Source: Geobacter sp. DSM 9736
Lineage (GTDB): Bacteria > Desulfobacterota > Desulfuromonadia > Geobacterales > Geobacteraceae
DNA length: 64,000 bases
NCBI RefSeq assembly: GCF_900187405.1
Contig: NZ_LT896716.1
Coordinates: forward strand, 310,001-374,000
Reading direction: 5' to 3'
Shown here: positions 1-64,000 of the stretch, in pieces
Position numbering within the stretch: position 1 is the stretch's first letter
Layout: each line of letters opens with the position of its first letter
The notes under the pieces: generated by a model
The model's database searches: none
What the model was told of the DNA's origin: nothing
Seen by the model: only the letters and a program-made list of their open reading frames with translations
Translations under genes and position numbers: made by a program

Positions 1-70
1 ACCGAAGCCCCGCCCGCGGGCCGTCGTAAAAACGCAGATAAAGGCTTGCCAGGAGAGCATCAAGAAGCAT
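1..70 (-). CDS. 5' end of a gene running off the left edge (hypothetical, probably membrane protein)
   Basis: Reading leftwards from an ATG at 70-68 gives an open frame of 23 residues that begins MLLDALLASLYLRFYDG and continues off the window. A purine-rich stretch (GGGGGAAGGG, about 76-85 read on the minus strand) lies at ribosome-binding distance before this ATG, which is why I accept it as a start. The residues are hydrophobic, with aromatic and basic residues, as at the N-terminus of an integral membrane protein. It is divergent from the sugar operon at 372. Too little is visible to name a family. Confidence 0.4.
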   Translation of the reverse strand, partial: MLLDALLASLYLRFYDGPRAGLR

Positions 71-371
71 TGCGACCCTTCCCCCGTCCTGCTCAACCGT
101 CAGGACCCTGCCGCTGCTCCCGTGCACGCTCCCGTTCTGAGAAATCCTGACACTCCTCCTTTTTTCCCCCTAGTTGTAGTCTCCTCCAAACCCTCCCGAG
201 CTTCGCCCCGGATTTTCCTGTCCTGAAGTCCCCCGGGAAGCTGCTAGCTTCCCCCTGAAAGCATCCTCCTGCATCCGCGGCTCTCGCCGTCCGGCTTTCG
301 TGCATGATTAAGTTCATACGCGTCGCGTGTGACGTGCCCGTGGATATGTGCATCGCGCATGGAGAAAAGTT
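71..371. other. Divergent intergenic region before the sugar operon
   Basis: About 300 bases between the leftward partial gene and the rightward glycosyltransferase. It should hold the promoters of both, but I see no convincing -35/-10 pair. The only clear element is the GGAGA ribosome-binding site at 361-365 for the gene starting at 372. A long minus-strand open frame crosses this region, but it is the shadow of the glycosyltransferase. Confidence 0.4.
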
Positions 372-1364
372 ATGAGACTTTCGATAGTAATCCCCGTGTT
401 CAATGCCGAAAACACGATCGAAGCACTGTGCAATAGACTCTTCGACCTCTACTCCTCGTCCTGTGAACTCGAAATAGTGCTCGTCAACGACAACAGCCAG
501 GACAGCACCCATACCATATGCAGCCGCCTGCACCGCAGCCGGCCGGACACAGTCACCTACGTGCGGCTTTCCCGTAATTTCGGCGAGCACAGCGCCGTGA
601 TGGCCGGCCTGAATGTAGCTACCGGTGATTTCTGCGTGGTCATGGATGACGACTTCCAGAATCCTCCGGAGGAGGTGGGGCGTCTCGTCGAGGAGATCGG
701 CAAGGGCTATGATGTTGTCTATACCAGGTACGCGGAGAAGCGTGACAGTCTTTTCAGAAATATGGGGAGCCGTCTGAATGACAAGGTGGCGAATATCGTG
801 CTCAGGAAGCCAGCCGACCTGTACCTGTCGAGCTTCAAGATCATGAACCGGTTTCTCGTGGACGAGATCATCAAGTATACCGGACCTGATCCCTACATAG
901 ACGCGATAATCCTCAGGACCACAGCCAGCATCGGAAAAATCGAGGTCCGCCACGACGCGAGAAGGCACGGCAGGTCGGGATACACCTTCATGAAACTGGT
1001 GTCCCTGTGGGGGAACATGGTGATCGGCTGCTCCCTCATCCCACTTAGGATACTGGGTGTTGTCGGACTTGTCATGACGGCAGCAGGCGTCTACATCGGG
1101 GGGGAGGCTCTTGTCGATTACCTGATCCCCCACCTCCAGGACCCGAGCGAGTACAGGGTCATCATGTCTTACTCGGTATTTTCCCGTGGCTTCCTGCTCC
1201 TCTGCCTCAGCGTGGTCGGAGAATACGTCGGGCGCATCTACCTGTCGCTTAACAGCGACCCCCAGTTCGTCATACGCGAAAGACTTTCGGTTCGCCGAAA
1301 ACTGATGGCGGCAGCGACGACGGAGGAGCGTAGAAAGGGATACGATGCCGCACTGCGTGCCTGA
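372..1364 (+). CDS. Polyprenyl-phosphate glycosyltransferase, GT2 family (DPM1/ArnC/GtrB-like)
   Basis: This protein of 330 residues opens with the GT-A nucleotide-binding strand MRLSIVIPVFNAENT. An acidic cluster in VMDDDFQNPPEE (about residues 89-100) is the metal/UDP-binding motif of this family. Two hydrophobic segments near residues 215-250 and 266-290 match the C-terminal membrane pair of ArnC/GtrB-type enzymes, which load a sugar onto undecaprenyl phosphate on the cytoplasmic face. I chose ATG 372 over the upstream ATG at 348 because GGAGA lies 6 bases before it and the family's N-terminus starts there. It overlaps the next gene by 20 bases, indicating translational coupling in a sugar operon. 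The sugar donor is not known; the neighbours suggest a deoxy-amino sugar. Confidence 0.85.
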   Translation: MRLSIVIPVFNAENTIEALCNRLFDLYSSSCELEIVLVNDNSQDSTHTICSRLHRSRPDTVTYVRLSRNFGEHSAVMAGLNVATGDFCVVMDDDFQNPPEEVGRLVEEIGKGYDVVYTRYAEKRDSLFRNMGSRLNDKVANIVLRKPADLYLSSFKIMNRFLVDEIIKYTGPDPYIDAIILRTTASIGKIEVRHDARRHGRSGYTFMKLVSLWGNMVIGCSLIPLRILGVVGLVMTAAGVYIGGEALVDYLIPHLQDPSEYRVIMSYSVFSRGFLLLCLSVVGEYVGRIYLSLNSDPQFVIRERLSVRRKLMAAATTEERRKGYDAALRA

Positions 1365-2745
1365 AATGGTGGCCGAAGTGCAGGATGGATCTTCCTCGGC
1401 GCCCGATTTTGTGTACGACCTTTGCCATTCACGAACGAGCGCGAATGCCCTCCACTCCGACGAGCATGTGGATTTCTGGATCGAAGAGCGCCTTGCCCGG
1501 CCCCGTCTTCACATCATACCCACGCCCCTGGAAAGGTTGTGCCGGTGGCGGATCGACCCGATCAGCGGCAATATCCGTCACGATTCGGGCCGTTTTTTCA
1601 CCGTAACGGGAGTCAAGGTACGTCATCGGACCCAGACGGCCGAGCTGGAATGGGACCAGCCGATGATCGACCAGCCCGAAGTGGGTATTCTCGGCATTAT
1701 CGCGAAGAAGATCGACGGTATCCTCCATTTCTGCCTGCAGGCGAAGGAAGAGCCCGGCAACGTGAATTCGGTGCAGCTTTCCCCCTCCGTGCAGGCTACG
1801 TACAGCAACTACACACGTGTGCATGGCGGCAGCGCGCCCCCGTTCGTAAATTTCTTTTTAAATCCTCCTCCGGAAAAGGTTATTTTTTCGAAGCTTCAGA
1901 CCGAGGATGGAGGGCGCTTCCTCTACAAGTCGAACCGGAACATGATCGTGCTGGTGGACGAGAACGAACTGCCTGTCCTCCCCGAAGGCTTCATCTGGCT
2001 CACTCTCCGACAGATTGCGCGTCTCCTTCTCCGGGACAACCTGATCCACGCCACTACCCGAAGTATTCTTTCCTGCCTGGTTTTCCCCCTCCGGGAGTCG
2101 GAGGATTACCGGATGCTTCGTTCGCTGCCCGAGATCATACAGTGGCTGGACGACCAGAAGGCCTTCAATCACCTGTTCGTCAAGCGGGAGGGGCTCAACA
2201 CGCTGCAGGAATGGGAAATGGATCGCGACGGGTATTTTTCGCACCGGGAGGGGAGGTTTTTCCGTGTCATCGGCATCAATGTGACCTCTGCCGGCCGCGA
2301 GGTATCCTCCTGGAGCCAGCCGATCGTCGAAACCCCCGAAAAGGGGGTGATCGGCCTCCTGATGAGGGTGATCGCAGGTGAGAGGTACTTCCTGATGCAG
2401 GCGAAGCCTGATGTGGGGAACCGGAGCATAATTCAGCTGGGGCCGACCGTCCAGTTCACGCCGGGAAACTACATCGGCAACAGGAGACTGGCAAAACCCT
2501 TTCTGTTCGACGACTTCATGGGGAGCGGTCGATTCCCCGTCATATCCGCCGGCTTCCAGTCGGAAGAAGGAGCGCGTTTTTTCCGTGAGGAACATCTGCA
2601 TACGGTTCTGATGCTTCCGGAAGGAACGGAGCTTCTTCTCCCTCCCGAATTCCGCTGGCTCAATGAAGCGCAGCTCCACTTTTTCCTCCACCTTGGGGAG
2701 AGTGTGAACTCGTGCGCACGGAGCGTGCTGTCATGTCTGCTGTAA
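1345..2745 (+). CDS. NDP-hexose 2,3-dehydratase (EvaA/TylX3-like)
   Basis: This 466-residue protein is built of two homologous halves (about residues 45-240 and 275-460). Matching pairs are GRFFTVTGVKV with GRFFRVIGINV, FCLQAKEEPGN with FLMQAKPDVGN, and QLSPSVQ with QLGPTVQ. This internally duplicated architecture and length are diagnostic of the NDP-hexose 2,3-dehydratase family. Its members remove the 2-hydroxyl of NDP-4-keto-6-deoxyhexose, the first step to 2,6-dideoxy and 3-amino-2,3,6-trideoxy sugars. The aminotransferase just downstream could then aminate C-3, as EvaB does after EvaA. The start is ATG 1345, after AAAGGGA, inside the end of the glycosyltransferase. Such enzymes are best known from antibiotic producers, so one in a Geobacter-like surface-sugar operon is notable. 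Confidence 0.85.
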   Translation: MPHCVPEMVAEVQDGSSSAPDFVYDLCHSRTSANALHSDEHVDFWIEERLARPRLHIIPTPLERLCRWRIDPISGNIRHDSGRFFTVTGVKVRHRTQTAELEWDQPMIDQPEVGILGIIAKKIDGILHFCLQAKEEPGNVNSVQLSPSVQATYSNYTRVHGGSAPPFVNFFLNPPPEKVIFSKLQTEDGGRFLYKSNRNMIVLVDENELPVLPEGFIWLTLRQIARLLLRDNLIHATTRSILSCLVFPLRESEDYRMLRSLPEIIQWLDDQKAFNHLFVKREGLNTLQEWEMDRDGYFSHREGRFFRVIGINVTSAGREVSSWSQPIVETPEKGVIGLLMRVIAGERYFLMQAKPDVGNRSIIQLGPTVQFTPGNYIGNRRLAKPFLFDDFMGSGRFPVISAGFQSEEGARFFREEHLHTVLMLPEGTELLLPPEFRWLNEAQLHFFLHLGESVNSCARSVLSCLL

Positions 2746-3920
2746 AAGCCGGTGAAGAAATGACTGCGGGGGGAGAAGCGAATGAAACGGCTGTCCGTTA
2801 CTGGGACTACCTTCGGGATTACAGGCGGCATCGGGAGGAGCTTCTTGCGGTAGTTGACAGCGTCCTTTCCTCCGGTCGGCTCATACTCGGAAAGCGTGTG
2901 GAGTCTCTGGAAAATAAATTTTCCCTTTACTGCGGCGCAAGATTCGGTGTCGGTGTCAACTCGGGCACCGATGCGCTCTTCCTTTCACTCAAGGCTCTCG
3001 GGATAGGTGAGGGGGACGAGGTCGTCACCGTCGCCAACACGGCAGTCCCTACCGTAGCCGCAATCAGGTCCACGGGGGCCACGCCTGTCTTCGTGGATGT
3101 GGAGCCCGACACTTTCCTCATGGATGTCCGCCTGCTGCCCCAGGTTCTGACTTCACGGACCCGTTGCGTGCTGCCGGTGCATCTATGCGGGCAACCGGTG
3201 GACCTGGCCCCGCTCCAGGAGTTCGCTGAGTTGGAGGGGGTGGAGATTCTTGAAGATTGTGCGCAGGCGGCAGGAGCGACCTACAGGGGCAGAAGGGTCG
3301 GGAGCTTCGGATCCATCGGTGCCTTTTCCTTCTATCCGACGAAGATACTCGGCGGGTACGGGGACGGGGGGATGGCCGTCACTTCCTGCGAAACGCTGTA
3401 CCGGAAGCTGAAGCGCCTCCGTTTCTACGGGATGGAGGGGGCTTACTGCAGCGAGGAGGAGGGGTACAACTCCCGTCTGGACGAGCTGCAGGCGGCACTC
3501 CTCGATTTCCGACTCGGCCTTCTGGAGGAAGAGGTCGGAAGGCGACGGGCAATAGCCGCCATGTACAGCGAGCATCTGAGCGGGGTAGGCGACCTGGTCC
3601 TTCCCGCGGAGGGGAAGGAGAGGGAGCACCGCTTCTACCTCTACACGATCCGGACCTCTTTCCGGGGTGAGCTCATGGCTTTTCTTGCCGAAAAAGGGGT
3701 GGAAACCCGGGTCAACTATCCCACACCGATCCACCTCATGCCTGGATACCGCTTCCTCGGCTACAGGGAAGGGAGCCTGCCGGTAACGGAGCGGCTGGCG
3801 GGGGAGATACTCTCCCTTCCGATGTATCACGATCTTTCGGATCACGAAGTGTGGCGGGTGATCGAAGAAATCCGCTGCTTTTTCGCGCGCGACCTCCCGT
3901 CGATTACGAGGCCAGCGTGA
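2733..3920 (+). CDS. DegT/DnrJ/EryC1/StrS-family sugar aminotransferase
   Basis: This PLP-dependent enzyme of about 395 residues belongs to the sugar aminotransferase family. GVNSGTDALFLSL binds the cofactor phosphate, EDCAQAAGA (about residue 176) carries the ring-stacking acid, and SFYPTKILGGYGDGG holds the Schiff-base lysine (about residue 203). Such enzymes add an amino group to an NDP-keto-sugar with glutamate as donor. Coming straight after the 2,3-dehydratase, the likely substrate is the unstable 3-keto product, giving a 3-amino sugar (inference). Possible starts are GTG 2712, ATG 2733 and ATG 2760. I prefer 2733 because GGAG lies nine bases upstream. It overlaps the dehydratase end, and its stop overlaps the next start as GTGA. 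Confidence 0.85.
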   Translation: MSAVKAGEEMTAGGEANETAVRYWDYLRDYRRHREELLAVVDSVLSSGRLILGKRVESLENKFSLYCGARFGVGVNSGTDALFLSLKALGIGEGDEVVTVANTAVPTVAAIRSTGATPVFVDVEPDTFLMDVRLLPQVLTSRTRCVLPVHLCGQPVDLAPLQEFAELEGVEILEDCAQAAGATYRGRRVGSFGSIGAFSFYPTKILGGYGDGGMAVTSCETLYRKLKRLRFYGMEGAYCSEEEGYNSRLDELQAALLDFRLGLLEEEVGRRRAIAAMYSEHLSGVGDLVLPAEGKEREHRFYLYTIRTSFRGELMAFLAEKGVETRVNYPTPIHLMPGYRFLGYREGSLPVTERLAGEILSLPMYHDLSDHEVWRVIEEIRCFFARDLPSITRPA

Positions 3921-4675
3921 ACAAACCTGAATACGAGCGTATGTACCGGGTGGAGGACTCCCACTGGTGGTACAGGGGCCTTCACGATCTAGTTATCAGG
4001 CACGTCTCCAGGGAATCCGCAGGAAGAAAAGGGTTGTCGCTACTCGACGCCGGCTGCGGCACCGGCCGGCTCTGTTCCCTTCTCACTTCCTTCGGGGATG
4101 TTGCAGGGTGCGATGTATCTTCGGATGCCCTGGCGTTCTGCAGAGAGCGGGGGCTGGGAAACGTCTTTCATGCCGACCTGAACCAGGTCGACCTGGGCTG
4201 CTGCCGGTACGACATCATCACCGCAATCGACGTGCTCTACCATCGGAACATCAGGGACGACCATGCAGTTGTGGCGCGGTTTCACCGGGCGCTCAAGCCG
4301 GGAGGGCTCCTCATCGTCAACCTGGTTGCGTTCGAGTTTCTCCGCAGCACCCATGACATAGCTGTTCATACGAGGAAGCGGTACCGGAGGAAGGAAGCGG
4401 TGGAGATGCTGGAGCGCGCGGGGCTGCAGGTGGAAACAGCAGCATACCGGCTCGGATTTCTATTCCCCCCTATTGCCTGCTACCGGCTGGCCAGGCGCAT
4501 CCTCCACGCCGGCGGGGAGGCGTCTGCGGTCGATTCAGATGTGCGGCTCCCCTCGCCGGGGATAAACCGTCTTCTTCTGGGCGCGGTACTCCTGGAGAAC
4601 AGGCTCGTGCAGAGGGGCTTGGGGCCCGCTGGTTCATCCGTGTTCCTTACGGCTCGGAAGTCGTCCCAAAAGTAA
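3917..4675 (+). CDS. Class I SAM-dependent methyltransferase
   Basis: About 252 residues. The SAM-binding glycine loop LLDAGCGTGRL falls near residues 42-52, followed by an acidic loop (GCDVSSDAL) and IITAIDVLYHR, the post-motif region of class I methyltransferases. The N-terminal MYRVEDSHWWYRGL is typical of methyltransferases found beside glycosyltransferases. The start is GTG 3917, overlapping the aminotransferase stop at 3918-3920 with GAGG upstream; the longer open frame from 3851 only reads through the upstream gene. It may O- or N-methylate the deoxy-amino sugar, but methylation of a lipid or protein cannot be excluded. Confidence 0.75.
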   Translation: MNKPEYERMYRVEDSHWWYRGLHDLVIRHVSRESAGRKGLSLLDAGCGTGRLCSLLTSFGDVAGCDVSSDALAFCRERGLGNVFHADLNQVDLGCCRYDIITAIDVLYHRNIRDDHAVVARFHRALKPGGLLIVNLVAFEFLRSTHDIAVHTRKRYRRKEAVEMLERAGLQVETAAYRLGFLFPPIACYRLARRILHAGGEASAVDSDVRLPSPGINRLLLGAVLLENRLVQRGLGPAGSSVFLTARKSSQK

Positions 4676-4695
4676 TCATCAGGAGTTATCGGCAC

Positions 4696-6504
4696 ATGAA
4701 AAACAGGAAAAACAAGGCCGGGGTCAGCCCGGCCGGCCCGGCAGAAGTTCCGGCTCCTGCCTCCGTATCCGATGCAAGCCTGATGGAGGACCCATTCATC
4801 CATCTCCTCCTCCTGATCTGCCTCTGTTTCGCCTCCTACTGGAACAGCATGGCCGTTCCCTTTACCTTCGACGATTTCCCCTATCTCTGCGAGAATCCAC
4901 TGATACGAAGTCTTAGCTTCTTTTCCGGCTCCCTCCCCCCCGACAGTGCATTTACGAACATCGACCTCAAATACAACTTCATCCTCCGCCCCGTAGCCTA
5001 CTTCACCTTCACCCTCAACTACCTTGCGGGGGGGATGCAGCCGGGATCGTATCATCTGGTAAACCTCCTGATCCATCTCGGAAGCACGCTGCTGGTATAC
5101 CTGCTGGTCCGAAGCCTTCTCATCCTTGCACGGCAGACGGGGAAGGATGAGAAGAGCCTCTCTTTCATCTCCTTCTTCACGGCCGCCATCTTCGCCGTTC
5201 ATCCCGTCCAGACCCAGGCGGTCACCTACATCGTGCAACGGTTCACGTCGCTGGCGGCTTTTCTTTACCTGCTGACGATATTTCTCTATCTCAGGTACCG
5301 TTCTTCGGGCAGCAGCGCGCTCAGGGCCGTCTACTTCCTTGCCGCACTCGCCTCGGCAGTCTGCGCCATGAAAACCAAGGAGATCGCCTTTACGCTCCCC
5401 TTCGTCCTGCTAATGGTCGAGTTCCTCTTTCTTGAAGGGAGCAGGCGCAAGCGCATTCTGGGCCTGCTCCCCTTTCTCCTCACCATGCTGATCATACCGC
5501 TGAATGTGGCCGAGCTTTCCGCACAGTCGAGCCAGTCAGGTTCGGTCCTTATGAATGGGACAAATCTGGTCAATTTCAAGAATGTCTCGCCGGCAGATTA
5601 TGCAATAACGCAATTACGGGTGCTCATGACCTACTTGCGCCTGCTCATTTTTCCGGTGAACCTGAACATCGACTACGATTATCCCCTCTACACAAGCCTC
5701 TTCGACCGAATAATTCTCCTCTCGCTTGCAGGAAACCTGCTGCTTTTCGGCGGCGGAATATGGCTGCTGAAGCTCTCCTATGGCGAAACAGTGCACCGCC
5801 TGCACTTGAGGATCGCAGCCTTCGGGATTCTATGGTATTTCACCGCCCTATCCGTCGAGTCGAGCATCATTCCGCTGGACGATCTTATATTCGAGCACAG
5901 GCTGTATCTTCCCTCGGTCGGATTCCTACTTTCCGCCGTGACGGGGGCAGACCTTCTCAGGCAGTCTCTTCCCCGGCGCACTCCTGCCGTTGCCGGTGCG
6001 ATCTGCCTCATACTGATCGTGTTTTCGATGGCAACCATCAGGAGAAACAGCGACTGGAAGAATATCTGGCAGGACGCCGTGGAGAAGAGTCCGAATAAGG
6101 CGCGCCCATGGAACAACCTTGGGGACGCCCTCATGAAGGGGGGGAATCCCGTACAGGCCATAACCAGCTTCAAGAAGGCGCTGGATTTACAGCCGGACTA
6201 CGCCGATGCATGGATGAATCTGGGAACCGCGTACATTGATGCGGGTGAGTACGATAAGGCACTGGAAGTTCTCCATTCGGTGCTTCGGAAAAATCCGCTG
6301 GACTTTCATGCCCTTAATAGCGTAGGTGTAGCATATGCCAATCAGGGAGAGATTGAGAAGGCGGTCGGCTTTTTCGAAAAAAGCAACGCCGTCAATCCGG
6401 CATACGACACCGCCCGCACTAATCTTGAACGGGCACGCCGTGAGCTGGGCCTTGGAGGGTATAGTCCGCCGATCCCCGAAATAGGGGTTCGGTCCTTGGA
6501 GTGA
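4696..6504 (+). CDS. TMTC-like multi-pass membrane protein with C-terminal TPR repeats (putative protein glycosyltransferase)
   Basis: This protein has 602 residues. About ten hydrophobic segments fill residues 30-450. An acidic TFDDFPY sits in the first periplasmic loop and HPVQTQAVTYIVQR follows, as in TMTC/GT-C-type O-mannosyltransferase-like proteins. Residues from about 465 to 590 are three to four tetratricopeptide repeats (ARPWNNLGDALMKGG, ADAWMNLGTAYIDAGEYDKA, FHALNSVGVAYANQGEIEKA). The architecture fits a GT-C enzyme that takes a polyprenyl-linked sugar and transfers it to a target bound by the TPR domain. Its place at the end of the sugar operon makes it the likely final transferase (inference). 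AGGAG at 4681-4685 is the ribosome-binding site. Confidence 0.75.
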   Translation: MKNRKNKAGVSPAGPAEVPAPASVSDASLMEDPFIHLLLLICLCFASYWNSMAVPFTFDDFPYLCENPLIRSLSFFSGSLPPDSAFTNIDLKYNFILRPVAYFTFTLNYLAGGMQPGSYHLVNLLIHLGSTLLVYLLVRSLLILARQTGKDEKSLSFISFFTAAIFAVHPVQTQAVTYIVQRFTSLAAFLYLLTIFLYLRYRSSGSSALRAVYFLAALASAVCAMKTKEIAFTLPFVLLMVEFLFLEGSRRKRILGLLPFLLTMLIIPLNVAELSAQSSQSGSVLMNGTNLVNFKNVSPADYAITQLRVLMTYLRLLIFPVNLNIDYDYPLYTSLFDRIILLSLAGNLLLFGGGIWLLKLSYGETVHRLHLRIAAFGILWYFTALSVESSIIPLDDLIFEHRLYLPSVGFLLSAVTGADLLRQSLPRRTPAVAGAICLILIVFSMATIRRNSDWKNIWQDAVEKSPNKARPWNNLGDALMKGGNPVQAITSFKKALDLQPDYADAWMNLGTAYIDAGEYDKALEVLHSVLRKNPLDFHALNSVGVAYANQGEIEKAVGFFEKSNAVNPAYDTARTNLERARRELGLGGYSPPIPEIGVRSLE

Positions 6505-6514
6505 TCCGGTAGGA

Positions 6515-8485
6515 ATGATGAAGAGCTTTCCCATAAAATCCACGCTACTGCTACTGGCGGTTCTTGGGGCGCTCTTCTGGGTGAGCGACAACTACCTGCT
6601 GTTCCACTCTCTCGTCGAGATCTTCTCCGTAGTGATAGCCTGCGGCATTTTCATAATCGCTTGGAACAGCCGCCGCTTCATGGAGAACCACTATTTCCTG
6701 TTCCTAGGGATCGGCTGCCTCTTTGTTGGAGCCCTGGACCTCCTTCACACCCTCGCTTACAAGAACATGGGAGTCTTCGCGGCAAACGATCCCGACCTTC
6801 CGACCCAGCTCTGGCTTTCCGCCCGATTCGTACAAGCCGCCTCCTTTCTCCTGGCCCCGATTTTCCTGACGCGCAAGCTCCTTCCCCATGTTGCCGTTGC
6901 CGCATTTGCCGGAGTCACTGCAATCCTACTGGCTTCGATCTTCGCATGGGATATCTTTCCCGTCTGCTTCACTGAGGGGCAGGGGCTCACCACCTTCAAG
7001 CGTACAAGTGAATATCTCATCGCCCTATCCCTGCTCGGTGGCCTGATCCTGATACGGCGCAAGAAGGGGGAGTTCGACCCCCAGGTGGCCCAGCTCCTCA
7101 ATCTGGCGCTTGCCGTTCTCATCGCTTCCGAGCTCGCCTTCACCCTCTATACCGACGTGTTCGGCATCAGCAACAAGATCGGCCATTTTCTGAAGATGGC
7201 TGGCTTTTTCCTGATATACAAGGCTTTGATCGAAATCGGCCTGACCCGTCCCTACGACCTGCTTTTCCGCGAGCTGAAAAAGAGCGAGGAAGCCCTGGCA
7301 AAGGAGCGGAACGATCTGGTCGAAAGCGAGGAGAAGTTCCGGTTGCTGGCGGAAAACGCCCAGGACGTGATCTATGCCTTCCATTTCGAGCCGATTCCGG
7401 GTTTCCAGTATGTGAGTCCCTCTGTTGCCAGAATTACCGGTTATACACCCGATGAATTTTATGAAGACCCGACACTTCCGGAAAGGATCGTGTGTTCCCG
7501 CGACCGCACCCTCCTTAAAGAGGTCTATGACTCTCCCGAAAGGTTCTTCACCAAGCCCTTCAGTCTGTGCTGCGTGAAAAAGGATGGAACGGAATTCTGG
7601 ATGGAGCAGCTCATCCGCCCCATTTACGATCCAGGCGGGATAATTGTTTCCGTCATGGGAATCGGCCGAGACATCACCGAGCGAAAGGTGGCAGAGGAAC
7701 GGATCGAGATGCTGAACACCGATCTGGCGGCGCGGGCATATCAGCTGGAGATTTCATACGGCGAGCTGGAGAAGTCGAACCAGCGACTCGCATCTGTAAA
7801 CCGGGAGCTTGAGGTCGCCAACCGAGATCTTGAGGCCTTCAACTACACCGTGTCACACGACCTCCGTGCGCCCCTCGCCAATATCAGCGGCTCATGCAAT
7901 GTTCTTGTCGAAGCGCACGCAGGTGAGCTTTCCGGGCAGGCTCTGGAGTTCCTCGGTTATATAGAAAAAGAGACTGTCCGCATGAGCGATCTGATCAGGG
8001 TCCTGCTCAATTTCTCCAGGTTCAGCCGGCAGCCCCTGCAGAAGCAGGCTGTCGACCTGACTGCCGAGGCACGTTCCGTTGCCGCCGAACTGCAGATGAG
8101 CCGGCCTCACCCTGGTGCGAAGATATCCATCGCCGAGGGACTGAGCTGCCACGGCGACCCCGGCCTGTTGCGCGTAGTTCTTGAAAACCTGATCGGAAAC
8201 GCCTGGAAATACAGTGCGAAGACGGAGACTCCCTTTATAGAAGTGGGAATGACCGAGCGCGAAGGGGAAGTGCTTTTCTTCATCCGTGACAATGGTGTCG
8301 GTTTCGATCAGGAGCAGGGGGAAAAGCTCTTCCGCCCCTTTCAGCGCCTGCATTCCCGCGACTTCGAGGGGTTCGGCATAGGGCTGGCGACTGTTCAGAG
8401 GATCATCGAGCGGCACGACGGGCGGGTTTTCGCCGAAGGGGCTGTCGGAAAGGGAGCCACTTTCTATTTCATCGTAGGTCCCTGA
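6515..8485 (+). CDS. MASE3-PAS sensor histidine kinase
   Basis: This kinase has 656 residues. The first 235 form about seven membrane helices with the MASE3 pattern (WNSRRFMENHYFLFLGIG, LDLLHTLAYKNMGVF). A PAS domain follows at about 270-395 (AENAQDVIYAF to GIGRDITERKVAEER), then a coiled coil. The HisKA phospho-acceptor is VSHDLRAPLANISG (about residue 446). The ATPase has an N-box ENLIGNAWKYSAK, DNGVGFDQ and GFGIGLATVQ. The signal is unknown; MASE3 is thought to be a membrane sensor. No receiver or regulator gene is adjacent, so its partner must be elsewhere. ATG 6515 and 6518 are both possible; AGGA lies at 6511-6514. It ends just before a strong terminator. Confidence 0.88.
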   Translation: MMKSFPIKSTLLLLAVLGALFWVSDNYLLFHSLVEIFSVVIACGIFIIAWNSRRFMENHYFLFLGIGCLFVGALDLLHTLAYKNMGVFAANDPDLPTQLWLSARFVQAASFLLAPIFLTRKLLPHVAVAAFAGVTAILLASIFAWDIFPVCFTEGQGLTTFKRTSEYLIALSLLGGLILIRRKKGEFDPQVAQLLNLALAVLIASELAFTLYTDVFGISNKIGHFLKMAGFFLIYKALIEIGLTRPYDLLFRELKKSEEALAKERNDLVESEEKFRLLAENAQDVIYAFHFEPIPGFQYVSPSVARITGYTPDEFYEDPTLPERIVCSRDRTLLKEVYDSPERFFTKPFSLCCVKKDGTEFWMEQLIRPIYDPGGIIVSVMGIGRDITERKVAEERIEMLNTDLAARAYQLEISYGELEKSNQRLASVNRELEVANRDLEAFNYTVSHDLRAPLANISGSCNVLVEAHAGELSGQALEFLGYIEKETVRMSDLIRVLLNFSRFSRQPLQKQAVDLTAEARSVAAELQMSRPHPGAKISIAEGLSCHGDPGLLRVVLENLIGNAWKYSAKTETPFIEVGMTEREGEVLFFIRDNGVGFDQEQGEKLFRPFQRLHSRDFEGFGIGLATVQRIIERHDGRVFAEGAVGKGATFYFIVGP

Positions 8486-8539
8486 TGCTGAAGTCCTGCA
8501 AGCTGTCCCCCTGTGACGGTACCTTCCTGTTCACTGCTG

Positions 8540-8575
8540 CCGGAGCCCCTCCCCGGGCTCCGGCCATTTTGTTTT
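8540..8575 (+). terminator. Rho-independent terminator after the MASE3 kinase
   Basis: A perfect 9-bp stem, CCGGAGCCC (8540-8548) pairing with GGGCTCCGG (8555-8563), is followed by a T-rich tract. It lies between convergent genes, so it may act on both, but the T tract is on the + strand. Confidence 0.75.
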
Positions 8576-8634
8576 ACGTGCGCACATTGATCCACACGCT
8601 CTTTCTCCGACCATGTATTCACCTGCCGATGCCT

Positions 8635-9774
8635 CTACCGGCCATCGACTAGTACGTTCCACCCTTTCTGCTGAAGATTGAAGACGTGACTCCGGCCGGT
8701 ATCGGAGGGGGGGCTGTTTCCGGTCAAGTCGAGGGTGCCCCCGCCGGCTCCAAGGGAATCGAGGGTGGCGAGTACGGAATCTACGGCTGCAGTTGTCAGC
8801 CTGTTGTTCTGTGCAAAGACTCTGGTGAGGCCCGTGCACCCGTTGAGGGTCAGGCTCGTCAGCTCGTTGTCGTTGATTACCAGCTCTCCTCCCGTTCCAT
8901 CCACGAACCCGCCTGTGAAATCCGCCGCCGAATACCTGTTGCCGTATGCCCGTACACTCATGATAAGGGGTGAGGCCGTCTTCAGCTCCCCTTCCTGATT
9001 GTCGTTCCATATCCAGAGTTGCCGGAGGACCGGCCACTGGGTCAGATTGTTGTAAAGCCGCGGGTTGGAAATCTGAGGGTTGTCCCTGGTGCAGATATGC
9101 CACATGCGGGCTCCCGTCGAGCCCCAGGTGATTGTGGGATACTGATTCACCGCTGCCCTCAGGTCCTCAAGATTTGTGGAGCCGGAGAGATCCAGTGCCT
9201 GCAGCGGGTTGCCCTCCACGTTCAACCGCACCAGGGCGGGGGTGTTTGCCAGATTTATTGAGGTGAGCGAGCCGTTGAAGATCTCGACGGTCCTGAGGTT
9301 GATGAAATTGCTGAAATCAATCGACGGGATCTTTGAATAGGAGGCGCAGAACAGCTCCAGGAACGGCGCTACCACCGCGAGGCCGCGGACTTCGGACACG
9401 TCCTGCTGGGGGATCTGTCTGATGTCGCTGCTTCCGTCGTCTGAGGCGTCATATCCGACATTTATCCCGCTGAGGGCGCTCCAGGGGGTGACCACGAGGG
9501 TATGGGTGCGGGTTGCGGCCGAGCCGAAGTCTTTGACGGGTGTAGGGGAGTCGCTGGTGGTGCCGTCACTCCAGGTCCAGCTGACAACCCCTCCTTCTTT
9601 TACCGACAGTACGGGGGCAAATGAGGCACCTGTCGTAGTGAAGGTAATGGGGCCGTCAGGGTCGGTATCTACGCTGCTCAAGGTGCTGCCGCCGTTGCCG
9701 CCTCCTCCTCCGCAGCCGAAGATGGCCAGGAATGATACTGCCGATAACAGGACGAGTGCTGCTCGTAGTTTCAT
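8635..9774 (-). CDS. Secreted lipoprotein with PKD-like and leucine-rich-repeat-like regions
   Basis: This protein has 379 residues. A signal peptide ends in the lipobox AIFGCGGGGG, so it should be a lipidated outer-surface or periplasmic protein. Residues about 40-110 look like a PKD/Ig-type beta domain (VVSWTWSDGTTSDS). Residues 120-370 have irregular leucine-rich repeats such as LVRLNVEGNPLQALDLSGS and LVINDNELTSLTLNGC. LRR surface proteins of this kind usually bind ligands or partner proteins; no catalytic motif is seen. GGAGGATCGACA before the ATG at 9774 is a good ribosome-binding site. It stands alone, separated from both neighbours. Confidence 0.75.
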   Translation of the reverse strand: MKLRAALVLLSAVSFLAIFGCGGGGGNGGSTLSSVDTDPDGPITFTTTGASFAPVLSVKEGGVVSWTWSDGTTSDSPTPVKDFGSAATRTHTLVVTPWSALSGINVGYDASDDGSSDIRQIPQQDVSEVRGLAVVAPFLELFCASYSKIPSIDFSNFINLRTVEIFNGSLTSINLANTPALVRLNVEGNPLQALDLSGSTNLEDLRAAVNQYPTITWGSTGARMWHICTRDNPQISNPRLYNNLTQWPVLRQLWIWNDNQEGELKTASPLIMSVRAYGNRYSAADFTGGFVDGTGGELVINDNELTSLTLNGCTGLTRVFAQNNRLTTAAVDSVLATLDSLGAGGGTLDLTGNSPPSDTGRSHVFNLQQKGWNVLVDGR

Positions 9775-10083
9775 TGTCGATCCTCCGTGTTGGCGCGGAA
9801 CCCCCCGGCAATAGCAGGAGAATCCCGCAAATGATCCGGCGCGGCATGAATGGCTGCGTCCGGTCGGGCGTTAGTGAGATTAGGAGCTGTCGGACCGGGC
9901 CCCGCCGGGAGGGATAATTATGGCGTGACGGTGCCGTGGCTTCGAGGCCTGTCCGGAGTGCTGTGATTATCTACGTTAATACTATTTAACATATAAAACT
10001 TTTTCCGCAATGAGAGGGGGACGGGCGCGAGCGATGGGTGGGAAAAACCATTCCTCGATTTCGGCGTGCTGATTCCGCGTGGC
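9775..10083. other. Intergenic region upstream of the LRR lipoprotein
   Basis: About 310 bases. The part nearest the gene is GC-rich. An AT-rich patch at about 9970-10005 (TTAATACTATTTAACATATAA) is the best candidate promoter zone for the leftward lipoprotein gene, but I cannot pick a definite -35/-10 pair. No open frame here looks real. Confidence 0.35.
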
Positions 10084-10515
10084 TCACTTCTGGGGAAGCC
10101 TCACCACGGAGAACCAGTAGTCTTCGATGCTTCTGATGATCCTGTACATTTCCTCAAGCCCCATCGGTTTTGTGATGTAGCAACTGGCATGGGATGAGTA
10201 GGAAAGGGCCACATCTGCCTCCGATTCGGATGTGGTCAGTATGATAACGGGGATGACCTTCAGGTCGTCATCATTCTTGATCTCCGAGAGCACCTGGCGC
10301 CCGTCCTTTTTCGGCATGTTCAGATCGAGCATTATCAGGTCTGGGCGCGGAGCCTCGGCGAATCTTCCGTTGCGGCGAAGAAACTCGACAGCTTCCACCC
10401 CGTCTCCAACGGTTGAGAGGTTTATCCGGTAGCGGCTTTCCGCAAAGGCTTCCTGCATCAGAAAAGCATCGGCCTCGTTGTCTTCAACCAGCAGAATGTC
10501 AAAGGACTTGCTCAT
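10084..10515 (-). CDS. Single-domain response regulator (CheY/Rcp1-like)
   Basis: This protein of 143 residues is a lone receiver domain. The acidic pair is in LLVEDNEADAF, the phospho-acceptor is Asp64 in LIMLDLNMPKKDG, and the signalling lysine is Lys116 in ITKPMG. There is no output domain. The form resembles Rcp1-type regulators encoded beside PAS/phytochrome-like kinases. Its ATG at 10515 overlaps the stop of the upstream kinase (ATGA), with GAGGAGA before it, so the two are a translationally coupled cognate pair. The open frame extends upstream to 10581, but that part is the kinase gene in another frame. Confidence 0.88.
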   Translation of the reverse strand: MSKSFDILLVEDNEADAFLMQEAFAESRYRINLSTVGDGVEAVEFLRRNGRFAEAPRPDLIMLDLNMPKKDGRQVLSEIKNDDDLKVIPVIILTTSESEADVALSYSSHASCYITKPMGLEEMYRIIRSIEDYWFSVVRLPQK

Positions 10516-12926
10516 GGTCGTATCTCCTCGGGAAGGGTGAACCAGAAGGTCGAGCCTTCGCCCGGCGTCGATTCCACCCATATTCTTCCTCCGTGCGATT
10601 CCACGATCTTGCGGCAGATGGCGAGCCCCATGCCGGTGCCCGGATACCGGGACCGGGGATTAAGCCGCTGGAACATGACGAAGATCTGATCGAAGTACTG
10701 GGACTCGATGCCGATGCCGTTGTCGTGGACCCCGAACAGCCATTCGTGCTGTAATCGGCTGACGGAAATGTGGACAGAGGGCCGGACATCCTTCCGTCTG
10801 AAGCTCAGGGCATTCTCCACGAGGTTCCGGATCAGTTGCACGAGCTGTCCCATGTCGCCGGTGATGCGGGGCAGTGCGTCCATGGTAATGACAGCTCCAA
10901 TTTCATCCAGTCGCTGCTTTACCCCTTCGAGGGCCTTTTCGGCTACCTCTTTCATTGAAACCGGAGCCGGGTTCCACGTTGGGGAGCCAAGTTCGAAAAA
11001 GGCGAGAATATCGTTCACCAGGGCTGAGATGCGATTGGCTCCCTCCACCGCGAATCCGATGTACCTGTCCGCTTTCTCGTCCAGGAGCCCCCGGTATTTC
11101 AGGGCAAGAAGCTCCACGTAGCGCGTCACGTTACGCAACGGTTCCTGGAGGTCGTGAGACGCCACATAGGCGAACTGCTGGAGTTCCCGGTTGGAGCGCT
11201 CCAGGGCGGCTATTGTGTAGCGCAGCCTTCGCTCGACCTGTTTCCGCTCAGTTATGTTGTGGACGATCTTGGAGGCCCCGATGATGTTGCCCCTGGCATC
11301 GGTGATGGGGGAGAGGGTAAGCTCTACTGGAACTGTCGTGCCGTCTTTACGCAGGCGCACCGTCTCAAAGCGGTCCTGGATTCCTTCCCGCATTTTTCTC
11401 ACCATTTCCAGCCCCTCCTGTTCAAGGCCGGGGGGGAAGAGCATCGAAACGTGCCTACCGAGTGTTTCTTCCGCCGGATACCCGTAAAGTCTTTCGGCCC
11501 CCTTGTTCCAGGTCTGTATGATGCCGTTCAGGTCTTCGCTGAAGATGGCGTCTTCGGCGCTGTCGACGATGGCGGCAAGCCTTCCCATGGCTTCCTCAGT
11601 ACGTTTCTGCTCGGTGATGTCGCGGAAGAAGATCGCCATGCCGTCGGCATACGGGCGGATATGTACCTCGAAGAGCTTTTTTTCCTGCTGATATGAGTAG
11701 TATTCGTGGAAGCTCGCCGGCTCCTTCGTCTGCATCGCCCGCCGGTATTCCTCCTCTATCCAGGAGCCTGAAGATTCGGGACGTTTTTCCCAGTAGGTTT
11801 GTCCCAGCATGTCGCGAGCTCGCATCCCGGTAAGCTCCTCGGCCCTTCGATTGAAATAGGTTATCCTCCACTGCCGGTCCAGAGCGATGAAGCCGTCGCT
11901 CATGCTGTCCAGGATGCTCTCTATCCTTTCCAGTGCTAATTTAAGATCATGTATGTCGGTGGACGTGCCATACCACTTTATGATCTCCCCAAGTCTTGAG
12001 CGGAGCGGAACGCTCCGGCAGAGATGCCACCGGTAGTCGCCGTCGTGCCGCCTGATCCTGTGCTCGACTTCGTACTGATCCCCTGTTTCGACCGAATGCA
12101 GCCATTTCTCTTCCGTAGCCATCCGGTCCTCGGGATGGATCCCGGCGAGTATCGCAATGTTGTCGTGCTCTTTCAGACCAACATAATTCTCAAAGGTGCG
12201 GTTGATGAAGTCGACGGCGCCGTTGGCCGTAGCCGTCCATACCAGGTTCGGCAGGAGGTCGGCGATCATCCTGAATCGCCGCTCGCTTTCGCGCAGCTCT
12301 TCTTCCGCCTGCTTCCGTTCCGTGATGTCGATGTTGATGCCGATGATCCTGAGGGGAGGGCTCCGGTTCTCCATCTCAACATAGGCTTGCCCCCTGGACG
12401 CCAGCCAGCGAACGGTTCCATCCGGCATCGGTACACGGTATTCGAGCTGGAAGGTGCTGCCGGATGCAGGGTCGCAAGCCTGCCGCGTAGCATTCTCGAT
12501 GAGGTGCCGGTCTTCGGGGTGGATGAGCTTAAGCACCTCCTCATACGTCGTGCGGCCGTCTGCCGGAACCCCGAACAGGGCCAGCGAATTCTCGTCCCAG
12601 GCCACTGTGCGGGAAGCTGTGTCCATGTCGAATGTTCCCATCCGTGCGGCATTAAGCGCCAGCTGGAGCTTCTTCGAATGGTAGCGCGCCTCTTCTTCGG
12701 CCCGCTTCGCTCTCCGCGCGTACCCCAGCATCAGCGGATAGAGAAGCAGCGCGGAGAAAAGGATGAAAAGAATCCCCTTGTATACCGAGATGAGGAACCT
12801 GAGGTCGTGCTCGGCCACCAGCGCGGCGAGGACTCGGTCGGAAGTGTAGATCCAGAGCGTACCGAAGATAAGGTAGGCGACGATGATGCGCAGAAGGCTT
12901 GTGTGCTCGGACCTGGAGAGCTTCAT
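10512..12926 (-). CDS. Multi-PAS membrane sensor histidine kinase
   Basis: This kinase has 804 residues. Two membrane helices (about residues 12-32 and 45-68) are followed by four PAS domains ending in the usual ITERKQ-like tails (IDITERKQAEEEL, RDITEQKRTEEAM, HNITERKQVERRL). HisKA comes next with VASHDLQEPLRNVTRY (about residue 592), then an ATPase domain with NLVENALSF, DNGIGIESQ and GTGMGLAICRK. The four PAS modules suggest integration of several signals such as redox, ligands or light. It is coupled to the receiver gene at 10084-10515. GGAG lies nine bases before the ATG at 12926. Confidence 0.88.
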   Translation of the reverse strand: MKLSRSEHTSLLRIIVAYLIFGTLWIYTSDRVLAALVAEHDLRFLISVYKGILFILFSALLLYPLMLGYARRAKRAEEEARYHSKKLQLALNAARMGTFDMDTASRTVAWDENSLALFGVPADGRTTYEEVLKLIHPEDRHLIENATRQACDPASGSTFQLEYRVPMPDGTVRWLASRGQAYVEMENRSPPLRIIGINIDITERKQAEEELRESERRFRMIADLLPNLVWTATANGAVDFINRTFENYVGLKEHDNIAILAGIHPEDRMATEEKWLHSVETGDQYEVEHRIRRHDGDYRWHLCRSVPLRSRLGEIIKWYGTSTDIHDLKLALERIESILDSMSDGFIALDRQWRITYFNRRAEELTGMRARDMLGQTYWEKRPESSGSWIEEEYRRAMQTKEPASFHEYYSYQQEKKLFEVHIRPYADGMAIFFRDITEQKRTEEAMGRLAAIVDSAEDAIFSEDLNGIIQTWNKGAERLYGYPAEETLGRHVSMLFPPGLEQEGLEMVRKMREGIQDRFETVRLRKDGTTVPVELTLSPITDARGNIIGASKIVHNITERKQVERRLRYTIAALERSNRELQQFAYVASHDLQEPLRNVTRYVELLALKYRGLLDEKADRYIGFAVEGANRISALVNDILAFFELGSPTWNPAPVSMKEVAEKALEGVKQRLDEIGAVITMDALPRITGDMGQLVQLIRNLVENALSFRRKDVRPSVHISVSRLQHEWLFGVHDNGIGIESQYFDQIFVMFQRLNPRSRYPGTGMGLAICRKIVESHGGRIWVESTPGEGSTFWFTLPEEIRP

Positions 12927-13045
12927 GCCTGGACTCCGTCGAGTCTTCCTGCGGAGGTGAATAAATCTCTATATCTGTAACTTTATCAGTTCCCCGGATA
13001 TCGGCAAAAAAGAGGGTGGGAGTATTGCAATCCGCAGCGGGCTCT

Positions 13046-13150
13046 TCATTCAGTCGGGCGCTTAAGGTCGGTGATGTCGCGGAATCTCCCTGCAAGCCCG
13101 ATGATGGGGCCGGACACTTGCAACAGCGTTCGCCACGAGCTTTTACTATT
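13046..13150 (-). pseudogene. Remnant of a PAS domain C-terminus
   Basis: Read on the minus strand, 34 codons between two stops encode SWRTLLQVSGPIIGLAG followed by RFRDITDLKRPTE. This is the final beta-strands and RDITDLK signature of a PAS domain as found in sensor kinases. There is no start and nothing upstream or downstream in frame that completes the domain. I read it as the leftover end of a decayed kinase gene, immediately upstream of the intact multi-PAS kinase. Confidence 0.45.
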
Positions 13151-13308
13151 CTATCCCTGGCAGATCTTTGGGCAATACGAGGATTTCAGGTCTTACAAAA
13201 ATCTGCATGAAGTGAGGATTGTGCCGATAAAGACTGGAACGGTCATCGTGCGGTTACCGTTACCACCACACGGGGAGAAGTCGCCCCACGCATTGCGGAA
13301 GGTTTAGC

Positions 13309-13794
13309 ATGATGAAAGCAGCTCACTGGATGAAGCTGGCGCTTCCGGTCGCCATGGTGTTTCTTCTTACCGTGCAGAAAGGAAACGGTTTCCTCCTGCT
13401 CATTATTATGCCCTTCTTTCTGGCGGCCCTGGTCTACAGCCTCGTGCTGATGATCAGGCGGCCCGGCGAGCGCAGGAGCCGCGGGATACGCCTCGCCGTC
13501 TGGTGCACGATGCTGGCTCTCTCCGGCGCCCTTCAGGCATACTGGAGCGCGGCTTCCCGCAGCGATGCCGAATCGGCCCTGAAGGGGGTGCTGGCGCACA
13601 AGGAGCGCACCGGGGTGTATCCGTCGGACCTGGGGAAGGCGGGTATAGATGAGACGTACCTGAGAGAGAAGTCGGGGGTGAGATACCGGATGAGCGATGG
13701 ACGCCCCTTTCTGGCGTACCCGGCGGCATTCATGCCGCTGACCATGCAGGAGTATGATTTCCAGGTGAAAAAATGGAAGCGCAACGCTTATTAG
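13309..13794 (+). CDS. Hypothetical membrane protein
   Basis: This protein has 161 residues and belongs to no family I recognise. Three hydrophobic segments lie at about 8-25, 27-45 and 60-78, then a soluble C-terminal half in which PSDLGKAGIDETYLREKSGVR and GRPFLAYPAAFMPL stand out. The spacing resembles the exported tail of type II pseudopilin-like proteins, but the prepilin motif is absent. GGAAGG lies about eight bases before the ATG. It is probably transcribed alone, with no strong functional link to its neighbours. Confidence 0.6.
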   Translation: MMKAAHWMKLALPVAMVFLLTVQKGNGFLLLIIMPFFLAALVYSLVLMIRRPGERRSRGIRLAVWCTMLALSGALQAYWSAASRSDAESALKGVLAHKERTGVYPSDLGKAGIDETYLREKSGVRYRMSDGRPFLAYPAAFMPLTMQEYDFQVKKWKRNAY

Positions 13795-13900
13795 CACGGA
13801 TGAGGACTATACTTACTCAGCCGGTGCCGGAGGCGCCGGGCATTCCCACTGTTGATGAAGTGATGTCACAACCGGCCGCTCCACAGGGGCAGAAATCGGA

Positions 13901-14374
13901 ATGATAGAACTAGAAGACATAGATGTAGAACTGATGAGGAGTGCGTGGAAGAAGGAATTCATCCGCCTGGGCATCCTCGCGACGACTGTGAAAGCTGGTG
14001 ACGAACTTGTCTTTTACAGTAAGACCGGGATTGATTCACATGAAGAGGAGAGGTTGACGTTGATGCTCGGTGTGAGGGTAAGGGTCAGGGAGATATGCGG
14101 GGATGAAACGGAGCAGTTCGAAAGAGCCTTCCAATACGCGACATGCACCCCTAAAGCCTCTGTCGGCGCCTGCCCGGCATGCGGAAGCGTGCAGTCGATA
14201 CCGATATGGTACGGTCTGATAGATAGGGAGGAATTTGACGGGCTGCAGGAAGAGAATTTCGTGCAGGGGGGGTGCCTGCTTGAAGAAGATTCACCCACTC
14301 ACCAATGCACCGGATGCGGGTGCAGGTACATTCTGGAGCAGGTTGAGATGCCGATACGGCATGAGGAGAATTGA
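13901..14374 (+). CDS. Hypothetical protein with a C-terminal zinc-ribbon
   Basis: This protein has 157 residues. The C-terminal half has two paired cysteine sites, ACPACGS (about residue 90) and CTGCGCRY (about residue 138), consistent with a zinc ribbon. The N-terminal half is acidic, with predicted alpha-beta structure. The role is unknown. It overlaps the next small gene by a single base, so the two form a bicistronic unit. The ribosome-binding site is weak (AGAAATCGGA). Confidence 0.6.
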   Translation: MIELEDIDVELMRSAWKKEFIRLGILATTVKAGDELVFYSKTGIDSHEEERLTLMLGVRVRVREICGDETEQFERAFQYATCTPKASVGACPACGSVQSIPIWYGLIDREEFDGLQEENFVQGGCLLEEDSPTHQCTGCGCRYILEQVEMPIRHEEN

Positions 14375-14637
14375 TGAGCATTGCGGAAGGACGTATAGCG
14401 CCGTCTGGCCTGTTCAGGCTGACCGGCTACGATCAGTACGATTACTGCGACTACCGTGTGGGAGATTATCCGAGCCTCGAAATCGCCATCAGGGAAGCCC
14501 GCTCAAGAGCCCTGACTCCCAATGCCGTTCCCTCATCATTCTCCGATATCTTTTTCGTGTACGACCACCTCGGCGTTTGCAGGTACAGGGTTACCCACGA
14601 CGAGCTCATGGAAACCGGCGCTTCGGGTGCTCCATAG
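14374..14637 (+). CDS. Small hypothetical protein
   Basis: 87 residues from ATG 14374, preceded by AGGAGAA and sharing one base with the upstream stop. The sequence is rich in Tyr and Asp near the N-terminus (GYDQYDYCDYRVGDYPS). The pattern SDIFFVYDHLGVCRYRVTHDEL resembles a small WGR/DUF-type fold, but I cannot assign a family. Translational coupling suggests it works with the zinc-ribbon protein before it. Confidence 0.55.
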   Translation: MSIAEGRIAPSGLFRLTGYDQYDYCDYRVGDYPSLEIAIREARSRALTPNAVPSSFSDIFFVYDHLGVCRYRVTHDELMETGASGAP

Positions 14638-14662
14638 CTCCGCATCCCCTCCTGGCCGGCGA

Positions 14663-15622
14663 CTACAGTTCTATGATGAACTCCGCGCCCCTGCCTGTAT
14701 TTCTCGCCCTCAATGTCCCACCCATGTTCTTCTCGATTATCGCCTTGGACATGAACAGGCCGATGCCCGTTCCCTTGTCGGGACCCTTCGTCGTGAAATA
14801 GGGCTCGAAGATCTTGTCCAGAAGATCGGGACCGATTCCTCCCGCATTGTCGGCGATAGCGATCACCGTCCTACCGTTCACCCCCGAAAGTGTCACCGCT
14901 ACCTCGGGCGCCTCGATCTCGTTCTCCACCAGCTGATCCCGGGCATTTAGAAGAATGTTCAGGATCACCTGTGCGAATTCGCCAGGATGCCCCGTGACCG
15001 GCGGGTCATTCAGAATCTGCAGCTTAACCCCTATGCCGATCTCCCTGAAACTCCCCTCCATTATGGAGACGGCCTGTTGCAGTATTTCGGCGGGGGAGAA
15101 GGTGGCGGCTTCCTCGCTGCGTCGGAAGTAGTTCCTGAAATCATCTATGGTCGCAGACATGTGGTGGATGATCGTCATGCATTTCTCGGCCGTAGTGCTT
15201 ATGTAGGCTTCGGTAGCTTCTCCCAGGCTGAACATGATGGGCATCTGCTGAATGTAGAGCCCCAGCGTGTTGAGCGGCTGACGCCACTGGTGGGCTATGT
15301 TGTTCACCATCTCTCCCATTGCCGCGAGACGGTTCTGCTGGATCAGGTATCTTTCCTTTTCCCGTTGTTCCTCCGCTTCCTGAAGGCGGTGCAGCATCTC
15401 ATGGTGCTGCAGTTCCTTGGCCTCCTCTTTTTTCTGCACCTCGCGCTGCAGGCTTTCAACCGCTTGCGCCAATTCGAGAGTCCGCTCCCGAACACGTTTT
15501 TCCAGCAGTTCCTGCGATTTCCTCCTTTTTTCTTCCTGCCGCTGTTTCTGCTGGCATTCCGACAGGAAATCGAAGCTGAACTGCTCCCAATTCACCGTAG
15601 CTGCGGTTTCTTGCAGATTCAT
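14663..15622 (-). CDS. Soluble sensor histidine kinase with coiled-coil input
   Basis: This kinase has 319 residues and no membrane segment. A long charged coiled coil fills residues 20-95. It is followed by the phospho-acceptor region RLAAMGEMVNNIAHQWRQPL (about residues 98-117), then the ATPase with NILLNARDQLVENE, DNAGGIGPDLL and GTGIGLFMSKAIIE. The IAHQWRQPLN type of H-box is shared with the kinase at 20018, and the two C-termini are clearly paralogous (EKNMGG...RN...GAEFIIEL/V). AAGGAGGGATGG just before the ATG is a strong ribosome-binding site. No sensory domain is present, so input probably comes through a partner. Confidence 0.85.
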   Translation of the reverse strand: MNLQETAATVNWEQFSFDFLSECQQKQRQEEKRRKSQELLEKRVRERTLELAQAVESLQREVQKKEEAKELQHHEMLHRLQEAEEQREKERYLIQQNRLAAMGEMVNNIAHQWRQPLNTLGLYIQQMPIMFSLGEATEAYISTTAEKCMTIIHHMSATIDDFRNYFRRSEEAATFSPAEILQQAVSIMEGSFREIGIGVKLQILNDPPVTGHPGEFAQVILNILLNARDQLVENEIEAPEVAVTLSGVNGRTVIAIADNAGGIGPDLLDKIFEPYFTTKGPDKGTGIGLFMSKAIIEKNMGGTLRARNTGRGAEFIIEL

Positions 15623-15791
15623 CCATCCCTCCTTTTCGTCATGAAATAGAAAGCAGGTGATGAGGCCGGAAAAGAACGTTATAAGATTTTTAATTATAAC
15701 AAGCTATTTATTGATTGCATCATCGGCCGGAAAAAAAGAGGGGGAAAAGATGCGACTGGGCAGAGGGGAGAGGAGCCGTTACTCGCCGTCG

Positions 15792-18700
15792 CTAGCGGAT
15801 TATGATGTTGCTGATGAGCGCGGTACCGCCGGCTATCGTCAGCGAGCCGTTAATGGTAGTGAATCCGATGTCGGTGAGGAAAGAGCCGTCTTTCCCCCCT
15901 TCCAGAACGGTAGTTATCGGCTTGTCCAGTACGATATCTTCATGGAAGGTGGAGGCCTGCAGCCTGATGGTGCTGTCGTTACCCAGGGCGTTGTAGGCGG
16001 ACTGCAGGGTGGAATATCTCTGCATCGTTTCCGCCACCGATACAGTCTCTTTCCGGACGAAGGCCGCACTTACGTTTCTGGCTGCGCCCATTGAAACGGT
16101 GCAGGTTCCAGTGCCGCTGCAGTCCCCGCTCCACCCGGCAAAGTCCGCGTCCCATGAGGGCACGGCCTGGAGGCTGACGGTGGCGGTATCGCTGAACGAA
16201 GCACTGCACCCGGCGGAGGACCCGCTGATACAGGCTATGCCTGCCGGGTTGCTGTCGACCCGCCCAGTACCGGTGCCGCTTGGCGTGACGTTCAGTGTGT
16301 CGTACCGCACCGGCGTGACGCTGTCGGAGGGGCTGGAGGGCTGGCTGCTTCCGGCGGCGTTGGTTGCCGTGACGGTGAATGTGTAGGAGGTACCGTTGCT
16401 AAGGCCTGTGACGGTGATGGGGCTGCCTGTCCCGGTTGCGGTAATGTTCCCCGGTGCGGCGGTGACCGTGTAGCCGGTGATGGTGCTGCCTCCGTCGTCA
16501 GACGGTGCGGTGAAGGAGACGGTCGCGGTCTGGTTGCCTGCAGTTGCGGAGCTGATCTGTGGGGGGGGCGGAGGGACGATGGCGGCGAATGTGGCGCTCA
16601 CGCTGTGGTCTGATGTAATCGGGCCGAAGGAATGGGTGAATGATGTCCGCTCCGAGACAGTTCGAGGGACCCCATCTACAGTAACTGCAGCCAGGAAGTT
16701 CCCGGAGCCGGGAATGGCGGTGCAGGCTGCGGGAGTGCTGTAGGTGACCAGAGTCCACGGGGTGCAGGTAATCGTGCCGTTGCCGCTTGTTGCCGTGCCG
16801 ATGGTGAATGTCAGGGGGGTGAAGGAGAAGTTGACGTAACAGTCCGCGGAAATGGTCCCGGTGGTGTAGCTGTTGCCGGTGAAGCTTCCCGCCGGGCAGG
16901 TGCCGCCGACGTCGCCCGGTTTGTGTCCTGCCGCCGGGCTGACCGCGAAGGTGGCCGAGGTGCCGCTGGTTACGGTGACCGGGCTGGCCGACGCAATGCT
17001 TCCGTTGGACCCGGTGACGGTTCCGGTCACCGTATATGTGGCGGTGCTCCTCACTCCCGAAAGGGCGAAATCATCGATCTGCCAGTACCAGTCGTATCTG
17101 GCGTTGTAGTAGCGGAACCTGACGGCCACATACTGCCTTCCGGCCGCCAGTGCGGATATATCGAGCTTTTCGGCGGAAGGTCCGTGATCGGCTCCGCTCT
17201 TTCTCCAGACGTTGTTCCAGGTCGCCCCGCCATCGGTGCTAAGATCCACATCGCAGATCTCGTCGCTGTAGTACCGGAAATATGTACGGAAGCTCAGGTA
17301 GGCCTTGGTGAAGCTGGTGAGGTCGTAGATCGGGGACTTCAGGACTGTATCCATGGTGACGCGTCCGGCGTAGTCGCTGTCGACCACGGCAAAGCCGCCG
17401 CTGCCACCGGTCTGGTTTCCCCGACGGGCGGGGTCGTCGAAGCGCCACCCGGCAGATGTGCCGGAGACGGTCCACGCGGCAGGACTAGCGCCGCTTGAAA
17501 AGGATTCTGAGCCGACGGACGTGGTGGCGATGAATTCCGCCTGGACGGTCTTGCTGCCATTCATGGTGAATGTACAGGTGGATGCTGTGCCGCTGCAGGC
17601 TCCCGACCAGCCGGCGAAGGCGGAGCTGCCGGCAGGCGTTGCCGTAAGGGTGACGGTGGTGCCTTCGGGCACCGAAGCGGTACAGGACGTTCCGCAGTAT
17701 ATCCCCATGGACCCGCTCACCGTGCCGCTTCCCGCACCGGTTTTCGTAACAGTGAGGGGATGGCCCGTTACATTGCCCAGGATGCTTGCGGCGGTATCGA
17801 CCTCTATTCTTCGCTTCACCAGACCGTTTCGGATATCGGTGATGCTGGTCCCCGAGTTGAGAAGCGCCGTGAGGATCTCGTCCACGGTGGCGGCGGGCTT
17901 TACCGACTTGAGGATGGCCCAGGCTCCGGCGACATGCGGGGTGGCCATGGATGTGCCGTCCCATGACGCATATCCGCTCCCGGGAACGGATGAACTTATG
18001 GCGGACCCCGGTGCCAGTAGAGTGAGGATCGAGGCGCTGTTGGAGTAGGATGCCACATAATCCGACTTGGTGGTCGCCCCGACACTGATGGCTGTGGAGA
18101 TACATGCCGGGGCAGAGATGCTGGCTGCATACCCCTCGTTGCCGGAGGCGATCACCGTGGCGATCCCCGCTGCGCGCAGGTTGTCGACGGCCGCCTTGAG
18201 GGAAGCCTGAGAAGCGTCGCAATAGCTCCCGTAGGAGCCGCCTCCAAGGCTCATGTTCACCGACGATATGCTGTAGGTGCCGCGGAGGCTGTAAACGTAC
18301 TGAAGAGCGCTGATCTGGTCGGACGTGTACGACATGACGCAGGGCCCTGTTGCGCCGACGCCGCAGGCGGAAACGGGGAACTGTGAGAAGACCTGCACGG
18401 CAACTATGCCCGCGTCCTTTGCCACACCGCTGAAGGTCGGGCCTTTGCCTGCGGCGATACCTGCAACGTGGGTCCCATGGTCGCAACCCTCCACAGCTGA
18501 GCTGCAGTTGGCGCCCGAGCCCGGAGCCGTAGATCCCCTGGTGCAGACCGCCGTGGACCCGTCCGGGGTATACGTGGTGGAATAGCATGCTTCGGCGACC
18601 ACTTTCCCGGAGAGGAAAGGGTGGTTCTTGTCGACGCCGGTGTCGAGGATTGCCACTACCTGGCCGGTGCCGGTGTATCCATTGAACATTCCGCCGGCGT

Positions 18701-19172
18701 CTCCTCCGATAAGGGGCACGCTTTGGGCCAGCGCCGGCGGGACCGGTATGTCCTCCTCTATCGCGTCTATTTCAGCGGAGCCAGCGAGAGTTTCAAAATC
18801 GGCAGGATCCACATCCAGAGCCATGTAAGGGATGAAATCGAACTTCTTGGCGCTGGCGGCATTTTTGCGGGAGAGTCTGGCGAGGACCCGGTGCTGGGCG
18901 GCGGCTATTGCGGTCCGCTGCCTCCCGGCAGCGGCCTTCTCCTTAAGTTCCGCATCGAGCTGGAACGTGCCGTTCAGTTCCACCGGGGGAGCCAGACGGA
19001 CAATGATCTTTGCGGACCCTTTCTCCTTGAGCGACCTGTCTATCTTTTCCAAATGAGGAATGGAGAGGTGGGGCGCACCGGCCGGGCGGAGAGAGTGTGC
19101 CGACGCGTTGAGTTCAGCGGTTGCAACGGCTGATGACATTAACAGGAGGAAAAGAAATGTCAGCTTTTTCAT
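15792..19172 (-). CDS. Secreted subtilisin-like (S8) serine protease with multidomain C-terminus
   Basis: About 1126 residues. A signal peptide (MKKLTFLFLLLMSSAVATA) is followed by an I9-type prodomain (KIIVRLAPPVELNG). The S8 catalytic core has Asp in AILDTGVDKNHPF, His in DHGTHVAGIAAGKG, the oxyanion Asn in VIASGNEG, and Ser in WDGTSMATPHVAG. C-terminal modules follow in order: a bacterial repeat (FAGWSGACSGTASTCTF), a MAM/jelly-roll-like domain with Tyr-rich strands, two more repeat modules, an FN3 domain (SNGTSYTFTVTATNAAG), a further FAGWSGDCSG repeat, and a beta-helix-like tail. The start at 19172 is chosen for the signal peptide; its ribosome-binding site is poor. It is probably exported and attached to the surface or a matrix. 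Confidence 0.88.
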   Translation of the reverse strand: MKKLTFLFLLLMSSAVATAELNASAHSLRPAGAPHLSIPHLEKIDRSLKEKGSAKIIVRLAPPVELNGTFQLDAELKEKAAAGRQRTAIAAAQHRVLARLSRKNAASAKKFDFIPYMALDVDPADFETLAGSAEIDAIEEDIPVPPALAQSVPLIGGDAGGMFNGYTGTGQVVAILDTGVDKNHPFLSGKVVAEACYSTTYTPDGSTAVCTRGSTAPGSGANCSSAVEGCDHGTHVAGIAAGKGPTFSGVAKDAGIVAVQVFSQFPVSACGVGATGPCVMSYTSDQISALQYVYSLRGTYSISSVNMSLGGGSYGSYCDASQASLKAAVDNLRAAGIATVIASGNEGYAASISAPACISTAISVGATTKSDYVASYSNSASILTLLAPGSAISSSVPGSGYASWDGTSMATPHVAGAWAILKSVKPAATVDEILTALLNSGTSITDIRNGLVKRRIEVDTAASILGNVTGHPLTVTKTGAGSGTVSGSMGIYCGTSCTASVPEGTTVTLTATPAGSSAFAGWSGACSGTASTCTFTMNGSKTVQAEFIATTSVGSESFSSGASPAAWTVSGTSAGWRFDDPARRGNQTGGSGGFAVVDSDYAGRVTMDTVLKSPIYDLTSFTKAYLSFRTYFRYYSDEICDVDLSTDGGATWNNVWRKSGADHGPSAEKLDISALAAGRQYVAVRFRYYNARYDWYWQIDDFALSGVRSTATYTVTGTVTGSNGSIASASPVTVTSGTSATFAVSPAAGHKPGDVGGTCPAGSFTGNSYTTGTISADCYVNFSFTPLTFTIGTATSGNGTITCTPWTLVTYSTPAACTAIPGSGNFLAAVTVDGVPRTVSERTSFTHSFGPITSDHSVSATFAAIVPPPPPQISSATAGNQTATVSFTAPSDDGGSTITGYTVTAAPGNITATGTGSPITVTGLSNGTSYTFTVTATNAAGSSQPSSPSDSVTPVRYDTLNVTPSGTGTGRVDSNPAGIACISGSSAGCSASFSDTATVSLQAVPSWDADFAGWSGDCSGTGTCTVSMGAARNVSAAFVRKETVSVAETMQRYSTLQSAYNALGNDSTIRLQASTFHEDIVLDKPITTVLEGGKDGSFLTDIGFTTINGSLTIAGGTALISNIIIR

Positions 19173-19417
19173 GACTCGGTTGAGAGCCTTTCGGCCGGTA
19201 TTATTGCTGCAGCCTTGCCGGCAGGTCATCCTGCCCGTGATCGGGTTTTTTGCCGTGCAAAATATGCTCCCGTTCCGTTGCCGAGTCTTTACGGATATTT
19301 GCGGCGACGGAGCGGGGACGGAGACGTTTTAAGGGGCAGTGAAATCGCGGGAAGGTACGAGAAGGCGCGGGAAAAGGCAGAGACGGGCGCTATCTGCCAG
19401 GAAGAGCCGCAGTCGCT

Positions 19418-19819
19418 CTAGACAGCCAACCGTGCAACGCAGTCATCGATGGCGTCGAACAGATGATCGAAGCTCAGAGGTTTAAGGAAGTAGTGGTCGA
19501 TAGTCACGGCCCTGTCCCTGGATGCCTCCCGAATGGTTTTGTCACCATAAGCAGTGATGAGGATTGTCTTGGTTTCCGGCTTTATGGACTGAACGAGCTG
19601 AGCCAGTTTGATGCCATCTATTTCAGGCATATTGACATCAGTTATAAGTATGTCCGGAAGGTACCTGCTGAAGTCACTCAGCCCTTTTCTTCCGTTGTTT
19701 GCACACATTACCGAGAAGTCGGGAAAGCAGAGGGAAATCATCTTGCTTATCAGTTCCAGGGCTATCTCGTCATCCTCACACACCAGTACGGAAACATTGC
19801 TGCGTGACGTCAAGTTCAT
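19418..19819 (-). CDS. Single-domain response regulator
   Basis: A lone receiver of about 133 residues. The acidic pair is in LVCEDDEIAL, the phospho-acceptor is Asp61 in ILITDVNMPEIDG, and the signalling lysine is Lys113 in FLKPLSF. The start is uncertain. AGGAGG at 19825-19820 touches the ATG at 19819, which is too close, and is ideally placed six bases before a TTG at 19813. Translation may therefore really begin at TTG 19813. It is divergent from the PAS kinase at 20018, its likely partner, across a shared promoter region. Confidence 0.85.
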   Translation of the reverse strand: MNLTSRSNVSVLVCEDDEIALELISKMISLCFPDFSVMCANNGRKGLSDFSRYLPDILITDVNMPEIDGIKLAQLVQSIKPETKTILITAYGDKTIREASRDRAVTIDHYFLKPLSFDHLFDAIDDCVARLAV

Positions 19820-19926
19820 CCTCCTGCCCGAAGCTGATAATGAGAGTGCGTTGCGGCAAAGTAACACAACTGTCGATGCTGCGCAATCATTCCCGTAACA
19901 AAAGAGGAGGGTGACTTCCGTTCCAC

Positions 19927-19957
19927 TTGGTGAACCGAAAGTGAAACTGTCTATAAT
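19927..19957 (+). promoter_or_regulatory. Candidate sigma-70 promoter for the PAS kinase at 20018
   Basis: TATAAT at 19952-19957 is a perfect -10 hexamer. A partial -35 (TTGGTG, 19927-19932) sits 19 bases upstream, longer than optimal. It lies in the divergent region and reads toward the kinase gene. Confidence 0.45.
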
Positions 19958-20017
19958 GGTTGCTTTTTAACTTGTCCGTATATATTCTGCCTCCGATACG
20001 ACAAAGCGGAGTTTTTT

Positions 20018-21970
20018 ATGGATCACACCATGACTGCTGATGAGGCTTCGCTTCGGAGCGAGCATGTACTGCGCGCCCTCCTGAACGTCACCACCGAGGA
20101 GTCGATCTGGTTCCTCGACAGGGACGGGATCATTCTGATGGCGAATGAAACGGGAGCCCGCAGATTCGGCCGCACGCCTGCGGATATGGTCGGGCTTCCT
20201 GCCGAAGATTTTCTTCCTCCCGAAGTGCGGGAACCTAGAATGGCTCTGTTCCGACAGGTGGTGGAAACGGGTGAGTCTCTCCAGTTCATCGACGAGCGAG
20301 ACGGGATCAGGCTTCACCACAGTCTCTGTCCGGTCAGGGAGGAGAATGGCTGTGTCACCGGAGTCGTCTCCTGCAGCCGCGACATTACCGGATGCAGTCA
20401 GGCCGAGGAATCGCTGCGGGAGAGCCTGGAGCGGCTGGTCCTGGCGGTTCAGGGTGGAAGGGCCGGCATTTGGGAGAGCGACCCGGAGACGGGAGAGACC
20501 TCGTGGCGGGAGGGGATGGCCGAACTTCTTGCGGTCCCGGCCGATCGGGCAGACGCCGAAAGCAGGCACCGGCTGGAATTCCTCCATCCGGAAGACCGTG
20601 ACCGCGCAGAGAACGAATTCAAGGCGGCCCTTGAAGAAAAGGCTTCCCTGGAGACGGAGTACCGTGTGGTTCGCGGGGATGGTTCTGTCCGCTGGTTCGC
20701 TTCACGGGCGAAGACCGTTACCACCCCCGGCCGGAAGATTATCGGCGTCGACTATGACATCACCGAGCTCAAAGCAGCCGAGGAGAACCTGAGGAGATCT
20801 GTGGAGCGTTACGAGCAGCAGGTTCGGCTCTTTGACGCAGTTGTCTCCACCACCCCTGATTTCGTGTACGTTTTCGATCTGCAGGGGCGCTTTCTCTACG
20901 CTAACCGCCGGCTGCTGGAGGTGTGGGGGATGAACCTGCCCGACATCGTTGGCAGGACCTGCCGGGAGCTGGGATACGAGCAGTGGCATCACGACATGCA
21001 CATGCGCGAGATCGCCCAGGTCATCGCTACGAAAGCTCCCATAAAGGGAGAAGTCCCCTTCGAAGCTCAAAGAACAGGGATCTTCGGTGTTTACGAATAT
21101 ATCTTTACGCCTGTGCTCGGAGCTGGGGGAGAAGTCGAACTTATCGCGGGGACGACACGGGATGTCACCGACCGCAAACAGGCTGAAGAGGAGCTGCGGA
21201 AAGCTCATGATGAGCTGGAGCAGCGGGTGGCGGAACGTACCGCTCTGCTGGAAAATACCGTGAAGGAGTTAAGGGAAAAGGAGCACATGCTCATCCACCA
21301 GAGCCGGATGGCGGCTATGGGTGAGATGATCAGCAACATAGCCCATCAATGGCGCCAGCCCCTCAATTCTTTGGGACTTCTGGTCCAGGGCCTGCCGCTC
21401 CTTCACAGGAAGGACGTCCTGAACGAGGAGTCACTGGGGAAGGCGGTCAAAATGGCGATGGAACTTATTACCCACATGTCGGGTACCATCGACGACTTCA
21501 GGAACTTTTTCAAGCCGGAGAGGGAAAAGGTTCATTTCAGGCTGGGAGATGTGGTCACTGACGGCATCAAACTCATCGAGGCGGCCTTCAAAAGCCGCCA
21601 GATCGACATCACGGTGCATTGTGAGGAGGACCCGGAGATCTACGGCTACCCCAGCGAGTATGCCCAGGTGGTGCTGAATATACTGAGCAACGCGAAGGAT
21701 GCATTCGAGGAGCGCCGGACCAGTGACCCGCAGGTCTTTGTCACCATATCTACAAGGTATTCACGGTCGCTGCTGACAATCCGCGACAATGCCGGGGGGA
21801 TTGAGGAAGGCATCATCGGCAAGGTCTTCGAGCCCTACTTTACTACAAAAGGCTCTCAAGGCACGGGGATCGGCCTCTTCATGGCTAAAAACATCATAGA
21901 GAAAAACATGGGCGGCAGGATAGGCGTACGCAACACGGAGCAGGGCGCGGAGTTCTTCATCGAAGTCTGA
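20018..21970 (+). CDS. PAS-domain sensor histidine kinase (soluble)
   Basis: 650 residues, no membrane segment. There are three PAS domains: about 20-135 (ESIWFLDRDGIILMANETG), about 140-260 (ending in VDYDITELKAAEENL) and about 265-390 (TPDFVYVFDLQGRFLYANRR to TRDVTDRKQAEEEL). A coiled coil follows, then the H-box MAAMGEMISNIAHQWRQPL and the ATPase (NILSNAKDAFEE, DNAGGIEEG, GTGIGLFMAKNIIE). The C-terminal half is paralogous to the kinase at 14663-15622. The likely partner is the divergent single-domain regulator. Its 3' end overlaps the convergent exporter gene by 14 bases. GGAG precedes the ATG. Confidence 0.88.
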   Translation: MDHTMTADEASLRSEHVLRALLNVTTEESIWFLDRDGIILMANETGARRFGRTPADMVGLPAEDFLPPEVREPRMALFRQVVETGESLQFIDERDGIRLHHSLCPVREENGCVTGVVSCSRDITGCSQAEESLRESLERLVLAVQGGRAGIWESDPETGETSWREGMAELLAVPADRADAESRHRLEFLHPEDRDRAENEFKAALEEKASLETEYRVVRGDGSVRWFASRAKTVTTPGRKIIGVDYDITELKAAEENLRRSVERYEQQVRLFDAVVSTTPDFVYVFDLQGRFLYANRRLLEVWGMNLPDIVGRTCRELGYEQWHHDMHMREIAQVIATKAPIKGEVPFEAQRTGIFGVYEYIFTPVLGAGGEVELIAGTTRDVTDRKQAEEELRKAHDELEQRVAERTALLENTVKELREKEHMLIHQSRMAAMGEMISNIAHQWRQPLNSLGLLVQGLPLLHRKDVLNEESLGKAVKMAMELITHMSGTIDDFRNFFKPEREKVHFRLGDVVTDGIKLIEAAFKSRQIDITVHCEEDPEIYGYPSEYAQVVLNILSNAKDAFEERRTSDPQVFVTISTRYSRSLLTIRDNAGGIEEGIIGKVFEPYFTTKGSQGTGIGLFMAKNIIEKNMGGRIGVRNTEQGAEFFIEV

Positions 21971-24500
21971 CCCCGGCCTTTTTGTCCATCCACAACCTCA
22001 TGAAGGCAGGCAAGCTGAACAATGTGAAAAGGGTTGTGGCTGCTATTCCGAAATTCGTCGCCCATCCGATGGACGCCAGGGCGCCATACTCCGTAAAAGC
22101 CAGCGATCCGAACGCTGCGATAGTGGTTAGCGCCGATAGAAATACAGCCCTTCCCGACTGCACGAATCTCTCGATGCAGTCATCCTCCTGGCAGTTCCTC
22201 ACGCGATGCGCCACGTGGAGGCCATAGTCGCTACCCATACCCAGGACAGTGACGAGCACCATTACGTTCATGAAGTTGAGGCGCATGTCGCACAACGCCA
22301 TTATCCCCAGCATGGCTATTCCCCCCGAGGCGATGGGGAAAAGGGAGTAGAAGATCCCCACGGGGGTAGTGAAGTGGGAGACCAGCAGAAACAGAAGCAT
22401 GATGCCGCCAATTGCGATGGCCCACCTGAAGCTGGCTTTCACCGACTGGACGAGCTGCGTGCTTACCAGGTCAACGCTTGTGGCCCTTGCACCGGGAACT
22501 TCCTCCTGTAACTTCTGAAGGAAGGAGTTCTGCCGGAATTCCGCACCCCGGTAGTTGAGGTAGGTGAGGAGATGATACCCCCCGCTGTCCTGGATCAGGT
22601 GTCTTTCGACGATTCCGTGGAAAGGAGAACGGGCAAGGCGCTCGACACCTTCACGTATCGGTATCGGGGCTGCCTGTGGAAGTCCTGCGATACGAGAGAT
22701 GTATTCCTCAAAGGGCTCGAGGGCAAACCCCTCCTGCGAGAATGCAGTCGTCAGTCTCGTGCCGAGATCCCTCCGTCCCACCGACTCCATCACTCCCTCG
22801 ATCACCTTCCGCTGGGCCTGCTCCTCGTTGAGTACCTGCCCCAGTGATGAGAAGGAAAGTATTTCTCCTCGGGATCTGGCCCCTCTTGCCAGTTCCTCCA
22901 CCCTGCTTCCATGAGCCATGACCCTCTCGAAATCGGCCCCCTCGACGGCGACTATCAGCTGCTTCGGGCTCACGCTCAGGTGTTTCTCTACCTTTTCCTG
23001 CGCCTGGAAGGCTTCGGAAGCTTCCGGTTGCAGGTTTTTCAGCTCGGATTCGAATGAAATGTTTCTTGCCGACAGGAGGAGGCAAAGCACTGCCGTCAGC
23101 GAGAGGAGGATCGTCAGCCGATAACGGCGCTGACCCGTTCTCCAGAGGAGAGCAAGGCCGAAACCGGGAAGTTTTTTGTACTCCTTCAGCGGGAATTTCT
23201 TCTCCATGAACAGCAGGAGCGGCGGCAGGAAGAAGTAGGTCGCATAGAGCGAGTAGATGACGCCGAGTCCGACCAGCAGCCCCAGTTCAGCAAGGATGCG
23301 GAGGTCGGAGACGGAGAGAGCCAGAAAGGGAAGGGCTGTCGTCAACGCCGCGGTGAAGAGGGCGTACCCGGTATCGACGGTGGCAAACCTTAGAGCCTCC
23401 TCCGACGATCTCCCGTTGCTTCTTTCGAAATGGAACCTGTCATAGAGATGGATCGAGTAGTCCGTGCCGAGGCCGATGATAAGGGAGGTGAAGGCAAAGG
23501 AGATGATGCTGATGGAGGGATAGAAGAGTCCACCTGTACCTACTGCCAGAACGACGCCGAACAGGAGTATCAACGGAATCAGCAGAGTTGGGAGAAACCT
23601 TCGATACGAGGCGTAGAAGAGGACCAGCACAATGATCAGCGAGGAGATGACTCCTGCGATGATGTTCTCCTTCAGTACGGCCTCGTCGGTTACGGCGCTG
23701 ATATGAGCTCCGGCGCACGAGATACTGACCGTCGCATCCTTGCGTGCCTCGTTGATGACCCCCACGACTTTTCGGGCGAATCCGATGTCGGTTACCGGTC
23801 TGCTAGGCTCCGCTATGATAATGAGAACTTTTCCGTCGCGAGAAAGAAAGTAGGGGGAGGATGTATCCAGATCCAGTGCCTGGGATGCACTCTTCAGCCG
23901 CGGCAGGATCAGGTCGCGCAGGTATAGCGGGTCCGCTGCTATGATATCGGTGAAGGCCCCCGGCATCGACAGTTCCGTCTTTGCCTTCTCAAGGGACGAT
24001 TTCATCGCTGTGGCCGATAGGGATTCGTTGAGCCGCGGCAGGTCGGACCGGTCGAGAAAAAGCTGCGGCCGCGTGACTGCATAAGCAATGAAATCCGCGA
24101 AGGATGATGCTTCCGCAGGATCGAAGACCCGGTACTTCACCTTGCTGAAGGCGGGCAAGCCCTCTATGGAGGCAGCACGGAGTTTTGCGGCAAACCTCTC
24201 CGCCTCCGCTATTACCTCCTCTTTTTCACCTTCCAGCAGGAAGTAAGCGTTCCCGGCGCTCCCCGTCCACTTCAGGGTGTCTGTCAGAAGGGATAACGGC
24301 CCTGTCTGGGGGAACATCTTGAAGATGTCCGACTCGAAATGTGTTCGAGCGATGGAAATGCAGGAAAGGAGAAAAAGGAGACAGCAGGATGCGAAGACGA
24401 TGACGGGTCTTCCGGTGGTGACCCTGAAAATCCATTCAAGGTGACGCTGGACCGAAGATTGTGCCGCTGAAAGAATTTTATTATAGGCGTTGATGATCAT
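21957..24500 (-). CDS. RND/MMPL-family transporter (HpnN-like)
   Basis: 847 residues with the duplicated RND topology: one membrane helix, a large periplasmic loop (about 60-265), a block of five or six helices, then the same again (helix near 465, loop, final block from about 690). The membrane blocks contain the sterol-sensing-like motifs LIIGLGTDYSIHLYDR and VLGMGSDYGLHVAHR, whose Asp residues are the proton-relay sites of MMPL/HpnN proteins. Single-subunit members move hopanoids or other lipids to the outer membrane. No hopanoid biosynthesis gene is adjacent, so the substrate is not settled. The start context is weak (CAGGTAACGC). Confidence 0.82.
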   Translation of the reverse strand: MIINAYNKILSAAQSSVQRHLEWIFRVTTGRPVIVFASCCLLFLLSCISIARTHFESDIFKMFPQTGPLSLLTDTLKWTGSAGNAYFLLEGEKEEVIAEAERFAAKLRAASIEGLPAFSKVKYRVFDPAEASSFADFIAYAVTRPQLFLDRSDLPRLNESLSATAMKSSLEKAKTELSMPGAFTDIIAADPLYLRDLILPRLKSASQALDLDTSSPYFLSRDGKVLIIIAEPSRPVTDIGFARKVVGVINEARKDATVSISCAGAHISAVTDEAVLKENIIAGVISSLIIVLVLFYASYRRFLPTLLIPLILLFGVVLAVGTGGLFYPSISIISFAFTSLIIGLGTDYSIHLYDRFHFERSNGRSSEEALRFATVDTGYALFTAALTTALPFLALSVSDLRILAELGLLVGLGVIYSLYATYFFLPPLLLFMEKKFPLKEYKKLPGFGLALLWRTGQRRYRLTILLSLTAVLCLLLSARNISFESELKNLQPEASEAFQAQEKVEKHLSVSPKQLIVAVEGADFERVMAHGSRVEELARGARSRGEILSFSSLGQVLNEEQAQRKVIEGVMESVGRRDLGTRLTTAFSQEGFALEPFEEYISRIAGLPQAAPIPIREGVERLARSPFHGIVERHLIQDSGGYHLLTYLNYRGAEFRQNSFLQKLQEEVPGARATSVDLVSTQLVQSVKASFRWAIAIGGIMLLFLLVSHFTTPVGIFYSLFPIASGGIAMLGIMALCDMRLNFMNVMVLVTVLGMGSDYGLHVAHRVRNCQEDDCIERFVQSGRAVFLSALTTIAAFGSLAFTEYGALASIGWATNFGIAATTLFTLFSLPAFMRLWMDKKAGVRLR

Positions 24501-24535
24501 GCGTTACCTGAAGAAGTGAAGTTCGTTAGATTTTA

Positions 24536-24600
24536 CAAAAGGCCCCCGGCTTCGCAAGGGCTCTTGCGCCCTCCTGTGAACCCGTGAGGGTCGGGCCTCG
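24536..24600 (-). terminator. Branched terminator-like structure after the NtrC-type regulator
   Basis: On the minus strand AGGCCC (24598-24593) can pair with GGGCCT followed by TTT (24546-24538). It encloses two small hairpins, CCC-TCAC-GGG and CGCAAG-AGCC-CTTGCG. This closed-stem fold, ending in T residues, lies between the regulator end and the exporter start. It is assessed by eye only. Confidence 0.4.
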
Positions 24601-24669
24601 AATAGAACGGAAAGATTTGAGAGAGGAGAGGAGGACGATGAAGATGAATGACGACGATATATTCTGGCG

Positions 24670-26049
24670 CTACAGCGGCATCCCGAGCCGCCGCATTTTT
24701 TCGACGAGGGTGGTGCGGTTCAAGTTGAGAAGGGCGGCGGCGCGGGCCTTAACCCCTTTGGAGAGTGCAAGCGCTTCCTCGATCATCTTCCGTTCGATCT
24801 CGTTCAGCGTCTTCATCAGGTCCACCCCTTTTGCCGTTACCTTCGTTGAAAGATCATCCTTCTTTCCGAGAGACCTGGTGATGGCCGAGGGTAGGTCCTC
24901 CAGGTGCACCATGTTTCCTTCGGTAAGCGCCACTAGCCGCTCCATGACATTCTCCAGTTCGCGGACGTTCCCGGGCCACTCGTATGAGTCGAGGGCTTCG
25001 ACGACCTCCTTGGACATGTTCATGAGCGGGCGTTTCATTTCCTTGCAATACTTGGCCAGGAAGTGGCGGGCGAGGGGGAGGATATCCTCGATCCTCTCGC
25101 GGAGCGGCGGGAGGTTTACCGGGATGACGTTGAGTCGGTAAAAAAGGTCTTCCCTGAAGTTTCCCCTCTTTACCTCTTCCGCCAGGTTCTGGTTGGTGGC
25201 GGAGATGACCCGCACGTCGATCTTCATTGGGCGGGTGGAGCCCACCCGCTCCACCTCCTGCTCCTGAAGCACGCGCAGGAGCTTCGTCTGGAGCAGCATC
25301 GGCATGGTGCCGATCTCGTCCAGGAAGATGGTACCGTGGTTGGCCGCCTCGAACTTGCCGAGCTTGTCGCGTGTCGCGCCTGTGAAGGCCCCTTTGACAT
25401 ATCCGAATAGCTCGCTCTCCAGGAGGTTTTCCGGAATCGCTCCGCAGTGGACGGCTATGAACGGCTTTGCGCGGCGTTCTCCGTTGAAGTGGATCGCCTT
25501 TGCGACGACTTCCTTCCCCGTGCCCGACTCGCCGGATATGAGGACGGTAGAGTCGGTCGAGATGATCCGCTTCATCCGGTTGAAGACCTTCTGCATCGAA
25601 AGGGAGCTGCCGATGATGTTGGCGAACTCGTACTTGTCCTGCAACTGCTTCTTCAGGTAGACGTTTTCGGTAAGGAGACGGTTCTTTTCAACCGCCTTGG
25701 CGATGATGTGGCGGAGCTCTTCGATGTTGAGGGGCTTGGTGATGTAGTCGAAGGCGCCTTCCTTCATGGCGCTCACTGCGGTTTCAGCCGAGGCGTGGCC
25801 GGTGATGAGGATGACCTCGGTGGCGGGGGAGGATTCCTTTACCTTCTTGAGGATATCGATGCCGTTGATGTCGGGGAGGAAGAGGTCGGTGATGACGATC
25901 TCGAACTGCTCCGTGTTCAGGTACCTGAGGGCTTCGGTACCCGAAGCGGCCCCCTTCACCACATATTTCATCCCCTTCAGCAGCAGCAGGAGCGCTTCGC
26001 GGCTCGGATCCTCGTCGTCGACAAGCAATATTTTGATACGATCTTTCAT
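24670..26049 (-). CDS. Sigma-54-dependent response regulator (NtrC family)
   Basis: 459 residues with all three NtrC domains. The receiver has the acidic pair in LLVDDEDPSRE, Asp55 in IVITDLFLPD and Lys in ITKPLN. The AAA+ domain has Walker A GESGTGKE (about 171), the sigma-54 loop GAFTGAT (about 221), Walker B GTIFLDEIG and the arginine finger region LPPLRERIEDI. A C-terminal Fis-type helix-turn-helix (LNLNRTTLVEKMRRLG) follows. I chose ATG 26049, preceded by GGTGGGGGTC, over GTG 26058. No kinase is in the same operon. It is divergent from the nfeD operon. Confidence 0.9.
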   Translation of the reverse strand: MKDRIKILLVDDEDPSREALLLLLKGMKYVVKGAASGTEALRYLNTEQFEIVITDLFLPDINGIDILKKVKESSPATEVILITGHASAETAVSAMKEGAFDYITKPLNIEELRHIIAKAVEKNRLLTENVYLKKQLQDKYEFANIIGSSLSMQKVFNRMKRIISTDSTVLISGESGTGKEVVAKAIHFNGERRAKPFIAVHCGAIPENLLESELFGYVKGAFTGATRDKLGKFEAANHGTIFLDEIGTMPMLLQTKLLRVLQEQEVERVGSTRPMKIDVRVISATNQNLAEEVKRGNFREDLFYRLNVIPVNLPPLRERIEDILPLARHFLAKYCKEMKRPLMNMSKEVVEALDSYEWPGNVRELENVMERLVALTEGNMVHLEDLPSAITRSLGKKDDLSTKVTAKGVDLMKTLNEIERKMIEEALALSKGVKARAAALLNLNRTTLVEKMRRLGMPL

Positions 26050-26107
26050 GACCCCCACCCAATCTGGAACGAGATACCATCTTTGTTCCTTTTTTGCAAG
26101 GCGGGAA

Positions 26108-26135
26108 TTGACGCAGGTGTATCGCCCGGTATACT
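26108..26135 (+). promoter_or_regulatory. Sigma-70 promoter of the nfeD operon
   Basis: TTGACG (26108-26113) and TATACT (26130-26135) are separated by 16 bases, close to consensus. Transcription should start about 26141-26143, only two to four bases before the ATG at 26145, so the message is probably leaderless. No Shine-Dalgarno sequence precedes that ATG, which fits. Confidence 0.7.
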
Positions 26136-26144
26136 TTACAGTCC

Positions 26145-27416
26145 ATGCGTCTAACTCTTCTGTCGGTCATGCTGCTGTTGCTCCTCCCCGATGCGGTCGT
26201 TGCGGCCCCTGTCAGGGTGGGTGTTGTTGCCGTCGAAGGCGCCATCGGGCCTGTAGCCGAGCAGTATCTGCGGCGCAACATCCAGCAGGCCGGGACTCGT
26301 GGTGAGCAGTTCCTTGTCGTGGAGATGGATTCTCCTGGCGGGCTGGACACCGCCATGCGCGGCATGGTCAAGACCATCCTGGCCAGTCCGGTTCCCGTCG
26401 TTGTCCACGTGGTTCCGGAGGGGGCGCGGGCGGCATCCGCCGGCGCCGTCATAGCGCTGGCTGCCGATATTTTCGCCATGGCTCCCGGGACCAATGTTGG
26501 TGCTGCACATCCCGTAGCCATCGGAGAGAAACCGGACAAGGTGATGAGCCGGAAGATGGTCAACGACGCTGCCGCCTATGTGGAAGGGATAGCTGCGCGG
26601 CGGGGCAGGGATATGCAGCTGGCCAGGCGGATGGTAGTGGAGAGCCTTTCGCTGCCCGCGGAACGGGCGATGGAGGGGGGAGTGGCGGATATGATCGCTA
26701 CCGACCGCAGCGATCTCCTCCGTAAACTCGATGGCCGTGCAGTAACCCGCGGGACCGGCAGCATCATCCTGCGCACCGCCGATGTGGAGCCGGTCGTCCA
26801 TCGGATGAACACCGGAGAGAGGATACTTCAGGCGATAAGCGACCCGGACGTCGCCTACATCCTCATGATGGTGGGGCTTCTAGGGCTTTTCTTCGAACTT
26901 TCGACCCCCGGAGTCATCCTGCCCGGTGTTGTCGGGGCCATCTCACTTCTCCTCGCATTCTTCGCATTTCAGACGCTCCCGGTAAACTACGTGGGAATTC
27001 TTCTCATCTTCGTGGCGCTAGTTCTTTTCGTGCTGGAAGTAAAGGTCGTTTCGTACGGTATGCTTACCCTGGGGGGGATAGTCGTCATGGCGCTTGGCTC
27101 CCTGTTCCTTTTCGAGTCTCCGGACCCGTGGCTGCGGGTTTCGCGAAGCCTTATCGCCATCACTGTCGCAGCAGCCGCGGCCTTTTCCGTCTTCGCCGTT
27201 AGCCGGGCTGTAAGGGCCCATCGGCACCCCCCGTCTACCGGGCGCGAAGGGCTTGTCGGGGAACCCGGGATTGCGGACACCGATATCGCGGCCGAGGGGA
27301 AGGTCGTCGTCCACGGGGAGTACTGGAACGCCTGGAGCGAAGAGCGGATCGCCCGGGGTGACCGGATCGTAGTGGTCGACCTGGAGGGCCTGCGTCTGAA
27401 AGTAAAGAAAGGCTAG
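26145..27416 (+). CDS. nfeD: NfeD family membrane-bound ClpP-class serine protease (long form)
   Basis: 423 residues. The signal peptide MRLTLLSVMLLLLLPDAVVA leads into a ClpP-like protease domain with SPGGLDTAM and the catalytic Ser in ASAGAVIALAA (about residue 98). The catalytic Lys is probably in MSRKMVNDAA (about 137), matching the Ser97/Lys138 dyad of the archaeal homologue PH1510. Four to five membrane helices (about 240-350) and a C-terminal OB-fold (VVVHGEYWNAW...) complete the long NfeD1b form. The family is encoded with a stomatin/slipin that it cleaves and works with in membrane quality control; the slipin follows here. The start has no ribosome-binding site and an adjacent promoter suggests a leaderless mRNA. 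Confidence 0.9.
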   Translation: MRLTLLSVMLLLLLPDAVVAAPVRVGVVAVEGAIGPVAEQYLRRNIQQAGTRGEQFLVVEMDSPGGLDTAMRGMVKTILASPVPVVVHVVPEGARAASAGAVIALAADIFAMAPGTNVGAAHPVAIGEKPDKVMSRKMVNDAAAYVEGIAARRGRDMQLARRMVVESLSLPAERAMEGGVADMIATDRSDLLRKLDGRAVTRGTGSIILRTADVEPVVHRMNTGERILQAISDPDVAYILMMVGLLGLFFELSTPGVILPGVVGAISLLLAFFAFQTLPVNYVGILLIFVALVLFVLEVKVVSYGMLTLGGIVVMALGSLFLFESPDPWLRVSRSLIAITVAAAAAFSVFAVSRAVRAHRHPPSTGREGLVGEPGIADTDIAAEGKVVVHGEYWNAWSEERIARGDRIVVVDLEGLRLKVKKG

Positions 27417-27470
27417 TTGCCGAAGTCTCTCTGTCGCAACCCTGGCTTTGCCTACAACAAGGAGGTACAC

Positions 27471-28235
27471 GTGATCGACATATTCAGCTATGTCCCCCTT
27501 CTCTTCGTCCTCGTCCTGGTCGTAATGTTCGCAGCCAGCGCGATAAGAGTGCTGCCGGAGTACGAACGGGGGGTGCTCTTCAGGCTGGGGCGGCTCGCCG
27601 GGGTGAGAGGTCCCGGACTCTTCTTCATCATCCCGGGCATCGACCGGCTCGTGCGCGTATCGCTACGTACCGTCGCCATGGATGTGCCCCCCCAGGATGT
27701 AATCACCCGCGATAACGTAACGGTGAAGGTTTCCGCTGTCATCTACTTCCGGGTAATGGCCGCCGAAAAAGCCATCGTGGATGTTGAGAACTACCTCTAC
27801 GCCACGAGCCAGCTCTCCCAGACCACCCTGCGCAGCGTACTCGGGCAGGTGGAACTGGACGAGCTTCTCGCCAACCGGGAGAAGATCAACAAGGAGCTGC
27901 AGGAGATCCTCGACCGGCACACCGAGCCGTGGGGAGTCAAGGTCGCGAATGTGGAAGTGAAGAACATCGACCTCCCCCAGGAGATGCTGAGGGCCATCGC
28001 GAAGCAGGCCGAAGCGGAGCGGGAGCGCCGTGCCAAGGTGATCCACGCGGAAGGGGAGCTTCAGGCCTCAGAGAAACTCGCCCAGGCTGCCACCGTGCTT
28101 GCCGCACAGCCGGCTTCGCTGCAGCTGCGTTTTCTGCAGACGCTGACGGAGATTGCGGCCGAGAAGAACTCCACCACCATCTTCCCCGTCCCGATCGACC
28201 TGCTGAAGATGTTCCTCGAAAAGGGCGAGAAATAG
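27471..28235 (+). CDS. Slipin / stomatin-like SPFH protein
   Basis: 254 residues from GTG 27471, which follows a strong AAGGAGGT; the open frame from 27417 has no such signal. One N-terminal membrane helix ([14 protein letters not shown]) is followed by the SPFH/PHB domain ([51 protein letters not shown]). A charged helix ([20 protein letters not shown]) and a C-terminal hydrophobic assembly motif ([10 protein letters not shown]) come last. Slipins form ring oligomers in the membrane and are partners or substrates of NfeD proteases. It is in an operon with nfeD. Confidence 0.92.
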
Positions 28236-28259
28236 CAGAATGACCGCCGGGAGCCGCCG

Positions 28260-29780
28260 ATGCTGATGGAGATGCACGCACATACCTCGGAACATTCGCC
28301 ATGCAGCGCAGTTTCGGCTGTGGAGCTGGTGAGCCAGGTCTTCTTCAAAGGGCTGCAGGGGATCGTGCTCACCGACCATCACCATCTCTGGCTTCCCGAG
28401 GACATCCAGGCGCTTCGGCACGCGGCACGGGTGCCGAACCATTTCCTCATCCTGAGCGGACAGGAGGTCTCCACCTCCGATTACGGCGACGTACTGGTTT
28501 ACGGGGCAACAAGGACACTGCTGCGGCACACCCCCGTGAGCGAGATCCGGCGCGAGTTCCCGGAGGCCGCCCTCGTCTGGGCCCATCCCTACCGGGACGG
28601 CCGCATCCCCTCCGATGAGAAGCTGCGGAACGCCGATATTCACGCTGTCGAGATCTTCAATTCGAACCACACCGTCCGGGGGAACAGCCGGGGGCTTCAG
28701 GACTGGCACCGTCTCCGATTCACCGCGATAGCCGGCACCGATACCCACGGAAAGAGCTACGCCGGCACCTATCCCACCATCTTCGACCATCCCGTAACCA
28801 CCATCGATGAGCTTGCGGGAGAGATACGGCACGCCCGCTGCCGCCCCTTTCTCAAGGAGATACCGAAAGCGGGAGCGACGGCGCAGGTGCTGGAAGTGAC
28901 CATCGGGACCAAGGGGGGAGTGGATACCAGGGAAAGGATCATCATCAAGAGCCTTCCAAACGAGGAGAAATGGAAGTCTGCCGCGCGCGGGTATGCCGTC
29001 ATGGAGGCGGTCTCGGCCCATGGTTTCGGCGACGGGCTTTTCAGGGTACCGCGCCCCGTGGATTCCGATTCGGCGGCGCATCTACTGATAGAGGAGGGGC
29101 TTCGGGGAAAGTCTCTCCATGACAAGCTGGTCTCGGCGACACCCGTAGACGGCCGCGAGTACCTGAGGCTCTCTGCCCGATGGCTTGCCCGGCTGCACAA
29201 CTCGCGCCTGGTCATTACCGATCCCGACGAGTTCCTTCCGAAAGAGGCAATGCGCTTCGAGCGCTACCTCCAGCACTTCACCGCGACCCGTAACCCCCGC
29301 AGCCGCAAATTTCGGGAGATCATGGAGGCTGTCCAGGAGGAGGAGAAACGGGTGGCTTCACACGAGCGAGCGGGCTTTGTCCAGGGGCATGGGGACTATC
29401 ATCCGAAGAACATCTTCATCTGTCACGACTCTGCCGATGATACCCGTGGGACGAGCTATGTCGCCGCCATCGATTTCGGCAGCTCCCTCGTGCTTCCCCC
29501 AGCATTCGACGTGGGATGCTTCCTTGCCCAGTTCCGGAACCAGTTTTTCGTACAACCGGAGGTGTTGCGGAACTACCCGGAGGGAATATTCGTCGAGGCA
29601 TACCTGCGGGAGGCGGGTAATGCCGGAGCGGGTTTCCTGCGGCAGGTGGAGCTGTTCAAGGCCCGGGCCAACCTCCAGATCGCGTCGTACCTGGTAAATG
29701 TCGGGCTGGGGGAGAGCGAGGACCTCTGGAGGGTGCTCGTGGAGGCGGAGCAGGCGATCAATATCTATAATGCAGGGTGA
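28260..29780 (+). CDS. PHP-domain metal-dependent hydrolase fused to an aminoglycoside-phosphotransferase-like kinase
   Basis: 506 residues, a fusion. Residues 1-200 are a PHP domain with metal-binding histidines in MHAHTSEHS, LTDHHHLW, WAHPYRDGR and GTDTHGKS. Residues about 215-500 are an APH/choline-kinase-like fold with the catalytic loop GHGDYHPKNIFI (about 376) and the metal site AAIDFGSS (about 402). The lysine of the kinase N-lobe may be in RIIIKSLPNEEKWKSAA. PHP domains usually hydrolyse phosphoesters and APH folds phosphorylate small molecules, so one polypeptide may run opposing or sequential steps; no substrate can be named. It is 24 bases after the slipin gene, probably in the same operon. 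The ribosome-binding site is weak. Confidence 0.8.
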   Translation: MLMEMHAHTSEHSPCSAVSAVELVSQVFFKGLQGIVLTDHHHLWLPEDIQALRHAARVPNHFLILSGQEVSTSDYGDVLVYGATRTLLRHTPVSEIRREFPEAALVWAHPYRDGRIPSDEKLRNADIHAVEIFNSNHTVRGNSRGLQDWHRLRFTAIAGTDTHGKSYAGTYPTIFDHPVTTIDELAGEIRHARCRPFLKEIPKAGATAQVLEVTIGTKGGVDTRERIIIKSLPNEEKWKSAARGYAVMEAVSAHGFGDGLFRVPRPVDSDSAAHLLIEEGLRGKSLHDKLVSATPVDGREYLRLSARWLARLHNSRLVITDPDEFLPKEAMRFERYLQHFTATRNPRSRKFREIMEAVQEEEKRVASHERAGFVQGHGDYHPKNIFICHDSADDTRGTSYVAAIDFGSSLVLPPAFDVGCFLAQFRNQFFVQPEVLRNYPEGIFVEAYLREAGNAGAGFLRQVELFKARANLQIASYLVNVGLGESEDLWRVLVEAEQAINIYNAG

Positions 29781-29786
29781 CAGGCA

Positions 29787-29810
29787 GGTTAAGGTTGAGG
29801 TTAAGGTTAA
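29787..29810 (+). repeat. Four tandem hexamers (GGTTAA/GGTTGA)
   Basis: Units GGTTAA, GGTTGA, GGTTAA, GGTTAA run without spacing between the PHP gene and ferritin. It is a short low-complexity tract; a regulatory role is not shown. Confidence 0.6.
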
Positions 29811-29852
29811 GAAAGAGAATCAATCTGCTATTCAATTAAAAGGAGGAAACCA

Positions 29853-30368
29853 ATGCTCAACAAGACGATGACGGAGGCGCTCAACAGGCAGCTTAACGAG
29901 GAGCTTTATTCGGCGTACCTCTACCTCTCCATGTCATCCTACGCAGGGTCCATCGGCCTCAAGGGGGCGGCCAACTGGTTCATGGTACAGTACCAGGAGG
30001 AGATGGCGCATTTCATGAAGTTCTACACCTACATCAACAACCAGGGGGAGCATGTGGTGCTTCTGCCGCTGGCCGCGCCTCCCTCCGAGTTCGATTCGCT
30101 CCTCGACATGTTCGAGAAGACCCTGAAGCACGAGCAGCACATAACGTCATGCATCAACGATCTTGTGGACCTGGCGCTTCGTGAGAAGGACCACGCGACC
30201 AGCATTTTCCTGCAGTGGTTCGTGACAGAGCAGATCGAGGAGGAGGAGAACGACCGGGACCTTATCGCCAAGCTGAAGCTCATCGGGGACAACGGGCAGG
30301 GGTTACTGATGCTCGATAACGAGATGGGGACGCGGGTCTTCGTGCCGCCGGCTCAGACGGGGGCGTGA
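29853..30368 (+). CDS. ftn: Ferritin (non-haem iron storage)
   Basis: 171 residues, the usual length for a bacterial ferritin. Ferroxidase residues are visible: Glu in LNEELYSAYLYL, Glu and His in YQEEMAHFMKFY, Glu in FEKTLKHEQHIT and Gln/Glu in VTEQIEEEE. No haem-ligand Met of bacterioferritin is evident, so this is the FtnA type. It oxidises Fe(II) and stores it as a mineral in a 24-subunit shell, which suits an iron-rich respiratory lifestyle. AAAAGGAGG precedes the ATG with good spacing. It is followed by a terminator and is probably monocistronic. Confidence 0.93.
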   Translation: MLNKTMTEALNRQLNEELYSAYLYLSMSSYAGSIGLKGAANWFMVQYQEEMAHFMKFYTYINNQGEHVVLLPLAAPPSEFDSLLDMFEKTLKHEQHITSCINDLVDLALREKDHATSIFLQWFVTEQIEEEENDRDLIAKLKLIGDNGQGLLMLDNEMGTRVFVPPAQTGA

Positions 30369-30401
30369 CAGGAGTCGCCGCACCGGAAATCATCCAGATC
30401 G

Positions 30402-30436
30402 TAAAAAAGCCCTCGGCAATCGCCGGGGGCTTTTTC
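30402..30436 (+). terminator. Bidirectional rho-independent terminator between ferritin and ppiC
   Basis: AAAAAGCCCTCGGC pairs with GCCGGGGGCTTTTT around an AATC loop. A runs on the left and T runs on the right let it stop transcription from both convergent genes. Confidence 0.85.
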
Positions 30437-30455
30437 ATACAAAGAGTTGTGAAAG

Positions 30456-31481
30456 CTACTTCGCGGCCGCTTCCATCCGCTCCACTTTCGCCTTCCCTTT
30501 CAGCTCGGTAATATATTCGGCTACCGCCTGCTGCATTTTCTGGTTTTTCAGGTATTCCTTGATCTTGTCCTTCTCGTCGGAGAATTTCGCCGTCTCGGCT
30601 TCCTTCTTCTCCGTCAGCTTGATGATGTGGTAGCCGAACTGAGTTTCGACAACGTCGCTCACCTCGCCTGGCTTGAGTGAAAATGCTGCTTTTTCGAAGG
30701 GGGGCACCATCTGACCCTTGCCGAAGTAGCCGAGGTCTCCACCCTGGGCGCTGCTGGGGCAGGTGGAGTTTTCCTTGGCAAGGACTGCGAAATCTCCCCC
30801 TTCCTTGATCTTTTTGAGGAGCCCGTCTGCCTTCTCCCGTGCTTTCTTCTTATCTTCAGCGCTTGCCTTCGAGTCCACCCCTACCAGGATGTGGCTCGCC
30901 TTGATGCTTTCCGGGCGCTTGAACTTGTCGATGTTTTCCTTGTAGAACTTCTCCGCCTCGCTGTCCGGGACCGTGATCCTGGAGGCGACTTCCTTTTCCA
31001 CAAGGTTATTGATGATGATGTCCTTGCGGGTCAGCTCCTTCAGCTCTTTTTCGGTGAGGCTGTTGGCGTTCAGTGCCTTTTCGAACTCCTCCTGGCTCGG
31101 GAACCGTGCCTTGCCCTGGGCGACCTTTTCGTCGGCAAGCTTTTCCACGTCCTTGGGCGCCTGCTTGACCCCTGCCTGATAGAGGACTTCGGCGGCGATC
31201 ATCTGCTCCAGCGCTCCTTCCTCCAGCTGCTCCACCTGCTCCGGCGTCGGCTGCTGGGGGGACCGGTTCTGGGCGAGGAAAATCTTCACGGCGCGGTCGA
31301 TCTCTCCACGCGTTATGGCTACGCCGTTCACCTTTGCCACCACCGCGTCCGGCGATTGCTTCGGGGCTGCCGCCTCCAGCTTTACCGGCGGTTTCTCATC
31401 GGCCTTCGTGAGTGAAGGACTCGCCATTGAAGCCATTACGGCTGCGAATGCAAATGTGACGGTTTTCAGCATTGCGTTCAT
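30456..31481 (-). CDS. Periplasmic peptidyl-prolyl cis-trans isomerase (PpiC/SurA-like parvulin foldase)
   Basis: 341 residues from ATG 31481, preceded by AAAGGAGAGCAGA. The longer frame to 31565 lacks a signal peptide. Residues 1-25 form a signal peptide (MLKTVTFAFAAVMASMA). A SurA-type N-terminal chaperone region follows (NGVAITRGEIDRAVKIFLAQ, LEQMIAAEVLYQAG). Residues about 175-290 are the parvulin domain (IKASHILVGVDSKA, GGDLGYFGKGQMVPPFEKAA, TQFGYHIIKLTEKKE). It assists folding of exported proteins, presumably including outer-membrane cytochrome-related proteins (inference). The gene is convergent with ferritin. Confidence 0.9.
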   Translation of the reverse strand: MNAMLKTVTFAFAAVMASMASPSLTKADEKPPVKLEAAAPKQSPDAVVAKVNGVAITRGEIDRAVKIFLAQNRSPQQPTPEQVEQLEEGALEQMIAAEVLYQAGVKQAPKDVEKLADEKVAQGKARFPSQEEFEKALNANSLTEKELKELTRKDIIINNLVEKEVASRITVPDSEAEKFYKENIDKFKRPESIKASHILVGVDSKASAEDKKKAREKADGLLKKIKEGGDFAVLAKENSTCPSSAQGGDLGYFGKGQMVPPFEKAAFSLKPGEVSDVVETQFGYHIIKLTEKKEAETAKFSDEKDKIKEYLKNQKMQQAVAEYITELKGKAKVERMEAAAK

Positions 31482-31679
31482 TCTGCTCTCCTTTGAAAAG
31501 GGATTGTTGACGATGGGTCTGCTCGGGGATCTTCCGGATTGAAGGGGGCCGGGCAAAAAAATCAACGCGTGTAACTATAGCATGTTGTGTGGTGTTGACA
31601 AGATCACTTTTTGACATAAAAAAGAAAATGCTAATTATAGAAAGGGAACTGTTTTGCTGTGTAGAACGTCATTACTTGC

Positions 31680-31708
31680 TTGACTTTGTCAGAGATATCT
31701 GGTTTATG
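31680..31708 (+). promoter_or_regulatory. Candidate promoter of pyruvate carboxylase
   Basis: TTGACT (31680-31685) and TTTATG (31703-31708) are spaced by 17 bases in an AT-rich leader of pyc. The -10 is imperfect. Transcription from here would give a leader of about 115 bases. Confidence 0.45.
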
Positions 31709-31754
31709 TGTCTCCAGGGTGAGCAGTGTATAAGTATTCGGAATACTGAAACTA

Positions 31755-31771
31755 TTTTAGCGTTACTAAAA
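31755..31771. promoter_or_regulatory. Small palindrome in the pyc leader (possible operator)
   Basis: TTTTAG (31755-31760) and CTAAAA (31766-31771) flank CGTTA. The 6-bp perfect inverted repeat lies between the candidate promoter and the start codon, where a repressor could bind. No T-run follows, so it is unlikely to be a terminator. Confidence 0.35.
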
Positions 31772-31830
31772 CTTTTATCATGCTTTATCGGTTTTATTTT
31801 GGATAAAAACATAGTGGAGGAGCCCTAACG

Positions 31831-34800
31831 ATGCAGGAGAAAAAATTCAGAAAAATAATGGCTGCAAATCGCGGCGAGATTGCGATCCGTATCTTTCGTG
31901 CGTGCACGGAACTGGGTATCGGCACCGTCGCAATCTATTCCGACGAGGACAAGCTGTCGCTGCATCGCTACAAGGCTGACGAGGCTTACCTTGTAGGGAA
32001 GGGGAAGGGTCCCATCGATGCCTATCTGGGCATTGACGAGATCATCTCCATCGCGAAACGCGCCGAGGTGGACGCCATTCATCCGGGATACGGTTTTCTC
32101 TCGGAGAACGCGGAGTTTGCGGAAGCGTGCGAGAGGGCGGGCATAGCTTTCATCGGACCGACTGCAGACATGCAGCGCGCCCTCGGGGATAAGGTCTCTG
32201 CCCGGAAGGTGGCGCTGGCGGCTGGAGTCCGGACCGTACCGGGGACCGAAGATCCCATCGAGAAGGAAGAGGAGGCGCTGAAGTTCGCCAAGGAGTCGGG
32301 ATACCCGATCATAATCAAAGCTGCGGCAGGTGGCGGCGGGCGCGGCATGCGGGTGGCCCACAACAAGAAGGAGCTGCTGGAAGGGCTGGTGGCGGCCCGC
32401 AGCGAAGCCAAGGCCTCCTTCGGCAACCCCGCAGTATTTCTGGAGCGCTACCTCATCAACCCCAAGCATATCGAGGTGCAGGTCCTCGGCGACGCCTACG
32501 GCAATCTCGTCCACTTCTACGAGCGGGACTGCTCGATCCAGCGCCGCCACCAGAAGGTGGTGGAGTTCGCGCCGGCTCTCTGTCTCACCAACAAGCAGCG
32601 CCAGGAGCTTTGCACTGCTGCCCTCAAGATAGCGGGGCAGGTCTCGTACCGCAACGCCGGGACCGTAGAGTTCCTCGTGGACCAGGAAGGGGAGTGGTAC
32701 TTCATCGAGATGAACCCGCGCATCCAGGTGGAGCACACCGTCACCGAGATGATCACCGGCCGCAACCTCGTGCAGGCGCAGATCCTCATCGCCGAAGGGA
32801 AGAAGCTTTCCGACCCGGAGATCAACATCCCCTCCCAGAGCGCCATCGACATGCGCGGCTACGCCATCCAGTGCCGGATAACCACCGAGGACCCCACCAA
32901 CAATTTCGCCCCCGACTTCGGGACCCTCACTACCTACCGTTCCGCGGCAGGCTTCGGCGTGCGTCTCGATGCTGGGAACGCCTTCACCGGCTCAAAGATC
33001 ACCCCCCACTACGATTCCCTTCTCGTGAAGGTCACCAGTTGGGGCCTAACCTTCGAGGAAGCGGCCCACGTGATGCACCGCTCACTCCAGGAATTCCGCG
33101 TCCGCGGTGTTAAGACCAACATACCCTTCCTGGAGAACGTGGTGACTCATCAGGTTTTCCTGGCCGGAACATGCGATACTTCATTCATCGAGAAGCACCC
33201 GGAGCTTCTCCAGATCCGGGAGAAGAAGGACCGCGCCAGCAAGGTGCTGAAATACATAGGCGACGTAGTGGTGAACGGCTCACCCGGTATAGCCAGGCCG
33301 CTAAGATCGGCTGAGCTGATGGAGCCGCACGTCCCGGAGATCGACTACACCAAGCCGCGTCCTGCCGGTTCCCGCGACCTGCTCATGGAGCTGGGGGCGG
33401 AGGGGCTCTCCAAGTGGATCCTCGAACAGAAGAAGCTCCTTCTTACCGATACCACGATGCGGGACGCCCACCAGTCCAACCTGGCGACCCGGATGCGGAC
33501 CTACGACCTGCTTAAGATCGCTGAGCCGACCTCCTACCTGGGGGCCGACCTCTTTTCGCTGGAGTGCTGGGGGGGCGCCACCTTCGACGTCTCAATGCGC
33601 TTCCTGAAAGAATGCCCCTGGCAGCGGCTCCACAAGCTCTCGGAGGCGATTCCGAACATCCTCTTCCAGATGCTCCTTCGCGGCTCCAACGCCGTCGGTT
33701 ACACCAACTATCCCGACAACGTGGTGCAACGGTTCGTCGACGAGGCGGCTGCATCGGGTGTCGACATCTTCCGCGTGTTCGACTCCCTCAACTGGACCAC
33801 CGGGATGAAGGTCGCCATGGAGGCGGTCCGCAAGACAGGGAAGATCTGCGAGGCCGCCATCTGTTACACCGGCGACATCACCGACCCGAAGCGGGAGAAG
33901 TATCCCCTCGAGTACTACGTGAACATGGCGAAGGAACTGGAGCAGATGGGGGCCCACATCCTCGCCATCAAGGACATGGCAGGGCTCCTGAAGCCGATGG
34001 CGGCATACAAGCTCGTGAAGGCGCTCAAGGAGAACATCGGCATTCCGGTCCACCTCCATACCCACGATACATCCTCCAACGGTGCTGCCACACTGCTGAT
34101 GGCCTGCCAGGCAGGTGTGGACATCGTCGACGCCGCGCTCTCCTCACTTTCCGGCCTCACCGCCCAACCCAACCTGAACGCGCTGGTGGCGGCACTCAAG
34201 GGGACCGAATGGGACCCCCAGGTCAACTACCAGGGGCTGCAGGAACTGGCCAACTACTGGGAGACGGTGCGGGATTACTATGCACCGTTCGAATCGGGGC
34301 TCAAAAGCGGCACCGCAGAGGTCTACCACCACGAGATCCCCGGCGGCCAGTACTCCAACTACAAGCCGCAGGTGGCCGGCCTCGGCCTCCTCGACCGGTG
34401 GGAGGAGTGCAAGGAGATGTACTACAAGGTTAACCACCTCTTCGGCGACATCGTGAAGGTCACCCCCTCCTCCAAGGTTGTTGGGGACATGGCGATGTTC
34501 CTCGTCAAGAACAACCTGGAGCCGGAGGATGTCTTCACAAAGGCTGACGAGCTGGCCTTCCCCGAGTCGGTCATCGGGATGTTCAAGGGGATGCTCGGCC
34601 AGCCGTACCAGGGGTGGCCGGAGGCCCTCCAGAAGATCATCCTGCGCGGCGAGGAGCCGATCTCCTGCCGTCCCGGCGAGCTGCTGGAGCCGGCGGACTT
34701 CGAGGAGAAGCGCCTGGAATCGGAGCTGAAGGTCGGGCAGCCGGTGGATGACAAGTCCCTGATGAGCTACCTCCTCTATCCCCACGTCTACCCGGAGTTC

Positions 34801-35277
34801 GTAAAGCACCGCCAGGAGTTTTCCGACACCTCTGTCATTCCGACGCCGATCTTCTTCTACGGCCTGGAGCCGGGGCAGGAGACCTCCATCGAGATCGAGC
34901 CGGGAAAAACCCTTATCATCAAGCTCAACGCCATCGGAAAGGTACACCCAGACGGAACCCGCCACATCTTCTTCGAGCTGAACGGCCAGCAGCGGCAGGT
35001 CGTCGTGCGCGACCAGTCGGTGCAGACCGACGAGGCGGTTCGGGAGAAGGCGGATAAGGGGAACACCAAGCACATAGGCGCGCCCATGCCGGGCAAGGTC
35101 CTTAAGGTTGCGGTGAAGCCGGGGGATCAGGTGAAGGCCGGCGACGTCCTGATGGTCACAGAGGCGATGAAGATGGAGACCAACATAAAGGCGAAGGAGG
35201 ACGGAGCGATCGCCGAGGTGAAGTTCAAGGAGGGGGAGAAGGTGGAGAAGGAGGACCTGATCATCGTCTTAGCGTAG
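31831..35277 (+). CDS. pyc: Pyruvate carboxylase
   Basis: 1148 residues, full length for the single-chain alpha-4 enzyme. Residues 1-455 are biotin carboxylase with the ATP-grasp loop KAAAGGGGRGMR, ERDCSIQRRHQKVVE and the catalytic EMNPRIQVEHTVTE. Residues about 530-800 are the carboxyltransferase barrel (TDTTMRDAHQSNLATR; HLHTHDTSSNG binds metal). The allosteric and PYC_OADA regions follow. The C-terminal biotinyl domain carries the biotinylated Lys1114 in EAMKMETN. It carboxylates pyruvate to oxaloacetate with bicarbonate and ATP, feeding the TCA cycle and gluconeogenesis in acetate-grown cells. GGAGG lies at good distance from the ATG. Confidence 0.97.
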   Translation: MQEKKFRKIMAANRGEIAIRIFRACTELGIGTVAIYSDEDKLSLHRYKADEAYLVGKGKGPIDAYLGIDEIISIAKRAEVDAIHPGYGFLSENAEFAEACERAGIAFIGPTADMQRALGDKVSARKVALAAGVRTVPGTEDPIEKEEEALKFAKESGYPIIIKAAAGGGGRGMRVAHNKKELLEGLVAARSEAKASFGNPAVFLERYLINPKHIEVQVLGDAYGNLVHFYERDCSIQRRHQKVVEFAPALCLTNKQRQELCTAALKIAGQVSYRNAGTVEFLVDQEGEWYFIEMNPRIQVEHTVTEMITGRNLVQAQILIAEGKKLSDPEINIPSQSAIDMRGYAIQCRITTEDPTNNFAPDFGTLTTYRSAAGFGVRLDAGNAFTGSKITPHYDSLLVKVTSWGLTFEEAAHVMHRSLQEFRVRGVKTNIPFLENVVTHQVFLAGTCDTSFIEKHPELLQIREKKDRASKVLKYIGDVVVNGSPGIARPLRSAELMEPHVPEIDYTKPRPAGSRDLLMELGAEGLSKWILEQKKLLLTDTTMRDAHQSNLATRMRTYDLLKIAEPTSYLGADLFSLECWGGATFDVSMRFLKECPWQRLHKLSEAIPNILFQMLLRGSNAVGYTNYPDNVVQRFVDEAAASGVDIFRVFDSLNWTTGMKVAMEAVRKTGKICEAAICYTGDITDPKREKYPLEYYVNMAKELEQMGAHILAIKDMAGLLKPMAAYKLVKALKENIGIPVHLHTHDTSSNGAATLLMACQAGVDIVDAALSSLSGLTAQPNLNALVAALKGTEWDPQVNYQGLQELANYWETVRDYYAPFESGLKSGTAEVYHHEIPGGQYSNYKPQVAGLGLLDRWEECKEMYYKVNHLFGDIVKVTPSSKVVGDMAMFLVKNNLEPEDVFTKADELAFPESVIGMFKGMLGQPYQGWPEALQKIILRGEEPISCRPGELLEPADFEEKRLESELKVGQPVDDKSLMSYLLYPHVYPEFVKHRQEFSDTSVIPTPIFFYGLEPGQETSIEIEPGKTLIIKLNAIGKVHPDGTRHIFFELNGQQRQVVVRDQSVQTDEAVREKADKGNTKHIGAPMPGKVLKVAVKPGDQVKAGDVLMVTEAMKMETNIKAKEDGAIAEVKFKEGEKVEKEDLIIVLA

Positions 35278-35735
35278 GCGACGCCATATTCGCGCCCTTC
35301 CGCCGCCGGCTCCTCCTCAGGCTCCTCGACGTAGCGCCTGCTACGCCTGCGGGCCATCGGTCGTCGCCGACGACGGAATCATCGCGAATCTGACGCCGCT
35401 GAGGCATGAATGCCGCGGCGTAGCCTGCTAAGCCTCCGTGGGGCTGTCTGCGGGTGCGACGATCTGGCTATTTTTGAACAACCTGAGCGTTTCGACAAAC
35501 TCCTGATCCCGAAGGTGAAGAAAAGGGCAGTTCCTATTGGAGCTGCCCTTTTTTAACGTCGTTAACTACACAAACTACACAACGCAATATCGATACTCGA
35601 AAGGATTCCTGTTATCGGATAAAAATCTGGAAAAGTGAGAATTACTTCAGTATCATCTTGCGCTGGAAACGGCAGAATAGGCCGTCAAAAAGGTGAGGGA
35701 AGACTTAGATTTGTGAAGCGTGTAGATCTGACACG
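35278..35735. other. Junction between pyc and the AT-rich accessory block
   Basis: About 460 bases without a convincing gene. The first part is GC-rich and contains short inverted repeats (GTAGCGCCTGCTAC at 35331-35344). A terminator lies at 35521-35556. After about 35570 base composition shifts toward AT, marking the edge of the accessory region. No tRNA or integrase is visible here. Confidence 0.5.
35521..35556 (+). terminator. Rho-independent terminator downstream of pyc
   Basis: GGGCAG (35525-35530) pairs with CTGCCC (35543-35548), with a partly paired TTCC/GGA extension, and is followed by six T residues. It lies about 245 bases after the pyc stop. Confidence 0.7.
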
Positions 35736-36041
35736 TTGACTGCGAACGGCGAAGCTCTCGTCTGTGTACGGTACCGATATGACGCCAACAAGCGGAAGCA
35801 ATACCAGACCATTGAAATAATCGTCAGTGAGTCTGACTGGATTCTGCCACCGCCTAAATATCCGGATAGTAAGCTCGTCGGCCTCAAGATCGGCGTGAAA
35901 GAGACTAATCTACAATCCCAGGTAAAAGCTAACGGTGGTCGCTGGGATAAGGACAAGAAGGTCTGGGTAATCCCTTACGGGTGCATTCGAGGGACGACAC
36001 TGGAAAAGTTTATAGTAATAGAAATGAGTAGCGTCGGTTAA
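35736..36041 (+). CDS. Small conserved-type hypothetical protein, possibly 5'-truncated
   Basis: 101 residues if TTG 35736 is used; the frame opens only nine codons earlier, and there is no clear ribosome-binding site. Two segments look conserved-like: ALVCVRYRYDANKRKQYQTI and QVKANGGRWDKDKKVWVIPY. I recall this arrangement (a VRYRYD strand then a GGRW...VW.LPY segment) from small proteins scattered in mobile regions of environmental bacteria, usually with a longer N-terminus. The gene may therefore have lost its beginning at the island edge. Function unknown. Confidence 0.5.
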   Translation: MTANGEALVCVRYRYDANKRKQYQTIEIIVSESDWILPPPKYPDSKLVGLKIGVKETNLQSQVKANGGRWDKDKKVWVIPYGCIRGTTLEKFIVIEMSSVG

Positions 36042-36121
36042 AAATGACCGATGTTTATAATAGTATAAATTCTTAGTTACCTAGCATGCTCGCGGGTTTA
36101 TAATATTAGAAACATTGCTGG

Positions 36122-36174
36122 TTTATATATGTATAAACTTGTTAATAATAGAAATTTATTTATACATATATAAA
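36122..36174. repeat. AT-rich perfect inverted repeat before the first cassette gene
   Basis: TTTATATATGTATAAA (36122-36137) is exactly reverse-complementary to TTTATACATATATAAA (36159-36174). Similar GTTTATAAT blocks occur at about 36053 and 36096. The tract is nearly all A and T, and lies at the left end of the cassette array. It could be a promoter, a protein-binding site or a cruciform. Confidence 0.55.
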
Positions 36175-36221
36175 TTATGTTCTAACTGCTCAATAACGAG
36201 TTGAAAAGAAATGGAGATGAA

Positions 36222-37097
36222 ATGAATCGATTGATTATCTATACCGTAATTTCCTGCAGTCTGACTGTTACTCCTTGCCTTGCCACTGGTGCTTCTAATG
36301 CTACAAAAAATTTGAAGAATGAGCCGAAATTGGTTGAGGGGTTAATGTGTGGAGATACCCCTTTCAAGAAATTTACAGAAGCTGAAGCTTACGGGAGACC
36401 AAAATTTTTAGGTTGCGCCAAAATCTACAGCAAAAACGATACTAAATACTTTTTCAATGATAGGGGCCAACTGTACCAGGTTGACAGAAGTTGTAACGAA
36501 TCAGAAATAGCAGCCTTTTCCAAAAAACATGGCAAACCAATTATTCGAAAGCGCGGCGATGCTACCTATGAAATGGAAGAGTCTATTTGGGAGGGACAGA
36601 ACGTTAAAATTTCATTTGGGAAACAAACAGTGGACGCAAACGGAGTGTTAGAAAAGAAATGTTTCCTTTTGTACGCTTGTATTAATGTTGAGCACTCCAA
36701 TTATGATTGCAACAACTTGGAGACTGAAACTCAAAAGGAACGAGTTGATAGTTTTATTGCCAATCTGGGCGTTGACTTCACTAATAGTATTCATAAAGGC
36801 ACAGATAACAGTGATTTAGAGAAATATATCGAGTCAACAAATACCGCCGCAGTAAAAATGGGATTGCCAAAACCCCATTCCATAGAAGTTGGTCAAGCCA
36901 TGGGTATTCCTCAATTATGCCTGAAATATGAAACGAAGGATTATCTCCCATTAAAAACAGCACTATTCAAAAGAATTGGTGACATTACGATGAATTATAT
37001 GTTTGACAGTTTGGATTATGATGGAAAAACAGCATATATTTCGACTTTCCAAAACAAGAAATCAGACCGCTTAGATATGTGCATAAATAGTAGATAA
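36222..37097 (+). CDS. Cassette gene: secreted hypothetical protein
   Basis: 291 residues from ATG 36222, which has GGAGATGAA just upstream; the longer frame from 36201 adds seven residues before the signal peptide. A signal peptide (MNRLIIYTVISCSLTVTPCLA) suggests a periplasmic location. The mature part has several cysteines (MCGDTPF, LGCAKIY, DRSCNES, CFLLYACINVEHSNYDC) that could form disulphides. I recognise no family. Codon use is AT-rich, unlike the flanking backbone. It is the first cassette of the array and is followed by an attC site. Confidence 0.65.
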   Translation: MNRLIIYTVISCSLTVTPCLATGASNATKNLKNEPKLVEGLMCGDTPFKKFTEAEAYGRPKFLGCAKIYSKNDTKYFFNDRGQLYQVDRSCNESEIAAFSKKHGKPIIRKRGDATYEMEESIWEGQNVKISFGKQTVDANGVLEKKCFLLYACINVEHSNYDCNNLETETQKERVDSFIANLGVDFTNSIHKGTDNSDLEKYIESTNTAAVKMGLPKPHSIEVGQAMGIPQLCLKYETKDYLPLKTALFKRIGDITMNYMFDSLDYDGKTAYISTFQNKKSDRLDMCINSR

Positions 37098-37103
37098 GTA
37101 TGC

Positions 37104-37166
37104 TTTCAACCAAGCGCTAGACCGGCCCAGAAACAAAGTCGGCCGGTCAGCTCTCAGCCGTTGTAG
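37104..37166 (+). repeat. attC site 1
   Basis: The left box TTTCAAC (37104-37110) pairs with GTTG in the right box GTTGTAG (37160-37166). The inner stem is GACCGGCC with GGCCGGTC around a 13-base loop. The right box departs from GTTRRRY. Confidence 0.6.
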
Positions 37167-37184
37167 CGATTAGGAAATAAACAA

Positions 37185-37970
37185 GTGTCATCAATACATG
37201 ATGCCGGCTTCCTCTCAGAGGAAATAAAGGAATGGATTCAGAAACACAGGAAGGAAAACGAAAAGTGGTTTTCCTTAAGCGAGAGATGCAGCAAGCTCGG
37301 CCAGGAAGTCCTCCTTTCCATCAAGGTTAACAACAACGATCTTCAAAAGATTTTGGTATCTCTTTGGTTTAACAGGCTATTGAGCCATTTCCAGGCAATT
37401 GTGCTGCTCATGGAAAGAGGAATGCTATATGAAGCACAAATATTACTTCGAACTTTGGTAGAAGTATCTTTTTCGTTAGTTTCAGTTGCCGAGAATCCAG
37501 ACATTGCACAGGATTTTCTAAAGGACGACAAAGTACAGCAATTAAAGGCATTGAACACCTACATGAACCTGCCAAAAAATCTACGAGTCCAAGACGAACA
37601 GCAGGAAGCCGGGATAAGGAAGCTGATCGATGACCTCAAATGCGAAATATGCAAAAACAAATACAAGGAACTTAAAACAGAATTCATCGCGCAAAAAGCC
37701 AAAATGTCGGATTACTACAACACGATATATGCAAGTTTATGCAGCACAGTTCACAGCAGAATCCGAGACCTTGAATCACACCTTCTTCTAAATCAGGACA
37801 ATGACATCGAACAATTGAATTGGGGGCCTGATGTTTCAGGCCTTGACATGGTGCTTCTGGCAGCCAATGAAACTTTTATAGTATCTACAAAAAGAGTTTT
37901 ACAACTATTTGATCTTCAAGAAATTGCAGAAGAGTTTAATGCGTGTGGTGCTGAATTCGACGATATGTGA
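37185..37970 (+). CDS. Cassette gene: DUF5677-like hypothetical protein
   Basis: 261 residues from GTG 37185, with AGGAAA about eight bases upstream. It is all-helical. The segment HFQAIVLLMERGMLYEAQILLRTLVEV and the later YYNTIYASLCSTVHSRI match the pattern of DUF5677-type proteins, in which an R..LE helix and a Y...S..VH helix form the core (recognised from memory, moderate certainty). Such proteins are frequent in mobile and defence regions, but the biochemical role is unknown. The gene ends six bases before its attC site. Confidence 0.6.
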   Translation: MSSIHDAGFLSEEIKEWIQKHRKENEKWFSLSERCSKLGQEVLLSIKVNNNDLQKILVSLWFNRLLSHFQAIVLLMERGMLYEAQILLRTLVEVSFSLVSVAENPDIAQDFLKDDKVQQLKALNTYMNLPKNLRVQDEQQEAGIRKLIDDLKCEICKNKYKELKTEFIAQKAKMSDYYNTIYASLCSTVHSRIRDLESHLLLNQDNDIEQLNWGPDVSGLDMVLLAANETFIVSTKRVLQLFDLQEIAEEFNACGAEFDDM

Positions 37971-37977
37971 GTCGAAG

Positions 37978-38052
37978 CTACAACCAGGCCCTTGGACACC
38001 GACCGGGGCTGAGAAGCGCCCCGGTGCGGGTCAAGGGCGCAAGCCGTTGGGT
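37978..38052 (+). repeat. attC site 2
   Basis: The clearest attC in the array. The right box GTTGGGT (38046-38052) fits GTTRRRY perfectly and pairs with ...CAAC at 37981-37984. The stem CCCTTG-G-AC...ACCGGGGC with GCCCCGGT...GTCAAGGG leaves a G unpaired, as expected for an extrahelical base. Confidence 0.75.
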
Positions 38053-38056
38053 GAAT

Positions 38057-38323
38057 ATGAGAGAGAACATAAAAAGACACAAAGTCACGCTCATTTTCTC
38101 ATGTAGCCTTGTTTTGATCGCTCTGATGGATACTAAGGCGTATCTTCTGAACGGAAGTATCATCTATCGGAATTGGGCGAATCCTGAAGGTACAGGCTTG
38201 GTCATCAGCGGTTGGCAAGCACTAGGAGTCCTGGTCGGAGAGGCAGCTATTGGAGCCTATGGGCTGATTCTGGTTATTAAAACCCATGTCGATAAAGGTA
38301 AATGCCACGAGGAAGAGCAGTAG
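38057..38323 (+). CDS. Cassette gene: small membrane protein
   Basis: 88 residues from ATG 38057, four bases after the attC right box, which is typical cassette spacing. The open frame from 37967 reads through attC and is not the gene. Two membrane helices are predicted (VTLIFSCSLVLIALMDTKAYLL and GWQALGVLVGEAAIGAYGLI), with a charged C-terminus. No family recognised. No strong ribosome-binding site, so translation may depend on the attC region. Confidence 0.6.
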   Translation: MRENIKRHKVTLIFSCSLVLIALMDTKAYLLNGSIIYRNWANPEGTGLVISGWQALGVLVGEAAIGAYGLILVIKTHVDKGKCHEEEQ

Positions 38324-38333
38324 AAATAATGAC

Positions 38334-38353
38334 ACCTAACCAGGCCGTTGGAA
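38334..38353 (+). repeat. attC remnant (centre deleted)
   Basis: ACCTAAC (38334-38340) is a perfect RYYYAAC box, but GTTGGAA, the right-box equivalent, follows after only six bases. The variable central stem is missing, so this looks like a collapsed attC. Confidence 0.5.
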
Positions 38354-38395
38354 GAGAGTGAAGTAAGGACATGAAGTATTTTAAGAAGAGCAACA

Positions 38396-38737
38396 ATGTG
38401 GATTAAAAAGACGGCTGGAGAAATCCAGAAGGCAAAGCAGGTAAGGAACACAAAGAGGTTCATTTCCGGCTTCTTGCTAGCAGCGTTTCTTCAAGCCATT
38501 GGCTGGGACAAATACCAGCGTCCCTTCCATCCTGTTTTTCCTTTCTGGGGGATTCCGCTTGTTATCTGCATAATTATGGGAGTGCTTTTCACAGTGTTTC
38601 GAAATATGGACCCTGAGCACAGGGTAGTGATTTGTCCGACCTGTGGAAAATCAAAAAATGCTGACGGCAACATCTCATGTTCTTGTGGAGGGAATTTTAT
38701 TCCAATGGATCACGTCACGTGGGTGCCGGATAAATGA
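38396..38737 (+). CDS. Cassette gene: membrane protein with C-terminal zinc ribbon
   Basis: 113 residues. Two membrane helices (RFISGFLLAAFLQAIGW; GIPLVICIIMGVLFTVF) precede a cytoplasmic zinc ribbon CPTCGKSKNADGNISCSCGG (about residues 80-99). The same CPxCG...N..G.I.C.CG pattern opens the next cassette protein at 38966, suggesting a shared module. The ribosome-binding site is weak. No function assigned. Confidence 0.6.
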   Translation: MWIKKTAGEIQKAKQVRNTKRFISGFLLAAFLQAIGWDKYQRPFHPVFPFWGIPLVICIIMGVLFTVFRNMDPEHRVVICPTCGKSKNADGNISCSCGGNFIPMDHVTWVPDK

Positions 38738-38806
38738 AGGAGTTGCAGGGTTGCGAAGAAGCTAATAGGGGGCGGCCGACCGACATAGGGCACAGACAGA
38801 GCGAAG

Positions 38807-38874
38807 CCCCAACTTTCGGCTAGACCAGACCGCCCCCAGAACCTGGCGGACTTGTCAGCCTCATGCTGTTGAAC
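38807..38874 (+). repeat. attC site 3
   Basis: The left box CCCCAAC (38807-38813) and the right box GTTGAAC (38868-38874, perfect GTTRRRY) enclose GGCTAGACCAGACCGCC. This pairs with GGCGGACTTGTCAGCC, leaving single unpaired bases. The left arm is identical to that of the attC at 42033. Confidence 0.75.
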
Positions 38875-38965
38875 ACGAAGCTGACAAGATGATCGCAGAT
38901 AGTCAATGCAGCCCAGGAAAAAACATATGAAAGAGAGCTTATGAAGTACGAATGGGAGGAGCGCT

Positions 38966-39406
38966 ATGACTTGGACATGCCCAGCGTGCGGTAGTAATAA
39001 CGAGGGAGACATAGTTCGATGCACATGTGGGGCTGAGGACACACCACCTGTTATCAAATCTGTCACCAAGACGGAAGCTGAAATTGCAGGAGAAAAGGCG
39101 CAAGCTGCAAAAGAGGCAGGAGCAAAATTCTTTCAAATAGTGATGCCCTTAAGTACTACCCGTGGTGGGGTAGTGCCAATGATGGGGGTATTTACTACAA
39201 GCGAAACAGCGGATCACGCATCTATATTAGAAGCAGTCGAAGAACATGGCTGGCACCTTGAGCATGTTAATTATGTCTTCAAAATGACCGAAATCGTGAG
39301 TCGTGACAAACTCCTTTCCAGTGGGCAACAGGAAGCTGTCTCGGGTGAGGTGCTTGGAATTTATATTTTTCGTATGAATGTGCAACCAACGCCACCGGCC
39401 CAATAA
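38966..39406 (+). CDS. Cassette gene: zinc-ribbon protein with a DUF4177-like C-terminal domain
   Basis: 146 residues. The N-terminus is a zinc ribbon (TCPACGSNNEGDIVRCTCGA). A charged linker follows. The C-terminal 90 residues (QIVMPLSTTRGGVVPMMGVF, ILEAVEEHGWHLEHVNYVFK) look like the small alpha-beta domain that recurs in short bacterial proteins; the exact family is uncertain. GGGAGGAGCG is a strong ribosome-binding site. The zinc ribbon resembles that of the previous cassette. Confidence 0.6.
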   Translation: MTWTCPACGSNNEGDIVRCTCGAEDTPPVIKSVTKTEAEIAGEKAQAAKEAGAKFFQIVMPLSTTRGGVVPMMGVFTTSETADHASILEAVEEHGWHLEHVNYVFKMTEIVSRDKLLSSGQQEAVSGEVLGIYIFRMNVQPTPPAQ

Positions 39407-39422
39407 CCAGCCGGCTTTGGAA
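39384..39422 (+). repeat. Short attC-like hairpin overlapping the cassette gene end
   Basis: CCAA...CCGGC (39386-39399) can pair with GCCGG...TTGG (39410-39420), closing a loop that contains the stop codon. Left AACCAAC and right TTTGGAA boxes are degenerate. Probably an eroded attC. Confidence 0.4.
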
Positions 39423-39455
39423 TCTATAAAACACCATCAGAACGAGGGGGGGGAA

Positions 39456-39956
39456 ATGAGGATTGTTTTATGTTTGATGATATTGCTTGTGGCAACGGTT
39501 GTACAGGCTCAAGTGATAGGTAGTTGGAAAGATGATGGCCCTGAGGGTATCGGTACTGATATTACCATATACAAGTCCAGTGGTGCCTATCATCTGAAAC
39601 AGGTTTTCCGAGACGGAAGCAGAAGTGACAAAAAGGTCAAAAAAGTTGGATCGAAATATATTCAGTACGGATCACAAGACTATTATGTTATTGACAGAGA
39701 CGGGACATTGAAATGTTATGACAAGCAAGGGTTAGTTTTTGAAGCAAGATCAGTTAATCTACCAAAAGTTACAGAACAAAACACCTCTGGCGGCCAATCT
39801 TGTTATCAATTGGGAGTCAAGTATGGACGTTGTGCAACACTCTCAATGAAAGGTAAAGCTTGTAATCCAAGCGATGACATAGTTATTCCTACACGTTGCC
39901 GTGGTAATGCAGACACACAGCGTGGAATTGAAGCTGGGGCTAGGTCAGTTTATTGA
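39456..39956 (+). CDS. Cassette gene: secreted hypothetical protein
   Basis: 166 residues from ATG 39456, preceded by GAGGGGGGGAA. A signal peptide (MRIVLCLMILLVATVVQA) directs export. The mature protein has a beta-rich pattern (YHLKQVFRDGSRSDKKVKKV; YYVIDRDGTLKCYDKQG) and a C-terminal part with four cysteines. No family recognised. Probably periplasmic. Confidence 0.65.
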   Translation: MRIVLCLMILLVATVVQAQVIGSWKDDGPEGIGTDITIYKSSGAYHLKQVFRDGSRSDKKVKKVGSKYIQYGSQDYYVIDRDGTLKCYDKQGLVFEARSVNLPKVTEQNTSGGQSCYQLGVKYGRCATLSMKGKACNPSDDIVIPTRCRGNADTQRGIEAGARSVY

Positions 39957-39996
39957 AGTTGGATTATTTGGACCATCACGTCACACCACATGAATG

Positions 39997-40061
39997 TTCC
40001 AACGAGGCCAGTAGACCCGGTCGAGACAAGGCCGCGCCGGGTCTCCGCCCGACCGTTGGCA
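39997..40061 (+). repeat. attC site 4
   Basis: The left box TTCCAAC (39997-40003) and right box GTTGGCA (40055-40061) enclose AGACCCGG pairing with CCGGGTCT. The right box deviates at one position from GTTRRRY. The RAYT element begins 22 bases after it. Confidence 0.65.
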
Positions 40062-40082
40062 GAGATGACAACCGTCCGTGTT

Positions 40083-41008
40083 GGGTCGGACCACGGCAAG
40101 TATTTGAATTTTTGAGGATTTGCGTGTGAATTGCCCTGCATATCGGCCTTAGAAGTACATTTTTACCCCCGAAAACGAGCCTCTAAGCATGGCACGAGCG
40201 AACCGTCATTACATTCCCGGGCAGGTATGGCACATCACGCATCGGTGCCATAAAAAGGAGTTCCTGCTGAAATTCGCCAAAGACAGGCGCCGGTGGCAGT
40301 CCTGGCTCTTCGAGGCGAAGAAACGCTTCGGCCTGCGAGTCCTCAATTATGCAGTCACGTCCAATCACATCCATCTGCTGGTGATAGACAGCGCGCCGGA
40401 AGTCATTCCCAACAGCATCCAGCTTATTGCCGGAAGAACTGCCCAGGAGTTCAACCAACGCAAGGAACGCAAAGGCGCATTCTGGGAGGATCGTTATCAT
40501 GCAACGGCGGTAGAACGGAACGAGCACCTTATTCGCTGCCTCGTCTACATCGATCTGAACATGGTCCGTGCAGGAGTCGTGAAGCATCCATCCGAATGGG
40601 AAAACGGCGGTTACAACGAAATCCAGAACCCGCGTGAGCGCTATAGCGTGATTGATCAGCAGGGGCTGCGGGAGTTCTGCGGCATCCCTGATTCCGAGCA
40701 GGTTGCAGATCACCACCGCAAGTGGGTCGAGGACGCACTGGTAAGTGGTCGGCCTCAACGGGAGAGTCTCTGGAGCGAGAGCATCGCTGTCGGCAGCAGC
40801 GGATATGTGGAGGAGATAAAGGCTCGTCTGGGAATAAGGGCGGTAGGGAGAATGATACAAGAGGATACAAGTGAAGTATGTTTCCTGCGAGAAGAGCCAG
40901 CGCCTTACAATGCCGATTTCACCCCCGAAAATGCGCTTCTAAGACCTGAAAATAGCTTCTATTGGCAGGAATTCTGAATCAATTCAGCATTTTGATTTGG
41001 TCCGACCC
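40083..41008 (+). mobile_element. RAYT element copy 1 (REP-associated tyrosine transposase)
   Basis: A 926-bp unit bounded by the inverted repeat GGGTCGGACCA (40083-40093) and TGGTCCGACCC (40998-41008). An almost identical unit lies at 45827-46753. Outside the left repeat both copies share GTCCGTGTT, making a GTCCG/CGGAC hairpin. A direct repeat (CCCCCGAAAA...TCTAAG) occurs both just before the transposase start and near its end. It is inserted in the cassette that followed attC site 4. Confidence 0.75.
40189..40977 (+). CDS. REP-associated tyrosine (Y1-type) transposase
   Basis: 262 residues. RHYIPGQVWHITHRCHKKEF at the N-terminus and NHIHLLVIDSAPEVI with the HIH (HUH-type) metal motif identify the IS200/REP-associated transposase family. 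RCLVYIDLNMVRAGVVKHP contains the likely catalytic tyrosine. These enzymes process single-stranded hairpins and can mobilise REP-type palindromes. The C-terminus (SGYVEEIKARLGIRAVGRM) matches the extension typical of environmental RAYTs. This copy is intact, while the copy at 45934 has a nonsense mutation. No good ribosome-binding site is seen upstream, which would keep expression low. Confidence 0.88.
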   Translation: MARANRHYIPGQVWHITHRCHKKEFLLKFAKDRRRWQSWLFEAKKRFGLRVLNYAVTSNHIHLLVIDSAPEVIPNSIQLIAGRTAQEFNQRKERKGAFWEDRYHATAVERNEHLIRCLVYIDLNMVRAGVVKHPSEWENGGYNEIQNPRERYSVIDQQGLREFCGIPDSEQVADHHRKWVEDALVSGRPQRESLWSESIAVGSSGYVEEIKARLGIRAVGRMIQEDTSEVCFLREEPAPYNADFTPENALLRPENSFYWQEF

Positions 41009-41525
41009 CGGGATCCGGGATCCTCAAGCACCATCAGAGAACGGCATAAGAAAGTCAGGCACACACTGGATCGGTGAAGATGGCCAACTTAGGCGGCCAG
41101 GTGGCTTCTTTCTTGACAAATACCTGAAGCGGGTAGGTTACAGCGTTAACCCGGAGATTAAAATATTTGCCAGACCATACACAACAAATGTTCTCCATTG
41201 CTGGACCGGACGGCGGAACGGGAGAAGAGACCGCCAACCTACCGCTGCTGAACTACAAAATTGTAAGCCATGGTGGCACAAAGAAATTGAATTCATCAGA
41301 CCAAGGGTGGTTATCCTCCTTGGAAAGCCAGCAGCTGAATCTTTCAGCGCAGTCTGTGGAGACGATAGACCATTCAAGGATCTAATAGTAGCCCAAGGGG
41401 AATGGATGCAGTTTGGCGACACCAGCATAAAACGTTACGTCCTTCCCCATCCGACGGCGCCTTATCCTGAAAAATCTGCAATCTACAGTACTGTTTTCAA
41501 GCTTGTATCTGTCGACTTGAAGTAG
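40962..41525 (+). pseudogene. 5'-truncated uracil-DNA glycosylase (family 4-like) cassette gene
   Basis: The open frame starts inside the transposase end; the native part begins about 41009. It contains the UDG core after the active-site motif: IGEDGQLRRPGGFFLDKYL, YTTNVLHCWTGRRNG, AELQNCKPWWHKEIEFIRP, VVILLGKPAAESF and VLPHPTAPYP. The N-terminal GEAPG-type active-site motif and about 50 residues before it are missing. They are not upstream of the transposon either, where only an ATG (40065) and two codons precede the insertion. I infer that the RAYT insertion removed or replaced them. Intact UDGs excise uracil from DNA; this remnant is unlikely to be active. Confidence 0.65.
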
Positions 41526-41529
41526 ACAA

Positions 41530-41592
41530 GCTCAACCCGCGACGGCACACGGTCTTCGCTACGCTACGCGGGTGCGCCTTGAGACGTTGGCA
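41530..41592 (+). repeat. attC site 5
   Basis: The left box GCTCAAC (41530-41536) fits RYYYAAC exactly. The right box is GTTGGCA (41586-41592). The stem CTCAA-CCCGCG pairs with CGCGGG...TTGAG. Confidence 0.7.
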
Positions 41593-41603
41593 AACTGAGG
41601 AAA

Positions 41604-41987
41604 ATGAAAAATAATAGAACCCTTATCTGTTGGCTAGTAGTAGTGTGCGCCTCCTTGTGGGCAGAAGGGGGTCACGCTTCTGAGCCTGGCGGAACTTTTC
41701 TCATACTATTCTTTGCTGGACTGATCTTTGCGCCAATAATTCAGCTGTTCATCTACCCCATTCTAGTCATATCTGATGCGAAACCATGGACAATAATTGT
41801 TGTAGGCGCTGTCTCATTGGCATGGGGAGCTTTTGCAGGTGTCTCCTTGGTAGGATACATAGGCGGAACTTATTTTTGCCTAACGCTATTGTTATTCTTG
41901 GCCTCATACCTTAAGAAAACAGCGAAGATAGAGAAAATGAAAGCTGAATCAAATCAAAATAAGAGCTTATCTGACAAAGAAGTGTAG
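41604..41987 (+). CDS. Cassette gene: membrane protein
   Basis: 127 residues with four hydrophobic segments (LICWLVVVCASLWA, possibly a signal peptide; FLILFFAGLIFAPIIQLFIY; TIIVVGAVSLAWGAFAGVSL; GGTYFCLTLLLFLASYL) and a charged C-terminal tail. The start is 12 bases after the attC right box. No family recognised. A weak AGGAAA acts as the ribosome-binding site. Confidence 0.6.
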   Translation: MKNNRTLICWLVVVCASLWAEGGHASEPGGTFLILFFAGLIFAPIIQLFIYPILVISDAKPWTIIVVGAVSLAWGAFAGVSLVGYIGGTYFCLTLLLFLASYLKKTAKIEKMKAESNQNKSLSDKEV

Positions 41988-42032
41988 GCGTGAAGCTCGA
42001 CGCTGTATATCTAAAAATGAAAGCTGATATGT

Positions 42033-42102
42033 TGCCAACTCGCGGCTAGACCAGACCGCCCGGAAGAACTGGGCGGGCTGGTCAGCCTTTCGGCCGTTGG
42101 CC
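42033..42102 (+). repeat. attC site 6
   Basis: The left box TGCCAAC (42033-42039) and right box GTTGGCC (42096-42102) enclose GGCTAGACCAGACCGCCC. This pairs with GGGCGGGCTGGTCAGCC with one unpaired A. It shares its left arm with attC site 3. Confidence 0.7.
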
Positions 42103-42120
42103 TACAGAAGGAGAATTATT

Positions 42121-44313
42121 ATGGCAGATCACATAAATTACTCATCAGATGCGCCAATATCTACGCCAGATAAGGATAGATTCTCACGATGGCCCTTTTC
42201 CAAGCGAATATCGGAGGTCATTGCTAACAGGACTGATCCAAGTAGCATCGTTATCGGACTTTATGGGGCTTGGGGTGATGGAAAAACTACAGTATTGAAC
42301 TTCATTGAAGAAGCATTAAAAACTGAATCAAATGTTATATGTATCAGATTTAATCCTTGGCGATATGGCACAGAAGAACAATTACTTGAAGGATTTTTTC
42401 ATAACATTGCAGATGCTCTTGATACAAAGCTGATAACTTCTGGAGAAAAGTTAAAAGACATTGTCAAAAAGGTTGCGCCGGCAGCTGCCGGCGCATTTGG
42501 GCAAAAAGGTGTTGGTGATGGTGTAGCTCAATTTATGACTGGTCCGTCCTTAAGCGAATTAAGGTCTAGAATAGAAACCGCATTGGAAGAAGCAAAAAAG
42601 AGAGTTGTGATATTAGCTGATGACATCGACCGGCTGGAAAAAGAAGAAATTCATGCAACGTTCAGGCTAGTAAAGCTGACCGCAGACTTTAAATATACTT
42701 CCTACATACTGGCGTTTGACGAACAAGTGGTTTCATCTGCATTGCAAGATAGATATGGTGCAGGGGCTGAGAATGCAGGTAAAGCGTTCCTAGAAAAGAT
42801 TATTCAGGTGCCACTAAACTTACCTTCTGTGGATCGGAAAGTATTAAGAGGATTTTGTTTTGAAGGTGTAGACAATGCGCTCGCTATAGCTGAAATCAAG
42901 CTAACAGATCAGCAGGTTCAGGAATTTGTCAGAGATTTCACACTCGCTTTTGATAAAAGGCTAAAAACTCCGAGAATCGCTAGGATGTATGGCAACATCT
43001 TAATGTTCTCATTGCCAATTCTTAAAGGAGAAACAAATCCGGTAGATGTCATGTTAATAGAAGGTGTGAGAGTGTTTTTCCCTAAACTTTACGAGGTCAT
43101 AAAAAAAGATGCGGGGATGTTCACCGGTAGCGTAAGGGACTCTTATGGTAACCGAGATAAAGAGAAATCACACACTATTTCTACCATTGAAAAAGCAATA
43201 AACTCATCGGACCCAGAAGAGGTAGACGGAATATTAAGTTTATTAAAATCAATCTTTCCAAAACTTGAAGCAGTGTACGGAAACACACACTATGGAAGTG
43301 ATTGGGAAAAAAGCTGGTCGGAGGCTCAGAGGATATGCTCTTCGGCATATTTCCAAAGATATTTCACTTATGCTATTCCTGAGGACGATATCCCAGACCA
43401 GACAATACAACTTCTTATCGAAGTTTCATCAAAGGAAGATCTCGCTGAAACCGCTAAACTACTAGACGAATTATTGACAACTCAAAATGCAGATCGGCTC
43501 ATAAGAAAACTACGCTCACGCGCCAAATCACTATCACGAGAGTCATCGATGACATTGGCAGGAGTTCTTCTGCTCTATTCTGGTAGATGTCCTAACCCAG
43601 AAAACTTATTCAACTTCAACAATCCATTTGCTCAAGCGGCAATGCTTGTTAGTGACCTAATTCAAAACATTTCAGAAAAAAGTGAAAAAATATCTTTTTC
43701 TCAGCTTTGTATTAAAAATGCGCCAGACCTTGAATTCTCTGTCGAGATTTGCCGATGGCTACGAGTAAAAGATAAAGATCGGCCTGAAATTGACGGCTTT
43801 ACAGAAGACGAAATAAATGCAATTGGGACTATCTTAGCCGAGCGTATTAAATCAGCTTTAGAAGGTGATGTAGATATCACTACAGACTACCCTAAAACAT
43901 GTGGCAATTTGTTGTATCAGATCAAAAAATACATTGGTAAATCAGGCGTAGAAGACTATCTTGTCAGCTTTTTCAAAACTCGCAAACAGTCTGTTTTCAG
44001 GTTTTTAGACACATTCGTTCCTACCGCATGGGGAGTGGAATCTGGAATATCGCATAAATCTGACCTAGAAAGAGAACAGTACAATGCCATAGTTGGTCTA
44101 GTTGATCCTGAAATCATCCTCTCCGCAATAACACAGGAAATTGGCCAACTGCCTGCCGTTGCAAAAGAATATCCAAGAGACGATAACGATAGAAACCTAT
44201 TGCTTACCAACCAATTTCTTTGGCTGCACAACTATGTCCTTCAGGAACAGGCTAAATCAGAGGAGGGCAAAGGCCAACAAGCGGCGGCAGACGGACAAGC
44301 CGCTGCGCCTTGA
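42121..44313 (+). CDS. Cassette gene: KAP-family P-loop NTPase
   Basis: 730 residues from ATG 42121, preceded by AGAAGGAGAA; the frame from 42097 lacks a signal and overlaps attC. Walker A is GAWGDGKTT (about 50-58), followed by FNPWRYGTEEQLLEGFFHNI, a hallmark of KAP NTPases. Walker B is VVILADDIDRL (about 161-171). The sensor region is YILAFDEQVV and the KTPRIARMYGN helix follows. The remaining 400 residues are helical and unassigned. No membrane segment interrupts the fold, so it is a soluble type. KAP NTPases recur in defence regions and plasmids, and some act in phage defence. At 2.2 kb this is large for a cassette. Its 3' end forms part of the next attC. Confidence 0.8.
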   Translation: MADHINYSSDAPISTPDKDRFSRWPFSKRISEVIANRTDPSSIVIGLYGAWGDGKTTVLNFIEEALKTESNVICIRFNPWRYGTEEQLLEGFFHNIADALDTKLITSGEKLKDIVKKVAPAAAGAFGQKGVGDGVAQFMTGPSLSELRSRIETALEEAKKRVVILADDIDRLEKEEIHATFRLVKLTADFKYTSYILAFDEQVVSSALQDRYGAGAENAGKAFLEKIIQVPLNLPSVDRKVLRGFCFEGVDNALAIAEIKLTDQQVQEFVRDFTLAFDKRLKTPRIARMYGNILMFSLPILKGETNPVDVMLIEGVRVFFPKLYEVIKKDAGMFTGSVRDSYGNRDKEKSHTISTIEKAINSSDPEEVDGILSLLKSIFPKLEAVYGNTHYGSDWEKSWSEAQRICSSAYFQRYFTYAIPEDDIPDQTIQLLIEVSSKEDLAETAKLLDELLTTQNADRLIRKLRSRAKSLSRESSMTLAGVLLLYSGRCPNPENLFNFNNPFAQAAMLVSDLIQNISEKSEKISFSQLCIKNAPDLEFSVEICRWLRVKDKDRPEIDGFTEDEINAIGTILAERIKSALEGDVDITTDYPKTCGNLLYQIKKYIGKSGVEDYLVSFFKTRKQSVFRFLDTFVPTAWGVESGISHKSDLEREQYNAIVGLVDPEIILSAITQEIGQLPAVAKEYPRDDNDRNLLLTNQFLWLHNYVLQEQAKSEEGKGQQAAADGQAAAP

Positions 44314-44323
44314 GACGTTATGC
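44272..44323 (+). repeat. attC site 7, overlapping the KAP gene 3' end
   Basis: The left box GGCCAAC (44272-44278) lies within the gene's last codons. AAGCGGC pairs with GCCGCT, and the right box is GTTATGC (44317-44323, one deviation). The attC therefore encodes the Ala/Gln-rich tail GQQAAADGQAAAP. Confidence 0.55.
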
Positions 44324-44348
44324 AGAAGAAAGAAGACGAGAGTGATAC

Positions 44349-45197
44349 ATGAAATTTGAGGAAAAATTCATTGCCTTCGTTGATGTACTTGGCTTCAAGA
44401 GCATGGTCGAAGCGTCAGAAGCTGGAACTGGCATGACATTGCCAGAAATCGTCGAATGCCTTTCAAAGCTGGGGACACGAGAGGATGAGGATAAAATCCT
44501 CCGTCGTGGAGCAACGATCTGCCCAGGAAGTATGTGCATCGAAAAGAACCTCAATTTCAGAATTACCCAAATTTCAGACTGCGTTATTGTTTCATCAGAA
44601 GTTTCACCTGCTGGACTTATTAACCTTGTAAGCCACTGCTGGGGCGCTGTTATCGAGTTGCTCGTACGTGGGATTATGTGCCGCGGGTATATCACAAGGG
44701 GGGCAATATATCACCAAGACGGCCAGGTTATCGGAAGTGGCTATCAGAGGGCATACGCCCGTGAGGCTGGCGTATGTGCTTTTAAGCTTGAAGCAGACGA
44801 GCGCGGAACTCCATTTGTTGAAATTGATGAAGAGGTGTGCCGTTTTGTAGATGAAGAAACAGACTCATGTGTTAAGGAAATGTTCTCACGAATGGTAAAA
44901 ACAGAAGACGGGACAACTGCTTTGTTTCCCTTCAAACGGCTTTCACATTCATTTATTATTGCCGGATTCGGCAGAACGTTCGATGCTGAAAAAGAAAAAG
45001 AAGCAAATAACAATGTCAGGAAGCAATTATTGGCCTTAAAGGAAAGGGTCATGTACTACGTAGACCATACTAATACTAGAGCGGTAGCGAAGGCGAAGCA
45101 CTATCTGCGTGCCCTTGACGAACAACTCACTGTTTGTGACATGACTGATGATATGATAAGCAAACTCTGTGCTCCACTGCCATTGAGGCGATTATAG
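44349..45197 (+). CDS. Cassette gene: class III nucleotide-cyclase-like protein
   Basis: 282 residues. The order of motifs resembles a class III cyclase catalytic core. FIAFVDVLGFKSM (residues 7-19) sits where the first metal-binding FxDIxGF strand belongs. QISDCVIVSSE (about 75-85) takes the place of the GD-containing hairpin. RGIMCRGYITRGAIYH (about 107-121) matches the R..GI..G region. The C-terminal half is helical. Proteins of this FVDVLGF type are common but uncharacterised, and some residues expected of active cyclases differ, so activity is unproven. It lies next to the KAP NTPase cassette. The ribosome-binding site AAGAAGACGAGAG is weak. Confidence 0.6.
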   Translation: MKFEEKFIAFVDVLGFKSMVEASEAGTGMTLPEIVECLSKLGTREDEDKILRRGATICPGSMCIEKNLNFRITQISDCVIVSSEVSPAGLINLVSHCWGAVIELLVRGIMCRGYITRGAIYHQDGQVIGSGYQRAYAREAGVCAFKLEADERGTPFVEIDEEVCRFVDEETDSCVKEMFSRMVKTEDGTTALFPFKRLSHSFIIAGFGRTFDAEKEKEANNNVRKQLLALKERVMYYVDHTNTRAVAKAKHYLRALDEQLTVCDMTDDMISKLCAPLPLRRL

Positions 45198-45208
45198 AGA
45201 GCGCTGAT

Positions 45209-45259
45209 GCATAACACTCGGGTGCTGCCGGCAAGCGGCAGACCCTCAAGCCGTTGGGC
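45209..45259 (+). repeat. attC site 8
   Basis: The left box GCATAAC (45209-45215) and right box GTTGGGC (45253-45259, perfect) enclose GGGT-G-CTGCC. This pairs with GGCAGACCC, with one extrahelical G. Confidence 0.7.
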
Positions 45260-45288
45260 AAGGAACATTAAGAACAAAGGAAGAAGAT

Positions 45289-45780
45289 ATGGCTGATACT
45301 ATTGAGAAGTACACCGAGAAAATGAAAAACATCTGCAAACAGCTACTTTCTCTCGACACTGATCTTGTGGAGGCGCTGATGCATGGTGACCCATTTGATA
45401 AGCTGATTAGGAACATGAGCACAAGAAATTCCGAAGGCGAAATTTTTTACAACCACAAAAGAATGTTAAACCACTATCCAAGATCAAGTAGAGCCAATGA
45501 TATTGTTAATAACAATTCTTTGACAGATAATGAGAAAATAAAACTATTATATCTTGAGCATGACTTTCCATTAGGCCTTATAAAGTCAGAGCTGAAACAA
45601 GGCTTAAAAAAGAAGAGCAATGATGAATTGTTTGAAATTGTCGAAAAATCTTTGGCAGTCACTTTAGTTACAAAAGAAGAGAGGCGTGAAATTGACTCTA
45701 AGTATAAATCAACAATGCCAGAAAACGGTCAGAATCGTTATGAGGCAACCAATATTACATTGATGACAAAGGGTTTGTAG
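45289..45780 (+). CDS. Cassette gene: hypothetical helical protein
   Basis: 163 residues from an ATG preceded by AAAGGAAGAAGAT. The sequence is charged and helical throughout (YTEKMKNICKQLLSLDTDLV; LIKSELKQGLKKKSNDELF; TKEERREIDSKYKS), with no cysteine pairs, membrane helix or catalytic motif. No family recognised. Its attC is not clear; the following 46 bases contain GTTGGGT (45813-45819) and then the second RAYT element, which may have interrupted it. Confidence 0.6.
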   Translation: MADTIEKYTEKMKNICKQLLSLDTDLVEALMHGDPFDKLIRNMSTRNSEGEIFYNHKRMLNHYPRSSRANDIVNNNSLTDNEKIKLLYLEHDFPLGLIKSELKQGLKKKSNDELFEIVEKSLAVTLVTKEERREIDSKYKSTMPENGQNRYEATNITLMTKGL

Positions 45781-45826
45781 CAGGCAAGCTGTTGCGGTGA
45801 ATGTGGAAATGGGTTGGGTCCGTGTT

Positions 45827-46753
45827 GGGTCGGACCACGGCAAGTATTTGAAATTTTGAGGGTATGCCTGTGAATTGACCCTGTATATCGGCCTTAGAAG
45901 TACATTTTTACCCCCGAAAACGAGCCTCTAAGCATGGCACGAGCGAACCGTCATTACATTCCCGGGCAGGTATGGCACATCACGCATCGGTGCCATAAAA
46001 AGGAGTTCCTGCTGAAATTTGCCAAAGACAGGCGCCGGTGGCAGTCCTGGCTCTTCGAGGCGAAGAAACGCTTCGGCCTGCGAGTCCTCAATTATGCAGT
46101 CACGTCCAATCACATCCATCTGCTGGTGATAGACAGCGCGCCGGAAGTCATTCCCAACAGCATCCAGCTTATTGCCGGAAGAACTGCCCAGGAGTTCAAC
46201 CAACGCAAGGAACGCAAAGGCGCATTCTGGGAGGATCGTTATCATGCAACGGCGGTAGAACGGAACGAGCACCTTATTCGCTGCCTCGTCTACATCGATC
46301 TGAACATGGTCCGTGCAGGAGTCGTGAAGCATCCATCCGAATGGGAAAACGGCGGTTACAACTAAATCCAGAACCCGCGTGAGCGCTATAGCGTGATTGA
46401 TCAGCAGGGGCTGCGGGAGTTCTGCGGCATCCCTGATTCCGAGCAGGTTGCAGATCACCACCGCAAGTGGGTCGAGGACGCACTGGTAAGTGGTCGGCCT
46501 CAACGGGAGAGTCTCTGGAGCGAGAGCATCGCTGTCGGCAGCAGCGGATATGTGGAGGAGATAAAGGCTCGTCTGGGAATAAGGGCGGTAGGGAGAATGA
46601 TACAAGAGGATACAAGTGAAGTATGTTTCCTGCGAGAAGAGCCAGCGCCTTACAATGCCGATTTCACCCCCGAAAATGCGCTTCTAAGACCTGAAAATAG
46701 CTTCTATTGGCAGGAATTCTGAATCAATTCAGCATTTTGATTTGGTCCGACCC
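45827..46753 (+). mobile_element. RAYT element copy 2
   Basis: A 927-bp unit with the same terminal inverted repeats as copy 1 (GGGTCGGACCA, 45827-45837; TGGTCCGACCC, 46743-46753). Almost base-identical to copy 1, with small differences mainly in the left 100 bases, so one is a recent duplicate. A hairpin GGTCCG-TGTTGGGT-CGGACC lies at its left end. Confidence 0.75.
45934..46722 (+). pseudogene. RAYT transposase copy 2, interrupted by a nonsense mutation
   Basis: The sequence matches the intact transposase at 40189-40977 until codon 144, where GAA is TAA (46363-46365), leaving a 143-residue N-terminal piece. The remaining frame continues from about 46393 to 46722. The truncated piece keeps the HIH metal motif and the YIDLNM tyrosine region but loses the C-terminal extension. 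Confidence 0.85.
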
Positions 46754-46793
46754 TGGGATCTATCCAGATGGCGACGGAATGGGCGAAAAGACA

Positions 46794-47186
46794 TCAATTA
46801 CCAAAAAGAGAAATTCTGGAATGCTCTCTTATTACTTCGAAATGACCATCAAGGGAAAAAAGTTGGGCACCTGCTTCGATTGCTGCCACAGCAATATAAC
46901 AATCAGCCAGACCGACAGTTATTCCTTTCCGGCGCAAGGTGTAGGCCATCTGGCCGGCTTTCTCCCATAACGAGGGCGATTCAGGAAGAAATTGAAAGAC
47001 ATGAACAAAATCCCTGATGACCGATAGCTCTCGCTCGGACTTGGCTCCTTGCATTAACTCTCCGAGGATCAGTCCAATACAGCAGACACTATCCGAGTCA
47101 AGGAGATCAACAACGGCACCATGAACAGGTTGCTGTTTTCTGAAAAAATCGATCCAGACAGAGGTGTCGATGAGAACCTTAGCCAA
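46794..47186 (-). CDS. vapC: VapC-type PIN-domain ribonuclease toxin
   Basis: 130 residues from TTG 47186, which has GGAG about nine bases upstream and overlaps the antitoxin's 3' end; the frame extends to 47228 but that part lies within vapB. PIN-domain acids are visible: Asp in VLIDTSVWIDFF, Glu in LILGELMQGA, and Asp in GLADCYIAVAA and LDGHFEVI. VapC toxins cut tRNA or rRNA. It is the only gene pair in the array that faces left. The region to its right to about 47600 carries a weak attC-like hairpin. Confidence 0.85.
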   Translation of the reverse strand: MAKVLIDTSVWIDFFRKQQPVHGAVVDLLDSDSVCCIGLILGELMQGAKSERELSVIRDFVHVFQFLPESPSLWEKAGQMAYTLRRKGITVGLADCYIAVAAIEAGAQLFSLDGHFEVIREHSRISLFGN

Positions 47187-47388
47187 GACGGTTGTCTCCG
47201 TGTCGTAGCTTGTCTGCTTCGACGACAAACTCCAGCTTACCAGCTAAGGATTTGATCCGTTCCAGTTTTCGCAGCCTGATTTCGTCTCTTATAGCGGTAA
47301 TTACGGCTTCGGTTTTGCTGCGTGCATTAACAAGAGACATCAGTTCGGTCAGAAGATCTTGTGGAAGCGTTATGGTAGTTCGCGCCAT
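47179..47388 (-). CDS. vapB: VapB-type ribbon-helix-helix antitoxin
   Basis: 69 residues. MARTTITLPQDLLTELMSLV and SKTEAVITAIRDEI form the ribbon-helix-helix DNA-binding fold. The C-terminus (LAGKLEFVVEADKLRHGD) is the toxin-binding tail. GGAGAAATGTC precedes the ATG. It should bind VapC and repress its own operon from the AT-rich region at about 47400-47450. It overlaps vapC by eight bases. Confidence 0.85.
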   Translation of the reverse strand: MARTTITLPQDLLTELMSLVNARSKTEAVITAIRDEIRLRKLERIKSLAGKLEFVVEADKLRHGDNRLG

Positions 47389-47538
47389 GACATTTCTCCA
47401 TGAATATAATGCATGAAATTTTGTACCATTATTGTGCTACATTGTAAACATATTTTGCGGCTCTCGCGGCAATGGGGTTGCTTTTTTATCGTTCAAATGT
47501 GCGGACTGCAGAGCACAGGATAGGTACGTGATCAAGCT

Positions 47539-47599
47539 TGCCCAATAAGGCACACCAGCCGACGCCAGAAAGCGGTGCGGCTGAGCTTGGTCGTTGTCA
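47539..47599 (+). repeat. Possible right-end attC
   Basis: CAGCCGACGCC (47555-47565) pairs with GGTGCGGCTG (47573-47582) except for an unpaired base. GTTGTCA (47593-47599) stands where a right box would be. The left box is not clear, so this is only a possible attC closing the vapBC cassette. Confidence 0.35.
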
Positions 47600-47938
47600 G
47601 CATGAAGAAGATGACCAAACGTGTAAATTAGCGATGCGGTTATTTGCTGGCAAGAAACCCTGCCACCTCTTTTTTGAAGCCTCAGCCCCATCAGTACACT
47701 CACCATGCCAGGAATAATTGCAGGACGTGATGTAGACCTCATTCAGTTCCGCCTCAAGACCGCAACCCAACGGTCGAAGAGTAATAACGTGGCCAGGCGG
47801 ATTGCAACTCTCGGAAACCTTGCCGCAATCCTTGCCACTTGGAAATCTGACGCGCAAATCCACTGGTTTACAATACCACATGATATTCGAGCCGCAGCCG
47901 GCACGTTGTGGTACTGACATAGACATTTGACGGAGACC
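47600..47938. other. Region without a supported gene between the array and the cytochrome
   Basis: About 340 bases. Short open frames exist on both strands, but none has a ribosome-binding site with a family-like protein. Base composition returns toward the backbone. It may hold the promoter of the cytochrome gene; I see no clear one. Confidence 0.4.
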
Positions 47939-48247
47939 ATGAAAGTATCGTCTGCTATTATCATTGCGCTGGTTCTCCTTGGAACACCGGGTGGTGCGAA
48001 AGATTCCCGGGACGAAGTCTTTGTTTTCAAAGCTTCACGAGGAGACATAGCATTCAATCACACCGCCCATCAGAAGTGGCTCGCTCCCCAAGGGTGCAGA
48101 CCCTGTCACAAGACGGAAAAGCCGTCATTGTACAAGCCGGAGAAATCCTTCGATCCAGTCATAGCCCATTACTTCTGCAAGGGTTGCCATCGTGAAAAAG
48201 GCCGGGGTCCGATGGAATGTCATCAATGTCACAAGCGGAACAAGTAA
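47939..48247 (+). CDS. Three-haem c-type cytochrome (c7/c3 family)
   Basis: 102 residues from ATG 47939, preceded by GGAG. A signal peptide (MKVSSAIIIALVLLGTPGGA) is followed by a small domain with three CxxCH haem sites: CRPCH, CKGCH and CHQCH. Further histidines (FNHTAHQKW, VIAHYF) can be distal ligands. Size and pattern match the periplasmic triheme c7 cytochromes of Geobacter (PpcA type), which carry electrons from the inner membrane toward the outside. The spacing between haems 1 and 2 differs from PpcA, so I do not assign a specific ppc name. Alone in its transcription unit. Confidence 0.82.
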   Translation: MKVSSAIIIALVLLGTPGGAKDSRDEVFVFKASRGDIAFNHTAHQKWLAPQGCRPCHKTEKPSLYKPEKSFDPVIAHYFCKGCHREKGRGPMECHQCHKRNK

Positions 48248-48276
48248 GTATCGAGTACAAATAAAGAGAGTATGAG

Positions 48277-48801
48277 ATGGGCCGAGCCTATATAGTCTGT
48301 GGGAGCCCTGGAGCCGGTAAGACTGTCTATGGGAAGAAGCTGGCGGAGCGGCTGGGCGCGGCCTTTCTGGACATTGACGTCTCAACCGAAGGATTGGTGC
48401 GATTGGCGCTGGAACTGGCTGGACGAGACCCTGCCGACAGGGACAGTACCTTCTTCAAGGAGCACTTTCGCGAGCCGATCTACGAGCAGTTGTTCGATAT
48501 AGCCTGCGACAACCTGCGGCACATCGATGTGGTCATTGCCGGACCGTTTACCAGGGAGCTCAGAAATCCCGACTGGTGCGAAAGGCTGGCGGTACGCCTG
48601 GGGGCTCCCGTGGAGATTCACTACATTTCCTGCCCCCCTGAAATCCGGATGAAACGGATGCGCAGGCGCGGGAACGATCGGGACGAAGCTAAGCTCCGCA
48701 ATTGGAAAAAATACGTTCGGTACTACGACGAAACACCACCCCTCTGCCCGCATGTTCTTGTCGATAATTCCGAGGATAGTGAAGGCGATCCGGACGTTTG
48801 A
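48277..48801 (+). CDS. P-loop nucleotide kinase-like ATPase
   Basis: 174 residues. Walker A is CGSPGAGKTVYGKK at residues 8-21. The central part (FLDIDVSTEGLVRLALE; VVIAGPFTREL) and the lid-like RMKRMRRRGNDRDEAKLRNW resemble the AAA_33/zeta-toxin/shikimate-kinase-like class of small phosphotransferases. The substrate is unknown. The neighbours (cytochrome upstream, hydrogenase operon downstream on the other strand) give no clear link. It ends at a terminator. Confidence 0.75.
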   Translation: MGRAYIVCGSPGAGKTVYGKKLAERLGAAFLDIDVSTEGLVRLALELAGRDPADRDSTFFKEHFREPIYEQLFDIACDNLRHIDVVIAGPFTRELRNPDWCERLAVRLGAPVEIHYISCPPEIRMKRMRRRGNDRDEAKLRNWKKYVRYYDETPPLCPHVLVDNSEDSEGDPDV

Positions 48802-48805
48802 CACA

Positions 48806-48836
48806 AAAGGGCAGCCGTTGCGGCTGCCCTTTCTAG
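48806..48836 (+). terminator. Rho-independent terminator after the P-loop kinase
   Basis: A perfect 11-bp stem, AAAGGGCAGCC (48806-48816) with GGCTGCCCTTT (48822-48832), closes a GTTGC loop. It lies between convergent units and may serve both. Confidence 0.85.
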
Positions 48837-48858
48837 TGCTACTGCATTTTTTCTGTGC

Positions 48859-49080
48859 CTAGAACTGAATCTGGCACTTCTGCGCCGTCCCCTCGGTCTT
48901 GAACCAGAGAAGCACCTTCTTCGACCGGGCGCACCAGTCCTTGATGTCCTTCTCGAAGGTGGAGCAGTCTGCCATGACTTCCAGCACGTCTCCAGGCTTC
49001 ATTTTGGTCGCCATGACCGTTACCTTGAGAGTCGGTTGGGGGCATTTGAGCCCCTTTGCATCAAGTATCGTTACCGCCAT
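48859..49080 (-). CDS. TusA/SirA-family sulfur-carrier-like protein
   Basis: 73 residues. The catalytic-cysteine motif GLKCPQPTLKV (Cys13) is typical of TusA, a small protein that relays sulfane sulfur as a persulfide. Two further cysteines (DCSTFE, DWCARS) and one at the end are unusual. AAGGAGGC precedes the ATG. The start overlaps the upstream mvhD end by 10 bases, so it is the last gene of the hydrogenase/HdrA operon. It might deliver sulfur to iron-sulfur or Hdr-type reactions (inference). Confidence 0.82.
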   Translation of the reverse strand: MAVTILDAKGLKCPQPTLKVTVMATKMKPGDVLEVMADCSTFEKDIKDWCARSKKVLLWFKTEGTAQKCQIQF

Positions 49081-49526
49081 GATGATGCCTCCTTTCGTGA
49101 CTCGTTCCGAAGAACCAGCGGGCCGAGTTGCCGCACCGATTCAACCATTTCCCCTATGACCCGCACGAATTTCTCTCCTTCGCCTGCAGATACGTAGTCC
49201 ATCCGGAAGCGTTCCTCTTCGATGCCGAACTGGCCGAGGAGCTGTTTCATGATGACGCTTCGCTGGGCGGCACGGTAGTTTCCCTCCTTGTAGTGGCAGT
49301 CTCCCGGGTGGCATGCGAGGATGATAACCCCGTCGGCGCCATTCTCAAAAGAACGGAGGATGAACTCCGGTTCGACCCGGCCGCTGCACATGACCCGGAT
49401 GACATTGACGTTGGGCGGATAGGGGGTCTGGGCGGACCCCGCCTTGTCGGCTCCCGCATAGGAGCACCAGTTGCAGAGAAACCCGATTATTTTCGGCTCG
49501 AACGTTGCCGTTGCCTCAGTGCTCAT
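49071..49526 (-). CDS. mvhD: MvhD-like iron-sulfur subunit (methyl-viologen-reducing hydrogenase delta subunit)
   Basis: 151 residues. FLCNWCSYAGADKAGSA, IRVMCSGRVEPEFIL and ACHPGDCHYKEGNYRA carry the conserved cysteines that bind the [2Fe-2S] cluster of MvhD. In methanogens MvhD passes electrons from the Mvh hydrogenase to HdrA; here it sits directly after hdrA and overlaps it by four bases (ATGA). Its presence confirms that the large and small subunits are of the Mvh type. Confidence 0.9.
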   Translation of the reverse strand: MSTEATATFEPKIIGFLCNWCSYAGADKAGSAQTPYPPNVNVIRVMCSGRVEPEFILRSFENGADGVIILACHPGDCHYKEGNYRAAQRSVIMKQLLGQFGIEEERFRMDYVSAGEGEKFVRVIGEMVESVRQLGPLVLRNESRKEASSWR

Positions 49527-51475
49527 CCAAGGACCCCCTGTATTTCTTCGATGATCTGCTTGTTTGTGAAATGGTTGCCGGTAATGGCCCCGGCGGGGCA
49601 GGCGGCGACGCAGGTGCCGCAGCCGTGGCAGAGGACGGCATTTACCGTCGAGACCTCCTTCTCAGCATCGAAGGATACTGCCTTGTAAGGGCAGACCGTG
49701 AGGCAGACCTTGCAGCCGGCGCATCTCTCTTCGTCTATTTCGGCATTGATCGGCTCGATCTCAAGTTTCCTCCCCTCGGCGAGGTCGGAGAGAACGTGGC
49801 CGGTGGCCGCCATTCCCTGGAGTGCCGCTTTCTGTATATCCATCGGCGCCTGGCATGACCCCGCCAGGTATACCCCCTTTATCTTGCTCCTGGCAGCGTC
49901 TATCCTTCCGTGAAGCTCCTCGAAGAAACCGAATCTGTCCAGGGTGACGTCAAGCAGCCTGCCCAGCTCAGCTGTGGCCGGACCCGGCACCACTGCAGGA
50001 CAGAGCACCACCATGTCGGCTTCTACCCGGCTTTCTCCGGATATGACGACGGCGCCGCCTTTGTTTCCTGCCGTCACCGCCAGTTCGTCACCTGATTCGA
50101 ATCGATGGAACGTGGCATTGGGGCTTTTGCGTGCATGGTGGTAGAGGGTGAAGGCGCTCTTGTCGGGAAGGGCGACCTCCCGGTAGAAGTGATGCACCCT
50201 TGCATCGGGAAGTTTGCCTCCGATGAGGTGGTTGAACTTGAAGGCATACTGGCAGCATATCCCTGAGCAGTATTCGCGGTGATCAGGGTCGAGGCTGCCG
50301 ACGCAGTGGATGATAGCTACCGATCCGGGCACACTGCCATCCCTCCTAAGGATCTCGCCTCCAGTAGGCCCTGTGGAGGAGAGGAGCCGTTCGAACTCCA
50401 GACTCGTATAGACGTCGGGGAGGGTTCCGTAGCCCAGTGAGGGGATGGATGAGCAGTCGAGAAGGGATGCGCCGGTGGCGAGTATTATCCCGCCGACGTT
50501 CCGCTCGATGACTCGCTCCTGGTCGTCGTAGTTGATGACATCTTCACCCATAGGGCATGAATCCTTGCATGCGCGGCATTCTTCGCCACGGCTTCTGACG
50601 CAAGCCTCCATGTCGAGGAAAGGCGCATTGGGAAGAGCGCCCATGAAAGGAAAGTCTATGGCGCGCCGTTGGTTGAGACCGCAGTTGAAGGCGTTGGATG
50701 CCTCGCCGGGGCAGACGGCGATGCACTCGCCGCAGCCGATGCACTGGTGCTGGTCCACGTAGCGGGGGCGCTGGTGGATCGTGGCGATAAAGTTGCCGTA
50801 AAAGCCGGCTACGTCCACGAGTTCCGCCATGGTCAGGAGTTCTATGTTTTCCGCATGCTCCCCGTGAAGGATCTCCCCGAGTACCGGTTCCAGCATGCAG
50901 GGTCCGCATTCCATGTCCGGAAACAGCTCTTCGTAACGGACCGGCAGTCCGCCGATCACTGGCTCCTTCTCCACCAGCACCACCTTCCGCCCGGCTTCGG
51001 CGAGGGTCAGGGCCGCTTTGAGCCCCGCCGGTCCGGCGCCGACGATGAGGACGTCACGGGAGGCCTCCAGTTCCTTTTTCTCAAGGGGGACATGGTGGCG
51101 CACTCGGGCAACTGCACCGCTGATGGCCGCAACGGCTTTCGCTACGGCTTTCTCAGCCTCTTCGGTTACCCAGGCAACCTGCTCCCGGATGTTGACCATC
51201 TGCAAGAGGTACGGGTTCATCCCGGCTTTTGTCATGACCCGCATAAAGGTGCCTTCATGATCCCGGGGTGAGCAGGCGGCGACGACGATCCGGTCGGGGC
51301 GGTTTTCGGCGATGTCGGCCTCTAGAAATGCCTTCCCATCCTCGGAGCAGATGAAGTCCGCCGTCTTGAACCAGGCAACGTCAGGGAGGGCGGAAACAGC
51401 CTTGCCGACTTCCGCGGGGTCTATTTTTTCCGCTATGTTGGAGCCGCAGTTGCAGAAATATACCGCAATCTTCAT
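49523..51475 (-). CDS. hdrA: HdrA-like FAD/iron-sulfur protein (heterodisulfide reductase subunit A)
   Basis: 650 residues. The N-terminal cluster motif YFCNCGSNIAE is followed by the FAD-binding fold IVGAGPAGLKAALTLAEAG (about residue 148). A ferredoxin motif CIGCGECIAVCPG (about 240) comes next, then the second FAD part. Two C-terminal [4Fe-4S] motifs are CAGCKVCLTVCPYKA and CHGCGTCVAACPAGA. HdrA is the flavin-bifurcating core that splits electrons from hydrogenase between a low-potential ferredoxin and a higher-potential acceptor. HdrB and HdrC (CCG-domain) genes are absent from this operon, so the high-potential acceptor is unknown. Its ATG overlaps the stop of the protease gene. Confidence 0.92.
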   Translation of the reverse strand: MKIAVYFCNCGSNIAEKIDPAEVGKAVSALPDVAWFKTADFICSEDGKAFLEADIAENRPDRIVVAACSPRDHEGTFMRVMTKAGMNPYLLQMVNIREQVAWVTEEAEKAVAKAVAAISGAVARVRHHVPLEKKELEASRDVLIVGAGPAGLKAALTLAEAGRKVVLVEKEPVIGGLPVRYEELFPDMECGPCMLEPVLGEILHGEHAENIELLTMAELVDVAGFYGNFIATIHQRPRYVDQHQCIGCGECIAVCPGEASNAFNCGLNQRRAIDFPFMGALPNAPFLDMEACVRSRGEECRACKDSCPMGEDVINYDDQERVIERNVGGIILATGASLLDCSSIPSLGYGTLPDVYTSLEFERLLSSTGPTGGEILRRDGSVPGSVAIIHCVGSLDPDHREYCSGICCQYAFKFNHLIGGKLPDARVHHFYREVALPDKSAFTLYHHARKSPNATFHRFESGDELAVTAGNKGGAVVISGESRVEADMVVLCPAVVPGPATAELGRLLDVTLDRFGFFEELHGRIDAARSKIKGVYLAGSCQAPMDIQKAALQGMAATGHVLSDLAEGRKLEIEPINAEIDEERCAGCKVCLTVCPYKAVSFDAEKEVSTVNAVLCHGCGTCVAACPAGAITGNHFTNKQIIEEIQGVLG

Positions 51476-51951
51476 GCTTTCCTCCTGTCACACTCGAGTA
51501 CACCAAGGATCTCCCCCACCAGCAGCGGCACGGTGGCGGCAACGGATGGAGTCAGTTCCTCGCTGAATGTTTCGACTTCGCTGGCCTCAACTCCCCAGAC
51601 CCTGATCTCCTCCGGGAGGTGAATCCCCGCCATTCGCCCCATCTGCAGCGCCGTCGCAAGGTCGGTATCGTGGGTGGATACGGTGTTCTTTGTGGTGACG
51701 AAACGCTCGATTTCAAATGGCAGGACCGTACCGGGGACATGCTCTCCGGTTATGATCGCATCGACCACATATGCCCTGTCGAATCCCGCCATCGCTTCCA
51801 TGAGCCGTATGCCCCCTGTCCCGAGCTCGCACACCTCCACGTCGTTCCTCTCCCGCACTGCCGGCGCGATCTCCCTAACCACGTGAATGCCTACGCCGTC
51901 GTCGGTGAGGAGCGCGTTACCCATTCCGATGATGATGGAGCGCGTCCCCAT
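51472..51951 (-). CDS. Hydrogenase maturation protease (HyaD/HycI family)
   Basis: 159 residues. IIGMGNALLTDDGVGIHV holds the N-terminal nickel-sensing Asp, and YVVDAIITG the second Asp; a later His (STHDTDL) completes the set. This endopeptidase cuts the C-terminal tail of the large subunit after nickel insertion. Accordingly it follows the large-subunit gene and overlaps its stop by one base (TGATG). It overlaps hdrA by four bases. Specific for this hydrogenase (inference from position). Confidence 0.92.
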   Translation of the reverse strand: MGTRSIIIGMGNALLTDDGVGIHVVREIAPAVRERNDVEVCELGTGGIRLMEAMAGFDRAYVVDAIITGEHVPGTVLPFEIERFVTTKNTVSTHDTDLATALQMGRMAGIHLPEEIRVWGVEASEVETFSEELTPSVAATVPLLVGEILGVLECDRRKA

Positions 51952-53444
51952 CAGAACTCTCTCCGTATGACGCGCAAGGTTTTCCCCCGGCTGTCGCGGA
52001 TGTTCAGGGTAAGCGGCATCTTTCCGGGAAGGGTGTGGGTCGCGCAGGAAAAACAGGGATCGTAGAGGCGGAATGCCATTTCGACTCTGTTGAGGATCCC
52101 CTCCTCAACCACTTTCCCGCAGGTGATCAGTTTTTCCGCAACGCGTTTGATCGACATGGCGATGGGTGCGTGGTTGTTGGTGGTGCCCACCAACAGGTTC
52201 ACCTTTTTCAGCACCCCCTTCTCGTCGGTTGTGTAATGGTGGGTGAGGGTGCCGCGGGGGGCCTCGACAGACCCGATTCCGGAGCGGTTCGCACACCCGT
52301 CCTGCGGTATCGCACGAACCTCCGGCGAAAGAATTTCCGGGTCCCTGGCAAGCTCCAGCATGTGCTCGGCAGCGTAGAGAAGCTCGATGAGGCGGGCCCA
52401 GTGGGTGGCGAGCCGGTGGTGGATGGGCTGGTACCTGCCTTCGATCTTCTTGCAGCCGAAGGTCTCGTAGAGCCGCTCGTACTCCTCCTGTGCACGTGGT
52501 GTCGCCATACCGTCGGAGACGTTGAGGCGCGACAGGGGGGTGGCGCAGTAGATGCCGCTCTCCTTCCCGTCGACGAACCCTTTCCAGCCGATTTTTTTCA
52601 GATATGGGAATTTCAGGTAGCTCCAGGGTTCCACCCGTTCCGCTATCTGGTTCATGTAGTCGGATGCTGGATAGGTGACTAGTTCGCTCCCTTCCGGGTC
52701 CACGACCCTGATCATTCCGTCGTAGAAGTTTACCTTCCTGTTCGGGTCCACCGTTCCCATGGAATAGGTGCGGTGGAGGTAGATGTCGGAGGTGACGAGG
52801 TCGAGGAATGCAGGGTTCTTGAGGACGATGTCGTCGAAAGCCTTGAGGCTGAAAAGGGCGAAGTCGATGTTCTTGCGGGCGGCGGCTTCGATTTCACCCC
52901 GCTCCTCCTCGGTCAGCGGCTTGCTCCATCCTCCCGGCACTCCCGCCGTCGGATGGACCCCCCGCCCCCCTATCTTCCGGATGATGGCGTGATTTCTCGC
53001 CCGGCAGTCGATTACTTCCTTTGCGACATCGAGCCCCACCTTGCGCACCACGCCGAGTATGTTCCGCTCTGAGGGGGGAGCATCGGGACCGACTATGAAG
53101 TCGGGTCCTCCCAGGGCATAAAAATGGGTGGTGTGGTCGGTTACGTAGAAGGTCATGTAGAAGAGCTCGCGGATCTTCTTGGCGGCGGGGGGGGGATCGA
53201 CGCCGAAGAGGTCATCCAGCGCCTTGGCGGACGCTAGATGATGAGCTTCCGGGCACACGCCGCAGATCCGGCTCGTAATGAGGGGCATTTCTTCGGGAAG
53301 CCTCCCCACGCAGAACTGCTCGAAGCCGCGAAGTTCCGGCACCTGGAAGTAGACGTTTTCCACGTTGCCCTGATCGTTCAGGAATATCTCGATCTTGCCG
53401 TGCCCTTCGAGCCGGGTTATCGGGTCTATCGTTATGCGCTGCAT
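51951..53444 (-). CDS. mvhA: [NiFe]-hydrogenase large (catalytic) subunit, group 3/MvhA-like
   Basis: 497 residues. The N-terminal nickel ligands are in SRICGVCPEAHHLAS (about residues 57-70) and the C-terminal ones in YDPCFSCATHTLPG (about residue 463). Residues after the last His are a short extension that the maturation protease would remove. ITRLEGHGKIEI is the conserved opening of the family. It oxidises H2 (or reduces protons) at the Ni-Fe site. Together with MvhG and MvhD and no FrhB it is an F420-independent Mvh-type hydrogenase. The small-subunit gene precedes it, separated by a repeat-bearing spacer. Confidence 0.93.
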   Translation of the reverse strand: MQRITIDPITRLEGHGKIEIFLNDQGNVENVYFQVPELRGFEQFCVGRLPEEMPLITSRICGVCPEAHHLASAKALDDLFGVDPPPAAKKIRELFYMTFYVTDHTTHFYALGGPDFIVGPDAPPSERNILGVVRKVGLDVAKEVIDCRARNHAIIRKIGGRGVHPTAGVPGGWSKPLTEEERGEIEAAARKNIDFALFSLKAFDDIVLKNPAFLDLVTSDIYLHRTYSMGTVDPNRKVNFYDGMIRVVDPEGSELVTYPASDYMNQIAERVEPWSYLKFPYLKKIGWKGFVDGKESGIYCATPLSRLNVSDGMATPRAQEEYERLYETFGCKKIEGRYQPIHHRLATHWARLIELLYAAEHMLELARDPEILSPEVRAIPQDGCANRSGIGSVEAPRGTLTHHYTTDEKGVLKKVNLLVGTTNNHAPIAMSIKRVAEKLITCGKVVEEGILNRVEMAFRLYDPCFSCATHTLPGKMPLTLNIRDSRGKTLRVIRREF

Positions 53445-53480
53445 GGTGCCTCCCTTGATAACACTAAAGTCTTCATATCT

Positions 53481-53565
53481 GCCACGGAGACACAGAGACG
53501 CGGAGGAAATGCAGAACAGATCGAGAACCTGGTGAAGGTTCTCTGGGCCTCTGTGTCTCTGTGGC
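53481..53565. repeat. Inverted repeat between hydrogenase subunit genes
   Basis: GCCACGGAGACACAGAG (53481-53497) is matched in reverse complement, with one mismatch, by CTCTGTGTCTCTGTGGC (53549-53565). The arms surround about 50 bases. The GAGACACAGAG type of palindrome is frequent in intergenic DNA of Geobacter-like genomes (from memory). It lies inside the operon. Confidence 0.75.
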
Positions 53566-53570
53566 CTGTT

Positions 53571-54572
53571 TTAGTTTTTGTCTTTATTGGCGGCGCCCCG
53601 AAGGATCGACTCCGCAAGGCTGTATTTGTAGAAGGTCCCTGCATAGTCGGGGATTGAGGAGATGACACTCTCGATCCGGGAGTGGATTTCGGCTTCGGAT
53701 ACACCCTTGACTTCGCCTATGTCGATGATGGAGCCGAGAGCTCCCAGCATTTTCGCTCCCTGATCGCCGGCTCCTTCCGGGTTTCCGTAACAACCGGTGC
53801 ATGGCGTATTAACCTGAGGGCAGAGGGCGCCGCAACCGTCGCGGGTAGCCACCCCCATGCAGAGAAGTCCCTGTTCCAGCAGGCACTTCTCCGGATCGGG
53901 AATTACCTCATAGCTGCGATAGAAGCGCCCTACCTTCTTCTCTTCTTTCGTACGGGAGCATTCGTCGCATACGGTGGAGCGGCCTCCCCCGATGACGCTT
54001 CCTGCCGGAGGGAGAGTCGCTCCGCTTACTATCAGTTCCACCACGTTCCAGATCTGCTGCGATTCCGGCGGGCAGCCGGGGATGTAGTAGTCTACGGGGA
54101 CAGTCTGGGCAAGGGTTCTTACAGTGTCGTGAAATGCGGGAAGCGTCAGCGTCCCTTCCGCGACCTCGGTTTTTTCTCCGGGAGTGGTGGCGGTCGGGTT
54201 GTCGATGGTGGGGGAGTCGATGTAACTGCTGACGAAGTGGCTTGTGCGGGAATGGAGATTGGAGAGGGCCGGTATGCTTCCCCCCTTCGCGCACGAGCCG
54301 AAGGCGACGAGCACCTGGGACTTGCGGCGGAGCAGGTGGGCCATCTCCTCGTTCTCCCCCGTGCGGATGGCGCCGTTGAAGAGGGTGATGGCTATGCTTT
54401 TGTCCGGGAGGGCCTCAATGTCCTTTTTCTTGGTGTCCATGAGGCAGGGGCAGAACATGAAGTCGAAATGCGCATCGACATCGAGGATCTTTTCGTTGAT
54501 GTTGACCAGTGAAATTTCGCAGCCGCCGCACGATGCTCCCCAGTACATCGCCAGCTTCGGTTTCTCCGCCAT
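53571..54572 (-). CDS. mvhG: [NiFe]-hydrogenase small subunit, MvhG-like
   Basis: 333 residues. Proximal cluster cysteines are in GASCGGCEISLVN (about 13-25), AFGSCAKGGS and IPGCPPESQQI. The long C-terminal part has CDECSRTKEEK, CLLEQGLLCMG and CGALCPQVNTPCTGCYG, which bind two more [4Fe-4S] clusters, as in MvhG. There is no twin-arginine signal, so the enzyme is cytoplasmic. First gene of the hydrogenase-hdrA operon. Electron path: Ni-Fe site, MvhG clusters, MvhD, HdrA. Confidence 0.9.
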   Translation of the reverse strand: MAEKPKLAMYWGASCGGCEISLVNINEKILDVDAHFDFMFCPCLMDTKKKDIEALPDKSIAITLFNGAIRTGENEEMAHLLRRKSQVLVAFGSCAKGGSIPALSNLHSRTSHFVSSYIDSPTIDNPTATTPGEKTEVAEGTLTLPAFHDTVRTLAQTVPVDYYIPGCPPESQQIWNVVELIVSGATLPPAGSVIGGGRSTVCDECSRTKEEKKVGRFYRSYEVIPDPEKCLLEQGLLCMGVATRDGCGALCPQVNTPCTGCYGNPEGAGDQGAKMLGALGSIIDIGEVKGVSEAEIHSRIESVISSIPDYAGTFYKYSLAESILRGAANKDKN

Positions 54573-54701
54573 GCCGACCTCCGCTCCATCAGGATTTTCA
54601 AAACCTCCGCCGGAAGCGGAGGTAGTTCCAGGATGGGTAAAGATAATCGGGGCTTATGAGGAATACTTTAGAAATTTGTGTTGAATTACAGCGGGAGGGG
54701 C

Positions 54702-57050
54702 TCAGAGCCCAAGATCGTTGCGGATGTCGGCGAGGTATTTTCTGATGCCTGAGGAACTTTCCAGCGACAGGACATGGGCGGCTATGGCATGTGCCCTGTG
54801 CGAGTCGATCCCGCGGATAGCCTGCTTCACAACAGGGATGTAGGGAGCGGAAACGCTGAAATCGGTGATTCCCATGCCGAAGAGGATGACGGCATTGAGG
54901 GGATCGGCAGCCATCTCTCCACATATGGAGACCGGTTTGCCCGCACTTCTTCCCACTTCGGCCACCCGCTTGATGGAGTGTAGCACCGCGGGATGATACG
55001 GGTCATAGTACTGCTTCACCTTCGGATTGTTCCGGTCCGCGGCCAGGGTGTACTGGATGAGATCGTTGGTGCCGATGCTGAAGAAGTCGACTTCGCGTAT
55101 GAGGATGTCCGCAATTTGTACAGCCGCAGGAACCTCGATCATGATGCCCAGAGGAATCTCGGGATTGAAGGTGTGACCGCTGCTGCGTAACTCGTCCTTC
55201 ACCTCGGTAATGATTTTCTTGATGGCGGCGATTTCGTCGGTACCGGAAACCATGGGGAACATGAGCTTGACGTTTCCGTGGGGAGAAGCGAGAAAGACCC
55301 CTGCCAGCTGGTCGCGGAAAATATCGTCCCGTTCCAGCGACACGCGTATGGAGCGCCACCCCATGAAGGGGTTGTCCTCCTTTGGGTAGGCGAAGTAGGG
55401 GAGACCCTTGTCTCCTCCGATATCGAGGGTGCGGATGCTGACAGGGAGCGGGCCGAACCCTTCGACGATCTTCCGGTAAAGGCTGTACTGTTCGGTGCGG
55501 TCGGGGAATGCTTTTCTGGTCATGTACGGAAATTCGGTGCGGTACAGGCCTACGCCTTCCGCCCCGTTGGCAAGGGCCACCCGGATGTCGCTCAGCAGGC
55601 CGATGTTGGCATACAACCGGACCCTGGCCCCGTCCTTCGTCTCGGCCGGCAGGTCCCGCAGCCCTTCCAGTTCTTTCCGCTTGACGCCATAATCGTGCTG
55701 CAGGCGCTCGTATTCGACCTTTATGCGGCTGTCCGGATTTATGTAGAGATGCCCGGAGTTTCCATCGATGATAATGTCATCACGCAGGCTGATGGCATCA
55801 AGAAGTCCGTCGACTCCAAGTATCGCCGGAATGCCAAGCGACCTGGCCATGATCGCCGCATGGGAATTGAGATCTCCACGCTCGGTGACGATGCCGAGGA
55901 TCTTGTCGTGGTCGAGGATCGCCATGTCTGAGGGGAGAATGTCGGAGGCGACGAGTACGCGCTTTTCACGCAGCCGCGTCCGTGTCTGGTCGTTGCCTTC
56001 GAGGCAGTCGATGATGCGCCGGCCGATGTCCTCGATGTCCGCAGAGCGCTCCTTCAGATACGGATCTTCCATCCGGGCGAAGGCTTCGACGTAGTAGTCC
56101 ACCGACTCCCTCACTGCCCGCACCGCGCCGGAATCGCGGTCGATCAGCTCAAGTATCTTCCCGGTGAAGCCGCGGTCTTCCAGCATCATGAGATGGGTGT
56201 GGAATATGGCGGCATCTTCCTTGGAGATGAGCTGGGCGACCCGCTTTTCCATGTATAGCGTGTGGATCTTGGCTCGTTCCAGGGCAAGGAGAAAGCGCCG
56301 GCGCTCCTCCTGACGTGGGAGCACTTTCTCAAGTGTGCCGTCCCCCTGGCGGTCGGGGCGCTGGTTGAGGATGTAGACTTTCCCCTGGCAGAAACCGGGA
56401 GAAGCCGGGGAACCTGCGAGAGCCTGCGGCTGCCGCCCTCCCTTTCCTGCTCCGGGGCCGCCCGGGCCGTGATCTCCTGCCTTCATCCGCTCCAGTTCGT
56501 GCTGAAAGAAGGCGCGTTCCTCCTCTTTCTTGCGGATGGAATCAAGGAGCTTGGCGTTGATGACGATGCTGCTGAGCTGGCAGGCAATGGTGGAGAGGGT
56601 GCTGATTTCTTCCCTCGTGAAGACCCGCTGCTCCTTTGTTTGAACCACAATGACGCCGAGAGGTGTCTTGCGTTCGAAGAGAGGGATGCCCAGGAATGAA
56701 TGGAACTTTTCCTCACGCGTTTCGCGGAAATATTTGTAACGGGGGTGGGCGGGGGCGTTATCTGTCGCCACTACTCCCTTCTGCTCGATGACCAGACCTG
56801 TGAGACCTTCCGAAGTCCTCATCGTGATCCGGTCAACGGAGCTTTTGAGGAGGCCGCGGGTCGCCTTCAGGCGCAGCGTTTCCCCATCATCCTCCAGAAG
56901 GTATATGGAACAGACGTCGGAACCCATCCGCTTTGCGACGAGGGTAACAATGTTTTCGAGGGTTTGCGGGAGGTCGTGGGAATGGAGAATGATGCCGCTG
57001 ATATCCTCAAGGGTCCGCAGCCCGAGGTTTTCCTGAATTTCGTCAGCCAT
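54702..57050 (-). CDS. ptsP: PtsP: nitrogen-type phosphoenolpyruvate-protein phosphotransferase with GAF domain
   Basis: 782 residues from ATG 57050; the longer frame to 57134 has no ribosome-binding site. A GAF domain fills about 20-165 (GIILHSHDLPQTLENIVTLV; RTSEGLTGLVIEQKGV). Enzyme I follows: PEP-utilising N-domain, the phospho-His in GDLNSHAAIMARSLG (about residue 388), and the C-terminal TIM barrel with MLMFPMVSGTDEIAAI-like and IGTNDLIQYTLAADRNN motifs. It takes phosphate from PEP and passes it to NPr-type carriers, with the GAF domain likely sensing nitrogen or another metabolite. No HPr gene is adjacent. It is separate from the hydrogenase operon. Confidence 0.93.
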   Translation of the reverse strand: MADEIQENLGLRTLEDISGIILHSHDLPQTLENIVTLVAKRMGSDVCSIYLLEDDGETLRLKATRGLLKSSVDRITMRTSEGLTGLVIEQKGVVATDNAPAHPRYKYFRETREEKFHSFLGIPLFERKTPLGVIVVQTKEQRVFTREEISTLSTIACQLSSIVINAKLLDSIRKKEEERAFFQHELERMKAGDHGPGGPGAGKGGRQPQALAGSPASPGFCQGKVYILNQRPDRQGDGTLEKVLPRQEERRRFLLALERAKIHTLYMEKRVAQLISKEDAAIFHTHLMMLEDRGFTGKILELIDRDSGAVRAVRESVDYYVEAFARMEDPYLKERSADIEDIGRRIIDCLEGNDQTRTRLREKRVLVASDILPSDMAILDHDKILGIVTERGDLNSHAAIMARSLGIPAILGVDGLLDAISLRDDIIIDGNSGHLYINPDSRIKVEYERLQHDYGVKRKELEGLRDLPAETKDGARVRLYANIGLLSDIRVALANGAEGVGLYRTEFPYMTRKAFPDRTEQYSLYRKIVEGFGPLPVSIRTLDIGGDKGLPYFAYPKEDNPFMGWRSIRVSLERDDIFRDQLAGVFLASPHGNVKLMFPMVSGTDEIAAIKKIITEVKDELRSSGHTFNPEIPLGIMIEVPAAVQIADILIREVDFFSIGTNDLIQYTLAADRNNPKVKQYYDPYHPAVLHSIKRVAEVGRSAGKPVSICGEMAADPLNAVILFGMGITDFSVSAPYIPVVKQAIRGIDSHRAHAIAAHVLSLESSSGIRKYLADIRNDLGL

Positions 57051-57262
57051 CGCGGCACCCTTGGAGGTAGCTGAGTTCGTCAGCAGCCCTGCTCCCGTCG
57101 TAGAATCGCACGCCCGGAGCGGGCAGCGCGGCAATCGGTATGCAGTATATTACAAGAGGTGGGAAATTGAAACCCGGGGTCTTAGGATTTTTTGATTATG
57201 CGGGTGGAAAAGCCCCTTTCTTTCTGATATAGTCTGGGCATTTTTCAGGATCGGGAGGCCCC

Positions 57263-58057
57263 ATGAGCAGCACATTCGACGACCAACTAGCAAAAGGAAT
57301 CTCTCAGCTCGAAGCGGGCGAGGTCGCGGAGGCGACAGCCCTGTTCAGGCGCTGCACGGAGATGGAGCCGGGGAATCCGGAAGGGCATTTCAACCTGGGG
57401 GATGCACTGGCAGCGGACGAGAAGCCGGAGGAAGCCATCGCCGCATACGAAAAGGGTCTTGCCATAGCTCCGGAAGATACCCAGGCGCTCACCGCCCTGG
57501 GGGATGTCTATTTCGAGCTGGGCCGCCACAAGGATGCACTGGCACGGTACCGTAAGGTCAGCGAGATCGACCCTAAAGATCCCGACAGCTATGTCAACAT
57601 AGGCCTCGTCTACAATGCGATGGAACGGTCCGATGATGCCATCAAGGCCTACAATGCCGCTCTGGAACTGGACCCGAGCAATGTCTTTGCATACAATGCA
57701 CTTGGGGATGCGCTTTATGGTCTGGGCAAACGGGACGAAGCCGTAGAGGCCTTCCGCAAGGGAATAGAGATCGATCCCAACGATGCGGCCGCTCACTTCA
57801 ATCTGGGAGAGCTCTACTACGACCTGGGTGAATTCGAAAACGCCGAGAAGGAATGCCTGGAAGCGGTAAGGCTCGATCCACATTTCACGCTGGCTTACCT
57901 CACTCTCGGCAGCATCTGTATGGATGGCGAGCGGGTAAAGGATGCAATCAAGTATCTTCAGCTGTACCTCAAGATGGAAACGTCGCCCCAGGCCGCAGAA
58001 ATGGTGGCCGAGGTAAAGGCTGTGCTCGAAGGTCTCAAGGCGGAAGCGGAGGGGTAG
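57263..58057 (+). CDS. Tetratricopeptide-repeat protein
   Basis: 264 residues, soluble, made of about six to seven TPR units (ISQLEAGEVAEATALFRRC, GHFNLGDALAADEKPEEAIA, ALTALGDVYFELGRHKDALA, SYVNIGLVYNAMERSDDAIK, AYNALGDALYGLGKRDEAVE, AHFNLGELYYDLGEFENAEK). No catalytic domain or signal peptide. TPRs mediate protein-protein binding; the partner is unknown. GGGAGGCCCC precedes the ATG. The next gene is the small YtxH protein, about 120 bases on. Confidence 0.88.
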   Translation: MSSTFDDQLAKGISQLEAGEVAEATALFRRCTEMEPGNPEGHFNLGDALAADEKPEEAIAAYEKGLAIAPEDTQALTALGDVYFELGRHKDALARYRKVSEIDPKDPDSYVNIGLVYNAMERSDDAIKAYNAALELDPSNVFAYNALGDALYGLGKRDEAVEAFRKGIEIDPNDAAAHFNLGELYYDLGEFENAEKECLEAVRLDPHFTLAYLTLGSICMDGERVKDAIKYLQLYLKMETSPQAAEMVAEVKAVLEGLKAEAEG

Positions 58058-58181
58058 AGCACGAAAATTGAGAGGTACGTTTGCAACGGCGAATTTTGCG
58101 ATAAAATAGACACTGTCGCCGCCGTTATGGAGGCGTCGCTTTCCGAGGCGGCTTTGATGCATCACATGAAGGAGGTAGACA

Positions 58182-58541
58182 ATGGCTGAAAACAGGAATG
58201 GAAACACCGCTGTTCTGGGTGCGCTCATGCTAGTGGCCGGTGGCATCATCGGCGCAGGCGTCGCGCTGCTTTTCGCGCCGAAGACCGGGAAGGAGACACG
58301 TGAGGACCTCGGCCGGTACGCAACCAAAACGAGACGCAGAGCGGAGGAGGTCGTGGATGACCTTTCTTCCAGCATCTCGGAGATGGTGGACAAGGTCGGG
58401 GAAAAAGCGTCGGAACTGCTCGATTCGGGCAAGGATGCGGCCGGCACTGCCCGCGAGAGCCTTCTGAAGGCAATAGACGAAGGTCAGGAGAAACTGGAGA
58501 AACAGCGAAGCCGACTGGCCAAGCTGTTCAGCAAAGAGTAG
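58182..58541 (+). CDS. YtxH-domain protein
   Basis: 119 residues. A glycine-rich membrane segment (LGALMLVAGGIIGAGVALLFAPKTGKETRE) is the YtxH signature; the pieces GAGVALLFAPKTGK and the long charged helical tail (VVDDLSSSISEMVDKVGEKA) fit the family. YtxH proteins are small stress-associated membrane proteins of unknown molecular role. AAGGAGGTAGACA gives a strong ribosome-binding site. A terminator follows. Confidence 0.85.
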   Translation: MAENRNGNTAVLGALMLVAGGIIGAGVALLFAPKTGKETREDLGRYATKTRRRAEEVVDDLSSSISEMVDKVGEKASELLDSGKDAAGTARESLLKAIDEGQEKLEKQRSRLAKLFSKE

Positions 58542-58547
58542 AAAATA

Positions 58548-58571
58548 GGGGCGCCGATCGGCGCCCCTTCT
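58548..58571 (+). terminator. Terminator-like hairpin after the YtxH gene
   Basis: A perfect 8-bp GC stem, GGGGCGCC (58548-58555) and GGCGCCCC (58560-58567), closes a GATC loop. Only a short TTC-T tail follows. Confidence 0.65.
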
Positions 58572-59042
58572 CATTGGAGGATCCCACCTTTAGATGACGT
58601 GCGCGTTCACAACGTGTCACGGCATCCTTTCATGTAATTCCGATGAAATGACTGAAGGGAATGATAATGCCATGATCAGCGTCATGCCCAGGGGCACCTG
58701 TCGCCATTGCTGGTGAAGGAACTGCCGCCTCCGCTGAGATCTGGCAGGCATGGCTGCAGCCGTGAAAAAACGGTTGCAGCAGCACATTTCCCCGGTGCGG
58801 TACCCGCAGAAAAAGCGTGTATCGTGGGGGCGCTCTGCTGCGTCCTGAGTGCAGGCAGAGTCCAGAGGTATTAGAACCGAAAATCACCTGAACAACATGC
58901 CAGCCAGGTAAAGCAGCGATTATCTTCTATCGTTGCGTGGTGTCTCTCACTCTCATCCGGGGAGCGGTAAAACGGCAGCCTCACATTTTGATGGGGCGGG
59001 CTTGGTGAATGATGACAACAAAACCGGAGAAAAGGAGAACCT
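58572..59042. other. Structured intergenic region before the DUF1259 gene
   Basis: About 470 bases without a convincing gene. GCTGCAGCCGT (58753-58763) pairs with ACGGTTGCAGC (58770-58780) in an 11-bp stem (one G-U). CTCTGC (about 58831) pairs with GCAGAG (about 58855). Neither hairpin has a T tail, so these are not classic terminators. A minus-strand frame of 85 codons crosses here but looks like noise. Confidence 0.4.
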
Positions 59043-60461
59043 ATGAAGAAACTGCTTGCACTTGCTTCGATTCTGGTCAGTACGGCAGCATTTGCACAAA
59101 TAACCCCCCCGACAATGGGGAACCAGACCACTGTGCCTCCGCCTGTACTTGACAATCAGACCAGTGTACCTACGCCTGTTCTCGGTAATCAGACTAGTAT
59201 ACCTACGCCTGTTCTCGGTAATCAGACCAGTGTACCTACGCCTGTTCTCGGTAACCAGACGAGCGTACCTCCGACCTCCACTCAGGGGACGCAAACTCCC
59301 CAGGGAACGGAGCCGACATGTGCTGCCGACTGGCAGCAGGTACAGCAGATTTTCAGCACTACTGCCGGGGAGATCGAGGGCAACACACTCAGGATAGCCA
59401 TTCCTCGCAACGACCTGACCGTGCGCAAAGCGGACGTGCAACTCGAACCCGCTCTTGCGCTGACCACTGTGATCAATTTCCAGTGTGGTCCGGAGAGGAC
59501 AAGGATGACGGCGGATATGGTGCTTAAGGAAGAGGAGGTGCAGCCGGTGACGGATAACCTGCTGCGGCTGCAACAACAGCAGGCCCAAGGCGCTGGAATC
59601 AACCTGTCGGCTCTGCACGCGCATCTGATCAGCACGAGTCCGCCCGTAGTATTCCTTCACCTCGAAGGGACCGGCAACGCAAACGAAATGGCGAATGCGG
59701 TAAAAGCAGCGCTGGCCCTTACCGCCACACCGGTAGGCACTGCGGAGGCCGCAGCGCCGCAAACGCCTCCGACACAATGGGCAACGATTCAGAACAGCCT
59801 CGGGGTTCAAGGGAAGCAGAAAGGAAACGTGCTGGAGATCCGGGTTCCACGTACGGACAGCATTCAGGAAAATCCGTTCTTCTGTGACTCGACACAGGGG
59901 GTCCAGGAGCTTCTCGCACCTCCCCTTGGTGCCGCCAGCGAGTTCAAGTTCCAGCCGGTGGGGGATCGCGTTGCCGCGACAGGGGAATTCGCGCTTCTCG
60001 CGAGAGAGGTGAATCCTGTGGCGAGGGTTCTCAACGAGAACGGCATACGTGTCGAGGCGATTTCTAACCATCTCATCTTCGAGGAGCCACGGCTGATATA
60101 CGTCCATTTCTGGACGATCGATAACCCGCAAAGGGTAGCGGCAGCGCTCCAGGCGGCCCTGGGTCAGATAAATTCGCAGCAGTGTCCGCAGGCGACCCAG
60201 GGTACTTCGCAAGGCACGACCAGCACGCCACAGGGTCCAACAACCGGCGTCACACCGGCTGGTGCGACCGGTGGCTCGACCGGTGGTGGCGCGCCACCGG
60301 ACGGCACCACTACGCCACCGGACAGCACCACTACGCCACCGGACGGCACCACTACGCCACCGGACAGCACCACTACGCCACCGGACAGCACCACTACGCC
60401 ACCGGACAGCACCACTACGCCGCCGGACGGCACTACACCGCCACCGGAGGAGCCGGTATAG
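59043..60461 (+). CDS. Secreted tandem DUF1259 protein with proline/threonine-rich repeat tails
   Basis: 472 residues. Signal peptide MKKLLALASILVSTAAFA. Residues about 31-74 are four copies of an 11-residue repeat (PVLGNQTSVPT). Two DUF1259/LppY-LpqO domains follow: about 95-230 (IAIPRNDLTVRKADVQL, LSALHAHLISTSPPVVFLH) and about 240-375 (IRVPRTDSIQENPFF, EAISNHLIFEEPRLIYVHFW). The H.HL and N.HL positions may bind metal or ligand. The end is a PPDSTTT heptad tail (about 418-466). The domain function is unknown. The repeats look like flexible or wall-spanning linkers. GGAGAACC precedes the ATG; a terminator follows the gene. Confidence 0.82.
   Translation: MKKLLALASILVSTAAFAQITPPTMGNQTTVPPPVLDNQTSVPTPVLGNQTSIPTPVLGNQTSVPTPVLGNQTSVPPTSTQGTQTPQGTEPTCAADWQQVQQIFSTTAGEIEGNTLRIAIPRNDLTVRKADVQLEPALALTTVINFQCGPERTRMTADMVLKEEEVQPVTDNLLRLQQQQAQGAGINLSALHAHLISTSPPVVFLHLEGTGNANEMANAVKAALALTATPVGTAEAAAPQTPPTQWATIQNSLGVQGKQKGNVLEIRVPRTDSIQENPFFCDSTQGVQELLAPPLGAASEFKFQPVGDRVAATGEFALLAREVNPVARVLNENGIRVEAISNHLIFEEPRLIYVHFWTIDNPQRVAAALQAALGQINSQQCPQATQGTSQGTTSTPQGPTTGVTPAGATGGSTGGGAPPDGTTTPPDSTTTPPDGTTTPPDSTTTPPDSTTTPPDSTTTPPDGTTPPPEEPV
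59133..59264 (+). repeat. Four 33-bp tandem units in the N-terminal coding region
   Basis: Units start at 59133, 59166, 59199 and 59232. The last three are nearly identical (GTACCTACGCCTGTTCTCGG...), the first is diverged. The 33-bp length keeps the reading frame. Confidence 0.8.
60294..60440 (+). repeat. Seven 21-bp tandem units in the C-terminal coding region
   Basis: Units of CCACCGGACAGCACCACTA+CG start at 60294, 60315, 60336, 60357, 60378, 60399 and 60420 (the last diverged). Each encodes PPD(S/G)TTT. Copy number could vary in frame between strains. Confidence 0.85.
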
Positions 60462-60521
60462 ATGAAGCGAACTCGGCGGTAACGGTAGTGGAGGCCGTTC
60501 CCGAGCAGGACGCTGACATGG

Positions 60522-60557
60522 AACGCCCGGAGAGATTGACTCTCCGGGCGTTTTTTT
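60522..60557 (+). terminator. Rho-independent terminator after the DUF1259 gene
   Basis: AACGCCCGGAGA (60522-60533) pairs perfectly with TCTCCGGGCGTT (60541-60552), followed by a run of seven T residues. Confidence 0.88.
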
Positions 60558-60578
60558 CGACTGGTGATTCGATCGGTT

Positions 60579-60727
60579 CTACCGTGCTCCCTCGATCTCA
60601 AGCTCATCGGCGACGAAGGTGCCGGTGACGAGCCTGGCCTTCACGACCGTGCCCGGTGCCGAAGCGGCCCCCGGGACGACAAGGTTGAAAAATTGGGCAG
60701 CAGTGATTGCAGCTTCGATTGAATTCC
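60579..60727 (-). pseudogene. C-terminal fragment of an unidentified protein
   Basis: A minus-strand frame ending at 60579 encodes VVKARLVTGTFVADELEIEG, a beta-rich sequence like the end of a secreted small domain. The part before it is in the region of the truncated transposase in another frame. It has no credible start and looks like the surviving tail of an interrupted gene. Confidence 0.3.
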
Positions 60728-61087
60728 TCACCGCTTGTCTGGGCTCTCGATGATTTCCTCGCCATGCGGGATGAGGGTAAAGAGTGAATTTTCCTTCGGC
60801 CACGGCCGCTCCGCCTTAACGTGACCGCACCCTTTAAGGCATGAGAGGTAGGGTGTTCGGACGTAAAAGTAAGCGGCGTAATTGAAAAAATCGGGATAGT
60901 GCCACTGTTCGCTGACGGTGCGGGTGACCCTGGTCTCGGAACCGCAGAGGGGGCAGGAGAAGGGGGAGCAGATATCGAAATCGACGGAGATGTCCACGCG
61001 CTTTTCACCGTTCCGGAACGAAACGCAGACAATCTTCCACGGGGAGGACAACCCGAGCGTTGCGGAAAAGAGTGCATTGCGGTTCAT
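60728..61087 (-). pseudogene. Truncated ISL3-family transposase (N-terminal part)
   Basis: From ATG 61087 about 119 residues are open. They match the N-terminal helix-turn-helix/zinc-finger region of ISL3 transposases (FSCPLCGSETRVTRTVSEQW, DFFNYAAYFYVRTPYLSC, CGHVKAERPWPKENSLFTL), with cysteine pairs at CPLCG and CLKGCG. The catalytic DDE part is missing; the frame stops at 60728. No inverted repeats found. An inactive remnant. Confidence 0.7.
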
Positions 61088-61402
61088 GACTTCTCCAAAC
61101 CTGATGAAAATGATATGCGGCTGTGTTATTTTGGTGTAACTCCAACCGCTGGTGAGGCCCGGCGATAGTGGTGAGGCCGGTATGGAATTCCCGGTTTTAC
61201 AGGAACCGTGCCTACCCATAATCTGGGGGAGGAGGGGGCTGTAGAGTGCTCCGCCACTAGTGGTTTTCCAAGGCGTGTGAAGTGCGGTAAAGGGAGTTCA
61301 ATGTATCCGGATTCAAGGTGGAAAGGATGTAATGATATGTTACATCTCTACTTTCTTTTACAGTTCAGCCAGGGCAGCTACGTTCCTGCATGAAAGGAAG
61401 GC
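61088..61402. other. Intergenic region before the PAS kinase at 61403
   Basis: About 315 bases separating a minus-strand transposase remnant from the plus-strand kinase. It must contain the kinase promoter; I see no strong -35/-10 pair. GAAAGGAAGG at about 61392-61401 is the kinase ribosome-binding site. Short frames here look like noise. Confidence 0.4.
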
Positions 61403-63010
61403 ATGGTTTACAAGGAAGACCAGCCGGCGGATGAGGGGACAAGGGAGCGGGTATCCCGCTCTCCGCTCGGTGTTGTTTTGATCATCACCGTTTCGGTGTT
61501 CGTTGCCGAAACCTTCACAATGGGGCTACTCAAGCTCTTGCCCGACATGGACCCTCCGGTGTCCTTCATTGTCGACGCGATGCTTCTGGTCCTGTTTCTC
61601 GTGCCGATCCTTCGCAATTTTCTCTTTAAGCCGTTCCAGGAGCTGGTTCAGAGGCGAGAGGTCGCGGAAGGCGCTCTCCGGGAATACCAGCGCAACCTGA
61701 AAAAGACGATCGAAGAGCGTACGGAGCGGCTTACGGAGGTAGTCAGCGAACTGAAGAGGGAGATTGCGGCGCGGAGGGAGACGGAGACGGCCCTGCAGAA
61801 AAGCGAGGAAAGGTTCCGTCAGCTCTTCGAGCAGACGGAGGATGCAATCATACTCTTCAAACGGGGCACCTGCGATGTTATCGATACCAATCCGGTTGCA
61901 GAAAACATGTACGGCTACTCCCGGCAGGAGTTCTTCCAACGGGGTCCTTCCTGCATGGTGAGCCGGGATGAGGTCGCCAGGTTCTGCGACCTGATCAGCG
62001 GCATCGCCCACGAGAAGCCATTCCAGATCGACCGAATGGTGCATGTCCGCAAGGACGGCAACGAGATCATAGTCTCCATGCGCGGTAAGATCGTCACGAT
62101 CCAGAACGTGGACCTGGTCTACTGCACGGTTCGCGACATCACCGAACGGACCCGCCTCGAGGAGGAAGCCCAACTCATCCAGGCAAAACTCATCCACACC
62201 AACAAGATGACTTCGCTGGGGGTCCTGGTTACCAGCATCGCCCATGAAATCAACAACCCGAACAACTTCATAAAGAGCAACGCTCAGCTCATTTCCAGAG
62301 CCTGGGGTGATATCAGGAAAATCCTCGACGACTACTACCGGGAGAACGGCGATTTTTCCATGGGGGGACTCCCCTATTCAGAGATGCGCGATTCATCCGG
62401 CGACCTTCTGACCGGGATAGCGGACGGCTCTCGCAGGATCAGCGAGATCATCGAGAACCTGAAGGACTTTGCCCGTCAGGACAGTAGCATGATGAACGTA
62501 ATGACGGACCTGAACAGGGCCGTCTCCCTGGCTGTCTCCATTCTCGGCTCCCAGATCCGCAGATGTACTGACCACTTCAGCCTGAATCTTGCCGATGACC
62601 TCCCGCAGGTAAGGGGCAGCCTTCAGCAACTGGAGCAGGTCGTGATAAACCTCGTCATCAATGCGCTTCAGGCCCTCCCCGCGCGATCGAAGGGGGTCAG
62701 TGTCAGCACTTCGGTCAAGAACGGGTTCGTGTCGTTACACGTCAGCGACCAGGGCGTAGGAATTCCTCCGGAGGCAGGAGAGCGGATCATGGAGCCCTTC
62801 TTCACGACCAAACTGGGGCAGGGAGGTACGGGTCTGGGGCTCTCCATCTCCCATTCCATAATAAGGGACCACGGAGGCACCATGTCCTTCGAGTCGCGGC
62901 CGGGGGAGGGTACTACCTTCACCGTCCTTTTACCGGCTGTTTTCTCCACGGCTACGGAATCCGAATCCATGAGATCGACTGTTACGGAGGTCACAACGCA
63001 TGTCAGCTGA
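61403..63010 (+). CDS. Membrane PAS sensor histidine kinase
   Basis: 535 residues. Two membrane helices (about 22-45 and 52-72) are followed by a coiled coil (about 75-140). One PAS domain spans about 140-255 (FRQLFEQTEDAIILFKRG to VRDITERTRLEEEAQ). The H-box is VTSIAHEINNPNNFIKSN (about residue 275), and the ATPase has NLVINALQALPAR, DQGVGIPPE and GGTGLGLSISHSII. It overlaps the following sigma-54 regulator gene by 11 bases, so the two form a cognate two-component pair. Ribosome-binding site GAAAGGAAGG. Confidence 0.88.
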   Translation: MVYKEDQPADEGTRERVSRSPLGVVLIITVSVFVAETFTMGLLKLLPDMDPPVSFIVDAMLLVLFLVPILRNFLFKPFQELVQRREVAEGALREYQRNLKKTIEERTERLTEVVSELKREIAARRETETALQKSEERFRQLFEQTEDAIILFKRGTCDVIDTNPVAENMYGYSRQEFFQRGPSCMVSRDEVARFCDLISGIAHEKPFQIDRMVHVRKDGNEIIVSMRGKIVTIQNVDLVYCTVRDITERTRLEEEAQLIQAKLIHTNKMTSLGVLVTSIAHEINNPNNFIKSNAQLISRAWGDIRKILDDYYRENGDFSMGGLPYSEMRDSSGDLLTGIADGSRRISEIIENLKDFARQDSSMMNVMTDLNRAVSLAVSILGSQIRRCTDHFSLNLADDLPQVRGSLQQLEQVVINLVINALQALPARSKGVSVSTSVKNGFVSLHVSDQGVGIPPEAGERIMEPFFTTKLGQGGTGLGLSISHSIIRDHGGTMSFESRPGEGTTFTVLLPAVFSTATESESMRSTVTEVTTHVS

Positions 63011-64000
63011 CGTCAAGCCGGTTCTGCTGGTAGACGACGAACCCAATATCCTTACCTCTTCCCGCCTGGCGCTTCGCAGCCAGGGGGTGGATGCCGTGGC
63101 CACGCTGAGTGACAGCAGAGAGGTCCTCCCCTTTCTGGAGGCCAACAGCGTTTCTGCAATCGTGATGGACCTGTTCATGCCGAACCTGTCGGGGCTCGAA
63201 CTGCTGCCGGTTGTTGTGGAGAGGTTTCCTCACATTCCGGTGATCGTGATGACGGCGGTGGGGGAAGCCCAGACCGCCGTTGATTGCATGAAAATGGGGG
63301 CGTGCGACTACCTCGTCAAACCGGTTGATCCGGGACAGCTCTATTCCAGTGTACGAAAGGCGCTGGAGATCCAGTCGCTTTCCAATGAGCTTTCCTCCCT
63401 GAAGGAATGTCTCTTCGACGACAGCCTCCGCAATCCCGAGGCGTTCGCAGCCATCGTCACACGCAGCGACAAGATGCACAAGGTTTTCCAGTATGTGGAG
63501 GTGGTGGCGAACTCACGGCAGCCCCTTCTGGTAACTGGGGAGACGGGTGTCGGCAAGGAACTTTTCGCCCGTGCGATACACACCCTCAGCGGCCGCCGTG
63601 GAGAATTCGTCTCCGTCAATGTGGCGGGGCTCGACGACAATATGTTCTCCGACGCCCTTTTCGGCCACAAGAGAGGAGCGTTCACCGGCGCCGATCAGCC
63701 CCGGGAGGGATTCATTGCACGGGCCGCAGGCGGAACGCTCTTCCTGGACGAGATCGGAGACATGAAGGAGCTCTCCCAGATCAAGCTTCTGCGGCTCCTC
63801 CAGGAGAACGAATACTACCCGGTCGGCTCCGACGTGCCGCGCAAGAGCGAGGCGCGCATTGTCTGCGCCACCAACCGCAACCTGCAGCAGGCGATCTCGG
63901 CGGGGGAGTTCCGCAATGACCTTTACTACCGGCTCTGCGCCCACCAGGTCCGCATCCCCCCTCTGCGGGAGCGCCGGGAGGATATTCCTTTTCTCCTCGA
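63000..64000 (+). CDS. Sigma-54-dependent response regulator (partial, runs off window)
   Basis: At least 333 residues from ATG 63000, no stop within the window. The receiver has LLVDDEPNIL, Asp57 in AIVMDLFMPNLSG and Lys107 in YLVKPVD. The AAA+ domain has Walker A VTGETGVGKELFA, the sigma-54-contacting loop KRGAFTGAD, Walker B GGTLFLDEIGD and VRIPPLRERREDI at the window end. The C-terminal helix-turn-helix would lie beyond 64000. Coupled with the upstream PAS kinase. Should activate sigma-54 promoters when phosphorylated. Confidence 0.92.
   Translation, partial: MSADVKPVLLVDDEPNILTSSRLALRSQGVDAVATLSDSREVLPFLEANSVSAIVMDLFMPNLSGLELLPVVVERFPHIPVIVMTAVGEAQTAVDCMKMGACDYLVKPVDPGQLYSSVRKALEIQSLSNELSSLKECLFDDSLRNPEAFAAIVTRSDKMHKVFQYVEVVANSRQPLLVTGETGVGKELFARAIHTLSGRRGEFVSVNVAGLDDNMFSDALFGHKRGAFTGADQPREGFIARAAGGTLFLDEIGDMKELSQIKLLRLLQENEYYPVGSDVPRKSEARIVCATNRNLQQAISAGEFRNDLYYRLCAHQVRIPPLRERREDIPFLL

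Follow-up and report, generated by a model that had tools for sequence, protein, structure and literature searches.

The three consecutive genes followed up here lie in a 64,000-nucleotide stretch of DNA (the window) from a relative of Geobacter, and nothing indicates that they form a single system. They are best explained, with a probability of about 70%, as part of a CALIN, a cluster of attC sites without integrase, in which two independently mobile one-gene cassettes are followed by one degraded cassette. The first would bring a PifA-like KAP NTPase (KAP), the second a non-canonical nucleotide user or sensor with a class III cyclase fold (CYC), and the third an open reading frame without detectable relatives (HEL). 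The point of interest is the CYC family rather than the trio.

Two cassettes and a remnant in an array without integrase

All three genes are on the forward strand, in the order KAP, CYC, HEL. The KAP cassette (42097-44317, 2,221 bp) and the CYC cassette (44318-45253, 936 bp), both on the forward strand, adjoin, and each holds what defines an integron gene cassette, namely a single open reading frame between a core site and an attC of its own whose arm matches. The KAP cassette starts with TTGGCC, an exact match to the arm GGCCAAC (at 44272) of its attC (44273-44323, reverse strand), and the CYC cassette with TTATGC, an exact match to the arm GCATAAC (at 45209) of its attC (45210-45259, reverse strand); this signature of start, arm and core arose by chance in 53 of 20,000 random placements. 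Both sites were also recovered in a 2.8-kb scan by a covariance model, R1, with 23.3 bits (E 5.3e-5) for KAP and 17.7 bits (E 0.0014) for CYC. R1 was built from four other attC sites of the window, among them those at 37105, 38808 and 41531, so that neither cassette site belongs to its training set. As a single strand the CYC attC folds better than most shuffles (z -2.3), and the KAP attC, by its DNA fold, does not stand out from shuffles (z -0.8). Just upstream, an attC that is the property of the preceding cassette (42034-42102, reverse strand; core GTTGGCC at 42096; R1 74.6 bits, a training site) precedes the KAP cassette, and R1 matches mark the remaining array on the forward strand from 37105 to 41592 (37105-37166, 37979-38052 with a weak E of 1.0, 38808-38874, 39998-40061 and 41531-41592). 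Rfam matched nothing in the window.

With the integron integrase model TIGR02249, nothing in the 3.96-Mb single-contig genome rose above the 265-bit cut-off, the best score being 88.6 bits; the two genes matched (L086 and L115) are, we presume from their sequences, XerD- and XerC-like. With no integron integrase detected, we class the array as a CALIN; a complete integron would have the integrase gene in the genome. A strict core, GTTRRRY, gave no signature in any of 29 CYC genes and was negative for KAP as well, since neither GTTATGC nor GTTGGCC conforms to that pattern; a relaxed core, GTTRNNY, was then applied, and its chance frequency was counted separately. Leaving aside the CYC relatives, the signature was passed by KAP, CYC and a Drt9 gene at locus L018 only, and failed by HEL, eight other array genes of the window, three other genes at locus L007 and one other at L018. 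Since most other array genes failed, the test is insensitive.

The third gene, HEL (45289-45780, forward strand, 163 aa), stands in what starts as a cassette at 45254, directly after that of CYC. The first-pass annotation had given each of the three genes its own attC, which holds for KAP and CYC by arm matches and R1; none was detected for HEL, for which R1 gave no match at E <= 5 from its stop to 46149 outside the neighbouring transposase element, the arm GCCCAAC is absent from the forward strand between 36 and 48 kb, and no cassette signature was found. Two weak R1 matches (E 2.4 and 3.2) fall inside the element 3' of HEL. This Y1/REP-type transposase element (45818-46757, forward strand) abuts the HEL cassette and is 99.0% identical to a first copy at 40071-41012 on the same strand; the first copy has an intact 262-aa frame (40189-40977; Y1_Tnp E 2.2e-11), and that of the second is broken by a stop into 45934-46365 and 46393-46722. 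HEL had also been described as an unknown helical protein: our searches detected no relatives, and "helical" comes from a poor single-sequence structure model (pLDDT 46.7). HEL may thus be pictured as an ORFan in a degraded cassette, stranded by the transposon.

KAP and the question of a combined system

KAP itself (42121-44313, forward strand, 730 aa; its final codons fall within the attC of its cassette) matches Pfam KAP_NTPase PF07693 at E 3.8e-52 (177.8 bits, cut-off 20), which bears out the family named in the first-pass annotation. The PADLOC PifA model matches it with 259.5 bits over residues 6-632, and it shares 23% identity with PifA of plasmid F over residues 10-524; a sequence search among solved structures gave no match. 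Sequence similarity across most of its length places KAP as a distant member among the PifA-type KAP NTPases, and its function is probably defence, in agreement with the anti-phage likeness previously suggested for the large NTPase. Most likely KAP acts as PifA does, as an ATP-binding, single-protein factor of phage exclusion by abortive infection that would respond to a phage product and then halt the infected cell. It is worth keeping in mind, for KAP as for CYC, that similarity of fold or profile is not the same thing as function, and that each function named here is one that we infer.

Could the three genes nonetheless form one new defence system, in which CYC would signal on infection, KAP act as effector and HEL as accessory? 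The genes adjoin in the same orientation, KAP matches a defence family and CYC relatives sit in defence-rich regions, and yet KAP and CYC have separate cassette boundaries, each with its own attC, which makes them separate mobile units. Neither KAP nor HEL stands beside CYC at any of the 32 loci of the CYC family (fetched flanks of up to 8 kb), KAP is found at none of the four CYC plasmid loci, and a search for KAP and HEL in 38 loci, 32 of them CYC loci, returned the window's own copies only. In the opposite direction, CYC or HEL occurs at none of 32 loci of KAP relatives (some genes counted twice; flanks of up to 6 kb at four plasmid loci and mostly 1.5 kb at the others), and when all three were compared with 36 further KAP- or CYC-derived loci, KAP hit the loci of its own relatives and CYC the four plasmid loci of its family, and no locus had two of the three. 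Twenty of the 32 CYC-bearing genomes were searched for the KAP family, and two of them gave matches, all weak (best E 3e-8); our searches found no HEL relative. The combined system proposed in the first-pass annotation is therefore highly improbable. That annotation had named, as what would speak against it, homologues that never co-occur with each other or with defence genes: co-occurrence with each other was indeed never seen, and defence genes did turn up near CYC relatives, as described below.

A cyclase fold without the canonical catalytic set

The middle protein, CYC (44349-45197, forward strand, 282 aa), had been called class III cyclase-like from its motif order, and its predicted structure agrees. 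The AF2 model (pLDDT 85.6) finds structures in Foldseek with a best E of 4.8e-5, a VIA comparison gives Z scores of up to 14.2 over residues 1-196, and the cytidylate cyclase structure 8jsf is a weaker Foldseek match (E 0.021), so that CYC has, with high confidence on its model, the domain fold of a class III nucleotidyl cyclase. By sequence the family is far less recognisable. Neither Pfam, NCBIfam nor PADLOC has a family that claims CYC; a single member out of 25 reaches PF00211, at E 0.24, and no PADLOC cyclase model matched CYC or its 24 relatives at E <= 1. Among solved structures a first CYC profile matched nothing, and a profile of the 25-sequence alignment found four, all at chance level (E 0.24-0.7) and including one cyclase. 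This alignment comprises the window and 24 of the 32 CYC loci; left out were four truncated genes (L015, L016, L017, L020), three close to others (L025, L029, L035) and L038.

The two metal aspartates, D12 and D77, are kept in 25 of 25 sequences, whereas the transition-state Arg and the base-contact Lys (-4) occur in none and the transition-state Asn in five, residues having been mapped from the fold together with a profile alignment of low confidence (hhalign probability 1.6%, E 0.03). CYC itself has Q133 and A137 at the Asn and Arg positions. Six PF00211 cyclase controls given the same treatment (from seven loci, L075 having been dropped for a wrong frame) retained Arg in 6/6, Asn in 6/6 and Lys in 4/6. 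Other residues of CYC (K17, R112, H122 and E139) are invariant or nearly so in the family, the aspartates lie 65 residues apart owing to an insertion, and C-terminal helices occupy residues 213-274. Since the canonical Lys, Asn and Arg are not conserved, a CYC homodimer most likely produces no canonical 3',5'-cyclic nucleotide. A partner that supplies Asn and Arg could still let CYC work as a cyclase; the source genome holds no PF00211 match able to complement it.

We looked upon an ordinary class III cyclase with a diverged active site, be it Pycsar-like or making cAMP or cGMP, as unlikely: the fold (Z 14), the match to 8jsf and the invariant aspartates would suit it, and the complete loss of Arg and Lys beside their retention in the controls, the 25 members without a PADLOC cyclase profile match and the missing effector neighbour argue against it. 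The likeness to Pycsar that had been put forward fares no better, and CYC is not supported as a PycC, having no PycC profile match, no recognisable effector alongside and an incomplete catalytic set. Neither KAP nor HEL could pass for a PycTM or PycTIR receptor or effector, as both are without a Pfam cyclic-nucleotide-binding or TIR domain and show no hydrophobic segment resembling a membrane helix. In our preferred reading, CYC would be a stand-alone protein that binds an NTP and metal through its two conserved aspartates and whose use or sensing of nucleotides takes some other form, probably serving defence.

The CYC family and its likeness to known systems

Three of 28 CYC relatives tested are themselves cassettes, in Planctomycetes, Syntrophus and Thiomonas (the test covered the window and 28 of the 32 loci, the four truncated genes being omitted). 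Since the signature pattern was drawn up with the sites of the window and of L018 already in view, L008 and L014 are the independent matches. The gene that follows differs between them, for instance a Drt9 cassette at L018, and next to the relative at L014 lies a pair of small open reading frames that we take to resemble HigBA. Locus L007 was not counted, its weak upstream attC-like site (E 0.15) folding like shuffles and having no matching arm. An all-against-all BLAST of 129 neighbour ORFs revealed no widely shared partner, the groups being L022/L025/L029 (Burkholderia-type), an ORF pair at L009/L010 and an AbiJ_NTD5-like pair at L007/L024. By tblastn, CYC was not found in viral contigs or phage records; two phage families of unknown function, PHROG 23933 and 21097, match it.

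Whether the company of these genes says something of their role has to be weighed with care. ORFs within 2 kb of CYC relatives gave 236 PADLOC model matches (108 of 129 scanned, 21 having been omitted by eye as probably spurious) against 15 over all 121 ORFs of random regions, counts that include redundant models and random regions from other taxa. ORFs at least 4.5 kb away at the same loci gave 161 over 118 of 118; because these are also defence-rich, the enrichment marks the region and not the CYC gene. This is what one would expect if KAP and CYC were general accessory cassettes, serving for example stress or nucleotide metabolism with no anti-phage role, their defence neighbours merely reflecting mobile regions, and two plasmid relatives of CYC do adjoin metal-resistance or SOS/replication genes. 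We hold this to be somewhat unlikely in view of the PifA profile match of KAP and of the relatives of CYC found near Drt9 (L018), BrxC (L015, where CYC is truncated), a DpdF-like gene (L030) and Dsr1 (on a plasmid). Defence by CYC alone is plausible. A bolder version, that CYC represents a widespread family, so far uncatalogued, of defence proteins that are borne by integrons and act alone, and whose new active site (D12/D77 with K17, R112, H122 and E139) makes a non-canonical nucleotide or destroys NTPs during infection, with no dedicated effector, seems to us rather unlikely.

If CYC did protect alone, it would be a one-gene, nucleotide-using defence cassette of less than 1 kb, carried by integrons in at least four lineages, and the missing catalytic residues would point to new chemistry or sensing for the class III cyclase fold, of which, to our knowledge, none has been described so far. 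In the titles and abstract openings of the papers searched, neither the CYC family nor KAP cassettes were described. A PifA-type KAP NTPase likewise joins the candidates for cassette-borne defence genes, 2.2 kb being long for a cassette.

Among known systems, the class III nucleotidyl cyclases (PF00211) share with CYC the fold over residues 1-196, the motif order and the two metal aspartates; CYC differs by the base-contact Lys and transition-state Arg that it lacks, the Asn kept in 5/25, the insertion between the aspartates and the C-terminal helices. PycC of Pycsar is likewise a single cyclase domain with two metal aspartates, and 8jsf matches CYC weakly, but these aspartates are 44 residues apart by the residue numbers in an extract of PMC11224242, against 65 in CYC, which moreover has neither the profile match, nor a PycTM- or PycTIR-type gene alongside, nor the complete catalytic set. 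With PifA of plasmid F, which excludes T7, KAP has in common a KAP P-loop domain with Walker motifs, its length (730 against 741 aa) and the PADLOC model over most of the protein, and KAP shows no hydrophobic segment resembling a membrane helix; the identity is low and confined to residues 10-524, and pifA is a plasmid gene beside pifC, whereas KAP is alone in an integron cassette. Finally, the integron phage-defence cassettes of Darracq et al. and Kieffer et al. 2025, as presented in an extract of the review PMC12409362, agree with the earlier statement that cassette arrays carry defence genes, and resemble those of the window in having one gene, attC sites and putative defence functions. According to the same extract, defence genes in cassettes are size-reduced; here the array is without integrase, in a relative of Geobacter, and the KAP cassette is long.

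Cassette boundaries and the three-gene proposal

At its start an integron cassette carries half of a core site, TTRRRY, and at its end an attC; the first arm of this attC is complementary to the cassette start. The gene of the KAP P-loop NTPase (KAP, 42121-44313, plus strand) lies between a core GTTGGCC at 42096 and an arm GGCCAAC at 44272, with the following core at 44317, and the cyclase-like gene (CYC, 44349-45197, plus strand) lies between this core GTTATGC at 44317 and an arm GCATAAC at 45209, with the following core at 45253; the positions of starts, arms and cores therefore delimit two separate cassettes of 2,221 and 936 bp. The attC of KAP overlaps the final codons of the gene and folds no better than its shuffles (z -0.8); both sites were recovered by a covariance model built on four other sites of the array. 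A third cassette start at 45254 precedes the ORF of the putative helical protein (HEL, 45289-45780, plus strand), and no attC was found 3' of HEL. The first-pass annotation had positioned the three ORFs correctly; its claim that each owns an attC stands for KAP and CYC, on the matching arms and the covariance model, and falls for HEL. No gene of this single-contig 3.96-Mb genome, of which the window covers bases 310001-374000, reaches the model cut-off for an integron integrase, the two genes matched in that search being presumably XerD and XerC, and the array is a CALIN (cluster of attC sites without integron integrase). More attC-like sites lie elsewhere in the same genome (G000:C1: 16291-17803, 3604501-3606285, 2370040, 3818959, 2603340 and 1842394).

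The succession of the three genes had also been read as a possible combined anti-phage system. None of the other loci covered pairs them: neither KAP nor HEL occurs in the flanks of any of the 32 CYC loci, which came from one scan of genome contigs, and two of the three stand together at none of 36 further loci found via KAP or CYC, where KAP flanks were mostly 1.5 kb. KAP-family matches occur in two of 20 CYC genomes, both weak. A combined system is thus unlikely, and KAP and CYC are two independent, probably defensive cassettes. HEL is a stranded ORFan: it has no relatives in plasmids, phages and viral contigs or in two overlapping genome sets, 243 further genomes of the class and 296 of the phylum, and its single-sequence structure model is poor.

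A Y1/REP-type transposase element (45818-46757) starts 38 bp past the HEL stop and is 99.0% identical to a copy at 40071-41012. These two copies flank the KAP/CYC/HEL stretch on both sides, and a stop interrupts the reading frame of the second. The array also holds a DUF5677 gene (37185-37970; PF18928, E 4.3e-32) and a gene of the uracil-DNA glycosylase superfamily (40962-41525; PF03167, E 1.4e-13) whose start abuts the transposase element. Two small minus-strand ORFs at 46794-47388 are, we presume from their motifs, a VapBC-like toxin-antitoxin pair.

A cyclase-like family in defence-rich regions

Neither CYC nor HEL has a significant Pfam, NCBIfam or PADLOC match. The AlphaFold2 model of CYC, built from 25 sequences (pLDDT 85.6, pTM 0.84), gives 23 Foldseek matches in the PDB at E <= 0.001, all of them adenylyl or guanylyl cyclases (best 4.8e-5), followed by weaker ones to the cytidylate cyclase 8jsf (E 0.021) and Cas10/mCpol palms (0.07-0.35). 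In VIA-align, among the 50 matches listed, Z runs from 14.2 to 12.3 with an rmsd of about 3 over 145-166 residues, covering model residues 1-200. The class III motif order noticed at first reading agrees with our residue mapping, a low-probability hhalign alignment. D12, K17, S76, D77, G113, G118, G129, P155 and K248 are invariant (25/25), and R112, H122, A135 and E139 are kept in 24/25. At the mapped position of the base-contact lysine, Lys is found in 0/25, and at the transition-state positions Asn in 5/25 and Arg in 0/25; six PF00211 cyclases counted alike have Asn in 6/6, Arg in 6/6 and Lys in 4/6. From this comparison of columns, CYC seems to keep the metal-binding part of a cyclase site and to lack its transition-state-stabilising half, and no PF00211 match able to supply that half exists in the same genome.

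The close family counts nine full-length proteins including CYC itself, the others 41-60% identical to it. A cassette signature accompanies four of 29 CYC genes (chance rate 53/20,000), namely those of the window, a Planctomycetes bacterium, Syntrophus and Thiomonas, and their attC strands beat shuffles (z -2.3, -4.7, -2.5 and -3.1, respectively). The planctomycete locus (L008, Pla86) shows, by eye, several similar attC sites in series; one array gene there is tandemly duplicated (L008:10562-12050), the second copy being shorter. In Thiomonas sp. FB-6, the cassette directly after that of CYC encodes a Drt9 reverse transcriptase (L018:8748-10535, PADLOC E 5.5e-210) with an exact cassette signature and attC. 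In Geobacter sp. GAC1, which belongs to the same family as the genome of the window, the CYC relative, a candidate cassette at most, is followed at 1.5-2.6 kb by AbiJ_NTD5-TIR and FRG-domain genes, which attC sites separate and surround (L007:10321-12341), and on an Agrobacterium plasmid a relative is placed after Dsr1.

CYC resides in defence-rich regions. ORFs within 2 kb of its relatives matched 236 PADLOC models at E <= 1e-6 (108/129 ORFs scanned), including BrxC, type I restriction, DpdF and Drt9, against 161 for ORFs at least 4.5 kb away (118 ORFs) and 15 for 20 random regions of related genomes (121 ORFs); since the models are redundant, one UvrD-type helicase matching 27 even at E <= 1e-20, and the taxa of the random regions differ, these counts mark the regions as defence-rich and not CYC as a defence gene. 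Individual scans of ten neighbours, large or adjacent ones, left four without a PADLOC match at E <= 1e-20. The lead that lasts is CYC, which represents an unnamed family carried on cassettes, with the fold of a cyclase and an apparently incomplete canonical site.

KAP and known defence systems

Phage defence genes in integron cassettes are established, as a review reports from Darracq et al. and Kieffer et al. (PMC12409362), and since it describes such genes as size-reduced, the KAP cassette is notable at 2.2 kb. The main text of DefensePredictor (PMC13092281) does not name KAP or PifA, nor do selected passages of it name class III cyclases.

The proposed NTPase identity is borne out by a KAP P-loop domain (Pfam), and the Walker A and Walker B residues are invariant in an alignment of five sequences. 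In the plasmid set, its closest full-length relatives come from Xanthomonas citri, whose plasmids encode KAP proteins at 36.7% over 97%. In PADLOC, KAP reaches 259.5 bits with the PifA model (residues 6-632), a score that leaves QatA (77 bits) and PDC-S20 (52 bits) far behind, and identity to PifA of plasmid F is 23% over 10-524 (E 1e-28), the reference being the P-loop NTPase gene beside pifC in a record that does not itself carry the name PifA. One study (PMC8594841) describes PifA as acting by abortive infection, presumably on sensing T7 proteins, and the range of phages affected there was narrow. The most hydrophobic 19-residue stretch of KAP scores 1.29, below a typical membrane helix; in this KAP differs from Tmn, the KAP-family system described with unusual membrane domains (PMC11846954).
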